NCBI GenBank assembly: GCA_016841875.1
Contig: JAENYG010000002.1
Span: 171,334-224,141 of the forward strand
Direction of reading: 5' to 3'
From: Syntrophomonas sp.
Lineage (GTDB): Bacteria > Bacillota > Syntrophomonadia > Syntrophomonadales > Syntrophomonadaceae
DNA length: 52,808 bases
Positions 1 through 52,808 of this stretch are shown here, one piece after another. The translations under genes were made by a program, and so were the position numbers. Under the pieces are notes generated by a model, which was not told the origin of the DNA, ran no database searches, and was given only the letters and a program-made list of their open reading frames with translations. Position 1 is the stretch's first letter; each line of letters opens with the position of its first letter.

Positions 1-406
1 CCTGAGGCCCGGGTTCACCCTGAGGCCCGGGTTCACCCTGAGGCCCGGGTTCACCTTGAGGCCCGGCTTCACCCTGAGGTCCGGGCACACCCTGAGGCCC
101 GGCTTCACCCTGAGGCCCGGGCACACCTTGAGGTCCGGGTTCCCCCTGAGGCCCGGGCACACCCTGGAGACCGGGTTCCCCTTGAAGCCCTCGAGGTCCT
201 GGAGGACCAGCATCTCCTTTCAGACCATTGATGCCGGGATTGCCCTGAGGGCCTGGCGGACCGACTTCCCCCTGAGGTCCCTGAGGACCAAGTTCACCGG
301 AAGGTCCAGGAAGAAATGATGCTTGAGCAGGTGCAAATGGTACGGGGTCCTCAAATTTCACGCTGTCTTTATTTCTATCAACATTGTAACTGAGGGAAAT
401 TTTCAT
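1..406 (-). CDS. Collagen-like Gly-X-Y repeat protein (C-terminus beyond window edge)
   Basis: Reading leftward from an ATG at 406, with an AGGAGG ribosome site just upstream (about 414-420), the frame stays open to the window edge (135 residues seen). The first ~30 residues are non-repetitive (begin [15 protein letters not shown]) and have no signal peptide. After that every third residue is glycine, with G-P-Q, G-E-P and G-P-P triplets, which is the collagen triple-helix pattern. At DNA level the last ~170 bases before the edge are a near-perfect 18-base repeat of higher GC than the surroundings. Bacterial collagen-like proteins usually form trimeric stalks on spore or cell surfaces; the lack of a signal peptide would suit an exosporium (BclA-like) protein, but this is inference. 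The C-terminal domain that would decide function is missing. Confidence 0.85.
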
Positions 407-608
407 ATAGAAGTCTACCTCCTGATAATAACGATTTACTAGAATAATATTAGATATTAGATCAAGGTATGTTAAATTTACTTACAAAAGGTTGCTGAGG
501 AATTATCAAGGTATAAATCTAGCTTTGAGGTAATAAGATAAATAGCTATTTCCTGCTGGTAGTATCAGTAGTGTATAATTACGGATATAGGAGGTGGTCG
601 GCAGCGCT

Positions 609-1088
609 ATGGAATGGGAATTTTTAAAAAGAAATAAGGATGAAATTAAGCACATTAAAGACGAAACCGCAAAAGAGTTTTTCAAACAGTCATCGGATTG
701 GCAAAAAAAGGCGGCAAAATATGTCAATGACCCACGAGAAGCCAGAAGATTATTGAATGAAGCGGTTAATAAAGCAGCCCAGAATAAAAGCGGTCCCCTG
801 AAGGAAATCTGGGATTCACTGCAGACCCTGTTCAGCCTGCTAAAGGATTGGATATCAGGCGATTATAGGGCCTTGCCTTCCAAAGCGCTGTTACTAACCC
901 TGGCAGGCATAGTCTACTTTGTAACTCCGATAGATATCATACCTGAATTCATTGTTGGTTTAGGTTTGTTGGATGATGCAGTGATTCTGGGTTGGATAAT
1001 AAGCCAGATAGGCAGAGAACTGGAGGAATACCGGTTGTGGAAAAGAAATGGTGGGGTCATAGATGTGGAAGCAATAAAGGTTGAATAG
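609..1088 (+). CDS. DUF1232 (YkvA-type) small membrane protein
   Basis: A 159-residue protein. The C-terminal half carries the DUF1232 signature: a hydrophobic segment followed by YFVTPIDIIPEFIVGLGLLD and DDA (about residues 100-130). The N-terminal 70 residues are charged and helical. Function of the family is unknown. A GTG at 594 lies inside the AGGAGGTGGTC ribosome site itself (589-599) and cannot be the start, so I take the ATG at 609. A TATAAT box at 574-579 is a plausible -10 element. It is divergent from the collagen-like gene. Confidence 0.8.
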   Translation: MEWEFLKRNKDEIKHIKDETAKEFFKQSSDWQKKAAKYVNDPREARRLLNEAVNKAAQNKSGPLKEIWDSLQTLFSLLKDWISGDYRALPSKALLLTLAGIVYFVTPIDIIPEFIVGLGLLDDAVILGWIISQIGRELEEYRLWKRNGGVIDVEAIKVE

Positions 1089-1213
1089 ATTGAAATGGCC
1101 TGAGCAGTCTTACATCCGGGATGAAATATTGAGCAATAGCCTCTGCAAAGTAATACCCGGGCCATCTGGAGTACTATTCATACGTGTTACCCTATGAGAA
1201 TGGAGGAGTAATC

Positions 1214-1306
1214 ATGAACAACCAGAGAATAATTACTCTGTTATTGGTAATCATCGTGCTCATTTTAATCCTGCTTACCCTGGGTGTACTCCCTTCTCCG
1301 TTATGA
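1214..1306 (+). CDS. 30-residue single-span membrane peptide
   Basis: ATG at 1214 with a GGAGGAG ribosome site at about 1203-1209. The product is 30 residues: a short polar start (MNNQRII), one stretch of about 18 Leu/Ile/Val residues and the tail GVLPSPL. It resembles the very short single-span membrane proteins (for example DUF3309-like) often missed in bacterial genomes. The start signal, the clean hydrophobic segment and a following hairpin support it as real. Function unknown. Confidence 0.55.
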   Translation: MNNQRIITLLLVIIVLILILLTLGVLPSPL

Positions 1307-1314
1307 AGATTGTG

Positions 1315-1341
1315 AACGGGGAGAAGTTTCTCCCGTTATTA
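1315..1341 (+). terminator. Hairpin after the membrane peptide gene
   Basis: AACGGGGAG pairs with CTCCCGTT (one bulge), followed by a short T/A-rich run. It lies 9 bases after the stop of the 30-residue peptide gene, consistent with a weak intrinsic terminator. Confidence 0.4.
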
Positions 1342-1360
1342 TTAGTAAGTTGTAATTAGC

Positions 1361-1398
1361 AAAACTCCCCTGCTGTGATCATAAGCGGGGGGGTTTTA
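1361..1398. terminator. Intrinsic terminator, usable from both strands
   Basis: AAAACTCCCCTGCT pairs with AGCGGGGGGGTTTT around a 9-base loop. A T-run ends the stem on the + strand and, by symmetry, on the - strand. It insulates the upstream peptide gene from the MerR promoter. Confidence 0.6.
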
Positions 1399-1417
1399 TA
1401 GTTTATTATGAAGATGG

Positions 1418-1448
1418 TTGACTCTTCCCTTACAGGAGATATTATGAT
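1418..1448 (+). promoter_or_regulatory. MerR-type promoter with 19-bp spacer
   Basis: TTGACT at 1418-1423 and TATGAT at 1443-1448 are separated by exactly 19 bases, the overlong spacer characteristic of promoters activated by MerR-family proteins. The spacer holds a CTCTTCCC...AGGAGA partial dyad like the BmrR/Mta operators. It lies 44 bases upstream of the MerR gene, so autoregulation is likely. Confidence 0.65.
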
Positions 1449-1491
1449 AAAGATACAGGCCTGAACCACTATTTTCGCGGAGGTAGTATAG

Positions 1492-2310
1492 ATGTTTAAA
1501 ATTGGTGATTTTTCCCGATTAAGCCAGGTTACCGTCAAAGCGCTAAGACATTATGATGATATCGGTTTATTCAAACCTGCCTATATCGATGCCTGGAATG
1601 GGTACCGGTATTATTCAGCAGATCAAATGAGCGATTTAAACCGGATCATTGCTCTCAGGAATTTAGGTTTTTCTCTGGAACAGGTGGCATTGATGAAAGA
1701 GATGCCAATCAGGCAGATCAGGGAAATGATGATTAAGCGGAAGGTACAGATAAAGAAGCAGCTTGAACGGGAACAGGAGAAGCTGTTGATGATCGAAACC
1801 AGATTGGAAATATTGGAAAGGGAGGATGTAATTATGGCCAATTATGATGTGGTGATTAAGCAGATCCAGAGTCAGAAGGTAATAGGGAAACGCTCGGTCA
1901 TCCCTAATTATAGCAGTATACACGAATTATTCGCAGCAGTATGTGATCCCTTGATGACGTGCAGAGTTAATTATGCTGGCCCACCTATTGCTATTTATTA
2001 TGATGGTGAGTACAAAGAAAGGGATGTTGATGTTGAAATAGCTGTGCCGGTGCTTACCGAAAATGAACAGGTAGCAGGTTTTATGGTGAAAGAATTGCCT
2101 GGGATCGAACAGGCGGCCTGTCTTATACACCATGGGAGTTTTGAAAACCTGCACTATGCTTATTCTGCTTTGATGAAATGGGTAGATGATCATGGATATC
2201 AAATAGCCGGACCTGATCGGGAAATCTATCTGGTCAATCCAGATGAGTGCGCATCTCCCGATGACTATGTTACCGAATTACAACTACCGATTGAAAAGCT
2301 TAATAAATAA
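1492..2310 (+). CDS. MerR-family regulator with GyrI-like effector-binding domain
   Basis: A 272-residue protein. Residues 1-70 form a MerR winged-helix domain (starts FKIGDFSRLSQVTVKALRHY, with the RYYS wing). Residues ~75-112 are a Lys/Glu-rich antiparallel coiled coil. Residues ~118-270 match the GyrI-like/AraC effector-binding fold (IKQIQSQKVIGKRSVIPNY, later AACLIHHGSFENL and EIYLVNPD). This is the BmrR/BltR/Mta layout: the C-terminal domain binds a small hydrophobic ligand and the dimer untwists a 19-bp-spacer promoter. Start ATG follows GCGGAGG. No transporter or target gene adjoins it, so the target may be only itself or lie elsewhere. Confidence 0.9.
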   Translation: MFKIGDFSRLSQVTVKALRHYDDIGLFKPAYIDAWNGYRYYSADQMSDLNRIIALRNLGFSLEQVALMKEMPIRQIREMMIKRKVQIKKQLEREQEKLLMIETRLEILEREDVIMANYDVVIKQIQSQKVIGKRSVIPNYSSIHELFAAVCDPLMTCRVNYAGPPIAIYYDGEYKERDVDVEIAVPVLTENEQVAGFMVKELPGIEQAACLIHHGSFENLHYAYSALMKWVDDHGYQIAGPDREIYLVNPDECASPDDYVTELQLPIEKLNK

Positions 2311-2327
2311 TCATAAACGAGGGATAA

Positions 2328-2357
2328 AGAGCCGGTTAGAAAACCGGTTCTTTTTTA
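2328..2357 (+). terminator. Intrinsic terminator of the MerR gene
   Basis: GAGCCGGTT and AACCGGTTC form a stem around a 4-base loop followed by TTTTTT, 18 bases after the MerR stop. Confidence 0.8.
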
Positions 2358-2562
2358 CTAACTAAGTTTGTTAGCAAATATGTGAATTGGTATTACGACC
2401 TATAGAAAACTATTAGGTGAACTGCTCCGGAAGCTAAAAGAGAAAAACTCCGGCCAGCTATTTTAGGAATGTATTTGCCGCAGAACTATAATATAATGAA
2501 AAACAGTGGTATGTGATAGGATAGAAAGACCAAAATATAATTAGACTGAGGAGGGAGTATTA

Positions 2563-3258
2563 TTGAGTCACGAAAAAGTTGTTGTTGATCATAACATTCT
2601 GATTAGAGAATTAGAAGAAGGATTAGATGCCTTTGCCCAGGATTTTCCCCTGGCGAATTTTCAAAAGGGAGATTATAAACAGTATCCAGTAATAACCTTG
2701 CTGGCCTGCAGTGATTCGCGAGTACCTGGGAATATGGTGGGCAGTTTGTTTAACAGGGTGTTCTCCATCGAGAATATAGGTAACCAGGTGAAAACCGGCG
2801 AAGGATCAATACTATACGGTCTGCTGCATTTGGGCACTCCCATTATGATAGTATCGGGACATAGTGACTGTGGGGCAATAAAAGCTGCCAGTTCAGATTT
2901 TTCAGGTGAACCGGATGCTTTAAAAAAAGAGCTGGAAACCGTCAAGGAGTCGCTGGCCGAAGGAGTAAAAACATTTACGGGCAGTCTATCCGATGAAGAT
3001 AAAGTTAAATATACCCAGTTGGCCGAGTTGAATGTAGATGTTCAGATCGATTATCTTTTGGGTAATCCAGAGGTTAAAGAGCTGGTAGGTAAAAAAGAAC
3101 TATTTATTCTAGGTGCCATGCTTGACCTCCATGATGTTTATGGCGGTGGATATGCCAAAACATATTTAAGCAATATAAATGGCGAAAAAAACCTGGATAC
3201 TATTAAGGGGTTCTCAGAGCTGGGTTCCCTGGCTGCTAGGGCCAATCGACTTACATAA
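2563..3258 (+). CDS. Beta-class carbonic anhydrase
   Basis: A 231-residue protein interconverting CO2 and bicarbonate. The zinc ligands are visible: Cys49 in CSDSR, His100 and Cys103 in GHSDCGA, with the Asp51-Arg53 dyad. This full set matches beta carbonic anhydrases of ~200-230 residues. No signal peptide, so cytoplasmic. Start is TTG at 2563 with GAGGAGGG about 8 bases upstream. In an anaerobe it would support carboxylation or the formate/CO2 balance. It stands alone between two terminator-like hairpins. Confidence 0.92.
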   Translation: MSHEKVVVDHNILIRELEEGLDAFAQDFPLANFQKGDYKQYPVITLLACSDSRVPGNMVGSLFNRVFSIENIGNQVKTGEGSILYGLLHLGTPIMIVSGHSDCGAIKAASSDFSGEPDALKKELETVKESLAEGVKTFTGSLSDEDKVKYTQLAELNVDVQIDYLLGNPEVKELVGKKELFILGAMLDLHDVYGGGYAKTYLSNINGEKNLDTIKGFSELGSLAARANRLT

Positions 3259-3262
3259 GTGG

Positions 3263-3327
3263 CAAACAAGGAGACGGTTCTTCTGTTTGCTAAACAGCGA
3301 ACAGAAAAACCATCCTCCTTGTTTTTG
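3263..3327. repeat. Inverted repeat / terminator between carbonic anhydrase and Na/Pi genes
   Basis: CAAACAAGGAG-CGGTT-TTCTGTT pairs imperfectly with AACAGAA-AACC-CTCCTTG-TTTTTG. The GGAGACGGTTCTT core resembles the GGGGACGGTTCTTTTT REP arm at 20383. The T-run after the stem makes it a terminator for the carbonic anhydrase gene. Confidence 0.6.
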
Positions 3328-3346
3328 ATTTGGAGGAATATTTTTA

Positions 3347-5017
3347 GTGGAATTTTCATGGCAAGAAATTTTTTTCGCATTTTTTGGGGGGCTGGGCTTA
3401 TTTCTCTTCGGTCTGAGATTCATGTCCGATGCCCTGCAGTCAGTCGCCGGCAACCGAATGCGTACCATACTGGAGCAGGGTACCCGAACTCCGCTGCGGG
3501 GGGTTTTGACCGGTACTCTGGCCACCGCGTTGATACAAAGCAGTAGTGCAACTACCGTCTTGACCGTGGGTCTGGTAAATGCCCGGTTGCTGACTCTGCG
3601 GCAGGCTATCGGGGTAGTGATGGGGGCTAACATTGGTACCACCATGACCGCCTACTTGATTGGATTTAATTTAAAGGACTATGCGCTGCCTATCCTGGGG
3701 ACAGGTGCTCTAATCTATATGTTTTCCCGGAACAAAAAGGCCAAGCTCATCGGGCAGGCTGTTTTTGGATTCGGGGTTCTGTTCTACGGGCTCACCATAA
3801 TGGGGCAGGGGATGAAACCTTTAAAAGATCTGCCTTATTTTTTACACCTGATGACCAGTATCGAAACCCACTCGGAATTGGGCGTATTAATCGGCATGGT
3901 TTTCACTTTTATCGTTCAGAGCAGTAGTGCTACTATCGGTGTTTTGCAGGAGTTGGCTTATCAAGGGGCGGTTACCTATAAGCAGGCAGTACCGATCTTG
4001 TTCGGGGATAATATTGGTACTACCGTTACTGCTCTCCTGGCTTCCCTGGGTGCCAGTGTGGCTGCCCGCCGCACGGCACTTACCCATTTTATTTTTAATG
4101 CCCTGGGAACCTTGATTTTCCTGCCCTTGTTCTTGATGGGCATATTTGAAAAGATCGTGATATTATTTACCAATTATATTTTTGTTCTTCTACCCGGCTT
4201 TGCCGGAAGTTGGGAAACACTTAATATTAAGCTGCAGATCGCCCAGACCCATGCGGTATTCAACCTCAGCAATACCATCCTCCAACTACCTATGGTAGCA
4301 GTTCTGGCCTTTATCGTAACCAAGTTGATCCCAGATTCCGGAGAAGAGGACATGGAGCAGATCAGATATATAGACAAGCGTTTTTTGAACAACCCGGCCT
4401 TTGCTCTTTCTCAGGCTACCCGGGAGACTCTGCGCATGGGACAACTGGCCCGGGAAGCCTTCAGCAATGCGATTGAATATTTTAATACCCGTGAGCACTC
4501 CCTTTACAAGAGGTCTTTGGTTCTGGAAGAAACCATCGATTCGCTGGAAAGAGAAATTACCGATTATATAGTAATGGCCTCAGAAAGAAGTCTGTCTTCA
4601 GAGGATTCCCATCATGCCTATATAATACTGCAGGCATTAAATGATATCGAAAGAATAGGCGATCACTGTGAGAATATTATAGAGCAGGCTGAATATGCTG
4701 CGAAAAATAATGTAACCTTTTCTGGAGAGGCTCAGATAGAGCTGCAGAATGTTATTGATGTTGCAGATGAAACCCTGGATATGGCCATAAAATTACTGGA
4801 CAAGGAAGATAAGGCCATGGCCCACAAGGTAATTGAAAATGAGATCATTATCGATCATCTTCAGGCCGAGTATCGTAAAGCCCATATCAGAAGGTTGAAT
4901 GAAAGAATTTGTAATGGAAATAATGGAGCAGTGTTCTTGGATATGCTGGCTAACCTGGAGAGAATTGGCGACCACTGTAATAATATCGCCCATTACATAC
5001 TGGATGACGAAAAATAG
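3347..5017 (+). CDS. Na/Pi cotransporter family protein with C-terminal PhoU domain
   Basis: 556 residues. The N-terminal ~320 residues are two inverted membrane repeats, each with the family motif QSSSATT (about residues 63 and 191), flanked by GANIGTT and GDNIGTT loops. Residues ~345-550 are helical and carry two PhoU-like repeats ending in ERIGDHC(E/N)NI. This NptA/YjbB-like layout is expected to move phosphate with sodium across the cytoplasmic membrane, with the PhoU part sensing or regulating. Start is GTG at 3347 with TGGAGGA 10 bases upstream. Direction of transport cannot be read from sequence. Confidence 0.9.
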   Translation: MEFSWQEIFFAFFGGLGLFLFGLRFMSDALQSVAGNRMRTILEQGTRTPLRGVLTGTLATALIQSSSATTVLTVGLVNARLLTLRQAIGVVMGANIGTTMTAYLIGFNLKDYALPILGTGALIYMFSRNKKAKLIGQAVFGFGVLFYGLTIMGQGMKPLKDLPYFLHLMTSIETHSELGVLIGMVFTFIVQSSSATIGVLQELAYQGAVTYKQAVPILFGDNIGTTVTALLASLGASVAARRTALTHFIFNALGTLIFLPLFLMGIFEKIVILFTNYIFVLLPGFAGSWETLNIKLQIAQTHAVFNLSNTILQLPMVAVLAFIVTKLIPDSGEEDMEQIRYIDKRFLNNPAFALSQATRETLRMGQLAREAFSNAIEYFNTREHSLYKRSLVLEETIDSLEREITDYIVMASERSLSSEDSHHAYIILQALNDIERIGDHCENIIEQAEYAAKNNVTFSGEAQIELQNVIDVADETLDMAIKLLDKEDKAMAHKVIENEIIIDHLQAEYRKAHIRRLNERICNGNNGAVFLDMLANLERIGDHCNNIAHYILDDEK

Positions 5018-5023
5018 AGGCCC

Positions 5024-5103
5024 GGGGACACAAGGGGACGTTTTTGTTGTGTCATTAAATTATTGGCAAAAATAACACAACAAAAACGTCCCCTTGTGTC
5101 CCC
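5024..5103. repeat. REP-like inverted repeat (ACAAGGGGACG family), full copy
   Basis: A 29-base arm starting GGGGACACAAGGGGACG pairs perfectly with its complement ending CGTCCCCTTGTGTCCCC across a 22-base spacer. It sits between the convergent stops of the Na/Pi gene and the LuxR gene and can act as a bidirectional terminator. The same arm recurs at 17667, 19041 and 30912. Confidence 0.85.
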
Positions 5104-5105
5104 CT

Positions 5106-5942
5106 TTATGCAAAATAAATGGCAAAGACTAGTTCGGTTCGCGATTTTACGCCCAGTTTAGCAAATAATCTTTTGATGTAAGTTTTAACGGTATTTTCGC
5201 TTATGTAAAGCTGCCGAGCAATTTCTTGATTGGTTTTGCCCTGGGCAATTAAGCTTACAATATCTCTTTCCCGCCTGGTTAAGGACTTATCAGAGCTTGC
5301 TGCTCTTGCCCTGCTTTTCGGTGTGAGATCAGGCAGCAGATCCGATTGGCCTGGATCAATTAAGACCGCTGCTTCCCCATCAGGTAATCTGTATTCTGAA
5401 TTTGTTGAGGCTAGCCTGATAAAGATACTATTGATATGGCTGTGCAGCATCTGCAGTATATACATTTCCCGGTCGCTGAAGTCCGGTGAACTTGATTTCC
5501 GGTGCAGGGATATTTCTCCTACCAGCTGATCATTTTGCAGAATCTGTACACCAGCCATATGGTAGATGTCCTGAGGGAGCAGAAAATCAGATCGATGCTC
5601 ATTTTTCTGCCATAATTGGTAATCCATATAATCTGAACAGCGATCAAACGGAGGGATTAGATCCTGTGAAAATACTGCTTTTTTATAATCATCCCTTTTT
5701 TCATAATACTCCTGGTATTGTTGAAAACGATGCCTATCCAGACCATAGAGGAGCGGTTCTGTAAAAGCTTCCGTGCTTGGGTCTACCAGGAAAAAGGCTG
5801 CATTATCGTAAGGTACCAGATGAATAAGGTTATCCAGTACCACCGATCTCACTTTATTCAGATTGGAGCTGTGATAAAGTTTGTGAATGAGGGCGTTATA
5901 TACCTTAAATTCTTTGATATCCAGCAATTTCTTGTCTCCCAT
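5106..5942 (-). CDS. LuxR-family transcriptional regulator with GAF-like N domain
   Basis: 278 residues. The C-terminal ~65 residues are a clear LuxR/GerE helix-turn-helix (LTRRERDIVSLIAQGKTNQE, then ISENTVKTYIKRLFAKLGV). Residues ~15-165 look like a GAF-type sensor fold (VVLDNLIHLVPYDNAAFFLV). The start is the only in-frame ATG after an upstream stop; its ribosome site is weak. It is divergent from the NCS1 permease with 105 bases between, so it may control that gene. The ligand is unknown. Confidence 0.85.
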   Translation of the reverse strand: MGDKKLLDIKEFKVYNALIHKLYHSSNLNKVRSVVLDNLIHLVPYDNAAFFLVDPSTEAFTEPLLYGLDRHRFQQYQEYYEKRDDYKKAVFSQDLIPPFDRCSDYMDYQLWQKNEHRSDFLLPQDIYHMAGVQILQNDQLVGEISLHRKSSSPDFSDREMYILQMLHSHINSIFIRLASTNSEYRLPDGEAAVLIDPGQSDLLPDLTPKSRARAASSDKSLTRRERDIVSLIAQGKTNQEIARQLYISENTVKTYIKRLFAKLGVKSRTELVFAIYFA

Positions 5943-6047
5943 TTCAAAGGATTTTATGAGCAGATTGGCGAAGTATTATCTTCATATATTCAACAAAAGC
6001 CGAGCTTTTTCCTTTTATATTATAAATTTTGAAGGGTTTATAATTTT

Positions 6048-7277
6048 ATGTATATTGAGCCACATGGACTGGATGCAGTACCACTTCGGGAAAAAACTTC
6101 TACCGGCACTGATCTGTTTATGATCTGGGCGGGTGCAAGTTTTTGTTTTCCGTCTTTCATTATTGGCGCCTTATTGGTTCCTTCCTTCTCATGGAATGAA
6201 GCAGTTTTTATCAATCTGGCCGGAAACTTTTTGGTTGGAATACTGATCGTATGGGGAGGCTATTTCGGGATCAAAACCGGTCTTCCTGCCGTTGTTCTGG
6301 GGAGACAGGTCTTTGGTTATCCTTCCGGACAGTGGATACCGAGCCTGGGAATCCTTCTGTCTATGCTGGGTTGGAGCGCTGTCATCATAGCTATGACCGG
6401 TGTTGCTTTGGATGCCATGGTTAAGGACTTGACCGGCTTTTCTTCTCCTCTGTTATTTATTATTCTGGCCGGTCTTTTAAATGCTTCCACAGCTGTTATT
6501 GGTTATGGGAGCATTAGGCGATTCAGCTGGCTTACCGTTCCTATAATGGTAATCGTCTGTTTCCTGATCGGGGTTAAGATTTTAACTATGCCTGGTCTTA
6601 ATGTTTCCATTGATTATTCGCCCAGCCGGGCGATGTCTTTTGGAGCTGGCTTAAATCTTATTATAGGCGGGTCTATTTCCGGTGCTCTGGTTGCTTCTGA
6701 TTTTTCCCGCTATACAGGAAAGGTCAGTCAAAGTTGGGGGGGAGTTTTGTCAGGAACCTTCCTGGTATCATTTCTATTGGGAATGCTGGGAATGATGGCT
6801 CAGGCTGTAACGGGAAACTGGAATCCACTATTAATGATTCAGGAGACCGGTATGGGCACGGTACTGTTCATTTTCCTGTTGATTGCCAACTGGACCAGCA
6901 GTGATAATCTGCTTTATTCTTCCGGGCTGGCCATGAGCAATTTGCTTCCTGGTCTAGGCAGATTTAAGACTACTCTCATCTGTGCAGTTCTGGCATCTGT
7001 CATGGCCGCTGCAGGTATAACTTCTTTCCTTCCTGATTGGTTAGAACTGCTCTCCATTCTTCTCTCTCCGCTGTTGGGAGTGGTCCTGAGTGAATTTTTT
7101 TTGGTAAAGAGAAAATTTACCAATACGTCACTAAATACAAGGGCCTTAATAGCATTATCTGCAGGCATGGGAGCTGCTGTTATCACTCCCGAGGGCTATA
7201 TACCTTCTCTTTCAGGCCTGGCAGGAAGCGCTCTGGTTTATTTTGTCTTATTCAAATTTTCTTGGAAAGTCTTATAA
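6048..7277 (+). CDS. NCS1-family nucleobase/thiamine-precursor permease (CodB/CytX-like)
   Basis: 409 residues, almost entirely hydrophobic with about 12 membrane segments. The N-terminal region (WAGASFCFPSFIIGALLVPS) and the loop LGRQVFGYPSG are typical of the nucleobase:cation symporter-1 family, as is SGALVASDFSRYTG near the middle. Members import cytosine, purines, hydantoins or hydroxymethylpyrimidine with a cation. No pyrimidine or thiamine gene adjoins it, so the substrate stays open. The divergent LuxR/GAF gene is the likely regulator. Confidence 0.85.
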   Translation: MYIEPHGLDAVPLREKTSTGTDLFMIWAGASFCFPSFIIGALLVPSFSWNEAVFINLAGNFLVGILIVWGGYFGIKTGLPAVVLGRQVFGYPSGQWIPSLGILLSMLGWSAVIIAMTGVALDAMVKDLTGFSSPLLFIILAGLLNASTAVIGYGSIRRFSWLTVPIMVIVCFLIGVKILTMPGLNVSIDYSPSRAMSFGAGLNLIIGGSISGALVASDFSRYTGKVSQSWGGVLSGTFLVSFLLGMLGMMAQAVTGNWNPLLMIQETGMGTVLFIFLLIANWTSSDNLLYSSGLAMSNLLPGLGRFKTTLICAVLASVMAAAGITSFLPDWLELLSILLSPLLGVVLSEFFLVKRKFTNTSLNTRALIALSAGMGAAVITPEGYIPSLSGLAGSALVYFVLFKFSWKVL

Positions 7278-7461
7278 GTTCATGAAGTAACCCCTTTGGG
7301 TGACTTACGATTTTACATAAAACTGGTATCGTTTAAGTATTAAGAAGCTGGATTTTCGTAGGTGCACTGGGATTAAATACCAGGTTTTTACAGCCGCAGG
7401 TTGCTAGTAAATCAATAGTTGGTTATAGAGATTATTATTTAATAAGAGGAGTGATTGTTTT

Positions 7462-8049
7462 ATGAACATGGCAGCAGGAGTGCAGCAGGTTCAACCGCCT
7501 CAGCCGCCAGCCTGGAAAGCTGCACTGAGCATGATGATGAATCCAGGGGAAGTGGTCAAAAGGCAAATGGCGGCAGTACCCTGGCCGGTTTCGCTTTCCA
7601 TCTCGGGTACGGCATTTACCCTTTTCTTCCTGCAGACCGGTATAGATATGATGAGGAGCGGACAGCTGGAGGTCTCAGCGGTAGCGCTGATGGCCTTCCT
7701 GGGCATACTCTATGGTACCCTTGGTATCGCAGCTATTGCAGTTTTAACCTGGGTCTTAACTAAAGCGGCTGGTAATACTTACACTTTAGGGTGGACAGTA
7801 TCTACCTTTGCGCTCGGTTACAGTGCTACCCTGGTGTATGCAGTAATTGGGCTGATTTGCTCCCTGGCCTTCGGTTGGAAGACTGCGGTGGCTTTTGGGG
7901 TCACCGGTGTTCTCTGGGCCCTGCGCCCCACCATATTTACCATCCGGCAGATGACTAGCGACAAAGCAGGTCTCAGCGTTGCCATAGCTACCCTGTGCGG
8001 TGCTATCTTATTGTTTGGCTGGGCTATGCTGGGTCGTTTTGGTTTTTAG
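7462..8049 (+). CDS. Polytopic membrane protein, Yip1-like (cluster gene 1)
   Basis: 195 residues. A short Gln/Pro-rich cytoplasmic start is followed by an MMNPGEVVKRQMA segment, then about five hydrophobic spans. The order 'N-P-x-E/x, then paired spans' resembles Yip1-family proteins, but the match is weak. AGAGGAG lies 10 bases before the ATG. First gene of the seven-gene + strand cluster; 16 bases separate it from the next gene, so they are co-transcribed. A role in building or anchoring the export site for the giant protein encoded downstream is inference only. Confidence 0.7.
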   Translation: MNMAAGVQQVQPPQPPAWKAALSMMMNPGEVVKRQMAAVPWPVSLSISGTAFTLFFLQTGIDMMRSGQLEVSAVALMAFLGILYGTLGIAAIAVLTWVLTKAAGNTYTLGWTVSTFALGYSATLVYAVIGLICSLAFGWKTAVAFGVTGVLWALRPTIFTIRQMTSDKAGLSVAIATLCGAILLFGWAMLGRFGF

Positions 8050-8065
8050 ATGGGGGGCTTTATAA

Positions 8066-8542
8066 ATGGCAAAAAGAAAATCTAAACACTATGATTTTAC
8101 CCCGGCTTATTTTATGTTTGTAGTATTCGGTCTTATGAGTGCGGATACAACTGGAGGAGAAATCGATATTACCCGCACACTCATCGGGGTAGCTATAGCT
8201 CTGGTGGTGGCCTACCTGGTTATTAATCTTATGGTAATACTTCTGAATGGTGCCAACAGAGAACTGCGGCAGCAAAAGGGGCCGGCTTTCAGCAAAGTCA
8301 TGGTAAGCAGGGGCATGTTTTATATGCTGCCTTTTGTGATACTAGCAGCTCTGGCTCAATATGTATTGGGTTGGAATGCAGGCATGTCATTTGCTTCTGC
8401 AGCGATAATGACAGCAGGAGCATCTACCGGGATGGAGGCTATAAAAGAGGGCGCTCAGGGGGCTAAAAATGTGCTGATCCCTACTATTGTAGGAACCTTG
8501 GCATCTACAGCCTGGATGCTTTCTCTTACTCTGCTGCCTTAG
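8066..8542 (+). CDS. Four-span membrane protein of unknown family (cluster gene 2)
   Basis: 158 residues. A basic start (MAKRKSKHYDF) is followed by four hydrophobic segments at about residues 12-24, 35-55, 85-105 and 135-155, with a charged loop (NGANRELRQQKG) after the second. I recognise no family. GGGGGG at 8052-8057 serves as ribosome site. It lies 27 bases before the giant gene and is probably part of the same transcript. Confidence 0.7.
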   Translation: MAKRKSKHYDFTPAYFMFVVFGLMSADTTGGEIDITRTLIGVAIALVVAYLVINLMVILLNGANRELRQQKGPAFSKVMVSRGMFYMLPFVILAALAQYVLGWNAGMSFASAAIMTAGASTGMEAIKEGAQGAKNVLIPTIVGTLASTAWMLSLTLLP

Positions 8543-8569
8543 CCCATGATAAATTGGAGGTGAAGAAGT

Positions 8570-11500
8570 ATGTTGCATCTTAGAAATAAGGTATTAAATA
8601 GATCCAATTGCAGGGCCAGATGTGCTGCCGGGATTTTTGCAGCAGTATTCTTGTTTTTTACCCTGCTGCAGTTTACGCTGGCTCCAGGGATTGCACTGGC
8701 AGGAACGATACGGGATGTGATTGAAGATGTTGCCACGAATCTTTCTGAGGCGGAATTCCAGTTTGGTTCAGAAAGTGTTACCGGAATGAATATGGGCCTG
8801 CATGCCTGTGTAGGAGAATATTCTAATGGGGGCGCTTCAATAGCAGTTGTGGGACCGGCTGATTCGAGCCAGATGACCGGGTTACTGGACTATGTAGCCA
8901 GTCAGGCAGGCAGCAGTGGAACCAAAACGAGCAATATTAGCGGCTGTGAAGTGCGTGAATATCGGATGTCAGGTGGAGCAGCGGTAGGAGTTTTGCTGCC
9001 GGAATATCTGGTGACAGTCGAGATATATGAGAGCGGAAATGGAACTGATTGGGAAGTCAGCCAGGCCAGGCACTTGGCTCAGTTAACCCTGGATGGTTTG
9101 GAAAGAGCGGGGGTTTTAAATAATCCGGCTCCGCAGCTGGAAGGTGAGGCTGATACTGGTTCAAACCCGGATATATATATAGATACTGAGGAAGAAAGCC
9201 CGGGTCTTATTGGTACTATTAAGGATATTTTGGGATTGGATGAGGAAGATACCGGGGAAGGTGAGTCAACCCCGGAAATATATATCGATACAGAAGAAGA
9301 GGCCGGGAACTTCATCGATATGATCAAAAATATTTTTACATCAGAAGATAATGGGGGGAAAGCAGGTCAAGCGATTCCCAAGGCCGAGCCGGTACAGGTT
9401 TCCAATACCAATAATATAGCGGGAGTACAAAGCGGACCTACGGTGCCTACTACTTTTACTATAAACCAACCGCATCTAGTTACTTTCATTCAAGATTACC
9501 ACTGGAACTCGGCTCAGGGTGCAGCACCAGGAACCATAGCCCTGCAGGATCAGAATGGAGTTTTGTATGGGCCCTGGCAGGTTACTACCAGGGATGGTCA
9601 GGGGGGAGTCAAGAATGCTTATTGGGAAGTGTGGCCGGATGTAGTTATACCAGCCGGCACCTATACCATAATCGATTCTGACCCGGCTACCTGGTCCCAA
9701 AATGCAGAGTCCGGCGGCCGGGGGATGGGTGAAGTTCGGGCCACGCCTTATTTTGAAGTGGTCGGAGGGACTGTTGATAGCGGCAGCGATTCTTCGAACC
9801 AGCAGCCTTGGGATTCTTGCAATTGTGAACCTCAGGCCGGGATCGGTTCAGTAGGAAATATACCAGGACCAGAGACAACTACTGAGGCAGTAGTAGGAGT
9901 TGTAGCTCCTGGTCTGATCAGTGTTGCCCTGGGCGCCCTGGGGGCACTGGGCGGTGGTGGAGGCCCCATTGGCGGTATGCAGATACCTCCGGGAGGAAGT
10001 GGTCCCATGCCGGGAAGCGGGGGATCTTATCCAAGTGGATCCTATCCGGGACAATCTGGGGCAGGAGCTTATGAGCCAGCTGCAGGAATGGGCAAGGGCA
10101 GAAAACCTGAAGAATATGGGGACGGAATGTACATTGAGACGGAGCAAGAAGCTTACCGTCCTGGTGGCACTAATGGGGATGGAACATATATTGAGACGGC
10201 GCAAGAAGCCTACCGTCCTGGTGGCACCAATGGGGATGGAACATATATTGAGACGGCGCAAGAAGCCTACCGTCCTGGTGGCACCAATGGGGATGGAATA
10301 TACATTGAGACGGAGCAGGAGGCCTACCACCCAGGCGGTCAGGAAGCCGGGGGTATTTTGATTGATAGTGCTGCTTCAGTACTGCCAGGAGCTTCGGGTC
10401 CAGCAGCGGCTGCCGCTGCTGGAGGAATCAGCATAGATACCGATGCAGTAGCAGGAGCGGGTGTCCAGCCTGCTGCGGCTGAGCAGAGCCAGGCAGTTGG
10501 CGGCGCGGCCGGGTCATCAGCGGCACAGCCGGGTACTGGCCTGGGAGATACCGGGCCTGGACCGGAGCAGATGAAGACTGATCAGGAGGCATCGGGTCTA
10601 ACAGACAAAAGTACTGCTGACGCCACTTACGATCCCGAAGGTTATGACCAGCAGGGATATGACCAAAATGGCTATGATAGGGATGGCTACAACATAGATG
10701 GTTTTAATAAAGACGGCTTTGATCAAAATGGATTCGATAAAGAGGGTTACAATATCGAGGGCCGGGATAAAGAGGGCTTTGATAGAGAGGGCTATGATGT
10801 ACCTGGTTATGACCGGGATGGCTTTGATGATAAAGGTTTTGACCGCGAAGGTTATAACTCTGCAGGTTTTGATAAAGACGGTTTTAACAAAGAAGGCTTC
10901 GATAAATATGGATATGATTCGGATGGATATGATGCGGAAGGTTTCAACCGTGAGCATTATGACCGGGAAGGATTCGATCAGAGCGGTTATGACAAAGAGG
11001 GCTATGATCGAGAAGGTTTGAACCATCAGGGCTATGACCGGGAAGGTTATAATACCGAAGGATTTGATCGACAGGGTTATGACCGGGAAGGGTTCAACCG
11101 GGATGGCTACAATTCCCAGGGATATGATCACGACGGTTATAACCGGGAAGGCTATGACCTGGAAGGCTATAACAAAGATGGCTATAATCGCAGCGGTTAT
11201 GATAGAGAAGGCTATGACCGGGATGGTTATCACCAGGATGGTTATGATGAGGAAGGGTTTGACCGCAACGGTTATGACAAAGAGGGTTTTGATCACGAAG
11301 GATACGATAAGAATGGCTTCAACCAGGATGGCTTTGATAAAGAAGGTTTTGATCGGGAGGGCTTTGACAGCCAGGGATATAACCATGAAGGATACGACAA
11401 AAATGGATTTAATCAAGAGGGTTTTGATAAAGATGGATTTAACCGGGATGGCTATGACCAGGAAGGGTATAACAAAGACGGTTTTGGCAAAGAGGGCTTA

Positions 11501-14500
11501 GACCGTGAAGGTTATGATAAGGAAGGGTTCAACCTGGAAGGCTACGACCGGGAAGGCTTTGATCGCAATGGCTTTGATAGCGAAGGCTATTCCCGCAGCG
11601 GTTTTGATCAGAATGGTTATGACCGGGAAGGCTACGATGTGAATGGCTATGATGAACACGGGTATAACCGCAGCGGTTACGATGCCAAAGGTTATGACAA
11701 GGGCGGCTATGACAAGAATGGCTTTGATAAAGAAGGCTGGGATAGAGATGGTTATGGCCGCAATGGGCTGAATAAGGACGGATTTGACCGGGAGGGCTAT
11801 GATAAAAACGGTTATGATGCCGAGGGTTATGACCGGGAGGGCTATAACCGCGATGGATTGCAGCGGGAAGGCTATGATGAGTACGGTTATGACAAGAACG
11901 GATTTAACAAAGATGGCTTTGACCGGGACGGCTATGATATGGACGGTTTTAACTACGAGGGTTACAGCCGGGCCGGCTATGATCCCTGGGGCTTCGACCG
12001 GCACGGTTATGGAAAAGACGGCTATCACTGGAGCGGCTATAATGCGGATGGCTACAACCGCGATGGCTGGCACTGGAGTGACAATCCCTATGAGGGAGAT
12101 AGCCCATTTAATGTTGATACCCGTAATCCCTTTGAGGAGAATGCTGACATAACTCCGACCCATGAAGTCGAGATGGACGCGGACGGGAATATCATTGGTG
12201 GTCGCAGTTTGGCAGAGTCCTGGAAGCCAACCAAACCACCTCTGGGTGAACCGTATCCCCGCACCCTGGAGAAGTACGGGGCCAAGCCCTGGACGGAGGA
12301 ACCTACGACCCCGGTGCCGGGAGATGATAAATCTGTAAGCATACCAGACACCAAGGATGATTCGGGTTTTGTACCGGGGCCGGAAGATCCTATGGGAACC
12401 CTGGAACACCATGATGTTGGTCAAACGCCTGGGGTGAGTGACAGTGCGGAAATGCCGGATGATAGAAGTATACCCCAAAATATCCCGGAGGAAGACTGGC
12501 CGGAGAGTGGAGGAGATATACCAGAAGCTGGGGATATTCCTGGACAAGAGCCGGGAATAGCCGATTCTGATACCTTTACGGTTACTGATCCAGCCACCGG
12601 CGAGACCACTACTTATGAGTATCCAGAGGGTTATACCGGACCCAGGCATGGAGACAGCAAGATACTAGTTGGCAAAACCGATGGTCAAACCTACGAAATC
12701 GGGTATGATGCTACCACTGGGCGCTGGGTCAATAAAGAATCCGGTAACTGGATGGATCCCGATGATTTTGACCGCTGGCAGAATGACCTGGCTGAAGACA
12801 AGCGGCGCAGCGAAATTGATTTAGAAAAGATGAGCAAGCGGGAAGACGCCAACAGCAAAGCCATCGATAAAAACCTGAAAACATTTGATGAGCTGAATAA
12901 GATGGAAGAAAGCGCAATTAAGCACGGAGTAGGCAACAAGGGCGGCCCGGGAGATGTGGAAAAGGCCATCGAAGACATGAAGCAGGATATGCTGGATGGC
13001 AAAGAAGTCGATGCCGATCGGATGGAACAGATAAAAAGGATCATCAAAGGCAAAATCCGCGGTGACTGGACGGAAGATACCGGTGAACGATGGGAAGAAG
13101 ATCCCTGGTATGAAGATATCGGTTCAGCCCTGAAGGCTAATGCTGATACATTCAAAGAGTTAGTGACCGGTCAGGATTCGGATGGAAATATATCCTGGCT
13201 GGGGATGGGAGGCCGTATCGCGATGGCTGCCGCCACCGGTGGAGCTACCGAGTACGGGATGACTGTCGCCGAAGCCATGTTCAGAATTCAAGAGAGTGTG
13301 GATAAGGGTGAATCAGACTTCAGAGCCGTGGCTAAAGCCATAGGTATGGTGATAATGGAAGAGAGTGTTTCAAGATATTTTGAAGGAGCAGCTAAACTGG
13401 GAACAGATGAGATGGCACGAAGATTCCCGGCTCTCACGAACAAGGTTGCAGATATTATTGAAACCGGTGTACTAAAAGTCCTCAAAGCCGATCAGGCGGT
13501 AAGTTCAAAATTAGGCATGATTGGCAGAGAAGGTGCAGAAGAAACAATAGATCAGATCAATAAACGCCTGGCAGACCTGGGCTCAGATGCGGCTGAAGAA
13601 GGAACGGAGCAGATGATTAAGGGCACCGGCAAAGGTGCGGCGGGTACAGCAGATGAACTTGGAGAAGCCACCGCCAAGAGTGTGGCGGGAACCGGTGATG
13701 AGGCCGGAGAAGCAGCAGCCAAGAGTGTGGCGGGTACCGGTGATGAAGCTGGAGAAGCAGCAGCCAAGAGTGCTGCCGGAACTGGCGACGAAGCAGGAGA
13801 GGCTGCCGCCAAGAGTACCGCACAGACGGGAGACGAAGCCGGAGAAGCAGCAGCCAAGAGTGCTGCCGGAACCGGTGATGAAGCAGGAGAAGCCGCTGCC
13901 AAGAGCGCAGCCGAATCTGGTGATAAGGCAGCCGATGCGGCTGGAAAAGCCACTCAGGAAGCAGGTGCCCAGGCGGAAGATACCGTAAAACAAAACGTTA
14001 AAGATTTTGATAAGCTGCCAGATAAACAGAAAGCAGAGTTAATAGAATCACAGCAGGGTTATGACGAATATGTTGAAGCTGCAACTAACAAAGGCAAGGA
14101 TCTGGCTAATAAAGTACAGAACGGTGAAGCCATCAGCGAAGCCGACCTGCTTAATATGAAATCAGATCCAGCTGCTATGAGGAAATTCAAGGAACTGTCC
14201 GATCTTCCCGAGGCTGAAGCACACAAGGTTCAAACTGCTTTTAACGAAGCTATTGACGAAAAGATATACAAACCCACTTATGGCGAGGTTGAGACCCACA
14301 TTAAGGGTAATATCGATGAGGCAGCATTGAAAGCAAAATATGGGGAGGATATTCAGATCGAGGTGACTGTGGAGACTATCCGAACCCCTGGCAAGGAATA
14401 CCATTCCTATGATATTAACACGGATAATGATATTCACTCTGTTCTTACCATTAAGGATAAGCATGGCAATATTCTGGATGTGAAAGAAGTGCCACGTGGC

Positions 14501-15130
14501 GATTGGGAAGATGTATACTTTAAATCCTATTCTAAGAATACCGGGATGGTAGATGGTGCTGGTAATTTTAATACCAACCTGGCTAAAGAACGGTACCCGG
14601 ATGTGGAATGGGACAAGATGGCCAATGATGCCGACAAATGCAAGGCCTGGGCAGAATTGCATGAGGAAGCGCCTACGGATGTCTACCATCCTGAAGCAGC
14701 CAGGGATTTCAGTACCGAGAAGACTGCCATACTGAACGGCAAGGCTCCCGAGGAAGCTGCTGCTGCAGCAGCCAAGCATGGAAGGGGCACTCTGATGGAT
14801 GCCCAGCAGCTGGGACAGATGGAAACCTATAAAATTGGCCGATACTGGAATGAAGGCAGCGTTAAATCGCAAACTGAAGCTCTGGAACAGCTGGGCAAAC
14901 TGGGGAACCAGACTAAAGGGTTGGAACAGGGTTATTTTGATATGGGTTACGATATTAAACCTATGCCGCCCAAAATGGAAGAAGCTCTTAATGTAGTTAA
15001 GAATCGCAGTCTGGCCCCGGAGACCAGAGCAGCAAGACTACAGGAACTGGGATTTGATGGGCCTACTGACCTGGCTAACAAATTGGCCAGTCGGATACAT
15101 TCGCTTCCATTAGCATTACCCAAAAAGTAG
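8570..15130 (+). CDS. Giant secreted repeat protein with 96 (Y/F)(D/N)xxG pentapeptides (cluster gene 3)
   Basis: 2186 residues, no known overall match. Residues 1-44 are a signal peptide (basic start, hydrophobic core, ALA before Gly45). Residues 45-185 look globular. Residues ~195-270 hold YIDTEEE linkers. Residues ~290-405 are a beta-rich domain (TFTINQPHLVTF to DSDPATWSQN) that I recall from other surface proteins. After a Gly-rich hydrophobic stretch (~443-470) come four 19-residue repeats (518-593), then the pentapeptide array at 687-1166. Residues ~1167-1350 are acidic and Pro-rich, ~1370-1480 helical and charged, 1691-1795 seven 15-residue repeats, and ~1800-2186 a globular tail. Few cysteines. 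No sortase motif, no SLH domain and no C-terminal membrane anchor are seen, so attachment may depend on the neighbouring membrane proteins. AGGTGAAG precedes the ATG. A role as envelope filament, spacer or adhesin is inference. Confidence 0.9.
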   Translation: MLHLRNKVLNRSNCRARCAAGIFAAVFLFFTLLQFTLAPGIALAGTIRDVIEDVATNLSEAEFQFGSESVTGMNMGLHACVGEYSNGGASIAVVGPADSSQMTGLLDYVASQAGSSGTKTSNISGCEVREYRMSGGAAVGVLLPEYLVTVEIYESGNGTDWEVSQARHLAQLTLDGLERAGVLNNPAPQLEGEADTGSNPDIYIDTEEESPGLIGTIKDILGLDEEDTGEGESTPEIYIDTEEEAGNFIDMIKNIFTSEDNGGKAGQAIPKAEPVQVSNTNNIAGVQSGPTVPTTFTINQPHLVTFIQDYHWNSAQGAAPGTIALQDQNGVLYGPWQVTTRDGQGGVKNAYWEVWPDVVIPAGTYTIIDSDPATWSQNAESGGRGMGEVRATPYFEVVGGTVDSGSDSSNQQPWDSCNCEPQAGIGSVGNIPGPETTTEAVVGVVAPGLISVALGALGALGGGGGPIGGMQIPPGGSGPMPGSGGSYPSGSYPGQSGAGAYEPAAGMGKGRKPEEYGDGMYIETEQEAYRPGGTNGDGTYIETAQEAYRPGGTNGDGTYIETAQEAYRPGGTNGDGIYIETEQEAYHPGGQEAGGILIDSAASVLPGASGPAAAAAAGGISIDTDAVAGAGVQPAAAEQSQAVGGAAGSSAAQPGTGLGDTGPGPEQMKTDQEASGLTDKSTADATYDPEGYDQQGYDQNGYDRDGYNIDGFNKDGFDQNGFDKEGYNIEGRDKEGFDREGYDVPGYDRDGFDDKGFDREGYNSAGFDKDGFNKEGFDKYGYDSDGYDAEGFNREHYDREGFDQSGYDKEGYDREGLNHQGYDREGYNTEGFDRQGYDREGFNRDGYNSQGYDHDGYNREGYDLEGYNKDGYNRSGYDREGYDRDGYHQDGYDEEGFDRNGYDKEGFDHEGYDKNGFNQDGFDKEGFDREGFDSQGYNHEGYDKNGFNQEGFDKDGFNRDGYDQEGYNKDGFGKEGLDREGYDKEGFNLEGYDREGFDRNGFDSEGYSRSGFDQNGYDREGYDVNGYDEHGYNRSGYDAKGYDKGGYDKNGFDKEGWDRDGYGRNGLNKDGFDREGYDKNGYDAEGYDREGYNRDGLQREGYDEYGYDKNGFNKDGFDRDGYDMDGFNYEGYSRAGYDPWGFDRHGYGKDGYHWSGYNADGYNRDGWHWSDNPYEGDSPFNVDTRNPFEENADITPTHEVEMDADGNIIGGRSLAESWKPTKPPLGEPYPRTLEKYGAKPWTEEPTTPVPGDDKSVSIPDTKDDSGFVPGPEDPMGTLEHHDVGQTPGVSDSAEMPDDRSIPQNIPEEDWPESGGDIPEAGDIPGQEPGIADSDTFTVTDPATGETTTYEYPEGYTGPRHGDSKILVGKTDGQTYEIGYDATTGRWVNKESGNWMDPDDFDRWQNDLAEDKRRSEIDLEKMSKREDANSKAIDKNLKTFDELNKMEESAIKHGVGNKGGPGDVEKAIEDMKQDMLDGKEVDADRMEQIKRIIKGKIRGDWTEDTGERWEEDPWYEDIGSALKANADTFKELVTGQDSDGNISWLGMGGRIAMAAATGGATEYGMTVAEAMFRIQESVDKGESDFRAVAKAIGMVIMEESVSRYFEGAAKLGTDEMARRFPALTNKVADIIETGVLKVLKADQAVSSKLGMIGREGAEETIDQINKRLADLGSDAAEEGTEQMIKGTGKGAAGTADELGEATAKSVAGTGDEAGEAAAKSVAGTGDEAGEAAAKSAAGTGDEAGEAAAKSTAQTGDEAGEAAAKSAAGTGDEAGEAAAKSAAESGDKAADAAGKATQEAGAQAEDTVKQNVKDFDKLPDKQKAELIESQQGYDEYVEAATNKGKDLANKVQNGEAISEADLLNMKSDPAAMRKFKELSDLPEAEAHKVQTAFNEAIDEKIYKPTYGEVETHIKGNIDEAALKAKYGEDIQIEVTVETIRTPGKEYHSYDINTDNDIHSVLTIKDKHGNILDVKEVPRGDWEDVYFKSYSKNTGMVDGAGNFNTNLAKERYPDVEWDKMANDADKCKAWAELHEEAPTDVYHPEAARDFSTEKTAILNGKAPEEAAAAAAKHGRGTLMDAQQLGQMETYKIGRYWNEGSVKSQTEALEQLGKLGNQTKGLEQGYFDMGYDIKPMPPKMEEALNVVKNRSLAPETRAARLQELGFDGPTDLANKLASRIHSLPLALPKK
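10121..10348 (+). repeat. Four tandem 57-base (19-residue) repeats within the giant gene
   Basis: Unit DG-x-YIET(E/A)QEAYRPGGTNG, residues 518-593; units 2 and 3 are almost identical at DNA level, the fourth degenerates after YHPGG. The core YI(D/E)T(E/A)xEA echoes the isolated YIDTEEE motifs near residues 200 and 240 and ILIDSAAS/ISIDTDAV after the repeats, suggesting the whole stretch grew from one short motif. Confidence 0.9.
10628..12067 (+). repeat. 96-unit pentapeptide array, 15-base period
   Basis: 1440 bases = 96 consecutive five-residue units without one insertion or deletion. Consensus is (Y/F)(D/N)-x-(E/D/N/S)-G: position 1 is Tyr or Phe in all but a handful (Leu, Trp, Arg), position 2 Asp or Asn in nearly all, position 5 Gly in 95 (His once). 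Position 3 is most often Arg or Lys. Codon choice varies from unit to unit, so the pattern is held at protein level rather than by recent slippage. Confidence 0.95.
13640..13954 (+). repeat. Seven tandem 45-base (15-residue) repeats within the giant gene
   Basis: Unit A(G)TGDEAGEAAAKS(A/V/T), residues 1691-1795; the first and last copies are diverged. Ala/Glu/Lys composition predicts a helical rod. Confidence 0.9.
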
Positions 15131-15155
15131 CAGCGAGGTAAAGGAGGATAATAAA

Positions 15156-16484
15156 ATGAAAAGTGAGCAGTTAATAAAAGGTAATCCGGAAATATTCAAA
15201 TTGATGCCCAGAGATATTGACCATATTTATAAAAGGGCTAACCTGAGTGGCAATACCCTTTCGCCTTTCAGGTATTCCTCCACCGAGGCTGAATATCCAC
15301 AGCCTTCGGAATGGGCTCAGGCACTTTTTGAGGCTCCGGTATTTGCCCGGGCCGCCCGGCTGCTATTAGAGCCTGACCTTAAAATAATGTATCACAGCGG
15401 GGGAGGCGGAACTGCAGAAGATGCTTTCCCGGTGTTAATGCGGCAGGATGACTCAGCGGTGCTGATGGCAGCTAAGAACAAGGATGATGATTTCCTGTGC
15501 TTAATGTTCCCGAGTATTAGCCAGTTTCTCGATTGGTGGTGCAGCATGTATTCCAATCTGATAAAGGATGAATACCCGTCACCCTTTAATAATGCTATGC
15601 CCCTGGAAACGTTACTTTCGGCCCTGCATAGTATTGACATTTACCGGCGGTCGTATATGGAGAGCATGCTAAATTATAAATTGGAACAGGGAATGTCAGT
15701 AAGAAGGCCTGATTTTCTAGGTACTCTGACTAAGGCTCTGGCCAGCGGCGATATTCGCTGGCTCCTGCCGTCTATATTCAGGTTAACGCCAGGTCTGACC
15801 TCGGTACAATTAAAACTTCTGCCGGAACACCTGGAGGAAGTGGAAAAGATGGGTATCATAAAATCCTGGACCGATGAAAATCAAGAAAATATGTATACTC
15901 TATCGGAAAACGGCAAAATTCTGGGGTCGGAATTCAGCTACACCTGGATGAGTTCCATAGGCTGGAAAGCCTCCATACTGAAAGCCGGGCAGGAAATGAT
16001 CTTATCCCGGGTATATCTGGCTCCGACTGCCTTCACCAATCATTTATTTTCTTTCCAGGCCACTCCGGCAGGGAGTTTTACTTGTAACCATCAGAGTTTG
16101 ACCGGGGTTAAGCTGCGGGAAAACCTGGATCAGTGGTTTAAGACCATATATGATTATGCGGCTAAAAACTTGCAGCAGCGACCTGCTCAGGCAGCAGTTC
16201 CCCCACCACCGCCGGTTAAAGCTGCACAGCCTGCTCCACCACCGATACCACAGGCCCAGGTGGCTCCGCCGCCAGCTCCAAAGACACAGCCGACTCCGCC
16301 GCCCATACCAGAGCCCCGGCAGCAGGAAATACCTGAGCAGAAGCCCAGGTCTGAAATGCCGGTACCGCCACCTGTGGGCCAAAAGCGGAAAGTGCCCAAG
16401 TGCCCGGCCTGTCAGATGGAAATTGAACCCGGCCAGCGTTTTTGTGGCAGCTGTGGAACTCCTTTGCCCAAGTCCAACTGGTAA
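15156..16484 (+). CDS. Cytosolic protein with proline-rich linker and C-terminal zinc ribbon (cluster gene 4)
   Basis: 442 residues, no signal peptide or membrane span. Residues ~1-345 look like a mixed alpha/beta globular region of no family I recognise; a segment near 225-260 (LTSVQLKLLPEHLEEVEKMG) could be a winged helix. Residues ~346-410 are PPPP-rich. A zinc ribbon closes the protein: Cys416, Cys419, Cys430, Cys433. AAAGGAGG precedes the ATG; it begins 26 bases after the giant gene and ends 21 bases before the next, so it is clearly in the operon. A chaperone or export-adaptor role for the giant protein is inference. Confidence 0.8.
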   Translation: MKSEQLIKGNPEIFKLMPRDIDHIYKRANLSGNTLSPFRYSSTEAEYPQPSEWAQALFEAPVFARAARLLLEPDLKIMYHSGGGGTAEDAFPVLMRQDDSAVLMAAKNKDDDFLCLMFPSISQFLDWWCSMYSNLIKDEYPSPFNNAMPLETLLSALHSIDIYRRSYMESMLNYKLEQGMSVRRPDFLGTLTKALASGDIRWLLPSIFRLTPGLTSVQLKLLPEHLEEVEKMGIIKSWTDENQENMYTLSENGKILGSEFSYTWMSSIGWKASILKAGQEMILSRVYLAPTAFTNHLFSFQATPAGSFTCNHQSLTGVKLRENLDQWFKTIYDYAAKNLQQRPAQAAVPPPPPVKAAQPAPPPIPQAQVAPPPAPKTQPTPPPIPEPRQQEIPEQKPRSEMPVPPPVGQKRKVPKCPACQMEIEPGQRFCGSCGTPLPKSNW

Positions 16485-16504
16485 TATGACAGGGAGGGTA
16501 TAAT

Positions 16505-17665
16505 ATGAGTCAGTTTAAAACATGCCAGCAGTGTAAGGCGCAGATCGAAGCAGGAGCCAAATTCTGTCCCTACTGCGGTTTCAATAATACCTTGGCACCT
16601 CCGGTCCAGCCACCGGGGGGAATGCAGCATCCACCAGGAGCTGCTCCCGGGCAGTCGCCCACGCCGACTGCTGCTGGAAGGCCAGGAGCAGCCGGGCCTC
16701 CGCACGGGCAGCAGGTGCAAAGACCAGTGGGACCACCGCCTCAGGCAGCCAATCCGCCACCTTATCAGGGAGGGCTACCGCCAGGCCAAATAGGGAGAGC
16801 ACCGATGCCTCCTCAGGGTCATCAGCAGTACCCGCCACCTCAGAATGACTATCAGGGAACTCCACCACCAGGGGTGTATCGTCCTCCTCAACCCCGGCAG
16901 AAAAGCCCGGTGGGGATCATCGTGTTAGTAGTAGTGCTGCTGGCTCTAATAGCTGGAGGAGTATTTGTATATAAGTCGTTAAGCCCTGGAGATAATAACC
17001 AGGTTCAGCCTGCGGGAGGAACTTCTCTACTAGACAAGCTGCTTGATTCGGTCAAAGGTGAGCCGAGTTATGATTTAAGCAAACCGGAGACCTATCTGCC
17101 AGCCCCAGGGCTGCAGATGACCTATTATGAAATGTATATGGATGGAGATGAAGGGCCTCTCGACCTGGTTACTGCCAGCATTATTCCCAATGCATTGGTC
17201 AGTGACGCCAGTATGTTTACGGACGGAGATGGGGAAGTGTATGCGGGAGTCTGCCATTATTTCAAAAAGGCTGATGGGGGCGTCTATTATATTTTCGATG
17301 AAGATCCAAGCTACAGCTATCCGGTTCTGCCAGCATTGATACAGTCAGGAGTATCCTGGATATATACCAGTGAATATGGGGATGTGGTTTACACCATTAA
17401 GCAGCTGGGAGCCAGCTGTACATTAGACTGCGGTACGCTAACAGATTGTCTGGTGGTTGAAGAGGATAACCAGATATTCGGAACCCGGGAGGCGTCTTAT
17501 TATGCCCCGGGTATGGGACTGGTTTTGCGGCAGTCTATTCCGGACGGAGCTAATTTATACCGGCTGACTTCCTATCAGCAGATGGATGCTCAGGAAGCCA
17601 AAACTATACTCTTAACTTATTGTGTGAATCATGAGCAGATAAACAGCCAACTGTCGGGCCAATAG
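16505..17665 (+). CDS. Single-span membrane protein: N-terminal zinc ribbon, proline-rich linker, outer domain (cluster gene 5)
   Basis: 386 residues. A zinc ribbon opens the protein (Cys7, Cys10, Cys21, Cys24; CPYCG). Residues ~28-133 are Pro/Gln/Gly-rich. One membrane span lies at ~136-158 (VGIIVLVVVLLALIAGG). Residues ~165-386 form an outer domain of no known family, rich in Tyr/Gly and with several Cys. By the positive-inside rule the ribbon and linker are cytosolic. The zinc-ribbon and Pro-rich parts mirror those at the end of the preceding protein, suggesting the two meet at the membrane. AGGGAGG precedes the ATG. Confidence 0.8.
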   Translation: MSQFKTCQQCKAQIEAGAKFCPYCGFNNTLAPPVQPPGGMQHPPGAAPGQSPTPTAAGRPGAAGPPHGQQVQRPVGPPPQAANPPPYQGGLPPGQIGRAPMPPQGHQQYPPPQNDYQGTPPPGVYRPPQPRQKSPVGIIVLVVVLLALIAGGVFVYKSLSPGDNNQVQPAGGTSLLDKLLDSVKGEPSYDLSKPETYLPAPGLQMTYYEMYMDGDEGPLDLVTASIIPNALVSDASMFTDGDGEVYAGVCHYFKKADGGVYYIFDEDPSYSYPVLPALIQSGVSWIYTSEYGDVVYTIKQLGASCTLDCGTLTDCLVVEEDNQIFGTREASYYAPGMGLVLRQSIPDGANLYRLTSYQQMDAQEAKTILLTYCVNHEQINSQLSGQ

Positions 17666-17666
17666 A

Positions 17667-17695
17667 ATGACACAACAAAAACGTCCCCTTGTGTC
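17667..17695 (-). repeat. REP-like half element (ACAAGGGGACG family, reverse arm)
   Basis: One arm (GACACAACAAAAACGTCCCC...) of the inverted repeat found complete at 5024 and 30912, starting 2 bases after the stop of cluster gene 5. The complementary arm is at 19041, on the other side of the first paralog gene. Confidence 0.8.
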
Positions 17696-17724
17696 GGGAC
17701 ACACCTGCTTCTCAGGAATGTCCC
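17696..17724. repeat. REP-like hairpin, second family, copy 1
   Basis: GGGACA...TGTCCC outer stem with an inner CCTG...CAGG stem. It is repeated at 17736-17766. Confidence 0.8.
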
Positions 17725-17735
17725 GGTCAAGGTCA

Positions 17736-17766
17736 GGGGACACACCTGCTTCTCAGGAATGTCCCC
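17736..17766. repeat. REP-like hairpin, second family, copy 2 (inserted relative to the paralog copy)
   Basis: GGGGACA...TGTCCCC around CACCTGCTTCTCAGGAA. It lies between CAAGGTCA and TTATATAAGG, two strings that are directly joined at 19072-19090 upstream of the paralogous gene. Confidence 0.85.
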
Positions 17767-17788
17767 ATTATATAAGGAGTACTGATGA

Positions 17789-19036
17789 ATGGATGTTAAT
17801 AGAGGCACAAGAATAGAACTCATCCGAAGAGTTATTCTGGCGGCTGCTATATTGTTAGGTGTTTTTCTGTTTATGTATGTTAGACCTGCTGTAGTAACAG
17901 TAGTATGGCAGGATTTCGCAGCGGAACAGGAAAATCTGCTGGATTCTCCCTATTATGTGGGAGAGGAAGAGAAGCTTTTACATGAACTGCCGCTGCAGGA
18001 ATATATTGAAGAGGTTACTGCCGGAAAAGTAATTCAGCTGGAAGAAAACGAATGGGGGAATTTCTTTAATGAGGTTTACCTGGCCAGTTCCGGGCAGTAT
18101 GAAAAATCAATATATGGAGACAGGATAAGTGATATTAATAAGGACTGGTATTTTGAACCGGGAGAAAAATATGTAGGAGTATTTTTTTCTCCTGATGAAC
18201 TGCCTATAGCAGATTGGGGACTTAGAAAATATCTGGATACGATGTATCTGTCCACTCGGGTACAGGATAATACCGTATACCTTAAGGCAATCTACTGGGA
18301 TTACCGGAATCCTGCTGATAGACCATATACCCTGGCTCCAAGCAGCATGTATTATCCATATAAGATATGGGGCGAAATCTTTATCATGATTGGTTTACTC
18401 CTGGCCATATTTTTACCCAGGGTCAAACCAGAAGATTCTGATCTTACCTTCAGTAAATCATCTATTATATTAGGCGATATTATGGGAATAGTTCTACTGT
18501 TGCTTTTTTATTCTCTTCCTTTTCTAATTAGTGAAGGGTCGATTCAGTCTATTACCGGCTGGTGGGGCTTGACCATGATATTTTGGACATTTGCCGTCGC
18601 TGCTCTATTTATAATGTATGCAAATGCCTGGGCCGCATCATATCAGATCAAGTTCAACCCCGATGGGATTTACCGCGTGACCTTTAAGGGTATTGATGAA
18701 TACTTGTATTCGGATATCGATTCAGTAAATGAAGTTGTCCTTACTTACCCGGAGTGGTTCTTAAAAATTTATCGTATAATAATTGTTTTTTCAGCTCTCT
18801 CTGGCAGAGGAGCTGTGACCACTGTGGCTGGTCCATATATGCTGGCAGAAAGCGCAGTTTATGGCGGGTTGGCTTTGAAAAGTCGGGATGGCAGAAGCAC
18901 CTTGGTATGGTATACAGATCAAAACGGAAGTACTATACTGCCCGGTTATGAAAGGATTATTGACGAATGCCAGACTAGAGGAATAACTTATAATCACTTT
19001 CCTGAGACAATGAAAGGATTCTATTTCTTTAAATAA
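17789..19036 (+). CDS. Membrane protein with outer domain and bacterial-PH-like tail, paralog A (cluster gene 6)
   Basis: 415 residues. A span at ~13-34 is followed by an outer domain (~35-195; YLASSGQYEKSIYGDRIS), three further spans at about 196-210, 228-250 and 258-282, and a C-terminal cytosolic region (~285-415) whose opening (YQIKFNPDGIYRVTFKGIDEY, then DIDSVNEV) looks like a bacterial PH domain. About half its residues match the next gene, so it is one half of a tandem duplication. The ribosome site AAGGAG is shared with that copy. A second ATG four bases earlier is out of frame. REP elements lie on both sides. Confidence 0.8.
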   Translation: MDVNRGTRIELIRRVILAAAILLGVFLFMYVRPAVVTVVWQDFAAEQENLLDSPYYVGEEEKLLHELPLQEYIEEVTAGKVIQLEENEWGNFFNEVYLASSGQYEKSIYGDRISDINKDWYFEPGEKYVGVFFSPDELPIADWGLRKYLDTMYLSTRVQDNTVYLKAIYWDYRNPADRPYTLAPSSMYYPYKIWGEIFIMIGLLLAIFLPRVKPEDSDLTFSKSSIILGDIMGIVLLLLFYSLPFLISEGSIQSITGWWGLTMIFWTFAVAALFIMYANAWAASYQIKFNPDGIYRVTFKGIDEYLYSDIDSVNEVVLTYPEWFLKIYRIIIVFSALSGRGAVTTVAGPYMLAESAVYGGLALKSRDGRSTLVWYTDQNGSTILPGYERIIDECQTRGITYNHFPETMKGFYFFK

Positions 19037-19040
19037 AGGA

Positions 19041-19066
19041 TGACACAAGGGGACGTTTTTGTTGTG
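19041..19066 (+). repeat. REP-like half element (ACAAGGGGACG family, forward arm)
   Basis: GATGACACAAGGGGACG then TTTTTGTTGTG, directly after the stop of paralog A. It is inverted relative to the arm at 17667, so the gene is flanked by an inverted pair. Confidence 0.8.
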
Positions 19067-19101
19067 CCCGGGCAAGGTCATTATATAAGGAGTACTGATA
19101 A

Positions 19102-20355
19102 ATGGATGGTACAAATAAAGGCACTAGAATAGAACTGATCAGAAGAATTATCATGGTAGCAGCAGTTATCCTGGGGATTGGATTTATTGGCTATGTTACT
19201 CCGACTTTGATTACCCTGGAATGGATCGATTTTCAGCGGGATCAGGCGGAAGAGCTTCAATCCCCCTATGGTTTTATAACAGAAGAAGATAAACGCCGGG
19301 CGGCTCTGCCCATAGATGAATATATTGCGGAGATAAGCGAAGGAAATATTATCAAGCTTGATCCAGGCCAATGGGGGACTTTTTTTGAGCAGGTTTATTT
19401 GGCTAGTTCAGGTCAGTACTCTCAATCGATTTATGGGAATCGGGTCAGTGAAATGGATAAGGAATGGTATTTTTCACCTGAAGAAAAATCTGTTTGGGTA
19501 TTCTTCCAGCCTGATGAATTACCTATCGAATCATGGGGACTACGCAGGCATTATGATACAGCCTATCTAAGTACGGAGATCCTGGGAAACACCTCCTACC
19601 TCAAATCAATCTACTGGGATTACACCGATCCCTATAACCGACCTTATACCGAACCGCCTGCCCGTATGCTCAATCCCTTGCGAACTGCAGGTATCATTAT
19701 TCTGGCTGCTGGCATAATGCTGGCTTTCCTTCTTCCCCGGAGAAAACCAGAAGAGGGAGATGTGTTCTACAGAGCGGGGTCGATAGCGGCCGGTGATTTC
19801 GTGGGGCTGCTGCTTTTTGGTACATTCCTGGGACTGTCGGTACTAATAAGTGAAGGCAGTATGCAGGTGTTTGGGGATTTGTGGATAATAACGGTGGTTA
19901 TGATGTTTATGGCCTGCTTTGGTATTCTGATCTTGTATGCCAATGGATGGCATGCCAGCTACCGGTTAAAATTCCTACCGGAAGCCCTGCTCAGGATTAC
20001 TTTCAAAGGTGTAGATCATTACACGTATACAGATATATCTTCCGTAGAGGAAGTGGTCCTGGTTTATCCCAAATGGTTCCTATGGGTCTTCCGGATTTTA
20101 ATCCTGTTTTCCCTGCTCTCTGGTAAAGGAGCAACTACCTCAACCGCAGGACCTTACCTTTTGGCAGAATCAGCTTCTTATGCCGGCCTGGCAGTAAAAA
20201 GAAGAGATGGAAGACCATTGTACATCTGGTATGGTGATCAGATGGGCAATGTGATTCTTCCCGGTTATGAAAGGGTTATTGAGGAATGCAGGCAGCATGG
20301 AATAGTGTATAATGATGAACCCCAGATGGTACGAGGATTCATGTATATGAAATAG
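19102..20355 (+). CDS. Membrane protein with outer domain and bacterial-PH-like tail, paralog B (cluster gene 7)
   Basis: 417 residues, same layout as the preceding gene: span ~13-34, outer domain ~35-200 (QVYLASSGQYSQSIYGNRVS), three spans ~200-285, PH-like tail (YRLKFLPEALLRITFKGVDHY, DISSVEEV). The strongest identity is around the YLASSGQY loop, the DWG/SWGLR segment and the tail (ILPGYERVIEECR). The shared upstream string CAAGGTCA plus TTATATAAGGAGTACTGAT shows the duplication included the ribosome site. Last gene of the cluster; a REP terminator follows. Confidence 0.8.
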   Translation: MDGTNKGTRIELIRRIIMVAAVILGIGFIGYVTPTLITLEWIDFQRDQAEELQSPYGFITEEDKRRAALPIDEYIAEISEGNIIKLDPGQWGTFFEQVYLASSGQYSQSIYGNRVSEMDKEWYFSPEEKSVWVFFQPDELPIESWGLRRHYDTAYLSTEILGNTSYLKSIYWDYTDPYNRPYTEPPARMLNPLRTAGIIILAAGIMLAFLLPRRKPEEGDVFYRAGSIAAGDFVGLLLFGTFLGLSVLISEGSMQVFGDLWIITVVMMFMACFGILILYANGWHASYRLKFLPEALLRITFKGVDHYTYTDISSVEEVVLVYPKWFLWVFRILILFSLLSGKGATTSTAGPYLLAESASYAGLAVKRRDGRPLYIWYGDQMGNVILPGYERVIEECRQHGIVYNDEPQMVRGFMYMK

Positions 20356-20382
20356 TGAAACCAAAGGACGGTTTTTGTCAAT

Positions 20383-20441
20383 GGGGACGGTTCTTTTTGA
20401 CAACATTGAATGACAAAATGTTGTCAAAAAGAACCGTCCCC
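20383..20441. repeat. REP-like inverted repeat (GGGGACGGTTCTTTTTGAC family)
   Basis: Two perfect 25-base arms separated by 9 bases, between the convergent ends of paralog B and the glycosyltransferase gene (stop 9 bases away). A partial third arm (AAAGGACGGTTTTTGTCA) precedes it at about 20363. Likely works as a bidirectional terminator. Confidence 0.85.
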
Positions 20442-20449
20442 TTGTGTCA

Positions 20450-21502
20450 TTAAATCAGGCTGCGGTATAAGGCCGCATGAGAATTAAATTCTGCTTCAGG
20501 AAGGAAGTTGGCTTTAACCAGATCCTGAGCAGCAACTCCCATGGTCTTTTTCAAATTATCGTCCTGCAATAACTTCCGGGCTGCTTCCATCAGTTCTTCC
20601 TGGTTCCCAGCATAGAATCCCTGGACCGCATGTTCTATAATACCTAAATTCCCTGGGACTGCTGTCAATATGGCTGGGATGGACAGACTCATGGCTTCTA
20701 AAGCAGCCTGAGGCTGGCCTTCGGCCAGTGATGTATTAAGAACCACATCGGCGAGTTGATAATAAGACTTTACTCTGCTATGCGGGATTTCGCCCCAATA
20801 GCTTGCCCAGGGCAGAAATTTAATACGCTGTACGATTGATTTGCTGTAATTTTCTTCTATCGATGCTCCCATTATCCATAAACGAAGGTTATTAAATTTG
20901 GGCCATAAAGCTTCCAGTACGTCAAAGGCCAGGTCAATGTTTTTTACTGCCCGGAGACCGCTGGGCAGTAAAAATACGAAGTCTTCATCCCGCGATCCCA
21001 GATCCTGCCGGCTGATGGCAGGTGCATCTTCTAACTGCACTCCCTGGGGTATAGCCAGCAGTTTATCCTGGAATTCAGGATAAAATGAAGATATTCCCCT
21101 GGCAAATTGTTTATTGAATACTATTATTCTTTGAACTGCTCGCATGCTGTTAAGGACTAAATCCCTATCCGAACCGGTTAAATCAAAATTTATATCGGTT
21201 CCGGTCATGGTCAAAACCAGCGGCAGCCTGTGCAGCTCTGGTATCTTCTGCAGGACCCGAGCAAAATGGAGACCATGGAAGCCATGGACTATGGAATACT
21301 TTTTATTTTCCAGTACCTCCTGAAGAATCTTCTCCCAGTTTTCGTCTTCTAATGAGATAAGGTCAATTGGAATCCCCATTTTTATCAGGCCGGATTGTAT
21401 TCTTTCGCTGGTCAGGGAGTTACCCCTCTGACTCCTGTGAAAAGGAGTCAGCAGCAGAACTGATTTTCCTTGGAGGTGCACCGCATCTGAATTATTTACC
21501 AC
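20450..21502 (-). CDS. GT4-type glycosyltransferase
   Basis: 350 residues, cytoplasmic. The C-terminal half has the GT-B donor-site pattern: a loop with GLRAVKNIDLA, and the EX7E motif EGQPQAALE around residue 262, followed by AILTAVPGNLGII. Residues 20-34 (PFHRSQRGNSLTSER) resemble the GN-x-x-T-x-x-R motif of SenB-like transferases, an impression only. It overlaps the upstream PIG-L deacetylase gene by 7 bases, so the two are translationally coupled and probably act on one sugar conjugate. Acceptor unknown. Confidence 0.85.
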   Translation of the reverse strand: MVNNSDAVHLQGKSVLLLTPFHRSQRGNSLTSERIQSGLIKMGIPIDLISLEDENWEKILQEVLENKKYSIVHGFHGLHFARVLQKIPELHRLPLVLTMTGTDINFDLTGSDRDLVLNSMRAVQRIIVFNKQFARGISSFYPEFQDKLLAIPQGVQLEDAPAISRQDLGSRDEDFVFLLPSGLRAVKNIDLAFDVLEALWPKFNNLRLWIMGASIEENYSKSIVQRIKFLPWASYWGEIPHSRVKSYYQLADVVLNTSLAEGQPQAALEAMSLSIPAILTAVPGNLGIIEHAVQGFYAGNQEELMEAARKLLQDDNLKKTMGVAAQDLVKANFLPEAEFNSHAALYRSLI

Positions 21503-22167
21503 AGGGGGCCTCCCGTTCTAATAACCTGGAAAGCCTCACAGAATTGCCCTTTACCAGTCAAGATACCCCGGTAGCGGTTCAAGCCGTGAACTGCGTCATC
21601 GTATCTAATCATTTCCAGCTGAGATCGGTGACAGCGGAGCGCTGCAAGTTTTGTGTGCATAAAACTACTTATATCTTCGGCATAAGATACCTGCTGCAGG
21701 GGGGTCCAGACTTCATAAGCCAGGATAGTGGACGTGGACCACGGCTCAGTTGAGCAATCCTGAAACCAGGGACCTGCTGCCTTATTGCAGGCTTCCATAA
21801 CTAGCTTGCAGCTAACTTGATGGTCACAGACTGCATCTTCTGCATGAGGTATATATATAACAGTCGGCTTTTGGGTGCGGATAATACTTACCAGTGACAT
21901 CAGGTTTTCCTGGTTATATGCGATAAAACCATCGGGAATACCCAAAAAGGTCAGGTCGCTGATTCCCATCAAGGCCGCTGCATTTCTAGCTTCGCTTTCT
22001 CTTATACCCGCCAATTCCAGTTTGGTGTATTTAAGGCTTCCGGCCTCTCCAGAAGTCAAATAAACGATGCTGACCTTATTTCCATTCTGAACATGCTTGG
22101 CCATACTGCCGCCACAGCCAATTAAATCGTCATCCGGGTGCGGAGCGAATACCACGACGTTTATCAT
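21496..22167 (-). CDS. PIG-L (LmbE-like) N-acetylglucosaminyl deacetylase
   Basis: 223 residues. Metal ligands of the PIG-L fold are visible: His10-Pro-Asp-Asp13 (APHPDDD) and a later H-x-x-D-x-x-x-D-H cluster (PHAEDAVCDHQ). The family removes acetyl groups from GlcNAc conjugates such as in bacillithiol, mycothiol and GPI precursors. I start at the ATG at 22167: the TTG at 22179 lies in the ribosome site TTGGAGG. Gene order deacetylase then glycosyltransferase, overlapping, suggests a small glycoconjugate or thiol-sugar pathway; the substrate is not shown. Confidence 0.85.
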   Translation of the reverse strand: MINVVVFAPHPDDDLIGCGGSMAKHVQNGNKVSIVYLTSGEAGSLKYTKLELAGIRESEARNAAALMGISDLTFLGIPDGFIAYNQENLMSLVSIIRTQKPTVIYIPHAEDAVCDHQVSCKLVMEACNKAAGPWFQDCSTEPWSTSTILAYEVWTPLQQVSYAEDISSFMHTKLAALRCHRSQLEMIRYDDAVHGLNRYRGILTGKGQFCEAFQVIRTGGPLW

Positions 22168-22324
22168 AAGAACCTCCAAAGTTGATTTTGGGATTAATGC
22201 CTATCCTGCTCAATTTATAACTTTGATCTTATTAAACAGTGTAATGAAAAATAAAAAAAATATCTAATAAAAATATTACTAAAAAGGAGCAATACTAAAT
22301 ATGGCTGACAAATGCAAAATATAG

Positions 22325-22379
22325 TTGACATTATGTAAGATATATATTACATTAATCATAGATGCAACATATATCTTAC
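22325..22379 (+). promoter_or_regulatory. Promoter and inverted-repeat operator of the XRE gene
   Basis: TTGACA at 22325-22330 and TACATT at 22348-22353 are 17 bases apart. Two perfect 11-base arms, GTAAGATATAT (22335-22345) and ATATATCTTAC (22369-22379), face each other about three helical turns apart and straddle the -10 region. This is a likely autorepression site for the XRE protein. Confidence 0.55.
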
Positions 22380-22400
22380 ATTAGGGGGATGAGAACTGCT

Positions 22401-22598
22401 GTGAAAAATAAAATGCGCGTGTATCGGGTGGGAGCTGGGCTTACCCAGGAGGAACTGGCGTTCAAGGTGGATGTGACCAGGCAGACGATAGGGCTGATCG
22501 AGGCCGGCAAATACAATCCGTCCTTAAACCTTTGTATATCTATATGTAAAACCCTGGGTGTTACCCTAAATGAAATATTTTGGATGGAGGAAGATTAA
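22401..22598 (+). CDS. Small XRE-family (Cro/CI-like) DNA-binding regulator
   Basis: 65 residues, nearly all one helix-turn-helix (MRVYRVGAGLTQEELAFKVD then VTRQTIGLIEAGKYNPSL). I take the GTG at 22401, giving V/MKNKMRV as in related proteins, 12 bases after AGGGGG; earlier in-frame starts lie in the operator. The following gene begins 2 bases later, with its ribosome site inside this gene. Pairs of a short XRE protein and a small membrane protein are common in Firmicutes. Confidence 0.85.
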   Translation: MKNKMRVYRVGAGLTQEELAFKVDVTRQTIGLIEAGKYNPSLNLCISICKTLGVTLNEIFWMEED

Positions 22599-22599
22599 G

Positions 22600-23049
22600 A
22601 TGTTTAGAAAGCAAGTGAAAGATGAGAGGATTGTTGGGGAACAGCGGCGGCTGAATTCGGAAGGCTTCAGCTTGTTATATCTCGGATTGTTGGTTGATGT
22701 TTTTTATAGAAGTGTAATAGCCAGGCAGAATATAACTGACTTCTGGGATATTGCCCTGCTTTTCTGGGGTGTGACTGGGTATGTTGCTATTCGCACGATA
22801 GGGAAAGGTATTGCCTATTATGGAGGGAAGAAAAGTATTCTAAAAAAAGTAATACCCTCTGCTGCAGCAGCATCGCTGGTAGGGAGCTTAACCTTCAAAT
22901 GGTTGGATCCTTCCCTTACGGTTGGTCAATTAGTTTGTAATGCATTGATTTTTTTTATCGGATTTTTTATGGTAACCTATCTTATGTATAGGATTTCTGA
23001 TAAAAAGGCCAATCATATAGAGGATGATTCTAATTTGCTGGAGAAATAA
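22600..23049 (+). CDS. Small multispanning membrane protein paired with the XRE regulator
   Basis: 149 residues with a charged start (MFRKQVKDERIVGEQRR) and about four spans (LLYLGLLVDVFYRSV; ALLFWGVTGYVAI; IPSAAAASLVGSL; ALIFFIGFFMVTYLMY). It resembles DUF6773-type proteins found next to XRE genes. I start at the ATG at 22600 after TGGAGGA; an ATG at 22570 would place that ribosome site in the coding sequence. Function unknown; it may signal membrane state to the XRE partner. Confidence 0.75.
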   Translation: MFRKQVKDERIVGEQRRLNSEGFSLLYLGLLVDVFYRSVIARQNITDFWDIALLFWGVTGYVAIRTIGKGIAYYGGKKSILKKVIPSAAAASLVGSLTFKWLDPSLTVGQLVCNALIFFIGFFMVTYLMYRISDKKANHIEDDSNLLEK

Positions 23050-23104
23050 TAAGATTAGAGTATAACAGGGGGAAGGCTGTTAAATATGAAAACGGGGGCA
23101 GGAA

Positions 23105-23839
23105 ATGATAGTATTTATTGCAATTGATGATACAGATAGTATAAGCGAGGGCTCTACCGGAAGAACCGCCAATCAGCTGAGAAAGCTTATTGAAGAAAAA
23201 GGCTGGGGGACTTGTGCTCCCGTAACCCGCCATCAGCTTCTGGTGCATCCTGATGTACCTTATACTTCTCATAATAGTGCCATGTGTTTCAAAGCGGATG
23301 TCATTGCGGAAACCTGGAATGATTTGATTGCTGGTGCTGGTCATTTTCTGCAGACGACTAGCGCTTCCGGTTCAGATCCGGGCCTGTGTGTAGCCCCGGA
23401 GGATAAGATAATTTGCCAATCGGAGCTGTTGTATGTATTCGGCTGCCGTGCTAAGACCGAGATAGTGGGCAAGCAGGAGGCATACACTCTTGCTGATCTA
23501 TTGGGGATACACCTGTCTGAGCATGGAGGTACAGGAGATGGAGTTATAGGTGCTCTGGCCGGAGTAGGACTGAGGATGTCGGGAAATGACGGCAGGTTTC
23601 AGGGCCGGACTAGTCTGCGGCCTGCCGGTGAGATAATGAAGGTAGAGGAGATTAAGAGTTCCAGTGATATAGAAGTGGTAGAAAGTACAGACGGATATGT
23701 CCTGCAGGATTCGGAGGCCGTGAGCCTGGGAGAAGTTATAAAAACGGTTCTGTTAGATCATAAACGCAAACTGCTGGTATACCATAACGAAGACCATATG
23801 TGGCAGACCTGCAGCAAACAGCAGTTAAGGAATTACTGA
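23105..23839 (+). CDS. TiaS-like (tRNA agmatinylcytidine synthase-related) protein
   Basis: 244 residues. The start (VFIAIDDTDS) and the central EHGGTGDGVIGALAGVGLR motif are those of the TiaS kinase/ferredoxin-like core, which in archaea activates and agmatinylates C34 of tRNA-Ile2. Archaeal TiaS is about 420 residues with OB-fold and zinc-ribbon ends; here only the core is present. Bacteria use TilS/lysidine for that tRNA, so this stand-alone core probably does another ATP- or GTP-dependent job. The weak ribosome site (GGGGGCAGGAA) is 3-8 bases upstream. Its stop overlaps the remnant on the other strand. Confidence 0.75.
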   Translation: MIVFIAIDDTDSISEGSTGRTANQLRKLIEEKGWGTCAPVTRHQLLVHPDVPYTSHNSAMCFKADVIAETWNDLIAGAGHFLQTTSASGSDPGLCVAPEDKIICQSELLYVFGCRAKTEIVGKQEAYTLADLLGIHLSEHGGTGDGVIGALAGVGLRMSGNDGRFQGRTSLRPAGEIMKVEEIKSSSDIEVVESTDGYVLQDSEAVSLGEVIKTVLLDHKRKLLVYHNEDHMWQTCSKQQLRNY

Positions 23840-24042
23840 AAAAGCTTGCCGCCAGGAAGTGCGCCCAACTTATCATTCTTTAATATAAATTCGGGATTTT
23901 CATGAAAAGTTAACGATGTGAGTTCATCTTTAGCCGTGCAGGCCCTGATTTTTCCCAGGGCTCTTACGGCATTTTTTATCACCAAAATATTACCATCCTT
24001 TAAAGAATGTATTAAGGGATCGATAACGCAATCTTTTCTATT
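23833..24042 (-). pseudogene. Remnant of a HEAT-repeat protein
   Basis: An open stretch of 69 codons ending in TAA at 23835-23833. Residues 8-32 read DPLIHSLKDGNILVIKNAVR then ALGKI, the typical HEAT/PBS-lyase helix pair, followed by a tail ending KLGALPGGKLFQ. No ATG is available; a TTG/GTG near 23985 with AAGGATGG upstream could start only after the first HEAT helix. It begins where the tautomerase-fusion gene ends, in another frame, so it is either a decayed gene end or the true C-terminus of that gene after a frameshift. Confidence 0.5.
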
Positions 24043-24520
24043 TCACTCGTCTAAAGCTGACCTGCTTATCCAGTGTCACTTCAACTACCTGCCATCCTGC
24101 TGCCAGCCAACCCTGAACTGCATGAAGCATACCGCTGTTCTTATCATTGGTCCACCAGGAAGCTTGTTCCCGAGCTAAATAAGGCAGGGATTGGTCAATG
24201 ATATCTTCTATATCTCCATAGGTAAGGGTTATTTCATCCCAGGGCAGGCTTTTAAAATAATGCATAAGAGCCTGAAATGAATCATCCACCAGGTGGTCAG
24301 CATACTCTGTATCTTCCTGGCCATGTCCTATTCCGTATTTAACAGAATGAAGTTCTCCAGCAGTGGCCCAATTTTCTCGCGGATATTCATCAATTACTAT
24401 GGTTACCCAATCTGGTTGAACCTCTAGTATTTCAGCCACATCACGGGTTATAGCCGCAGCGAGAGCCTGTTTCTTTTCCAGTGAACGTCCCTGGGCCATT
24501 TTTATTGAGATAATCGGCAT
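24038..24520 (-). CDS. 4-oxalocrotonate tautomerase domain fused to an unknown C-terminal domain
   Basis: 160 residues. Residues 1-62 are a 4-OT-like subunit with Pro2, which becomes the catalytic N-terminal proline once Met is removed (PIISIKMAQGRSLEKKQALA), and ITRDVAEILEVQPDWVTIVI. Usual 4-OT proteins stop at ~62 residues; here ~95 more follow (HHVDD-like helices, then WWTNDKNSGMLHAVQGWLAA) with no family I know. GGAGACG precedes the ATG. Substrate unknown. A possible frameshift near its end is discussed with the HEAT remnant. Confidence 0.75.
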   Translation of the reverse strand: MPIISIKMAQGRSLEKKQALAAAITRDVAEILEVQPDWVTIVIDEYPRENWATAGELHSVKYGIGHGQEDTEYADHLVDDSFQALMHYFKSLPWDEITLTYGDIEDIIDQSLPYLAREQASWWTNDKNSGMLHAVQGWLAAGWQVVEVTLDKQVSFRRVK

Positions 24521-24735
24521 ATTAAATCGTCTCCTTTTTTCAATATATATCGGCCTGGTAACAATCCCTTCAGCTCCGTTGCTGTGAGTTAAGGCAATTT
24601 TACTATAAATATGCTCACTTTATCTATAACAAAGCATATTAATGATTAAAAACCGTTAGCAAAGGAAAACACGCGAGTATGTAGAATTGAAAAAGTAAAA
24701 AATAATAGTCATTGAAATACAAAGGGGGCAAATAA

Positions 24736-25644
24736 ATGGCGATTAAAACCGGACGTGCAGATAAAGCAGCAGTGGTAGTTATCGATTATGATAGATGTAC
24801 TGCCTGTGGTCTCTGTGCAAAAGTATGCAAAGGGGCTCCCCTGTATATGGAAGGGGATAAAGTGCTTATCGACCAGTCAAATTTCTTTGGATGTGTTGGC
24901 TGCGGGCACTGTGCAGCGGTATGCCCGGTGGAATGCATCAGGGTTGAAGGGCGCGAATTTTCTCCTGCTGATCTTATAACCCTTCCAGACTCTGCTTCCC
25001 GATCCAATTATGATCAGTTGTATTCTTTGATGTTATCCCGTCGAAGCATCAGAGAGTTTAAAGAACAGGAGGTAGAGCAGGAGACAATAGATAAAATCAT
25101 TAAGACCGTTACAACTGCCCCCATGGGATTGCCGCCTTCGGATGTAGAAATACTGATCCTGCAGGGGAAAGAGAAGGTTAGTGAATTTTCCAGCGATATG
25201 ATCAATTATTTTAAAAGAATCAAATGGATGTTTTCGCCGCCTATCCTGATGATTATGAGGCCCTTTATCAGCAAAGAGGTTTATGAGTCTTTTAAGACTT
25301 TTCTTACTCCTGCTATGGAAATATTTATAAAAGAAAAAGAAGCTGGCCGGGATTGGCTTCTATATGATGCACCTCTGGCCTTGTATTTCCATGTATCACC
25401 TTATGCGGACCCGGTAGATCCATTCATCTCGGCCACCTATGCTATGCTGGCAGCCGAATCACTGGGTTTGGGCAGCTGTATGATAGGTACAGTTGGATAT
25501 GGATTAAGATATAGTAAGGAGTTGAAGAAAAAATACGGGATCCCTCCAAAAAACCAGCAGGGCATAATGATAATTATGGGTTACCCGGATGTCAAATATC
25601 GTCGGGGTATAAAACGTAGTCTGGCCAAAGTAAGTTATTACTAA
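24736..25644 (+). CDS. Ferredoxin-nitroreductase fusion protein
   Basis: 302 residues. Two [4Fe-4S] sites are visible: Cys21-x2-Cys24-x2-Cys27-x3-Cys31 and Cys53-x2-Cys56-x2-Cys59-x3-Cys63-Pro. Residues ~95-302 are an FMN nitroreductase fold (LMLSRRSIREFKEQEVEQET; APMGLPPSDVEI; AESLGLGSCMIGTVGYG). Such fusions take electrons from low-potential donors and reduce an unknown acceptor; they are common in Clostridia. AAAGGGGG lies 8 bases before the ATG. It is monocistronic with a terminator after it. Confidence 0.9.
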   Translation: MAIKTGRADKAAVVVIDYDRCTACGLCAKVCKGAPLYMEGDKVLIDQSNFFGCVGCGHCAAVCPVECIRVEGREFSPADLITLPDSASRSNYDQLYSLMLSRRSIREFKEQEVEQETIDKIIKTVTTAPMGLPPSDVEILILQGKEKVSEFSSDMINYFKRIKWMFSPPILMIMRPFISKEVYESFKTFLTPAMEIFIKEKEAGRDWLLYDAPLALYFHVSPYADPVDPFISATYAMLAAESLGLGSCMIGTVGYGLRYSKELKKKYGIPPKNQQGIMIIMGYPDVKYRRGIKRSLAKVSYY

Positions 25645-25675
25645 ATATACATTATTATACGCCTTAGAAAAGAAT

Positions 25676-25709
25676 AACCACCTGGAAACTAAAAGCCGGG
25701 TGGTTGTTT
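25676..25709 (+). terminator. Intrinsic terminator of the ferredoxin-nitroreductase gene
   Basis: AACCACCTGG pairs with CCGGGTGGTT around a loop, followed by GTTTG; 32 bases after the stop. Confidence 0.7.
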
Positions 25710-25969
25710 GTGCATATGATTATTTATTGCTAAGAAAATCAAGAGCTAGCTGGTTAAATTCGGTACTGCTGCTGAACATAGCCGGGTGGCTGCCAGCAGG
25801 GAAGAGGCGCAGGAAGGAAGATGAAACTGGTTGTGAACAGCTTCCAGACGAAAAATTGTGCACCTCTTGTTCATTTGCTATTTTAGTATATAGCAAAAGA
25901 AAAGTGAGAAAGGAATTTTAAATGCCCATCGAGAAAGACCTGTATATGATCGAGGTAGGGGGGATAAGA

Positions 25970-27748
25970 ATGAAACTAAGAATAAATATTTTTATCCTGC
26001 TGTTATGTCTCTTATTAAGCGGGTGCAGCCCGGGAGGTACCCAGGTTACTAAAGAATCAGAACAGGAGACAGCAGACTTAAATTCTCAGCAAGATTTGTT
26101 AAAGGATAGATGGGATCGGGAATTCAGCCGGGAAAACATTATAATAAGCATTTCCCCGGATCAGCTTTCCTATTACTGTATGCAGCCTGCTTCAGCATAT
26201 CACTCCGATGACTTTCCCCGGACTATTAAAGGGGCCGAGCCAGTAGGGATGAATCTATACCGGGTGGACAGCCAGACTGGGGTCCGGGAACTGATTATAG
26301 CCGATTTTCCGGTAGTGACCCTGGCCCGGTGGAATCCCCGGGGTACCATGCTGGCTATGATGGGGGGGAGGCAGCTTATCATTTACGATGCCGAAAAAAA
26401 CAGCCTTATCATGCAGGGAGAACTTGAGAATGAACAGGTGTCTTATTTCGGCTGGTCATCTGATGGAACTATTTATACTGAACTTCCCGACCTGCCCAAC
26501 GGCAGTATTATTTTTCCCATAGAAGAAATCGTTCTGCCCGCCTATGAAACTTATGAGGAAGTGTATTACAAGTATAAAATTGATAACGATTTGTCATATG
26601 GCACCTGGGTGGACAAACTGAGCAATGAGGAATTAAAGCAATACGGAGGTCTGGCCAGGCCAGTTACGGTGATCGCTCGTAACGACGGTACCATCATAAA
26701 GAAAATGGGATATGGCCGTTTTCGGGATGCCTGTGGCAATTCTATCCTGCAGGTGGGGGAAAATCTGTTCGGATTGTACTATACGCCGGATGTAGAAAAT
26801 GCCGAGAATATTATCACATTAAGTGAAGAATATATCTATGGGGCATGTTTTGCCTGGGAGGGGAAAATTGCATACCTGGTACAATCTGATAACAGGGAAG
26901 AGAACAATTTCGTATTGTGCATCGCTGACCGGAATGGTGAAAAGATCAAAGAATTTGATGTTACAGGCAGTAACCTGCTGTTGTCTCCAGGGAAGGAAAT
27001 TATCTGCGCCAAAGGTGGTCAGGACGAAGAAATAGACCTGACTACATTGAGCCTGATGAATTCGGTTAATGCCAGTCAGCTTGGTCATGTAGAGCAAGAA
27101 ATATATAGAACCATAAGGGGAGCGATGGATACCTACTGTAAATGGGATATGATAGGGGAATCCGATTGGCAGGCAGTCGACAAATATTTTATTGATACCC
27201 ATGAGCCAGAACAATGGGCCTGGTTTGACATCATGCATACTTTTAAAGAAACAGCTTACGAACGGTCTTCAAATAAATATTTTATAAGCCTTGCTTTACA
27301 GGAATTGGAGATTGAAGGTAATCGGGCCAGTACCGTATTGAATTGTATGGTGAAGGGATCTTCAGGATGCGGCAGCGGTCAGCAGTGGGCACTGGAGTTG
27401 ATAGAAGAGAACGGACGTTGGCAGGTTACCGGTTTAAGTACTTTCCCAGATTCACAACCGAGACGGGAAATTGAAAGTCTGGTGAGTACTATTTTGAAAA
27501 AGGGAACCAGGGACAGCATATTTCAAGGCCAGCTGAACGGCAGAGAGGTAAGCATGGGGCAGATACAATTCTGGCAGCTAAGTTCTCCCCAGCTGGCAGC
27601 TGATGTGGAAAAGGCAAATTACTGTAAAGTGTATCTTAAGGTGCAAGAAAATGAAAAAGAATCTATATATAAATTAATATTTAGAAAAGATCAAAACTAC
27701 TGGGTAGTTAATACCTTCACAAAGGAAAACCTGAGCAGTCTATTTTAG
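25970..27748 (+). CDS. Large lipoprotein with probable beta-propeller domain
   Basis: 592 residues from the ATG at 25970, which follows AGGGGGG; an ATG 48 bases earlier lacks a ribosome site and would bury the signal peptide. The start is a lipoprotein signal (MKLRINIFILLLCLLLSGC, lipid Cys19). Residues ~80-370 contain repeated short strands with W/Y-x-x-D/G turns (RWNPRGTMLAMMGG; FGWSSDGTIYTELP), like TolB/WD-type propellers. Residues ~370-480 are helical and the end (~490-592) looks like an alpha+beta NTF2-like fold. No precise family recognised. Anchored on the outside of the cytoplasmic membrane. Confidence 0.75.
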   Translation: MKLRINIFILLLCLLLSGCSPGGTQVTKESEQETADLNSQQDLLKDRWDREFSRENIIISISPDQLSYYCMQPASAYHSDDFPRTIKGAEPVGMNLYRVDSQTGVRELIIADFPVVTLARWNPRGTMLAMMGGRQLIIYDAEKNSLIMQGELENEQVSYFGWSSDGTIYTELPDLPNGSIIFPIEEIVLPAYETYEEVYYKYKIDNDLSYGTWVDKLSNEELKQYGGLARPVTVIARNDGTIIKKMGYGRFRDACGNSILQVGENLFGLYYTPDVENAENIITLSEEYIYGACFAWEGKIAYLVQSDNREENNFVLCIADRNGEKIKEFDVTGSNLLLSPGKEIICAKGGQDEEIDLTTLSLMNSVNASQLGHVEQEIYRTIRGAMDTYCKWDMIGESDWQAVDKYFIDTHEPEQWAWFDIMHTFKETAYERSSNKYFISLALQELEIEGNRASTVLNCMVKGSSGCGSGQQWALELIEENGRWQVTGLSTFPDSQPRREIESLVSTILKKGTRDSIFQGQLNGREVSMGQIQFWQLSSPQLAADVEKANYCKVYLKVQENEKESIYKLIFRKDQNYWVVNTFTKENLSSLF

Positions 27749-27846
27749 AAAAAATCATTGAGTAAATATAAATTTTGGTTATTTTAAAGTCATAAACAAG
27801 AATTAGTCTCTAGAATGCCGGGGGGAATATCGGAAGGAGTAATATT

Positions 27847-28119
27847 ATGGGTGAAAATATTAAAGAGCCGCCGGTAGAACTAATTGATATTGCTGTGATT
27901 AATACGGGTGATGGAGCCCGGGATGCACTGTGGAGATACCGCAAGATGTTTCGCCCTTCGTGTGCTCCCTGGATGGGACCCTGTTACCATGCCGGGAACT
28001 GCAGCTACGAACATATCAACATGGAAGGTCACCGTATGGAAGATGGTAAAATTTATGCACTGGGGCATTGCCGGGAATGCGGTCTAATTCACTGGGAGGA
28101 GATTCTGGGATCATTATAA
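27847..28119 (+). CDS. Small Cys/His-rich protein of unknown function
   Basis: 90 residues with a good ribosome site (GGAAGGAG, 6 bases before ATG). Six cysteines and several histidines (RPSCAPWMGPCYHAGNCSYEH; ALGHCRECGLIHWEE) suggest metal binding. It contains a CxxC in the last 20 residues. No family recognised. It ends 11 bases before the end of the convergent tupC gene. Confidence 0.65.
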   Translation: MGENIKEPPVELIDIAVINTGDGARDALWRYRKMFRPSCAPWMGPCYHAGNCSYEHINMEGHRMEDGKIYALGHCRECGLIHWEEILGSL

Positions 28120-28129
28120 AAATGACCCG

Positions 28130-28858
28130 CTAGTATTCCCCCTTGAGAAATTTGCGGGTTCTGGGGTCCTGGGGATCATGGAATAGATCTCTGGTTTGGC
28201 CCCACTCCAGTATATGTCCATCCCACATAAGAAACATTTCTTTGGCCAGCTTCCGGGCCTGGAAAAGTTTGTGAGTAATCAGTACGATAGTGGTTGCATG
28301 TTCCTCGTTTATATACTTGATATAGCGCTCAATTTCCACAGAGCTGGAGGGGTCTATATTAGAGGTCGGTTCATCCAGGAACAAGACCCGGGGATTTACT
28401 GCCAGAGCTCTGGCGATGGCCACTTTCTGTTTTTCACCACCGGATAACTTTCGGGCCGGGTAATTAATGAAGTCTAACATGCCCAGGAGGTCCAGGCTTT
28501 CCTGAACCTTAAATTTTACCTCTCGTTCGGGTGTTTTTCTTGCTTTTAAGCCATATGCTACATTGTAATATACAGATCCTTCAAACATGTACGAGGACTG
28601 GGTTACCATAGCCATCTGTCTCCTAAGGCGGAGCAGCTGAGACGGGGCCCAGTTTATATGTTCCCCCAGAACCTCAAGCTTACCTGTGTCATTTAAGGTC
28701 AGGAGTGAGATTACTCGCAAGAGAGTCGTTTTTCCCGATCCATTTGGACCCAGAATGCAATAAATATGGCCTGCTTCGATTTCCAGATGTTCAACATTTA
28801 GTACCTGACGATCTCCATAGTTTTTGGTTACATTAAATAATCTGAATAGTGCTGTCAT
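28130..28858 (-). CDS. tupC: Tungstate ABC transporter ATP-binding protein
   Basis: 242 residues: Walker A GPNGSGKT, signature LSGGEKQK, Walker B VLFLDEPTS and the switch histidine (IVLITHK). It energises import by the membrane protein encoded just upstream. The start overlaps the end of tupB by 26 bases, with GAGG in tupB as ribosome site. Assignment to tungstate rests on the neighbouring tupA and tupB. Tungsten would serve formate dehydrogenases and aldehyde oxidoreductases, central to syntrophic anaerobes. Confidence 0.88.
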   Translation of the reverse strand: MTALFRLFNVTKNYGDRQVLNVEHLEIEAGHIYCILGPNGSGKTTLLRVISLLTLNDTGKLEVLGEHINWAPSQLLRLRRQMAMVTQSSYMFEGSVYYNVAYGLKARKTPEREVKFKVQESLDLLGMLDFINYPARKLSGGEKQKVAIARALAVNPRVLFLDEPTSNIDPSSSVEIERYIKYINEEHATTIVLITHKLFQARKLAKEMFLMWDGHILEWGQTRDLFHDPQDPRTRKFLKGEY

Positions 28859-29552
28859 CTTTAAAGGACCTCTTTTCCAGTTTCAATATGATGAGCATAA
28901 TGATAAAAGCCAGAAGCAGAAGGATAATTCCAATTCCCAGAGCCCGGCTGTCATGCCCCATTCTGGTTTCTAGCACGATGGAGGTAGTCAAAACTCGGGT
29001 TTTACCCTGTATATTTCCTCCTACCATCATAACTGCTCCTACTTCAGCGATTAAGCGTCCCAATGCAGTAGTCAGTGCCGCTATTATGCCTATGCGGGAT
29101 TCTCTGATCAAAGTCAAGACTGCCTGGGTACGGGTAGCTCCCAGCATCACAGAAGTATCGTACACTTCCTGCTGCTGGGTCATCACCGCCCGGGCGGTCA
29201 GTCCGCATACCAGAGGGAATCCCAAAAGAACCTGGGCGATTATCATGGCGGTGGGGGTGAAGAGCAGTTGGAAGTCACCCAGAGGGCCGCGATTGCTTAG
29301 AAAAAGAAATACTATCAATCCAGCCAAAACCGGGGGAAGCCCCATCAGAGTATAAGTAATATTCAAAATCAGCTTACGGCCATAAAAATTCTTTAAGGCC
29401 AGGAAAGCACCGGCCGGGATTCCTATAATACCTGCGATTACAAGTGCTGATAGTGAAACATGGAGTGATAATAGAGTCACCCGAATCAGTTCCTGGTCTA
29501 ATGATAAAATCAGCATAAAGCCTTCTTTTAGTCCCTGCCATATAACATCCAT
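28833..29552 (-). CDS. tupB: Tungstate ABC transporter permease
   Basis: 239 residues, five or six spans, with the ABC permease coupling loop (EVYDTSVMLGATRTQAVLTL, then GRLIAEVGAVMMVGGN). The sequence fits TupB/WtpB-type oxyanion permeases. It lies between tupA and tupC, all on the - strand. A hairpin separates it from tupA. Confidence 0.88.
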   Translation of the reverse strand: MDVIWQGLKEGFMLILSLDQELIRVTLLSLHVSLSALVIAGIIGIPAGAFLALKNFYGRKLILNITYTLMGLPPVLAGLIVFLFLSNRGPLGDFQLLFTPTAMIIAQVLLGFPLVCGLTARAVMTQQQEVYDTSVMLGATRTQAVLTLIRESRIGIIAALTTALGRLIAEVGAVMMVGGNIQGKTRVLTTSIVLETRMGHDSRALGIGIILLLLAFIIMLIILKLEKRSFKDDSTIQII

Positions 29553-29578
29553 CGATTATCCCTACTTTAATAAAATTG

Positions 29579-29617
29579 GAAGCAGGTGGTGAAAGATCCC
29601 ATTTCACCTCCTGCTTC
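29579..29617 (-). terminator. Attenuator-like hairpin between tupA and tupB
   Basis: GAAGCAGG-A-GGTGAAA pairs with TTTCACC-A-CCTGCTTC (one A/A mismatch) in the - strand transcript, followed by CAATTTTATT. It can end most transcripts after tupA, so the binding protein would be made in excess over permease and ATPase. Confidence 0.6.
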
Positions 29618-29645
29618 AATTATCTAAATTTATTTCATCCTTGAA

Positions 29646-30536
29646 CTATTTGGCATCTGGAATAAATAAAGCCTGACCAAATTGATCTTTGCCATATTCA
29701 CCAATTAATGCCTGGGTGTCTGCGCTGATCAACCATTCGATAAAAGCGGTAGCCCCCTCATAGTTAATATTGGGATATTTTTCCGGGTTAACAGCTATAA
29801 CACCGTAAGGGTTAAAGAGGAGCGGATCACCTTCGACCATAGGTTCAAGGGAATAGTTGTCCTTGTTAAATAAATAGGTGGCACGATCAATAAGAGTATA
29901 GCCCTTCATTTCATCTGCCATGCGGTAAGTATCCCCCATGCCTTTTCCTACCGAATTATACCACGCACCAGAAGGTTCACAGGTTCCTGCTTTCCAGATA
30001 GCGAGTTCTTTTTTATGGGTGCCGGACTCATCACCGCGGGAAAGAAAAGTACAGCCTGTTTCAGATATTTTTAATAGAGCAGCAGCAGCATCAGTGCTGC
30101 CCTTAATTCCGGCCGGGTCCTCAGCAGGTCCTATTATAAGAAAATCGTTGTACATGACATCCTGCCGGTCAACTCCGAACCCGTCAGCAATGAATTGATC
30201 TTCTGCAGCCCGGGAATGAACCAGCAGAACATCTACGTCACCGGCTTCACCCATGCTCATGGCAGCTCCAGAGCCAACTGCGATTACTTCCACTTCATAG
30301 CCGGTCTTTTCCTCGAAAACAGGCAGTATGGCATCCAGCAGTCCTGAATCCTGGGTGCTGGTGGTGGTTGCCAGTTTCAACTGGGGATTTTCTGGTACTG
30401 GTGCTGTTTCGGTTATTTGTTCCTGCTGGGGTTCTTCAGCGGCCTGTTTTTCACATCCCGTAAAAGCAAAAACTGAAACTACCAGCATAAGTACTAGAAG
30501 TAGTGCAAGTAATTTATGATTTGATAATCTCTTCAA
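29646..30536 (-). CDS. tupA: Tungstate-binding lipoprotein
   Basis: 296 residues. Lipoprotein signal with FTGC (lipid Cys at ~28). The mature protein begins with the TupA hallmark TTTSTQDSGLLDAILPVFEE, whose Thr/Ser residues bind the oxyanion, and continues VGSGAAMSMGEAGDVDVLLVHS and FLSRGDESGTHKKE, both typical of TupA. GGGAGG precedes the ATG. The gene follows a probable Moco/Tuco riboswitch in its leader. Confidence 0.92.
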   Translation of the reverse strand: MKRLSNHKLLALLLVLMLVVSVFAFTGCEKQAAEEPQQEQITETAPVPENPQLKLATTTSTQDSGLLDAILPVFEEKTGYEVEVIAVGSGAAMSMGEAGDVDVLLVHSRAAEDQFIADGFGVDRQDVMYNDFLIIGPAEDPAGIKGSTDAAAALLKISETGCTFLSRGDESGTHKKELAIWKAGTCEPSGAWYNSVGKGMGDTYRMADEMKGYTLIDRATYLFNKDNYSLEPMVEGDPLLFNPYGVIAVNPEKYPNINYEGATAFIEWLISADTQALIGEYGKDQFGQALFIPDAK

Positions 30537-30617
30537 TCTTTAATCCTCCCAATCTTTGAATATCATAAAAAATAGAAATAACAGGAATTAGTGCCTGAAA
30601 AAGGCCATAAAAACTGT

Positions 30618-30742
30618 TAATTATTTCTCATAGGCATCTTCTCCTTTCCAAAAGGGAGGCCTGCAGGTTTCCCTACAAACCCTAGCGGTCTATGTACCAT
30701 GGTAATAACTTTAGGTTTCACAGACTCGGAGACTATGTATTT
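30618..30742 (-). ncRNA. Moco/Tuco (molybdenum/tungsten cofactor) riboswitch
   Basis: In the - strand leader of tupA I read, in order, the blocks recalled as conserved in the Moco RNA motif: TCTCCGAG (near 30730), a central hairpin, GGCCTCCC-TTTT-GGAAAGGAG (30645-30665) and GCCTATGAGAAA (about 30624-30636). The 3' block can pair with the 5' end. Its place ahead of a tungstate transporter fits ligand and gene. The call is by eye; a covariance search would settle it. Confidence 0.72.
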
Positions 30743-30911
30743 TCGACCTTATTTTTTATTATTCGGGAATTAATGAATTTTGTCAATGGGTCAGGCAATA
30801 ACCTACTAACTTGGTCGTCCCCATTAACAAAGTTGTAACCCCCAAAACCCCGTCGGCTCACATAAACCGACGGGTATCTTTGAAGATAAATACGAAGGAT
30901 TAAAACTTAAG
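30743..30911. other. Intergenic stretch upstream of the tup leader
   Basis: No gene seen. It holds a truncated GGGTCAGGCAATAAC string (about 30786), reminiscent of the GGGGTCAGG repeats at 33881 and 51145, and a perfect stem CCCGTCGG/CCGACGGG at 30849-30874 that is followed by GTTTT on the - strand. The tup promoter should lie here but I cannot place it with confidence. Confidence 0.5.
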
Positions 30912-30991
30912 AATGACACAAGGGGACGTTTTTGTTGTGTCATTTTATATGATATTAGAATGACACAACAAAAACGTCCCCTTGTGTCATT
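30912..30991. repeat. REP-like inverted repeat (ACAAGGGGACG family), full copy
   Basis: Two perfect 33-base arms (AATGACACAAGGGGACG...TTGTGTCATT) separated by 14 bases. It is the longest and cleanest copy of the family in the window. It lies between the tup leader and the DUF1540 genes, which diverge from it. Confidence 0.9.
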
Positions 30992-31081
30992 CTGGGCAAA
31001 AATATTTCCAGCATATTTAAGTGTGGGAGTGAAAAAATATATTCGAGATAAAACATTAAATATCGTAAGGAGGGACGTATT

Positions 31082-31279
31082 TTGGACAGACAGCACATAC
31101 ATTGTTCGGTAGATGACTGTATGCATAATGCAGATGGAGCTACCTGCCAGTTAGGATCGATCAAAATTGCCTATTTTCATGATCCCACTACTCCTGAGCA
31201 GCAGAGCTTGTGCGCCGACTTCTGCCGAGAAGGGCAGGTAAGATCAGAAGTTCATTTGGAAGGAAAGGGGTATCGTTAA
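31082..31279 (+). CDS. DUF1540-type Cys-rich mini-protein 1
   Basis: 65 residues from a TTG start, 7 bases after AAGGAGGG. Pattern HCSVDDCMHN...CQLGSIKI...CADFC fits DUF1540, short Clostridial proteins with four conserved cysteines likely binding metal. Its stop overlaps the spacing to the next gene by one base (TAAG-ATG), so the two are translated together. Function unknown. Confidence 0.75.
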   Translation: MDRQHIHCSVDDCMHNADGATCQLGSIKIAYFHDPTTPEQQSLCADFCREGQVRSEVHLEGKGYR

Positions 31280-31280
31280 G

Positions 31281-31442
31281 ATGAAATCACAGCAGATTCA
31301 TTGTGAAGTAGACAGCTGCAAGTATTTCGATCGTCAGGGTAAGTGTAAGCTGGAGCATATTCAGGTTGGTTGCGGAGGACCAACTTTTTATGGACAAAAT
31401 AATCATGACACGGTTTGCGAAAGCTGGGAACAGCAGAAATAA
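31281..31442 (+). CDS. DUF1540-type Cys-rich mini-protein 2
   Basis: 53 residues: MKSQQIHCEVDSCKYF, then CKLEHIQVGC and a final VCESWEQQK. The four DUF1540 cysteines are present plus one more in VGCGG. It begins one base after the previous stop and is likely coupled to it; GGAAAGGGG inside the previous gene can serve as ribosome site. Confidence 0.72.
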   Translation: MKSQQIHCEVDSCKYFDRQGKCKLEHIQVGCGGPTFYGQNNHDTVCESWEQQK

Positions 31443-31575
31443 CTGATGGGAAGATTACTTGTAAAAGTTGGCAAGATGAGAAACCGCTAAAGGGATCACT
31501 CCGTACCGGGGCAACTGATAGTTATCGCTAAGTGCTAACACCAATAAGGGTGCAATTTGAGTTGGACACACAAGG
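31443..31575. other. Gene-free stretch before the terminator
   Basis: No coding sequence seen. The stretch contains several short GC-rich blocks (AAACCGCTAAAGGGA; CCGTACCGGGGC; AAGTGCTAACACC) that could fold, but I cannot match them to a known riboswitch. It reads as the 3' untranslated part of the DUF1540 transcript. Confidence 0.4.
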
Positions 31576-31625
31576 AAGCCCGCGATTGAGAGGTGCTTAA
31601 GTACCCCTCAATCGCGGGCTTTAGG
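31576..31625 (+). terminator. Strong intrinsic terminator
   Basis: A perfect 15-base stem AAGCCCGCGATTGAG / CTCAATCGCGGGCTT with extra inner pairs, followed by TAGGTTTT. It ends the DUF1540 transcript. The remaining ~180 bases to 31809 hold no gene I can support. Confidence 0.8.
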
Positions 31626-31809
31626 TTTTCTGAAATAATACAGAAATTCGTTTGCTTATTATTCGTAAGCTTTACGTTAATTTCAAATTGCGATCCTGTT
31701 AATGGCTTCTGTCATGTCTGGATGGAGAATCGCTTTTCTGCCACTTACTCTCGGTATTAAATATATTTTCTAAGGATTTTTCCAATAGTAATTTGCTTGA
31801 TCTGAGACT

Positions 31810-32952
31810 CTAGACTAAATCAGGTAAGTTGGGGTTGTTTGGGTCAGGAAAAAGGAGTTTGAAAACGCTGCCCAGACCAATGGATAGTATAGCTACTCCT
31901 ATAATCCAACCCAGGAAAGGTATCTTAACTACAAACATCAGTAAAATAAGAAACCCTATTAATAACCAGATGTCATTTCCGATATAATTTATACGTGTTT
32001 TTAGCAGGCTGGTCAGATATTGTGCAGTTATAAGGATACTAACATATAATGCTATACCATATATAAGCAGGATAAGTATTCCTGCTGGAATACCTATCAC
32101 GGTAATAAACAATAAAATGGCCAACAGGGGCGTGGCCAGAAGCAGCAGCAGACCAATGCCTGCACTGCTGCCGGGATTTCTGCGGGCCGCCTCGGTGATT
32201 TGATTCCAGAAGGTTGGACGCCATAATTTAACCGCCCCCCAGATTAAGAGCAGACCAGCCAGATTAATTATTAATGCTCCCATAAAGCTCCAGGGGGAAA
32301 CAGTATCTTCTTGCGCTGTAGGAGTGGTTCTCTCAGTCCACTGCTCCTCGCCCCCTATTATCGTGCCAGAAATTACTGCTGCCTTTTCATAACTCCTATA
32401 AGATAAATTACCGCCAATCTGAGCGTTATCCAGTTCAAGCTTACCGACGTCATAAATCTCTATATCTTTTCCTATGGTACCCGAAATATACAGATTTTCC
32501 ATGCTGCCGCGTAAATTGCGTTGCAAATTGCCTTCCAATCTGCAAGAATTTCCGAATACCAGCATATCTCGTTCAACTGCAGCGGTACTGTTAAAGTCAA
32601 AATACTGACTTAATATGGTGGCAGAACCGGTGGTAACTCCCTGCAGGCGGATATTCTGTCCCATCAGCCGGAGGTCTCCTTTAACCGGACCGGATATGCT
32701 GATGGTCTGAGCAACTGCTATAACATCGCCGGTAACTTCACCGGTGATAGTAATATCATTACCGGCTGCATATAAATCTCCATCAACTATTCCATCGATC
32801 CTGACCCGTTCGCCACCCATTAAAAGAGGTCCTTCCACTACCTGCCCGGAAGGTAGGTAGTCTACTGGCCCAGCAGCTTGAAGGCTGTTAACCGGTATTA
32901 GCAGCAAAGCGGTAACTAAGAATAGTATGTTAAACCAGTATCTGCGTATCAT
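31810..32952 (-). CDS. Bactofilin-like polymer-forming domain with membrane C-terminus
   Basis: 380 residues. A signal peptide (ends LQAA, ~27) is followed by a right-handed beta-helix-like region (~30-200) with short strands ending in G-D (DGIVDGDLYAAGNDITITGE; VTGDVIAVAQTISISG), as in bactofilin/polymer-forming cytoskeletal proteins. Four membrane segments fill ~225-370. Unlike classic bactofilins this one is exported and membrane-anchored. AGGAGGG precedes the ATG. Probably an envelope structural protein; monocistronic. Confidence 0.8.
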   Translation of the reverse strand: MIRRYWFNILFLVTALLLIPVNSLQAAGPVDYLPSGQVVEGPLLMGGERVRIDGIVDGDLYAAGNDITITGEVTGDVIAVAQTISISGPVKGDLRLMGQNIRLQGVTTGSATILSQYFDFNSTAAVERDMLVFGNSCRLEGNLQRNLRGSMENLYISGTIGKDIEIYDVGKLELDNAQIGGNLSYRSYEKAAVISGTIIGGEEQWTERTTPTAQEDTVSPWSFMGALIINLAGLLLIWGAVKLWRPTFWNQITEAARRNPGSSAGIGLLLLLATPLLAILLFITVIGIPAGILILLIYGIALYVSILITAQYLTSLLKTRINYIGNDIWLLIGFLILLMFVVKIPFLGWIIGVAILSIGLGSVFKLLFPDPNNPNLPDLV

Positions 32953-33221
32953 AATACCCTCCTATAATTGTTCTAACAATATACGTTACCTAAATTATAT
33001 GGCTTTTGCTAGAAAATGAACATTAGAAATACGGTATCTGATATATTATAAAATAAGGCTGCCGGGAAAATATAAATGCAGCGTAAGCATGGTAGTGAAC
33101 CAAATGAGGGAACAACCAACTCATCCCAGCAAACCGGAGAACTGTCATCTGTTCTGCTGCTGGCCCACTAGTTTGAAAAGGGGTGCGGGTGAAGGATTTT
33201 TCTGAGAAAGAGGGTATTAAG

Positions 33222-33878
33222 GTGTGTGGACGTTTTTCTATCATCGATGATATAGACAAGATTTACCAGCGATTTAATTGTCCGCTGGTTGAACTGGATT
33301 TTAAACCTAGATTTAACGTGGCGCCCACCCAGGAAATACCAGTTATTATCAGCAGATCGGGAAATAATGAATTGAAAATTATGCGTTGGGGCTTGATACC
33401 ATACTGGGCGAAAGATAGGAAAATAGGCAGCCGTCTGATTAATGCACGTATTGAAACGATAAGCGAAAAATCTTCCTTTAGGAGTTCATTCCAACAAAGA
33501 CGTTGTATTATTCCTGCCAGCGGCTATTTTGAGTGGCAGAAAAACAGTAAGGAAAAACTGCCCTATCGCATAGTTATGGATAGCGAGGAACTTTTCGGCT
33601 TTGCTGGGCTCTGGGACCGGTGGCCGGATGAAGAAGGCCAGGAATTATATAGCTTTACCATCATTACTACTGAAGCGATCAAAGCAGTCAATACTATTCA
33701 TAATCGTATGCCATTTATACTCGAAAAAGGGCAGGAACAGCTGTGGCTGGATGGCAGCCCGGGTAAAGACTTGATTAATATGCTCCATCCGGCTGAGAAC
33801 CTGGTGTCATACCGGGTTTCTAATATAGTCAATTCTCCGGTCAATGATGTGCCTGCATGTATCGAAAGAATTGAATAA
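33222..33878 (+). CDS. SOS response-associated (SRAP/YedK/HMCES-like) abasic-site protein
   Basis: 218 residues. The family needs Cys at position 2, exposed after Met removal, to form a thiazolidine link with abasic sites in single-stranded DNA. The GTG at 33222 gives V/M-C2-G-R-F, preceded by AGAGGG, so I reject the earlier in-frame ATG at 33183. Other active-site residues are visible: Asn in NARIET, Glu in SGYFEW, His in IHNRMP. It protects abasic DNA from breakage. Monocistronic, divergent from the bactofilin-like gene. Confidence 0.9.
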   Translation: MCGRFSIIDDIDKIYQRFNCPLVELDFKPRFNVAPTQEIPVIISRSGNNELKIMRWGLIPYWAKDRKIGSRLINARIETISEKSSFRSSFQQRRCIIPASGYFEWQKNSKEKLPYRIVMDSEELFGFAGLWDRWPDEEGQELYSFTIITTEAIKAVNTIHNRMPFILEKGQEQLWLDGSPGKDLINMLHPAENLVSYRVSNIVNSPVNDVPACIERIE

Positions 33879-33880
33879 GT

Positions 33881-33926
33881 GGGGTCAGGTACTAACTTAA
33901 TAATTAGTAAGTTAGTGCCTGACCCC
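33881..33926. repeat. REP-like inverted repeat (GGGGTCAGG family)
   Basis: GGGGTCAGG-ACTAACTTA pairs with TAAGTTAGT-CCTGACCCC around a short spacer, between the convergent stops of the SRAP gene and the beta-propeller gene. Related copies are at 51145 and, partial, at 52752. Confidence 0.85.
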
Positions 33927-33936
33927 GTCTGCTAAG

Positions 33937-36207
33937 CTAATCTATCGTTGATAAGTGGTTAAGTTCCTGCAATGAAGAACGATCATTGGCCTTTATTTGA
34001 TCATTTGATATAGTGTACAGATTGCCATCGATTATTACTGTTCTTCTTACGTTTTTGCTGCTGTCATACCAGTAATCTCCCGCTTTTAAATAATCTTCCG
34101 AGCTCAGATGAGTTATACGCCCTTTATAAATGAGTCCTTGTTCAGAGACGGAGTATATATAAGCGCCCTGGAATTCAAAAATGCCATAGTAGCTGCTGCT
34201 GCCGTCGGATTCATACACATTAGCCGGGAAGGCCAGCAGGCCGTTATATAAAAGAAATGCCCGGTGGTTATCGCAGGCTTCTGAACTGCTTCCTGAAGTA
34301 CCTATTACGACCTGGTCTATCTCTACTGGATTGGCTACATCGCTTACATCAAACATGGAGAGCTTAATACCCCCTTGTATAACTCCGCCCTGTTTGGTAA
34401 GTGCCGTATCATATCCCAGACCCAGGATGTAATTATCTTCATAGGGGTGCAGATAGTCGCTGAATCCAGGGATTTTCAATTTACCCAACACTTTCGGGTT
34501 TTGTGGGTTCAGGTCTATAACAAAAAATGGATCCAGCTGTTTGAAAGTGACCATGTAGAGACGTTCACCCAGGAAACGGGTAGAATATATTTTTTCTCCG
34601 GGAGCAATCCCGGTAACGGAATTGGCAGTATCCAGGTTGTCATTCAGTATATATACGGCGTTCTGGGAATCGGTACTGGACCATTGATTGGTGGTCGTCG
34701 CGATACGGAAGTATCCATCATGTTCATCCATAGAGAACTGATTAAGCAGTGTGCCTGGAACCACTCCTTTGGCACTGTATTTAATACCATTATCCAGGTT
34801 GAATTTAAATATCAAAGTGGATTCCTGGGGTGTACGATAATCGTTTAGATAATAAGGATCATATTCGACTGCTGTTACATACAGGTTATCTGCCGAGCAG
34901 TAGATATTACTGCCTGAAGTAAGATAAGTTTCCTGCCGGAATTTATCAGTATTGCTGTTGAGATTTAACCGGGCTATATTCAGATAAGAATCATGAATTA
35001 TATCTGGAAAATACCTGATCTCGCTGTAAGGCTTCTCTATCCGGGTATTATTAATGTAATAAACTGGCTCATACGGGGTATAAACGGATTGACTGCTGAT
35101 GATAAATATGCTGCTGCCTATTTTGCGGGAAGAAATATAGTTTCCTTCCATCTTAAAGGTATCTAATTTTATCGGCTGGGTTTTACTGCTGGTATCATAA
35201 GTTGATATTATAAGGCTGTTCCGATATTGATAAGGAGGCATTATTTTAAGGTCGCTTACGATTCCGTTTTCATACTGATAAGGATATCCGCTGTAATCAT
35301 TACTGATCACTACCAGTCGATTATCATCTATAAAAATATCCTGCGGGCTTTCTGATAGTTGTATTCTCGACTTAACTGACAGTTCAGTTGCGGGATAAGC
35401 CTTGACTAGCAGGATTTCATTATTTCTTACCTGGTACAGGTATTCACCATCATTTTTAATAATATCAGCTTCATCTACCCCTTCTACCTGCACATTAGTT
35501 CCTGAATAGTCAGAAGCTGATTCCATAGCTGGAGCGGGTGCTTGCTTCATACTGCTGCTATCTTCCTGGACCATATCCATGGTCATACCTGATCCGGCAG
35601 TGTTTCTCATTTTATTGTATGCGCTGCTTGACTCGCTCAGTAGTTCCTGCATATTTTCCTCGGAATTAACTCTCGGTAGTTCCAACAGAGCCTTACCAGC
35701 TGCTTCAATCAAACGGAGCTGTTCTTCTTCATTCTGTCCCTGTGTAAATACGTGAGCGATTCGTTCAGCGGCGTCCCAGCTCACATCGCAGCCTAAATAC
35801 GTACTTATAAAACGGAGGGGAACCAACAGACGGCTGTTTCTTATGGTGGCCACGGTATCCATCGCCTCTATTTTATCCGGGTGAATCAGTACTTCCTGTT
35901 TACCTACCGTAAGGGTTAAAGTTCCTGCTTCTCTGGTGATAGTTGCCTGCTGCTGTGCTTCCTTCCAGCTAACGGCAGCTCCCAGGGCTTCCGCGAAGAA
36001 TCTAGCCGGTACCATAGTCCGGTTGTTGCTATCAATAAAAGGCTGTTGGTCGGGGAAAACCAGCTGCTCTCCATCCATAAAAATAGTAACATCTTTCTCC
36101 AGCATCACCCTGGCCTGGCCGACCGGCAGGCTGGTAATAAAAATCATTAGCAACAAGATTGTTAAAGCAATCGGGCGACGATATGACACAGAACCACTTC
36201 CTTTCAT
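33937..36207 (-). CDS. Secreted beta-propeller protein with copper-amine-oxidase-like N domain
   Basis: 756 residues. A signal peptide (~1-32) is followed by a stalk domain of the copper amine oxidase N1 type (~38-145; repeated VPARFFAEALGAAVSW and VPLRFISTYLGCDVSW). Then a linker, and from ~240 to 740 a secreted beta-propeller (Beta_propel family): NVQVEGVDEADIIKNDGEYL, later GYFRIATTTNQW and FLGERLYMVTF. It has no membrane anchor apart from the signal peptide. Start ATG has only ATAAGG; a GTG 18 bases in has AAAGGAAG and is an alternative. Role unknown, on the cell surface or outside. Confidence 0.85.
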   Translation of the reverse strand: MKGSGSVSYRRPIALTILLLMIFITSLPVGQARVMLEKDVTIFMDGEQLVFPDQQPFIDSNNRTMVPARFFAEALGAAVSWKEAQQQATITREAGTLTLTVGKQEVLIHPDKIEAMDTVATIRNSRLLVPLRFISTYLGCDVSWDAAERIAHVFTQGQNEEEQLRLIEAAGKALLELPRVNSEENMQELLSESSSAYNKMRNTAGSGMTMDMVQEDSSSMKQAPAPAMESASDYSGTNVQVEGVDEADIIKNDGEYLYQVRNNEILLVKAYPATELSVKSRIQLSESPQDIFIDDNRLVVISNDYSGYPYQYENGIVSDLKIMPPYQYRNSLIISTYDTSSKTQPIKLDTFKMEGNYISSRKIGSSIFIISSQSVYTPYEPVYYINNTRIEKPYSEIRYFPDIIHDSYLNIARLNLNSNTDKFRQETYLTSGSNIYCSADNLYVTAVEYDPYYLNDYRTPQESTLIFKFNLDNGIKYSAKGVVPGTLLNQFSMDEHDGYFRIATTTNQWSSTDSQNAVYILNDNLDTANSVTGIAPGEKIYSTRFLGERLYMVTFKQLDPFFVIDLNPQNPKVLGKLKIPGFSDYLHPYEDNYILGLGYDTALTKQGGVIQGGIKLSMFDVSDVANPVEIDQVVIGTSGSSSEACDNHRAFLLYNGLLAFPANVYESDGSSSYYGIFEFQGAYIYSVSEQGLIYKGRITHLSSEDYLKAGDYWYDSSKNVRRTVIIDGNLYTISNDQIKANDRSSLQELNHLSTID

Positions 36208-36453
36208 AAGCCTTATCTATAATAATAATACATATATATCAGTGCTTATCTTGCACCCTGAGCTGGAATATTTTAAACATTTAGGTTAATTAATCCACCC
36301 GCTGCTGCAGCTGTATAGTGTCTGACCGAGGAGAAAAACCAGGGAACGGGAGGGGCTTGCCTAGCATTTCCGCTGCCGCATGGCTTGACAAATAAAGAAA
36401 CATGATATTAAACTGTTTATGCAATAAATAGACAGAACAGGGGATTGTTTATA

Positions 36454-37215
36454 ATGAACTTGGATGAATTATTTTGGAATGCCAGCCTGGAAGAAGTGGA
36501 AAAAGGATATACTGCAGCCGCAGATAGTGATCAGTATATCTGCCTGATATGTGGGCAGAGTTTTGTCAGCGGTTATATTTATAAACAGGATGAAACCCTC
36601 ATGGATGCACGTAAAGCCGTAGAAGCTCATATTAACGAGCAGCATGGCTCCATGTTTACCTACTTGATAGGCATGGATAAGAAGTACACCGGTCTGACTG
36701 ATCATCAAAAAAGGCTCTTGGAGTTTTTTTATTATGGATACAGTGATAAAGAAATTATGCAGCAAACAGATGCCACAAATACTTCAACCATAAGGAATCA
36801 GCGCTTCAAGCTGAAAGAACGTGAAAAACAGGCCCGGGTTTTCCTGGCGATAATGGGATTGTGGTCAGAAAAGGTATCCGAAGCAGAGCGGTTCATTGAT
36901 TGGCCCCGCGCGCCGCTGGTAATGGATGAGAGATTTGCTGTTACGGCTGAGGAAAACGAGAAGATACTGGAGAAATATTTTAGACAGGGTAAAAATGGTA
37001 TTCTGGAATCTTTTCCTACTAAAGAGAAAAGGCGCATATCAGTCATCAGGCATATACTTAGTCGCTTTGACCGGAGCAGGGTGTACACGGAAAAAGAAGT
37101 CAACAGCATTTTAGCGGATGTTTATCATGACTATGTACTGTTGCGCAGATGCCTGATAGACTATGGATTTATGGACCGTCTTGATGATGGCAGTAAGTAC
37201 TGGGTTCGTCGTTAA
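36454..37215 (+). CDS. DUF2087 transcriptional regulator with N-terminal zinc-finger-like segment
   Basis: 253 residues. Near the start a C-x2-C...H-x3-H pattern (CLICGQSF ... AHINEQHG) suggests a zinc site. Residues ~85-130 are a LuxR-like helix-turn-helix (GLTDHQKRLLEFFYYGYSDK, EIMQQTDATNTSTIRNQ). Residues ~185-253 are DUF2087: FPTKEKRRISVIRHILSRF, then YTEKEVNSILADVYHDY. I start at the ATG 9 bases after AGGGGAT. The next gene is 24 bases on and forms an operon with it. Target genes unknown. Confidence 0.85.
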   Translation: MNLDELFWNASLEEVEKGYTAAADSDQYICLICGQSFVSGYIYKQDETLMDARKAVEAHINEQHGSMFTYLIGMDKKYTGLTDHQKRLLEFFYYGYSDKEIMQQTDATNTSTIRNQRFKLKEREKQARVFLAIMGLWSEKVSEAERFIDWPRAPLVMDERFAVTAEENEKILEKYFRQGKNGILESFPTKEKRRISVIRHILSRFDRSRVYTEKEVNSILADVYHDYVLLRRCLIDYGFMDRLDDGSKYWVRR

Positions 37216-37239
37216 TAAGGAATGAAAGGTATTGATATT

Positions 37240-37626
37240 ATGGACAAACGGGCTGAAATAAAAAGGAATTACAAAGAAACTCTGCGACCAGCTGGTATTT
37301 ACCAGGTGAAAAATCTCTACAATGATAAAATCCTGATCGGCAGCAGTATCAACCTGGATGGAGCATTAAATCGCATAAAATTTGAACTTGAATTCGGCCT
37401 GGAAAAGGGTTTGAAATATGGTCATCATGCCGGAGATGACCTTTTACAGGATTGGCGAAGTTACGGCGAGGATAGTTTTAGCTTCGAAATACTGGACTAT
37501 CTGACTATTGAAGAATATGATCGGAAAAAAGTGGAGAAAGAGTTATCAGTACTGCTGGAAATGTGGCTGGCCCAACTTCAGCCGTATGAACCACACGGAT
37601 ATAACCGCAGGCTGGAGAAAAAGTAA
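37240..37626 (+). CDS. GIY-YIG-family protein
   Basis: 128 residues from the ATG at 37240 (MDKRAEIKRNYKET). Residues ~17-115 fit the GIY-YIG fold: GIYQVKNLYNDKILIGSS, an Arg in the next helix (LNRIKFELEF), and FSFEILDYL. Short Clostridial proteins of this kind occur beside DUF2087 regulators; whether they cut DNA is unknown. The second motif reads ILIGSS rather than YIG, so catalysis may be lost. An ATG 18 bases earlier has no room for a ribosome site. Confidence 0.75.
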   Translation: MDKRAEIKRNYKETLRPAGIYQVKNLYNDKILIGSSINLDGALNRIKFELEFGLEKGLKYGHHAGDDLLQDWRSYGEDSFSFEILDYLTIEEYDRKKVEKELSVLLEMWLAQLQPYEPHGYNRRLEKK

Positions 37627-37627
37627 T

Positions 37628-37656
37628 GGAAGCAGGGGGACGTTCTTTTTGCTTCC
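37628..37656. repeat. Short REP-like hairpin
   Basis: GGAAGCA...TGCTTCC enclosing GGGGGACGTTCTTTT, the same core as the other REP arms in this window. It lies 2 bases after the GIY-YIG stop and may terminate that transcript. Confidence 0.6.
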
Positions 37657-37729
37657 GTAGGGTAGGTATATAATATATATTGAAAGGTAGTTACATAATA
37701 TCAATCAGGCAGTTAAGGAGGTAAATAGG

Positions 37730-38920
37730 GTGAATAATTTTACTTATTACAATCCCACCAAAATATATTTTGGCAAAGATACCATAAAAAACATTGGCCG
37801 GGAACTGCGTGAACATGGTATAAGAAAAGTACTGTTGGTCTGCGGGCGCCAATCGATATTCTCTACCGGGGTTTATGATCGGGTGTCCGCTTCCCTGGTA
37901 GGATGGCATGTAGATTTTGTCCGCTTTAGCGGCGTGCAGTCTAATCCTGTGTTGAGCAAGGTTCAGGACGGGATACAATTGGCCTGCAAGGAGGAGGTGG
38001 ATGCAGTTCTAGCCGTAGGTGGGGGAAGTGTTTTTGATTCAGCAAAAGTTATAGCAGCCGGCGTCAAATATGATGGCGATGTTTGGGATTTATTTGCAGG
38101 CCAGGCTAAAATTGAAGATGCACTACCGATTTTTGGGGTATTGACCCTATCCGCGACTGGCTCTGAAATGAATGGCAATGCGGTTATTACCAAAGCAGAA
38201 GAAAATAAAAAATGGGGTATAGGATCCAGGCATTTATATCCCCGGGTTTCAATTATTGATCCGGAGTTTCAGGCCCATCTTTCTGCCCAGGATACTGTGA
38301 ATGGAGCGGTAGATATTTTGAGCCATATCTTTGAGTTGTATTTTGATGGCAGCAAAAATGTGGAACTGATGCAGGAATATTCTGAGGCTATTATCAGAAC
38401 GGTGATGAAAAACATCAAAATTCTGCTGACCAATCCTGCTGACTATGAAGCGCGAGCCCAGATAGCCTGGGCGGCCACCCTGGCTTTAAATAATTCAAAT
38501 GGAACCGGAAGAAGGGGAGGAGATTGGGCTGCACATGATATAGAGCACAGTGTGAGCGCTTTCTACAATGTTGCCCATGGGGCTGGTCTGGCGGTAGTGA
38601 CTCCGGCCTGGATGCGTTATGTATATAAGGAAGATCCGGAAACTTTTGTTCGTTTTGCTGAAAAGATTTTTGGGATTACCACTGGAACCGAGGAGGAAAA
38701 GGTCCTGCAGGCTATAGAGCAGTTGAGTAACTTCTTCAGGGAAATCGGGGCTCCGGGCACCCTTAAAGAGCTGGGGGTCAAATACGAAGACCTGGAAAAG
38801 ATGGCCGGAAACGCGGTACAGCAAAGGCCCCTGGGGAGGCTCAAAAAACTGGAGGAAGAAGATGTTCTGGCTATTTATAAAATGGCCTGGGACAAGGGGA
38901 CAGGTTCCTTGTCCCAGTAA
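37730..38920 (+). CDS. Iron-containing (group III) alcohol dehydrogenase, butanol dehydrogenase type
   Basis: 396 residues from a GTG with AAGGAGGT 8 bases upstream. NAD(P) site GGGSVFDSAK at ~97-106. Metal ligands: Asp in VDILSHIFE, and the His residues of HDIEHSVSAFYNVAHGAG. The family (BdhA/YqhD-like) interconverts aldehydes and alcohols; in a syntrophic butyrate degrader it might serve butanol or ethanol metabolism. The last nine residues (DKGTGSLSQ) are encoded by the left arm of a REP-like repeat, so the C-terminus has been remodelled. Confidence 0.9.
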   Translation: MNNFTYYNPTKIYFGKDTIKNIGRELREHGIRKVLLVCGRQSIFSTGVYDRVSASLVGWHVDFVRFSGVQSNPVLSKVQDGIQLACKEEVDAVLAVGGGSVFDSAKVIAAGVKYDGDVWDLFAGQAKIEDALPIFGVLTLSATGSEMNGNAVITKAEENKKWGIGSRHLYPRVSIIDPEFQAHLSAQDTVNGAVDILSHIFELYFDGSKNVELMQEYSEAIIRTVMKNIKILLTNPADYEARAQIAWAATLALNNSNGTGRRGGDWAAHDIEHSVSAFYNVAHGAGLAVVTPAWMRYVYKEDPETFVRFAEKIFGITTGTEEEKVLQAIEQLSNFFREIGAPGTLKELGVKYEDLEKMAGNAVQQRPLGRLKKLEEEDVLAIYKMAWDKGTGSLSQ

Positions 38921-38956
38921 ATTAGAAGTGGGACAAGGAACCTGTCCCCTTGTCCC
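38889..38956. repeat. REP-like inverted repeat (GGGACAAGGGGACAGG family) overlapping the alcohol dehydrogenase stop
   Basis: Two perfect 28-base arms separated by 12 bases. The left arm lies inside the alcohol dehydrogenase gene and the stop codon falls in the spacer. The hairpin can serve as its terminator. Confidence 0.9.
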
Positions 38957-38980
38957 TATTCGAGAGAGGAGGATCTATTT

Positions 38981-40111
38981 ATGAAATCGTTTATAGCAAA
39001 AAGCAGGATATCAATGGCCCTGGTGATAATCTGTGGTTGGTTGATGCTGATGCCAGGCCCCTTGATGGCGAGTACCGGCAGTGATTATCCGCCGGTTCAG
39101 CTGAATATGAATGGGCAGTATCTTTATAGTGATGTAGACCCGGTGATAGTTAATGGACGCACTCTGGTTCCCTTGAGGGTTATTTCCGAAGCTAACCAGG
39201 CTGAGGTAAAGTGGGATGATAATAGCAGAACCGTTACCGTGATAGGCAGGAATGGGGCGGGTGAAGACCTGGAAATAACAATTGGCATCGATTCTGTAGA
39301 AGCTAAAATTCAAAAGGGGGCTCTGGTCCAGGACCAGATTCTGGATGTACCAGCCCAGATAATCAACAACCGTACTATGGTACCGGTAAGGTTCATATGC
39401 GAAACATTAGGGCTCAGTGTTTTCTGGGATGGGGAAAACCGGATAATATACCTTTCCCGCAGTGAGGATTCTATACCTATTCAGGTTGTGGCTAAAGAGG
39501 TAAAATATCAAAATGATTGGATCGACGTAAACCTGCAAATACCGGTTATAAGCGTTCTAACCAATACCGCGGTACAGGAACACCTGAATAATACACTGGA
39601 GAATGATGCACTGCAGTTTAAGAACCCATTAGAGAAGGATGCTGAAGAATACTATCAACAGGCAGCCGGTAATGAAGAATTACATTTTTGGCCTTATTCA
39701 GCTTATACAGTTTTTACCACCGTATATAATGAAGATAATATTCTCAGTATAACGGTAGACTATTATGATTATACCGGGGGTGCTCACGGTTACACTGAAC
39801 GGGTTGCTTATAATTACGACCTTGTAAGTGGGGAAGAAATAAAACTAAGTGATCTTTTTATGGATAGTTACGATTTCAAAACTATATTAGATCAAGAAGT
39901 CCAACGTCAGATTCAGCAGGATCCTGAAATTTATTTCGGAGATGATCTGTCATCCTATCAAGGTATAAATGAAGATCAGCCCTACTATATCGAAGATGAT
40001 GGCATAGTGGTATATTTCGGACTCTACGAGATTGCTCCTTATGCTGCGGGAATACGTGAATTCAAAGTGCCATTTACCCTGCTGGAGGAAGGAATGCAAT
40101 ACCAATTGTAG
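38981..40111 (+). CDS. Secreted protein: copper-amine-oxidase-like N domain plus DUF4163/DUF3298
   Basis: 376 residues. Signal peptide 1-31 (ends LMAS). Residues ~35-150 are the paired stalk repeat (VPLRVISEANQAEVKWDD; VPVRFICETLGLSVFWDG). Residues ~160-376 match DUF4163 and DUF3298, the RsiV/PdaC-like outer module (TVYNEDNILSITVDYYDYTG, GAHGYTERVAYN). GAGAGGAGG precedes the ATG. Such proteins sense or bind envelope compounds; the ligand is unknown. It shares its N-domain type with the beta-propeller protein at 33937. Confidence 0.85.
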   Translation: MKSFIAKSRISMALVIICGWLMLMPGPLMASTGSDYPPVQLNMNGQYLYSDVDPVIVNGRTLVPLRVISEANQAEVKWDDNSRTVTVIGRNGAGEDLEITIGIDSVEAKIQKGALVQDQILDVPAQIINNRTMVPVRFICETLGLSVFWDGENRIIYLSRSEDSIPIQVVAKEVKYQNDWIDVNLQIPVISVLTNTAVQEHLNNTLENDALQFKNPLEKDAEEYYQQAAGNEELHFWPYSAYTVFTTVYNEDNILSITVDYYDYTGGAHGYTERVAYNYDLVSGEEIKLSDLFMDSYDFKTILDQEVQRQIQQDPEIYFGDDLSSYQGINEDQPYYIEDDGIVVYFGLYEIAPYAAGIREFKVPFTLLEEGMQYQL

Positions 40112-40120
40112 CTTTAAAAC

Positions 40121-40154
40121 GGGACATGGGGACAGGTACATTGTCCCCGTGTCC
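40121..40154. repeat. REP-like hairpin (GGGACAnGGGGACA family)
   Basis: GGACATGGGGACA pairs with TGTCCCCGTGTCC (one G-T pair) around 7 bases, between the ends of the secreted DUF4163 gene and the convergent lipoprotein gene. Confidence 0.75.
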
Positions 40155-40217
40155 TATTTGATTTTCTGCAAATACCGGGTTGCTCGAAGAGCTGCCCCGG
40201 TCTCTTTTGTACAAGGT

Positions 40218-40910
40218 TTATTGGTTTTTCAAAGTTTGACGTTCCATGATCTCGCCAGTTCTTCCATTGATTTTAACTCCGCCATACATGAATGGGCTGG
40301 TGTTTGCCTTCTTATTACTTAGATCTACTTCCCATACCGGAATGCCCTGAGAAGCTACCAATTGAGCTTTAACTCCACCATTGAATGCAGCATTTTGCTG
40401 CAGCGCGTCAGCCATGGCAGCCTGTGCAGCTTCAGTAGAGTCAACTTTCCAATCGGAAGGTGAAAATGTCACATAACCAGTAGAAAACGCAGTATCTTCG
40501 TCCTTAAATTTACCTTGCTGCCCCCCGGCATAATCACCCACTATGTAAGAAAAAGAAGTTGAACGGGTTTTACCATCGACTGTTCCTTCTACATAAAAGG
40601 ACCATCCTTTTTCTCTTCCATCCTTGTCCCACTGGGTGGTTCCGCCAGCCCTGATCTGGGCTATCTTAGTATCAGGGGCCCAATTGTATATATCGTCCTG
40701 GAGTACATTCCATGCATCCATGGCACTTATAAGACCATCTTCTGTATTAGTCGTATTCGCTGTGTTTTCCGACTGATCTTCCTGACTCGGCTGGGTTTGT
40801 TCTGCCGGTTGGCTGTTATTTTCACTCTTATCCTGGCATCCACACAGTCCCATAATACCAAAAATCAGAATACATGCCAGTATATGAGCAAGGCGTTCGG
40901 TCATCTTCAT
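40218..40910 (-). CDS. Lipoprotein of unknown function
   Basis: 230 residues. Signal with LCGC box (lipid Cys ~25), then a Gln/Ser/Glu-rich linker to ~60, then a mixed domain (SAMDAWNVLQDDIYNWAPDT; WKVDSTEAAQAAMADAL; GGVKINGRTGEIME) that could be PepSY-like but is not certain. GGGAGGAGG precedes the start; a second ATG two codons in is possible. Monocistronic. Confidence 0.75.
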   Translation of the reverse strand: MKMTERLAHILACILIFGIMGLCGCQDKSENNSQPAEQTQPSQEDQSENTANTTNTEDGLISAMDAWNVLQDDIYNWAPDTKIAQIRAGGTTQWDKDGREKGWSFYVEGTVDGKTRSTSFSYIVGDYAGGQQGKFKDEDTAFSTGYVTFSPSDWKVDSTEAAQAAMADALQQNAAFNGGVKAQLVASQGIPVWEVDLSNKKANTSPFMYGGVKINGRTGEIMERQTLKNQ

Positions 40911-41257
40911 TAATATCCTCCTCCCGTAATATATACTTGCTCTTAATCAAAATTATATCAAAACACAGGTGATGGAGGATATTTTTTACATAATTATCAT
41001 TGGAAGCCTGGATTACCAGAGGGGATATTGTTCAGGAGACAGCTCCTGTCTGGCCAACAAATTTTAAATATAATAGAAAAATATTCCGGAAAAAGTAGGA
41101 AAAAGTTAATGTATGTCTAATAATAGAGTGAAGAGTAATTTATCATATCTCATATACATTTCGGTCCGGATTACGCATAGAATGGTAAAAGGCTGGAGTA
41201 GTATATTGGATGGATGATTTCTAGCTTAGTAAATTAAGAGGTATAGGAGGTATATTT
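40911..41257. other. Gene-free AT-rich stretch between divergent genes
   Basis: No gene seen. A 6-base hairpin CAGGAG/CTCCTG lies at 41033-41048. Promoters for the lipoprotein (leftward) and the membrane protein (rightward) must be here, but no box pair stands out. Confidence 0.5.
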
Positions 41258-41743
41258 ATGTACGGAGGAGATGCAGCGTATTTGGGTTTGCTGGGTGCTT
41301 TAGGTTTTTTGTGGTTCATTGTTTTTGTGGTTTTTTATGTGCTGAAATCCTTGGGAATAAGCGCTCTGGCAGCCAACCGGGGTTTGGAAAATCCCTGGTT
41401 AGGATGGGTGCCGGTAGCAGATTTGTATCTTTTAGGTATGCTGGTGGGAAGCATGGATCTGTTTGGGTATAAGGTAGATAAGCTGGAGATCATACTGCCA
41501 GCAGCTATGGTAGGTGGGTCTGTACTGGGAATGATTCCGTTCCTAGGATGGTTATTAATACTTGCTGTTACGGTATTCTGGGTCATGTTCCTGTATAAAC
41601 TGTATGAAATGTATACTACTAATGCTGTCTTGTACACTGTGCTTTCAATAGTTTTTTGCCTGTTTCCAATATTCCTGTTTGCTATACGTAATAATCCTCC
41701 CCTGGCTCAGGCACCAAATCCCAATAATAATCAGTATTATTAA
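41258..41743 (+). CDS. Polytopic membrane protein of unknown family
   Basis: 161 residues with four or five spans (ALGFLWFIVFVVFYVL; IPFLGWLLILAVTVFWVMFL; LSIVFCLFPIFLFAI), a soluble loop with NRGLENPWLGWVPVADLYLL and an Asn/Pro-rich tail. The 'N-x-x-W-L-G-W-x-P' loop is like those of DUF5684-type proteins. GGAGGTA precedes the ATG and a strong terminator follows. Function unknown. Confidence 0.75.
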   Translation: MYGGDAAYLGLLGALGFLWFIVFVVFYVLKSLGISALAANRGLENPWLGWVPVADLYLLGMLVGSMDLFGYKVDKLEIILPAAMVGGSVLGMIPFLGWLLILAVTVFWVMFLYKLYEMYTTNAVLYTVLSIVFCLFPIFLFAIRNNPPLAQAPNPNNNQYY

Positions 41744-41782
41744 GCAAGTAAAGTTGAATTATAATAAAGACCAAAGATTTGA

Positions 41783-41811
41783 CTGCCGGTTTCTTGGACC
41801 GGCAGTTTTTA
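41783..41811 (+). terminator. Intrinsic terminator
   Basis: CTGCCGGT / ACCGGCAG stem with a 7-base loop and TTTTTT; 39 bases after the stop of the membrane protein gene. Confidence 0.9.
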
Positions 41812-41931
41812 TATCCATCCGGTGGAAAAATCCCACCGCAGTATTCAGTGATGGCAGGGAATTTGTTTAGTTTCGAGAATGTATGATATATAAAATTACT
41901 TTAACCAGGAAAAAGGCAGGAGGTAGAATTA

Positions 41932-42186
41932 ATGGCAGACTACAGTTTTGAAATTTTGAAGGCTACCCAGATGAAAGGACACAAAATAGAAAAAACTAAA
42001 GATTATGAGGTCAAAGTTGTAGTTAAAAAAGATGATAAAATAATGTTTGATGATGTGGTTAAGGTGAGGAAAAATACTCAGGGAGTATACCCGGAAACCG
42101 AGCTAATAAATAAAAAGATCAAGTCTGCATCAGCTAAAAAAGAGCTTCTAGACAACCTGAAGCAGTACATAAAAAAAGCTCGTTAG
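41932..42186 (+). CDS. Small lysine-rich hypothetical protein
   Basis: 84 residues, rich in Lys (about a quarter of residues), no membrane segment. Predicted as beta strands (DYEVKVVVKKDDKIMFDDVV) followed by a helix (SAKKELLDNLKQYIKKAR). AGGAGGT lies 7 bases before the ATG. No family recognised. Confidence 0.7.
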   Translation: MADYSFEILKATQMKGHKIEKTKDYEVKVVVKKDDKIMFDDVVKVRKNTQGVYPETELINKKIKSASAKKELLDNLKQYIKKAR

Positions 42187-42294
42187 TAATAGTGAATTGA
42201 TGTGCTCAGTGCTCAGACCGCACTGATAATTAGGAAGTATGATGATATATTTATAAGGTGAGAGCCTCTAATAAAGCCGATAGGGAGCAGCAGA

Positions 42295-43140
42295 ATGATA
42301 AACGAGCTGATAAGCGTGGAAACTGAAGATGAGATAGTTCTGCATGGGGCATTATATGAAGCTGACAAAGCAAAGCCGGCGGTTATCATCCAGCACGGGG
42401 CGGCCATGAACTTCTATACTGGCATGGGCAGATTTTTACCGGGCATTTTGACCAGTCATGGCTATACCTGCCTGAGTGCTAATAATCGGGGACACGATTT
42501 CGGAACCGCGCCAGACAATGATAAAAAGCCAGTTATAGGTTTAATGCGCGATACATTTAAAGATTGTATTAAAGATACCCGGGCTTTGATTGCATTTATG
42601 AACAGCAGAGGATATCAGCGGTTGGTGCTGGTTGGACACAGCCAGGCCATCCCCAAGATAGTTTATGCCCAGAATCAGGCCCAGTTTTCTGAAGTGGCAG
42701 GATTAATACTGATAAGCCCTCCGCCATCGGTGACCCAGATGATGAGATATCTGGCCACGGATGATTTTTATGAGCGAGGATTATTTAAAGCACGAGAATT
42801 AAATGAGCTGAGTATGGGGGAACAGCTTATTGTATTGAAAGGCCGGGGAACCATGCCCTGGATTTTTACTGCTAAAACCTTTTTGAATTTTTATGGACCA
42901 GGCACTCCGGCAGATACTGAAGAACTGGTCCGGGATGTCTACTGCCCGATGCTCATAACCAGGGGGAGTCAGGATTTTCCGCCGGTCAGTCGGGCTTTAG
43001 TGGAGAGGATTAAGGCCAATGCTGCCCATTCTGATACAACTATGCTAGTAGAAATACCAGGTGCAGACCATTTCTATGATGAGTACGAAGAGGAACTGGG
43101 AAGAATTATCGTGGAATGGTTGGACCGGCTGAAGGCATGA
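42295..43140 (+). CDS. Alpha/beta hydrolase
   Basis: 281 residues. Nucleophile elbow Gly114-His-Ser116-Gln-Ala, oxyanion region around QHGAAMNF (residues ~30-38), and catalytic His259 in GADHFYDEY; the acid is probably the Asp in TRGSQDFPP. No signal peptide. The family includes esterases and lipases; substrate unknown. GGGAGCAG lies just before the ATG. Nothing nearby suggests a pathway. Confidence 0.85.
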   Translation: MINELISVETEDEIVLHGALYEADKAKPAVIIQHGAAMNFYTGMGRFLPGILTSHGYTCLSANNRGHDFGTAPDNDKKPVIGLMRDTFKDCIKDTRALIAFMNSRGYQRLVLVGHSQAIPKIVYAQNQAQFSEVAGLILISPPPSVTQMMRYLATDDFYERGLFKARELNELSMGEQLIVLKGRGTMPWIFTAKTFLNFYGPGTPADTEELVRDVYCPMLITRGSQDFPPVSRALVERIKANAAHSDTTMLVEIPGADHFYDEYEEELGRIIVEWLDRLKA

Positions 43141-43289
43141 ATTATAGGGATCATATTAGTATAATATAATCCTAAATGAAAATAACTATATAGCATCATC
43201 AGGGCTATATAGAGGTGATTGCTTATGCTGACCTTGCACTGAGGTGGGCAGCAATTTATTAGCAGAATATCAAAATGGAGGATGAGCAA

Positions 43290-43796
43290 ATGAGAAGATG
43301 GGGTGTCATCATTCTGTGTATTTTATGCATAAGCGGATTGTGCGGCTGTGATGCTCCAGAATCCGGGGAAAAACTACCTGATTTCAAAGCTGTCGACCTG
43401 GAGAATAACTACGTAACTAATGAAATATTCAGTCATTCTGAGCTTACGATGATAAATATCTGGGCAACTTATTGCGCTCCTTGTATCAATGAGATGCCAG
43501 ATATACAAAAATTGCAGGAGGACTTACAGGATAAGAATGTACAGGTAATCGGTATCGTTGCTGACAAAAGGTTGCCCACAGCCCAGAAGATAACTGCTGC
43601 CCAGGGAGTTACTTATGTGAATCTTTTGCCGGACCGTTCATTAATAGACAACCTGATCAGCAGATTTGATTATGTGCCGGTTACAGTATTTGTCGATTCT
43701 GAAGGCCGGCTGCTGGACACGATCATAAGCGGCAGCAGAGATTATGATGCCTACCTGAAGATTATTGAAGAACTCCTGGAAAGTCAGCAGACTTAG
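43290..43796 (+). CDS. TlpA/ResA-like thiol-disulfide oxidoreductase lipoprotein
   Basis: 168 residues from the ATG at 43290, after GGAGGATG. Lipoprotein signal with LCGC (lipid Cys20). Thioredoxin fold with the active site Cys62-Ala-Pro-Cys65 in WATYCAPCINEMP and cis-Pro in FDYVPVTVF. It acts outside the membrane on disulfides. First gene of a three-gene redox set: TlpA, CxxC mini-protein, membrane polyferredoxin. Confidence 0.88.
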   Translation: MRRWGVIILCILCISGLCGCDAPESGEKLPDFKAVDLENNYVTNEIFSHSELTMINIWATYCAPCINEMPDIQKLQEDLQDKNVQVIGIVADKRLPTAQKITAAQGVTYVNLLPDRSLIDNLISRFDYVPVTVFVDSEGRLLDTIISGSRDYDAYLKIIEELLESQQT

Positions 43797-43817
43797 TAAG
43801 GACTTGAGGAGAGCAAT

Positions 43818-43955
43818 ATGAATAAAAAACATTTAAGAATAATCCTCCTCACTATGGGAGTCGTACTGCTTATATTAGGGGTGATCCGGGATGAAGCAGT
43901 CAGCGTATATACCAAAGCGGTGAAGATTTGCCTGGAATGTATAGGGATTGGTTAA
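43818..43955 (+). CDS. CD1871A-type CxxC mini membrane protein
   Basis: 45 residues: basic start MNKKHLR, one span (IILLTMGVVLLILGVI), then DEAVSVYTKAVKICLECIGIG with Cys38-x2-Cys41. This ending is the hallmark of the CD1871A family of CxxC proteins seen in Clostridia. GAGGAGAG precedes the ATG. Its end overlaps or abuts the start of the polyferredoxin gene, so they are coupled. It may pass electrons between the TlpA-like protein and the polyferredoxin (inference). Confidence 0.8.
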   Translation: MNKKHLRIILLTMGVVLLILGVIRDEAVSVYTKAVKICLECIGIG

Positions 43956-43956
43956 C

Positions 43957-44799
43957 TTGAAAAGGAGAATCGTACAGTATATCAGCGCCCTGCTCACCAA
44001 CGCCAACTTAAACGGGTTTATCCAGGGCCGCATATACCAGGGAGTGAGCAAACATGTCTGTGTACCGGGATTAAACTGTTATTCCTGCCCGGCTGCTATA
44101 GGTGCCTGTCCTTTAGGGGCTTTGCAGACCATCCTGGCCAGCAGCAGATATACGTTTTCCTATTATGTTACCGGAACCCTGCTTCTGTTTGGGGTCTTCA
44201 TGGGCAGGTATGTTTGTGGTTGGCTGTGCCCGTTTGGATTGATTCAGGAACTTCTATATAAATTACCTTCCCCGACCTGGACCATACCACGCTGGGCTGG
44301 CTATATAAAGTATGCGATACTGATTGTTTTTGTATTATTTCTGCCTATGTTTTTGGTAAACAACCTGGGGATGGGGGACCCTTCTTTCTGTAAATATATA
44401 TGTCCGGCTGGAACCCTTGAAGGAGGCATCCCGCTGCTGGTCAGCCACCCTGATTTAAGGGATGCGGCCGGGACCTTGTTCCTATTCAAACTACTGCTGC
44501 TGATACTGATGATAATACTCTCTATCATATCCTTTCGTCCCTTCTGTAAAATAATATGTCCGCTGGGAGCAATATATGGTTTATTCAACCCCATTAGTAT
44601 TTACAGATACCGGGTGGACTCGGAAAAATGCATTGAGTGCGGGAAATGTGCCCAGAATTGTAAAATGGGTGTAGCAATGTATAAGGAGTCTAATAGTCCG
44701 GAGTGTATTCGCTGTGGAGAATGCCGTTCCGGTTGTCCGGCCGAAGCTATTACTACCACGTTTAAGACAGGTAACGATTCTATCAAGAGTACTATATAA
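43957..44799 (+). CDS. Membrane 4Fe-4S polyferredoxin (NapH/CcoG-like)
   Basis: 280 residues, start TTG at 43957 (MKRRIVQYIS), about 10 bases after AGGG; an in-frame TTG 9 bases earlier is possible. About five spans alternate with Cys motifs: CVPGLNCYSCPAAIGACPLG, CGWLCPFG, CKYICPAG, CKIICPLG. The C-terminus has two classical clusters: CIECGKCAQNC and CIRCGECRSGCP. Such proteins carry electrons across or to the membrane. With the TlpA-like and CxxC proteins it could form a membrane thiol-reduction module. Confidence 0.88.
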   Translation: MKRRIVQYISALLTNANLNGFIQGRIYQGVSKHVCVPGLNCYSCPAAIGACPLGALQTILASSRYTFSYYVTGTLLLFGVFMGRYVCGWLCPFGLIQELLYKLPSPTWTIPRWAGYIKYAILIVFVLFLPMFLVNNLGMGDPSFCKYICPAGTLEGGIPLLVSHPDLRDAAGTLFLFKLLLLILMIILSIISFRPFCKIICPLGAIYGLFNPISIYRYRVDSEKCIECGKCAQNCKMGVAMYKESNSPECIRCGECRSGCPAEAITTTFKTGNDSIKSTI

Positions 44800-44830
44800 G
44801 TTAAGGAAAAATAATTTAATATGACCCACC

Positions 44831-44866
44831 AAAACGACTATTGGCAAATATGCCAATAGTCGTTTT
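44831..44866 (+). terminator. Intrinsic terminator after the polyferredoxin gene
   Basis: A perfect 16-base stem AAAACGACTATTGGCA / TGCCAATAGTCGTTTT with a 4-base loop and continuing T-run, 31 bases past the stop. The centre of the stem is also the first TTGGCA-TGCCAA palindrome. Confidence 0.85.
44841..44856. promoter_or_regulatory. Palindrome 1, possible activator binding site
   Basis: TTGGCAAATATGCCAA. It closely matches palindrome 2 (TTGGCAATATCGCCAA), 79 bases away centre to centre. It doubles as the tip of the terminator stem, so an independent role is uncertain. Confidence 0.45.
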
Positions 44867-44919
44867 TTGTGCCTGTGATTACCAAATATGAAATTATGTC
44901 ATGGTTAAAATTATACCTT

Positions 44920-44935
44920 TTGGCAATATCGCCAA
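44920..44935. promoter_or_regulatory. Palindrome 2, probable upstream activating site for the sigma-54 promoter
   Basis: CTTTTGGC and GCCAAAAG form 8-base arms around AATATC. Its centre lies about 85 bases upstream of the -24 element, the usual distance for an enhancer-binding protein. No T-run follows, so it is not a terminator. Confidence 0.6.
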
Positions 44936-45010
44936 AAGATTAACGCTGATAAATCATGAGATATGTGGAGGAATACAAAAAGAATCATAACTGCGGGCAA
45001 TAAGAGGCCT

Positions 45011-45026
45011 TGGCACGAAAATTGCT
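45011..45026 (+). promoter_or_regulatory. Sigma-54 promoter of the beta-oxidation genes
   Basis: TGGCACGAAAATTGCT: the -24 GG (45012-45013) and -12 GC (45024-45025) are 10 bases apart and the surrounding bases match the TGGCACG-N4-TTGCW consensus. Transcription would start near 45037, giving a leader of about 110 bases before the first enzyme gene. Confidence 0.88.
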
Positions 45027-45069
45027 AGTATCTGGCAGTAGGGCTTCAAAAGGAAGGAGGTTAGCGGAG

Positions 45070-45099
45070 ATGAGAAGGCCTGGGAGTAAAGAACATTGA
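45070..45099 (+). other. Possible nine-residue leader peptide ORF
   Basis: ATG with GGAGG nine bases upstream, then eight codons (RRPGSKEH) and TGA, inside the predicted leader of the sigma-54 transcript. It has an unexpectedly good ribosome site for so short a frame. It could be chance. Confidence 0.3.
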
Positions 45100-45149
45100 T
45101 AATTATTGTATTAATGGGGCGAAGTCTATTTTAGGGGGAGGTAGAATTG

Positions 45150-46004
45150 ATGGAAGTTAAAAAAGTTGGGGTTTTAGGTGCCGGTACCATGGGAGCTGGT
45201 ATTGCGCAGGTAAGCATTGAGGCAGGGTTCCCGGTAGTGCTGGTTGATATTGAGTCAGCGGTTCTGGAAAAAGCAGTTAAAGGTTTAGATAAAGTCTGGC
45301 AGAAAGCTGTAGATAAAGGGAAATTGACAGAAGAAGGCAAACAAAAATGGCAGGCACTTTTAACCACCAGTGGTGAATTGAAGGAATTTGCCGATTGTGA
45401 TATCGTCATTGAAGCGATTGTGGAGAATATGGACATTAAGAAAAAGGTTTTTCAGCAGTTAGACGATATCTGCCCGCAGCATACCATTCTGGCATCTAAT
45501 ACTTCTGCACTCAGCATTACTGAAATAGCTTCGTCAACTAAACGAGCTGATAAAATAGTGGGTATGCATTTCTTTAATCCAGTTCCGGTCATGAAATTGG
45601 TAGAGGTTATTCCTGGAGCGGAAACTACTGACGAGGCAACTGCAGCAGTAATGGAGCTGTGTATACAAATCAAAAAGGAACCGGTGAAAGCTAAGGAGGT
45701 GCCTGGATTTATAGTAAACCGGCTTCTGGTACCCTATCTAAATGAAGCTGCCTTTGCCTACCAGGAAGGGGTAGCCAGTGCGGAAGAGATCGACAAGGCT
45801 ATGAAGCTGGGGGCAAACATGCCCATCGGGCCGTTAGCTCTATGCGATATGGTGGGGATCGATGTGCTTCTTTCGGTCTGTGAATATTACTGGCGTGAAT
45901 TCGGAGATTCCAAATACCGCCCCTCCCTGGCTTTGAAATCAAAATGTCGGGCCGGGCATCTGGGCATTAAAACTGGTAAGGGATTTTATGATTATACCAA
46001 ATAA
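45150..46004 (+). CDS. hbd: 3-hydroxybutyryl-CoA dehydrogenase
   Basis: 284 residues, cytoplasmic. Rossmann motif GVLGAGTMGAGIAQ (residues 7-20), catalytic His in GMHFFNPVPVMKLVEVI, and the VPGFIVNRLL segment that starts the C-terminal dimer domain; length fits the ~282-residue family. It oxidises 3-hydroxybutyryl-CoA to acetoacetyl-CoA with NAD+ in butyrate degradation (or the reverse in synthesis). Start ATG at 45150 follows GGGGGAGG; a TTG lies directly before it. First gene after the sigma-54 promoter. Confidence 0.95.
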   Translation: MEVKKVGVLGAGTMGAGIAQVSIEAGFPVVLVDIESAVLEKAVKGLDKVWQKAVDKGKLTEEGKQKWQALLTTSGELKEFADCDIVIEAIVENMDIKKKVFQQLDDICPQHTILASNTSALSITEIASSTKRADKIVGMHFFNPVPVMKLVEVIPGAETTDEATAAVMELCIQIKKEPVKAKEVPGFIVNRLLVPYLNEAAFAYQEGVASAEEIDKAMKLGANMPIGPLALCDMVGIDVLLSVCEYYWREFGDSKYRPSLALKSKCRAGHLGIKTGKGFYDYTK

Positions 46005-46018
46005 AAGGGGAGGTTTTT

Positions 46019-46798
46019 ATGGTTTACAAAACCCTGCTTTTTGAAAAAGAAGATGGATTAGGGATCATAACCTTAAATCGACCAGAGTCATTCAACGGAC
46101 TGAATGATGAACTGTTAGGAGAATTATCACTGCTGATGGATAAAATTGCCCGGGATGATCAGGTAAGGGCCGTCATCCTGACCGGGGGCAGCAAGGTATT
46201 TGCCGCCGGAGGAGATATAGCTTATATAGCTTCCCTGGATACTCTGGGGGCAGCTAAATTCGTTGCTTTAGCCCAGGAAGCGGTGGACAAGATCGACAAT
46301 CTCGATAAACCGGTGATAGCTACTATTAATGGTTTGGCTCTAGGGGGAGGTTGTGAACTTGCTCTGGCAGCAGATATCAGGTTAGCATCTGAAGGAGCTA
46401 TGTTCGGCCTGCCCGAGATAAACCTGGGAATCATACCCGGGGCAGGTGGTACCCAGAGACTGGCCAGGACAGTAGGTCCGGGTTGGGCTAAATACCTCAT
46501 TTATACCGGCGAAAACATAGACACAGATATGGCATTAAAAATTGGGCTCATAAACAAAGTATTTTCTAAAGAAATGTTAATGGGAGAGGCACGTAAACTG
46601 GCCAAAAAACTTGGTTCCAAGTCTCCAATAGCACTCAAAACGGCTAAAAAGTGTATAAATTATGGGGGCGGTGTAGATCTGGCATCAGGGCTTCTATTTG
46701 AACAAAAATCCTGGGCACTGCTGTTTTCTACCGAAGACCAGAAGGAAGGCTTTAGTGCTTTTTTAGAAAAGAGAAAACCCAGTTTTAATGGGAGGTAG
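46019..46798 (+). CDS. crt: Enoyl-CoA hydratase (crotonase)
   Basis: 259 residues. The two catalytic glutamates are Glu113 (GGGCE) and Glu133 (GLPE), and the oxyanion-hole loops are AAGGDIAYI and the GGG before Glu113. It hydrates crotonyl-CoA to 3-hydroxybutyryl-CoA. It begins 14 bases after hbd with GGGGAGG, hence one operon. Confidence 0.94.
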   Translation: MVYKTLLFEKEDGLGIITLNRPESFNGLNDELLGELSLLMDKIARDDQVRAVILTGGSKVFAAGGDIAYIASLDTLGAAKFVALAQEAVDKIDNLDKPVIATINGLALGGGCELALAADIRLASEGAMFGLPEINLGIIPGAGGTQRLARTVGPGWAKYLIYTGENIDTDMALKIGLINKVFSKEMLMGEARKLAKKLGSKSPIALKTAKKCINYGGGVDLASGLLFEQKSWALLFSTEDQKEGFSAFLEKRKPSFNGR

Positions 46799-46890
46799 GG
46801 TGAGCATCACTCTGCGTGGGTGGCGGAATGACCATGGCTTCGTTATGGAGCAGGGATATAGGTTAATTTATTTAAGAAGGAGGAGTATAT

Positions 46891-48030
46891 ATGGATTTTC
46901 GTTTATCTGAGGAACAAGAGATGATCAGGAAAATGGCCCGGGATTTTGCAGATAATGAGGTGCTGCCCTATTGCCAGCAGTGGGATGAAGAACATATTTT
47001 TCCCTGGGACACAGTTAATAAGCTGCAGGAACTGGGGCTCATGACCTGCGGTGTACCGGCTGAATATGGGGGACCAGGTATTGATCATCTCGGACAATGC
47101 ATTGTAGCGGAAGAAATAAGCCGGGGCGATGCAGGTCTGGCAACTACTCTGGCCGCTAGTACCCTCCTGGGTCCGGACCCGGTATATATAGCTGCCACCG
47201 ATGAGCAAAAGAAATGGTGGTATGGACGGATGATGGAAGGTGCTATTACCGCTTTCTGTTTGACTGAGCCAGGTGCTGGATCTGATGCTGGAGGACTGGC
47301 TACCCGTTGCGTGAAGGACGGGGATGATTATATCCTGAATGGTACCAAGCAGTTTATAAGCAATGGAGGAGTTGCTCAGCTATATACGGTTTTTACCACC
47401 CTGGATAAAAAACTAGGATATAAAGGTATGTGCAGCTTCATGGTAGATCGTGATACCCCTGGAATTAGTATCAGTAAACCGGAGAATAAAATGGGAATAA
47501 GGAGTTCTAACACTACTCAGGTAATATTTGAAGATGTCCGGGTTCCTGCCCGCAACCTGTTGGGTAAGGAAGGGGATGGATTCAAAATAGCTATGAAGAC
47601 TCTGGATATCTCCCGTGCAGTGGTTGGAGCCATGGCAGTGGGGATAGCCCAGGGAGCAATGGAGTGCGCTGTACAATATGCCAAGGAAAGGCAGCAGTTT
47701 GGGCAACCTATTGCGAGTTTTCAGGCTGTACAGTTTATGCTGGCAGAAATGTCAGTTATGGTTGAAACCGCGCGTCTATTATATCAGAAAGCTGCCAACA
47801 ACCAGGACATGGGGCTGCCATACACCCGGGAAGCATCACTAGCTAAATACTGGGGTGGGGAAGCAGCGATGAAAGTCAGTTTGAATGCAGTTCAGGTACA
47901 TGGAGGGTATGGCTATACTAAAGAATATATGGTTGAAAAATATATGCGTGATGCTAAGATATTCCAGATATTTGAAGGTACAGCTGAAGTTCAAAAGCTG
48001 GTGATCGCCGGTGACGTCCTTCGTGGATAA
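46891..48030 (+). CDS. Short-chain (butyryl-CoA type) acyl-CoA dehydrogenase
   Basis: 379 residues, usual family length. FAD/substrate motifs FCLTEPGAGSDAGG and the C-terminal FEGTAEVQK with catalytic Glu362. It oxidises butyryl-CoA to crotonyl-CoA, giving electrons to an electron-transfer flavoprotein; in syntrophic growth this step needs reverse electron transport. No etfAB is in the window. GAAGGAGGAG precedes the ATG; 92 bases separate it from crt, without a clear terminator. Confidence 0.93.
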   Translation: MDFRLSEEQEMIRKMARDFADNEVLPYCQQWDEEHIFPWDTVNKLQELGLMTCGVPAEYGGPGIDHLGQCIVAEEISRGDAGLATTLAASTLLGPDPVYIAATDEQKKWWYGRMMEGAITAFCLTEPGAGSDAGGLATRCVKDGDDYILNGTKQFISNGGVAQLYTVFTTLDKKLGYKGMCSFMVDRDTPGISISKPENKMGIRSSNTTQVIFEDVRVPARNLLGKEGDGFKIAMKTLDISRAVVGAMAVGIAQGAMECAVQYAKERQQFGQPIASFQAVQFMLAEMSVMVETARLLYQKAANNQDMGLPYTREASLAKYWGGEAAMKVSLNAVQVHGGYGYTKEYMVEKYMRDAKIFQIFEGTAEVQKLVIAGDVLRG

Positions 48031-48100
48031 GCTTGAGGAAAGCAGATACTGTTTCTGCAAAGATTGAGCCAGGATATTGACCCCCTTATTTTATGCTGTA

Positions 48101-48167
48101 TAACGGGAGGTTAAGGCGTATATTAATTAAGTGGTGACTATTAAGCCTTCCGTTATGCACGTTTTTT
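48101..48167 (+). terminator. Hairpin with T-run after the acyl-CoA dehydrogenase gene
   Basis: TAACGG-AGG-TTAA pairs with TTAA-CCT-CCGTTA around a ~27-base loop, followed by GCACGTTTTTT. A leaky terminator or processing site between the dehydrogenase and the CoA-transferase genes. Confidence 0.5.
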
Positions 48168-48231
48168 CAACCTGGTCGCAGAGATACTAATTAATAATGG
48201 TATTTTTTAATAAATTGAAGGAGGGGTATAC

Positions 48232-49578
48232 ATGTTTAACAGCGAGTATAAAGAGAAATTTCGCACTCCCGAAGAAGCAGTAAAGGTAGTCAAATCCGGA
48301 GACTGGGTAGATTATATGTATTTTAACGGGTACCCAAAGGCTCTGGATAAAGCTCTGGCAAAAAGAAAAGATGAACTCTATGGAGTCCATATCAGGAGCG
48401 GTATCTCCCTGCCCCCATTTCCAGAAGTACCGGTAAGTGATCCTACTATGGAACATTTCCAGTGGGACAGCTGGCATTACAGCGCCTGGGATGCCAAGCT
48501 AGCGGATCAGGGTATTTGCAGTTTTTCCCCTTTGCTGTACCATGAGGTTCCTGGATATTACCGGAATCGAGAAGTAGAGGTTGATGTGGCCATGCTGCGG
48601 GTATGCCCTATGGATAAATTCGGGTATTTTAACCTGGGAATAAATGCTTCCCATTGTGAGGCAGTAATTGAGAACGCCAAAATAACCATAGTAGAAGAAA
48701 ATGAGACTATGCCCTATGTATATGGTGGTAATGGACACCAGATTCATATATCGGAGATAGACTTTATCGTGCGGGGTGAAAATGAGCCCATGGCCAATGC
48801 CCCGATATTGGAGGCGACCGAGGCTGAAAGAAGGATTGCCGACCATATAATGGAGGATATCCATGATGGATGCTGTATTCAGCTGGGCATTGGTGGTTTG
48901 CCCAATTACCTGGGCAAACAGATTGCAGCCGCCGGCTTAAGGGACCTCGGTGTCCATACTGAGATGATGGCTGATGCTTATGTAGAGATGTGGAAAAAAG
49001 GCAGTATCACCGGCCGGAAAAAAGAAATCGACCGCAAACGTATTGTGTGTGCGTTTGCCCTGGGATCTCCGGAACTATATGACTTTATGGATCGGAATCC
49101 AATGATAGCCTGTTATTCAGTAGATTATACCAATGATCCGGCAGTTATTGCTAGAATTTCTAATATGGTATCTATTAACGGTTGCCTGGAAGTTGATTTC
49201 TATGGGCAGGTAACATCTGAAATGCAGGGGCCCCGGCAGATCACGGGCACCGGGGGACAATGGGACTTTGTTCTGGGTTCCTACCATTCTCCGGGAGGCA
49301 AGAGCTTTTTGTGTACCTCTTCTACATTTAAGGACAAAGACGGAAAGCTGCAGTCCAAGATCAAGCCTTTCTTGACTCCGGGTGCAGCCTGCACGGTATC
49401 CCGGCAGTTAACTCATTACATCGTTACAGAATACGGTAAAGCTTTGATGAAGTGCCAGTCGATCTGGAAGAGGACGGAGAACCTGATTGATATTGCCCAT
49501 CCGGATTTTCGCGATGAGCTGATCAATGAGGCTGCTAATCTGGGATTTTGGAAAAGAACCAATAAAATTACACCTTGA
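48232..49578 (+). CDS. Acyl-CoA:acetate / 4-hydroxybutyrate-type CoA-transferase, copy 1
   Basis: 448 residues, family of AbfT and butyryl-CoA:acetate CoA-transferase. Catalytic Glu244 lies in the VHTEM motif (Glu238 in AbfT), after GIGGLPNYLG; the CoA-binding GTGGQWDFVLG loop follows. It would activate butyrate by moving CoA from acetyl-CoA. GAAGGAGGGG precedes the ATG. Paralog of the next gene. Confidence 0.9.
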   Translation: MFNSEYKEKFRTPEEAVKVVKSGDWVDYMYFNGYPKALDKALAKRKDELYGVHIRSGISLPPFPEVPVSDPTMEHFQWDSWHYSAWDAKLADQGICSFSPLLYHEVPGYYRNREVEVDVAMLRVCPMDKFGYFNLGINASHCEAVIENAKITIVEENETMPYVYGGNGHQIHISEIDFIVRGENEPMANAPILEATEAERRIADHIMEDIHDGCCIQLGIGGLPNYLGKQIAAAGLRDLGVHTEMMADAYVEMWKKGSITGRKKEIDRKRIVCAFALGSPELYDFMDRNPMIACYSVDYTNDPAVIARISNMVSINGCLEVDFYGQVTSEMQGPRQITGTGGQWDFVLGSYHSPGGKSFLCTSSTFKDKDGKLQSKIKPFLTPGAACTVSRQLTHYIVTEYGKALMKCQSIWKRTENLIDIAHPDFRDELINEAANLGFWKRTNKITP

Positions 49579-49619
49579 GCTGTTGTTTGAAATGATAGAG
49601 AAGATATTTTCGGGGAAAC

Positions 49620-49644
49620 AGGGGTTGCCATACTGAACCCCTTT
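49620..49644 (+). terminator. Small hairpin after CoA-transferase 1
   Basis: GGGGTT / AACCCC stem with a 9-base loop, then TTT; about 40 bases past the stop. Weak terminator. Confidence 0.45.
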
Positions 49645-49654
49645 CCGGTATTTT

Positions 49655-49709
49655 CGACTCATTATGCTTGCAGACTGCTGCTTAAGATGCTGCTGTAAGC
49701 AATGAGTCG
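49655..49709. other. Long imperfect hairpin between the two CoA-transferase genes
   Basis: CGACTCATT-GCTT-GCAG pairs with CTGC-AAGC-AATGAGTCG in a ~20-pair stem around a 16-base loop. No T-run follows. It may stabilise or process the mRNA between the two genes. Confidence 0.5.
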
Positions 49710-49783
49710 GAGATTTCGGATTGGCAGGGAGTAATAACCATCTACTAATTACTAAAACATCATTCTCAAGGGGGGAGAGAAAA

Positions 49784-51133
49784 TTGAGTTATTGGCGGGA
49801 ATACAACAGCAAAATGGTATCTGCAGCTGAAGCAGTAGGGGTAATCAGATCTGGAGATTGGATTGACTATGGATCAATGAATGGGCAGGTAGTCAGTCTG
49901 GATAATGCACTGGCAGACAGAAAAGATGAACTGGAGGATATCAAGGTATGGAGCCTTTTAAATAGCTTCCCAGCCCGAATACTTGAAGTTGATCCCGAGG
50001 GGGAAACCTTTACCTGGAACTCCTGGCACCTTTCAGGCCGGGACCGTAATTTGATGAAAAACAAGCGCCCGGTTTATTATTCATCCATCCGTTATTCCGA
50101 ACTACCCAGGTATGTAAGGGAACATATCGAACCCCTGGCTGTAGCCATGCTGCAGGTAGGGCCTATGGATGAGCACGGTCATTTCAATTTTGGTCCCCAG
50201 GGCTCACATGCACGGGCGGTCTGTGAGCGGGCCCAGGTGGTCATGGTGGAAATAAATCAAAATATGCCCCGCTGTCTGGGAGGATATGAAGAGGCCGTTC
50301 ATATATCGGAAGTTGATCATATAGTAGAAGGCGATAATCCCGCCCTCATACAGCTTCCGGGCAGTCCGTCCAGTGAAGTGGACGAGAAAGCGGCAGGATT
50401 TATTATAGAGGAAATGAGAGATGAATGCTGTATACAGCTGGGAATCGGGGGGATGCCCAACGCTGTAGGCAGAATGATAGCTGATTCAGATTTAAGGAAT
50501 CTGGGATGCCATACCGAAATGCTGGTGGACGCCTATATGGATATGTATGAGGCTGGCAGATTGACCAATTTGAAGAAGAATATTGATCCTGGGAAAATAG
50601 TATATACATTTGCCCTGGGGTCGCAGAGACTTTATGAGTTTATTGACAATAATCCGCGCTGTGCTATGTATCCAGTCAACTATACCAATAATCCGGGAAT
50701 CGCTGCTTTAAATGATAATCTGATCAGCATCAACAATGCTATTGAGGTTGACCTGTACGGACAGGTATGCTCAGAGTCAGTCGGGACTCGGATAATCAGC
50801 GGAACCGGGGGACAGCTAGATTTTGTGCTGGCAGGTTATGAATCTCGAGGAGGCAAGTCCTTTGTCTGTCTGCCATCATGCAACATTGATCGTTCAGGGA
50901 ATATAGCAAGCAGAATAGTTCCGGTATTAACACGGGGAGCTATCGTAACTGATCCCCGTTCGGTTGCTCAGTTCATTGTAACTGAATATGGAAAATTCGA
51001 AATGAAAGGCAGATCGGTGTGGCAAAGGGCAGAGGGGCTTATAAATCTGGCCCACCCGAAAGTAAGAGATGATCTGGTAAGAAGTGCTGAGGAACAGGGT
51101 ATTTGGAGAAAAAGCAATAAAGCAGCGATATAG
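49784..51133 (+). CDS. Acyl-CoA:acetate / 4-hydroxybutyrate-type CoA-transferase, copy 2
   Basis: 449 residues from a TTG at 49784, nine bases after a GGGGGGAGAG ribosome site; this start aligns with copy 1, whereas an in-frame ATG 63 bases earlier would add a tail with no counterpart. Catalytic Glu245 in CHTEM, GIGGMPNAVG and GTGGQLDFVLAG loops all present. Clearly related to copy 1 but diverged through the N-terminal half, which suggests a different acid substrate rather than recent duplication. Confidence 0.9.
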   Translation: MSYWREYNSKMVSAAEAVGVIRSGDWIDYGSMNGQVVSLDNALADRKDELEDIKVWSLLNSFPARILEVDPEGETFTWNSWHLSGRDRNLMKNKRPVYYSSIRYSELPRYVREHIEPLAVAMLQVGPMDEHGHFNFGPQGSHARAVCERAQVVMVEINQNMPRCLGGYEEAVHISEVDHIVEGDNPALIQLPGSPSSEVDEKAAGFIIEEMRDECCIQLGIGGMPNAVGRMIADSDLRNLGCHTEMLVDAYMDMYEAGRLTNLKKNIDPGKIVYTFALGSQRLYEFIDNNPRCAMYPVNYTNNPGIAALNDNLISINNAIEVDLYGQVCSESVGTRIISGTGGQLDFVLAGYESRGGKSFVCLPSCNIDRSGNIASRIVPVLTRGAIVTDPRSVAQFIVTEYGKFEMKGRSVWQRAEGLINLAHPKVRDDLVRSAEEQGIWRKSNKAAI

Positions 51134-51144
51134 TAATATAGATC

Positions 51145-51200
51145 AGGGGTCAGGCTTAACTTAACTTAAGCTAGCTTAAGTTAAGTTAAGCCTGACCCCT
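51145..51200. repeat. Perfect 56-base palindrome (GGGGTCAGG family)
   Basis: Two 28-base arms meet without a loop: AGGGGTCAGGCTTAACTTAA... and its exact complement, then TTTT. It ends the CoA-transferase transcript and belongs to the same REP family as 33881. Confidence 0.9.
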
Positions 51201-51276
51201 TTTATGATATAATTTGTATAAATTAAATGATTCTCACAGGTTCTAATCGGCTGGGTTGATTACATAAAAAATTAAT

Positions 51277-51306
51277 TTGTTAACGGCTCCTGCATATTTA
51301 TATAAT
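51277..51306 (+). promoter_or_regulatory. Probable sigma-A promoter of the sigma-54 activator gene
   Basis: TTGTTA at 51277-51282 and TATAAT at 51301-51306, spacer 18. Housekeeping expression of the activator independent of sigma-54. Confidence 0.5.
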
Positions 51307-51383
51307 CAAAACAGATTATTTACGATTTAGAAAGGGAATCAAAAAGAAATATCATGCTGGGTTCAACGGGGGGGAGCTGCAAG

Positions 51384-52748
51384 TTGGAAATAGGACGGAT
51401 ATTGGAAGCTTTATTTACCGAAAATCAGTTTATGGCAGCAATGATAGTTGATGATAGAGGTAGGATTGTATCAATAAGTGAAACTTATCTGAATGTTTTG
51501 AATTTATGCCGGGAAGAAGTGATTGGGCGGCCGGCTAAAGAAATCACACCGCATACCCGGGTCATGACGGTGCTTGAATCCGGGAAGGCCATAGTCGGTT
51601 ATAATTGGAGGATTAACGATTATAACATGATAGCTTCTACTATACCGATTATCCAGGAAGGCAATGTGGTAGGCGCGTTTGCTTACAGTGTATTTATGGA
51701 TATATGGAATGCCCAGGATACCATTGAAAATCTATTAACTGAATTAAACATGTATAAAGACGAGGTTGATAACCTGTACAAGGCTAAATACAATTTTGAT
51801 GATATAGTAGGCAACAATGAAATTTTTAAAAAAGTCAAAAATTTCGCCCATCAGGTTGCTCAGCATACCATTACTACCGTTCTCTTATGCGGGGAAAGTG
51901 GGACTGGAAAAGAACTTTTTGCTCAGGCCATACATAATCAATCCAGCCGCTGCCGCTTTCCATTTTTAAGAATAAACTGTGCTACTATCCCAGAAAATCT
52001 CCTGGAAGCTGAGCTGTTTGGTTATGAAGAGGGAGCTTTTACAGGTGCCAAAAAAGGCGGTAAGCCAGGTAAATTTGAACTGGCCAGCGGTGGAACCATT
52101 TTTTTGGATGAAATAGGAGAGATGTCTACCTCTATGCAGAGCAAACTGCTGGTAGCCCTGCAGGAACATGAAATAGAACGCCTGGGAGGCCGCCATCCTA
52201 TACGGATTAATGTGAGAGTTATCGCGGCTACTAACAGAAATCTGGAGAATATGATCGAAAGCGGTATTTTCAGAGAAGACCTGTATTATCGTTTGAATGT
52301 GGTTAGATTGGATATACCCCCCTTAAGGAAAAGACCAGGAGATATCCCCCTGCTCTGCCGGCATATTATTTCCAGACTGAACTGCCGCCTGAATACCGGG
52401 ATCAAAGAGATTTCCGGCAGTGCTCTGGAGATGCTGAGCAGCTATTCGTGGCCCGGTAATGTCCGCGAATTAGAGAATATACTGGAAAGGGCTATGATAC
52501 TTGCAGACATGGAGAAGACAGAACTGCTGGATGCCAGACATTTTATGTTTATAAAAAGACGTCTGGATCTGAACCGCGCATCACATGAAAAGCAGGGTTT
52601 AAAAAATGCGGTCAGGGAGTTTGAACGAGACATTATTGAGAAGGCCATGCAGGATGCAGATTATGATAGGGTAAGAGCTGCTGAATTACTGGGGATCGAT
52701 TTATCGACTTTGTACAGGAAATTGAAGAAATGTGGTTTTCCTGCTTAA
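51384..52748 (+). CDS. Sigma-54-dependent transcriptional activator (PAS-AAA+-Fis)
   Basis: 454 residues from a TTG at 51384, seven bases after GGAG in a G-rich ribosome site; an ATG 30 bases earlier lacks one. Residues ~1-110 are a PAS-type sensor ([20 protein letters not shown]). Residues ~140-375 are the AAA+ core: Walker A GESGTGKE (~170-177), GAFTGA loop 217-222, which contacts sigma-54, FLDEIGEM Walker B. Residues ~410-454 are a Fis-type helix-turn-helix ([20 protein letters not shown]). No response-regulator receiver domain, so the PAS part likely senses a metabolite. It lies just downstream of the catabolic genes and is the obvious activator of the 45011 promoter. Confidence 0.93.
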
Positions 52749-52751
52749 ATC

Positions 52752-52780
52752 ATGGTGCCAGGCACTAACTTACTAACTCA
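52752..52780. repeat. Partial REP-like element (GGGTCAGGCACTAACTTA-related)
   Basis: GGTGCCAGGCACTAACTTAC directly after the activator stop matches one arm of the 33881 repeat; the other arm is not seen before the window ends. Confidence 0.5.
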
Positions 52781-52808
52781 ACTTTCGCAGGAGAGTTATA
52801 CCGCAAAA

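What the first reader, a model, noticed from the sequence alone, without database searches (positions are those of the whole stretch)
7462..20355. Seven-gene envelope cluster around a giant YDxxG-repeat protein: candidate undescribed system
Seven + strand genes with gaps of 16-27 bases through the first five, then two paralogs with conserved ribosome sites. Seen: two small multispan proteins, a 2186-residue secreted protein, a soluble protein ending in a zinc ribbon, a bitopic protein starting with a zinc ribbon, and two paralogous membrane proteins with outer domains and PH-like tails. The giant protein has a signal peptide but no anchor I can see, so the five membrane/adaptor proteins may export, fold and hold it. 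I cannot map this set to type IV pili, ESX, sortase, S-layer or polymorphic toxin systems. Function (filament, adhesin, spacer between syntrophic partners) is inference.
Basis: partly seen in the sequence, partly recalled or inferred. Interest (0 to 1): 0.88.

Follow-up and report, generated by a model that had tools for sequence, protein, structure and literature searches.

The report
Swappable-tip giant protein with EspG-like chaperone
A conserved gene cluster in syntrophic Clostridia makes a giant membrane-targeted protein whose C-terminal module is swapped between species (in some relatives for a bacterial cyclase-toxin domain) and is paired with a chaperone of a fold otherwise known from type VII secretion, although these genomes seem to lack that secretion system; it looks like an undescribed toxin or effector system.

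Summary
The seven genes and the YDxxG giant are real (93 of 97 five-residue units fit; shuffles give about 10). The cluster recurs: 27 loci in named genomes (Syntrophomonas, Sporotomaculum, Sporomusa ovata, a Desulfosporosinus MAG and others), mostly in the order g1-g2-giant-g4-g5-g6. Apart from zinc ribbons nothing matches Pfam or NCBIfam. Three findings change the reading. (1) The giant has a constant front and an exchangeable C-terminal module. The window's module (type A, confident model, no PDB match) is replaced in relatives by a distant class II nucleotidyl cyclase domain (CyaA/EF/ExoY kind) with an extra downstream gene, or by a third type. (2) Gene 4 folds like EspG, the ESX chaperone (also the fold of EsaE, chaperone of the staphylococcal toxin EsaD), yet no WXG100 or EssC genes were found. 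(3) The giant is probably not anchorless: homologs carry a second hydrophobic segment (440-458). Repeats are dispensable: distant relatives lack them. Best reading: an undescribed polymorphic toxin/effector system with its own membrane proteins and an EspG-fold chaperone, not primarily an adhesin or filament. Toxicity, immunity to type A, and whether the module leaves the cell are unproven.

The parts
7462..8049 (+). g1: small multi-span membrane protein, Yip1-like (weak), first in the cluster
   Evidence: Yip1 E 0.0098, below cut-off; 40-62% identity to relatives, long invariant stretch GWKT.VAFGVTGV
8066..8542 (+). g2: small multi-span membrane protein
   Evidence: 22-45% identity, 13 invariant columns incl. 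distant relatives
8570..15130 (+). giant protein, 2186 aa
8570..8698 (+). signal peptide of the giant (hydrophobic core 19-37, ALA-G cleavage-like site)
9425..9829 (+). 'YHWN' domain (res 286-420), best conserved outer part (61-91% identity)
9887..9943 (+). conserved second hydrophobic segment after NIPGP (res 440-458), probable membrane span
10628..12073 (+). YDxxG pentapeptide repeats, res 687-1168
   Evidence: absent from L092, L093, L137
12074..13609 (+). conserved pre-module region (TGRWVNKESGN motif and C1), res 1169-1680
   Evidence: motif also in L092, L093, L137
13610..13969 (+). Ala-rich repeat linker (AAGTGDEAGEAAAKS), res 1681-1800
13970..15127 (+). C-terminal module type A, res 1801-2186; conserved RTPG..NxDxD, D237, D246 (module numbering)
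   Evidence: (pLDDT 91.2)
15156..16484 (+). g4: EspG-fold core (res 12-340) plus C-terminal zinc ribbon (res 413-438)
16505..17665 (+). g5: N-terminal zinc ribbon, one membrane span (136-154), conserved outer domain
17789..19036 (+). g6: membrane protein with outer domain and cytoplasmic tail
19102..20355 (+). g7: tandem paralog of g6 (53% identity), single-copy in relatives

Best explanation
An undescribed polymorphic toxin/effector system. The giant is inserted into the membrane by a signal peptide and a second span, exposing a small conserved outer part (N1 and the YHWN domain). The long remainder (YDxxG tract as an extended spacer, pre-module region, swappable C-terminal enzyme-like module) is first in the cytosol, where g4, an EspG/EsaE-type chaperone, binds it, keeps it competent or harmless and brings it to a membrane complex built from g1, g2, g5 and g6. 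From there the module is delivered to a neighbouring cell, or less likely is switched on in the producing cell. Shown by computation: exchangeable C-termini, cyclase-toxin homology of type B in relatives, EspG fold of g4 (model), recurrent synteny, conserved second hydrophobic segment, no type VII genes found. Inferred: binding of g4 to the giant, roles of g1/g2/g5/g6, type A being a toxin, topology, delivery.
For: Constant front with at least three C-terminal types on the same scaffold: A, B, C. Type B profile against PDB: all 12 hits with E<1 are class II nucleotidyl cyclases (CyaA 1yrt E 0.0023, EF, ExoY 7p1h/8bjj), colinear over the Lys region and, in the alignments printed, the DxD; the same module sits on unrelated giant Streptomyces proteins. 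Type B comes with an extra gene between giant and g4 in each locus examined. One relative has an RHS protein after a truncated front (11 RHS repeats, E 2e-79). g4: the 14 best Foldseek hits are all EspG (E 9e-8 to 4e-5), Z 11-14 against 5.9 for the next fold. EsaE, chaperone of the toxin EsaD, has the same fold without sequence similarity (PMC10653861). Type A always occurs with g4 (8 of 8 genomes), on repeat-bearing and repeat-free scaffolds.
Against: No immunity gene stands beside type A in the window. The extra gene of type B also accompanies a type A-like module in L134, so it may be a second chaperone rather than immunity. Type A has no structural match, so its toxicity is unproven. No known export ATPase is linked. 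The conserved span with a K/R-poor front and K/R after it suggests the module stays in the cytosol unless something exports it.
Confidence: 0.6

Rival explanations
1. Transmembrane sensor-effector acting in the producing cell: the outer N1/YHWN part senses something, the cytosolic C-terminal enzyme (cyclase in type B, unknown in type A) signals or kills the cell, and g4 and the extra gene hold it off.
For: Second hydrophobic segment in the homologs, with 0-3 K/R in the 30 residues before it and 2-7 K/R in the 60 after it; minimal relative L133 is signal peptide, outer domains, clear span ending LLKKR and a short tail followed by g4; L134 carries the module behind a multi-span N-terminus.
Against: No PADLOC hit of note and no defence neighbourhood was noticed in the window; modular reuse of type B on giant Streptomyces proteins and the RHS relative point to delivered toxins.
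Confidence: 0.25
2. Surface filament, adhesin or spacer between syntrophic partners, with the small genes as assembly factors.
For: Very long acidic repeat tract, signal peptide, frequent in syntrophs.
Against: Repeats are missing in relatives with the same core; swapped enzyme-like C-termini; EspG-fold chaperone.
Confidence: 0.1
3. Substrate operon of a type VII secretion system whose ATPase is encoded elsewhere in the genome.
For: EspG fold of g4.
Against: No WXG100 in the own genome; no match over the EssC cut-off, almost only short SpoIIIE/FtsK-like ones, in 61 genomes and in 9 genomes carrying g4; the giant has a signal peptide.
Confidence: 0.04

Closest known systems
EsaD-EsaE-EsaG of the Staphylococcus aureus type VIIb system
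   Same: Polymorphic toxin with an EspG-fold targeting chaperone encoded nearby (PMC10653861); g4 Z 11-14 to EspG.
   Different: Here no EssC or WXG100 genes were found, the giant has a signal peptide and second hydrophobic segment, g4 usually carries a zinc ribbon, and no LXG domain was matched.
ESX (type VIIa) PE/PPE-EspG
   Same: Chaperone fold of EspG1/3/5; substrate with a constant front and variable cargo.
   Different: No sequence similarity (PF14011 absent); substrate has no PE/PPE match; no ESX genes found.
Class II nucleotidyl cyclase toxins (CyaA, EF, ExoY and MARTX-ExoY)
   Same: Type B C-terminal module of relatives is a distant homolog.
   Different: Not present in the window; here carried on a bacterial membrane-targeted giant with a linked extra gene; the known ones are activated by eukaryotic proteins (abstract of PMC9223806).
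RHS/YD-repeat polymorphic toxins
   Same: One relative has an RHS protein in the place of the repeats; both put a repeat region before a variable tip.
   Different: The window's YDxxG pentapeptides do not match the RHS profile.

Membership tests
Polymorphic toxin systems | Constant N-terminal scaffold with exchangeable C-terminal modules | tested here: met
   types A, B, C on one scaffold
Polymorphic toxin systems | C-terminal module homologous to a known toxin | tested here: inconclusive
   met for type B of relatives; the window's type A matches nothing
Polymorphic toxin systems | Immunity gene directly downstream | tested here: inconclusive
   candidate gene with type B, but also with an A-like module in L134, and none beside type A in the window
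Polymorphic toxin systems | Toxic activity and protection by the cognate gene | not testable with these tools
   needs expression assays
EspG/EsaE chaperone fold | Structure similar to EspG1/3/5 | tested here: met
   Foldseek top 14 all EspG; VIA Z 11-14, 226-246 residues aligned, rmsd 3.9-5.5; model pLDDT 70.9, about 80 over the core
EspG/EsaE chaperone fold | Sequence match to EspG (PF14011) | tested here: not met
   EsaE also lacks sequence similarity
EspG/EsaE chaperone fold | Binds and targets a secretion substrate | not testable with these tools
   only genomic linkage to the giant is shown
Type VII secretion system | EssC/EccC ATPase | tested here: not met
   no match over the TIGR03928 cut-off in 61 genomes (own included) or 9 g4-bearing genomes
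Type VII secretion system | WXG100 proteins | tested here: not met
   none in the own genome
RHS toxins | RHS repeat profile in the giant | tested here: not met
   no PF05593 match in the window giant
Class II nucleotidyl cyclase toxins | Homology over Lys region and DxD in the type B module of relatives | tested here: met
   (best E 0.0023, all 12 hits one family); activity not tested; the module is not in the window
Known anti-phage defence systems | PADLOC model match | tested here: not met
   one weak hit only (ZorA, E 0.017)

The most novel reading that the evidence does not exclude
A new, type VII-independent protein export or delivery machine: g1, g2 (with g5, g6) form the membrane conduit and an EspG-fold chaperone loads a membrane-tethered giant toxin whose tip is exchanged between species, so that EspG-type chaperones serve more than one secretion system.
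Probability: 0.3. Interest if true: 0.9.

Novelty: new variant of a known kind. Interest (0 to 1): 0.72.

Why it matters
It links EspG-fold chaperones to a toxin-like giant in genomes where no type VII secretion was found, gives a set of proteins unknown to Pfam and NCBIfam a testable role, places cyclase-toxin-like domains in syntrophic anaerobes and relatives, and adds a well-modelled enzyme-like module (type A) without a recognised fold. Isolates carrying it exist (Sporomusa ovata DSM 2662, Sporotomaculum syntrophicum FB), so it can be tested.

Tried and rejected
Known families: Pfam, NCBIfam and PADLOC gave nothing but zinc ribbons and sub-threshold hits; DotG/IcmE, MrpH_C and ZorA were taken as low-complexity or chance matches. 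Type A against PDB by profile, by Foldseek, VIA-align (best Z 5.9, on the helical part) and BFVD: no relative; the DxD in a strand after RTPG suggested a nucleotidyltransferase, but this stays an idea. EspG by sequence: absent. Viral contigs with g4: none. Plasmids with the extra gene, type A and the pre-module region: none. Literature: no paper in the held library combines polymorphic toxins with Syntrophomonas or Yip1, with PrsW and zinc ribbon, or EspG with Firmicutes and zinc ribbon. The split giant of L044/L063 (G001) follows a run of unknown bases in the repeat linker and is read as an assembly gap, not a real split. The fused giant-g4 ORF of L085 lacks type A and the start of g4 and is read as a deletion remnant in a genome that also has a full copy.

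Full report
What is there. Seven + strand genes at 7462-20355 are as described: gaps 16, 27, 25 and 20 bases, then 123 and 65; g6 and g7 share the same ribosome site. The giant (2186 aa) reads: signal peptide; N1; a YHWN domain (286-420); NIPGP followed by a hydrophobic segment (440-458); Gly-rich linker; 97 five-residue YDxxG units (687-1168; 93 fit, shuffles about 10); a conserved pre-module region; an Ala-rich repeat linker; and a 386-residue C-terminal module. The flanking genes look ordinary by their sequence (permease, LuxR-type regulator, glycosyltransferase; identified by eye). The closest named relatives are Syntrophomonas MAGs.

It recurs. Of 81 genomes searched (own included), about 18 carry g4 with its core and 15 a full-length g6. 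Around g4 the order g1-g2-giant-g4-g5-g6 is kept in most loci whose contig is long enough, with extra genes inserted in some. A search of GTDB species found 27 loci, among them Sporomusa ovata DSM 2662, Sporotomaculum syntrophicum FB and MAGs assigned to Desulfosporosinus, Desulfotomaculaceae, Gelria and Thermacetogenium. The tandem g6/g7 pair was seen only in this genome.

The giant has an exchangeable tip. The front, repeats and pre-module region align throughout, but the C-terminus falls into types. Type A (window and most relatives) is a coherent family with conserved RTPG, NxDxD, D237 and D246. Type B replaces it in L048/L083, L051/L066, L053/L088 and L060/L084, each time with an extra gene of about 250-270 residues (motif CPF[TS]G) between giant and g4; L072 keeps the end of that gene. 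Type C occurs in L061/L076 and L079. A type B profile with Streptomyces homologs hits only class II nucleotidyl cyclases in the PDB (12 of 12 hits with E<1, best 0.0023), colinear over the Lys region and, in the alignments printed, the DxD. The same module lies in giant Streptomyces proteins of other make-up.

The repeats are not the core. In two other families of the phylum (L092, L093) the cluster is g1, g2, a 1256-1278-residue giant with signal peptide, the NIPGP segment and type B but no YDxxG tract, then the CPFTG gene and g4. In L137 the same layout without repeats carries type A and no extra gene. L135 has a truncated front followed by an RHS protein (11 RHS repeats), directly upstream of a complete YDxxG cluster. 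L133 is a minimal form: signal peptide, outer domains, a clear span, a short tail, then g4. L134 has a multi-span N-terminus, a type A-like module, a CPFTG gene and g4. Among 378 genomes type A occurs in 8, all with g4, and in no other setting.

g4 has the EspG fold. Its model (core about 80 pLDDT) matches EspG1 and EspG3 in Foldseek, the 14 best hits, E 9e-8 to 4e-5; VIA Z is 11-14 over 226-246 residues for EspG1, EspG3 and EspG5, the next fold at 5.9. There is no sequence match to EspG. The same situation was reported for EsaE, the chaperone of the polymorphic toxin EsaD of Staphylococcus aureus (DALI Z about 10 to EspG; PMC10653861). Yet no WXG100 was found in this genome, and neither 61 genomes nor 9 genomes that carry g4 have a match above the EssC cut-off, almost only short SpoIIIE/FtsK-like hits (one relative without g4, G035, has a 1547-residue frame below the cut-off).

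Topology. The 21 homologs examined, repeat-bearing and repeat-free, have the N-terminal signal segment and the segment after [NS]IPGP (a few show one further borderline stretch). In the wider set the 30 residues before it hold 0-3 K/R and the 60 after it 2-7; in the most distant members K/R follow at once. By the positive-inside rule (established knowledge) this favours outer N1/YHWN and a cytosolic remainder, at least at first. The segment is weak in L137 (1.29), and a hydropathy scale is not a topology experiment.

How it probably works. The parts fit a polymorphic toxin or effector whose tip is chaperoned in the cytosol by g4 and handed to a membrane complex of g1, g2, g5 and g6. Exchange of tips, the cyclase-toxin homology, the RHS relative and the EsaE parallel speak for a toxin. 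Against certainty: no immunity gene beside type A, the CPFTG gene is not specific to type B, type A has no recognised fold, and nothing shows that the tip leaves the cell. A sensor-effector acting in the producing cell is the main rival. g5 and g6 belong to the repeat-bearing clusters; no homologs were recognised by eye in L092, L093, L133 or L137, so the widest core is g1, g2, giant and g4 (L133 and L134 show no g1/g2 in the stretch held).

Known or new. No Pfam, NCBIfam or PADLOC family covers the set and the held literature gave no matching description. It works like a polymorphic toxin system with a type VII-style chaperone; it is not a member of type VII secretion by the two features tested (EssC, WXG100). 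I file it as a new variant of a known kind, with a real chance that the export route is new.

Noticed in passing
window 30625-30743, - strand: Moco (molybdenum/tungsten) riboswitch, 72 bits against a gathering score of 36.
   Followed up: no
L075 11032-13580, L070 13525-16028, L079 13455-16034, L135 17229-19501, L051 16806-18998: A LemA gene followed by a DUF2207 membrane protein gene lies directly downstream of the cluster in several relatives (identified by Pfam in L075), not in the window; a zinc-ribbon membrane protein gene ('INDPAF' motif) often flanks too.
   Followed up: partly
L068 1068-2600, L070 555-2129, L079 1175-2731, L136 15323-16906: A divergent gene of about 510-527 aa with an N-terminal HTH-like stretch sits upstream of g1 in several relatives: candidate regulator, no Pfam match for the one tested.
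   Followed up: no
L067 10630-12027 and L068 11094-12485: g5's zinc ribbon is fused to g6 and the g5 outer domain is missing, which suggests the ribbon is an adaptor for the g6 membrane protein.
   Followed up: no
L085 5255-10873 (Sporotomaculum syntrophicum): Second copy of the cluster in which giant and g4 are fused by a deletion that removed the type A module and the start of g4; a full copy is at L070.
   Followed up: yes
window 10598-11416 and 11498-12649, - strand: Long antisense ORFs opposite the YDxxG tract; most likely a by-product of the repeat's codon composition, not genes.
   Followed up: no
L094 6001-6525 (Streptomyces chartreusis plasmid NZ_CP108821.1): A cyclase-like module inside a very large 'lonely Cys domain-containing protein' gene of more than 31 kb; these giant proteins were not examined further.
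   Followed up: partly
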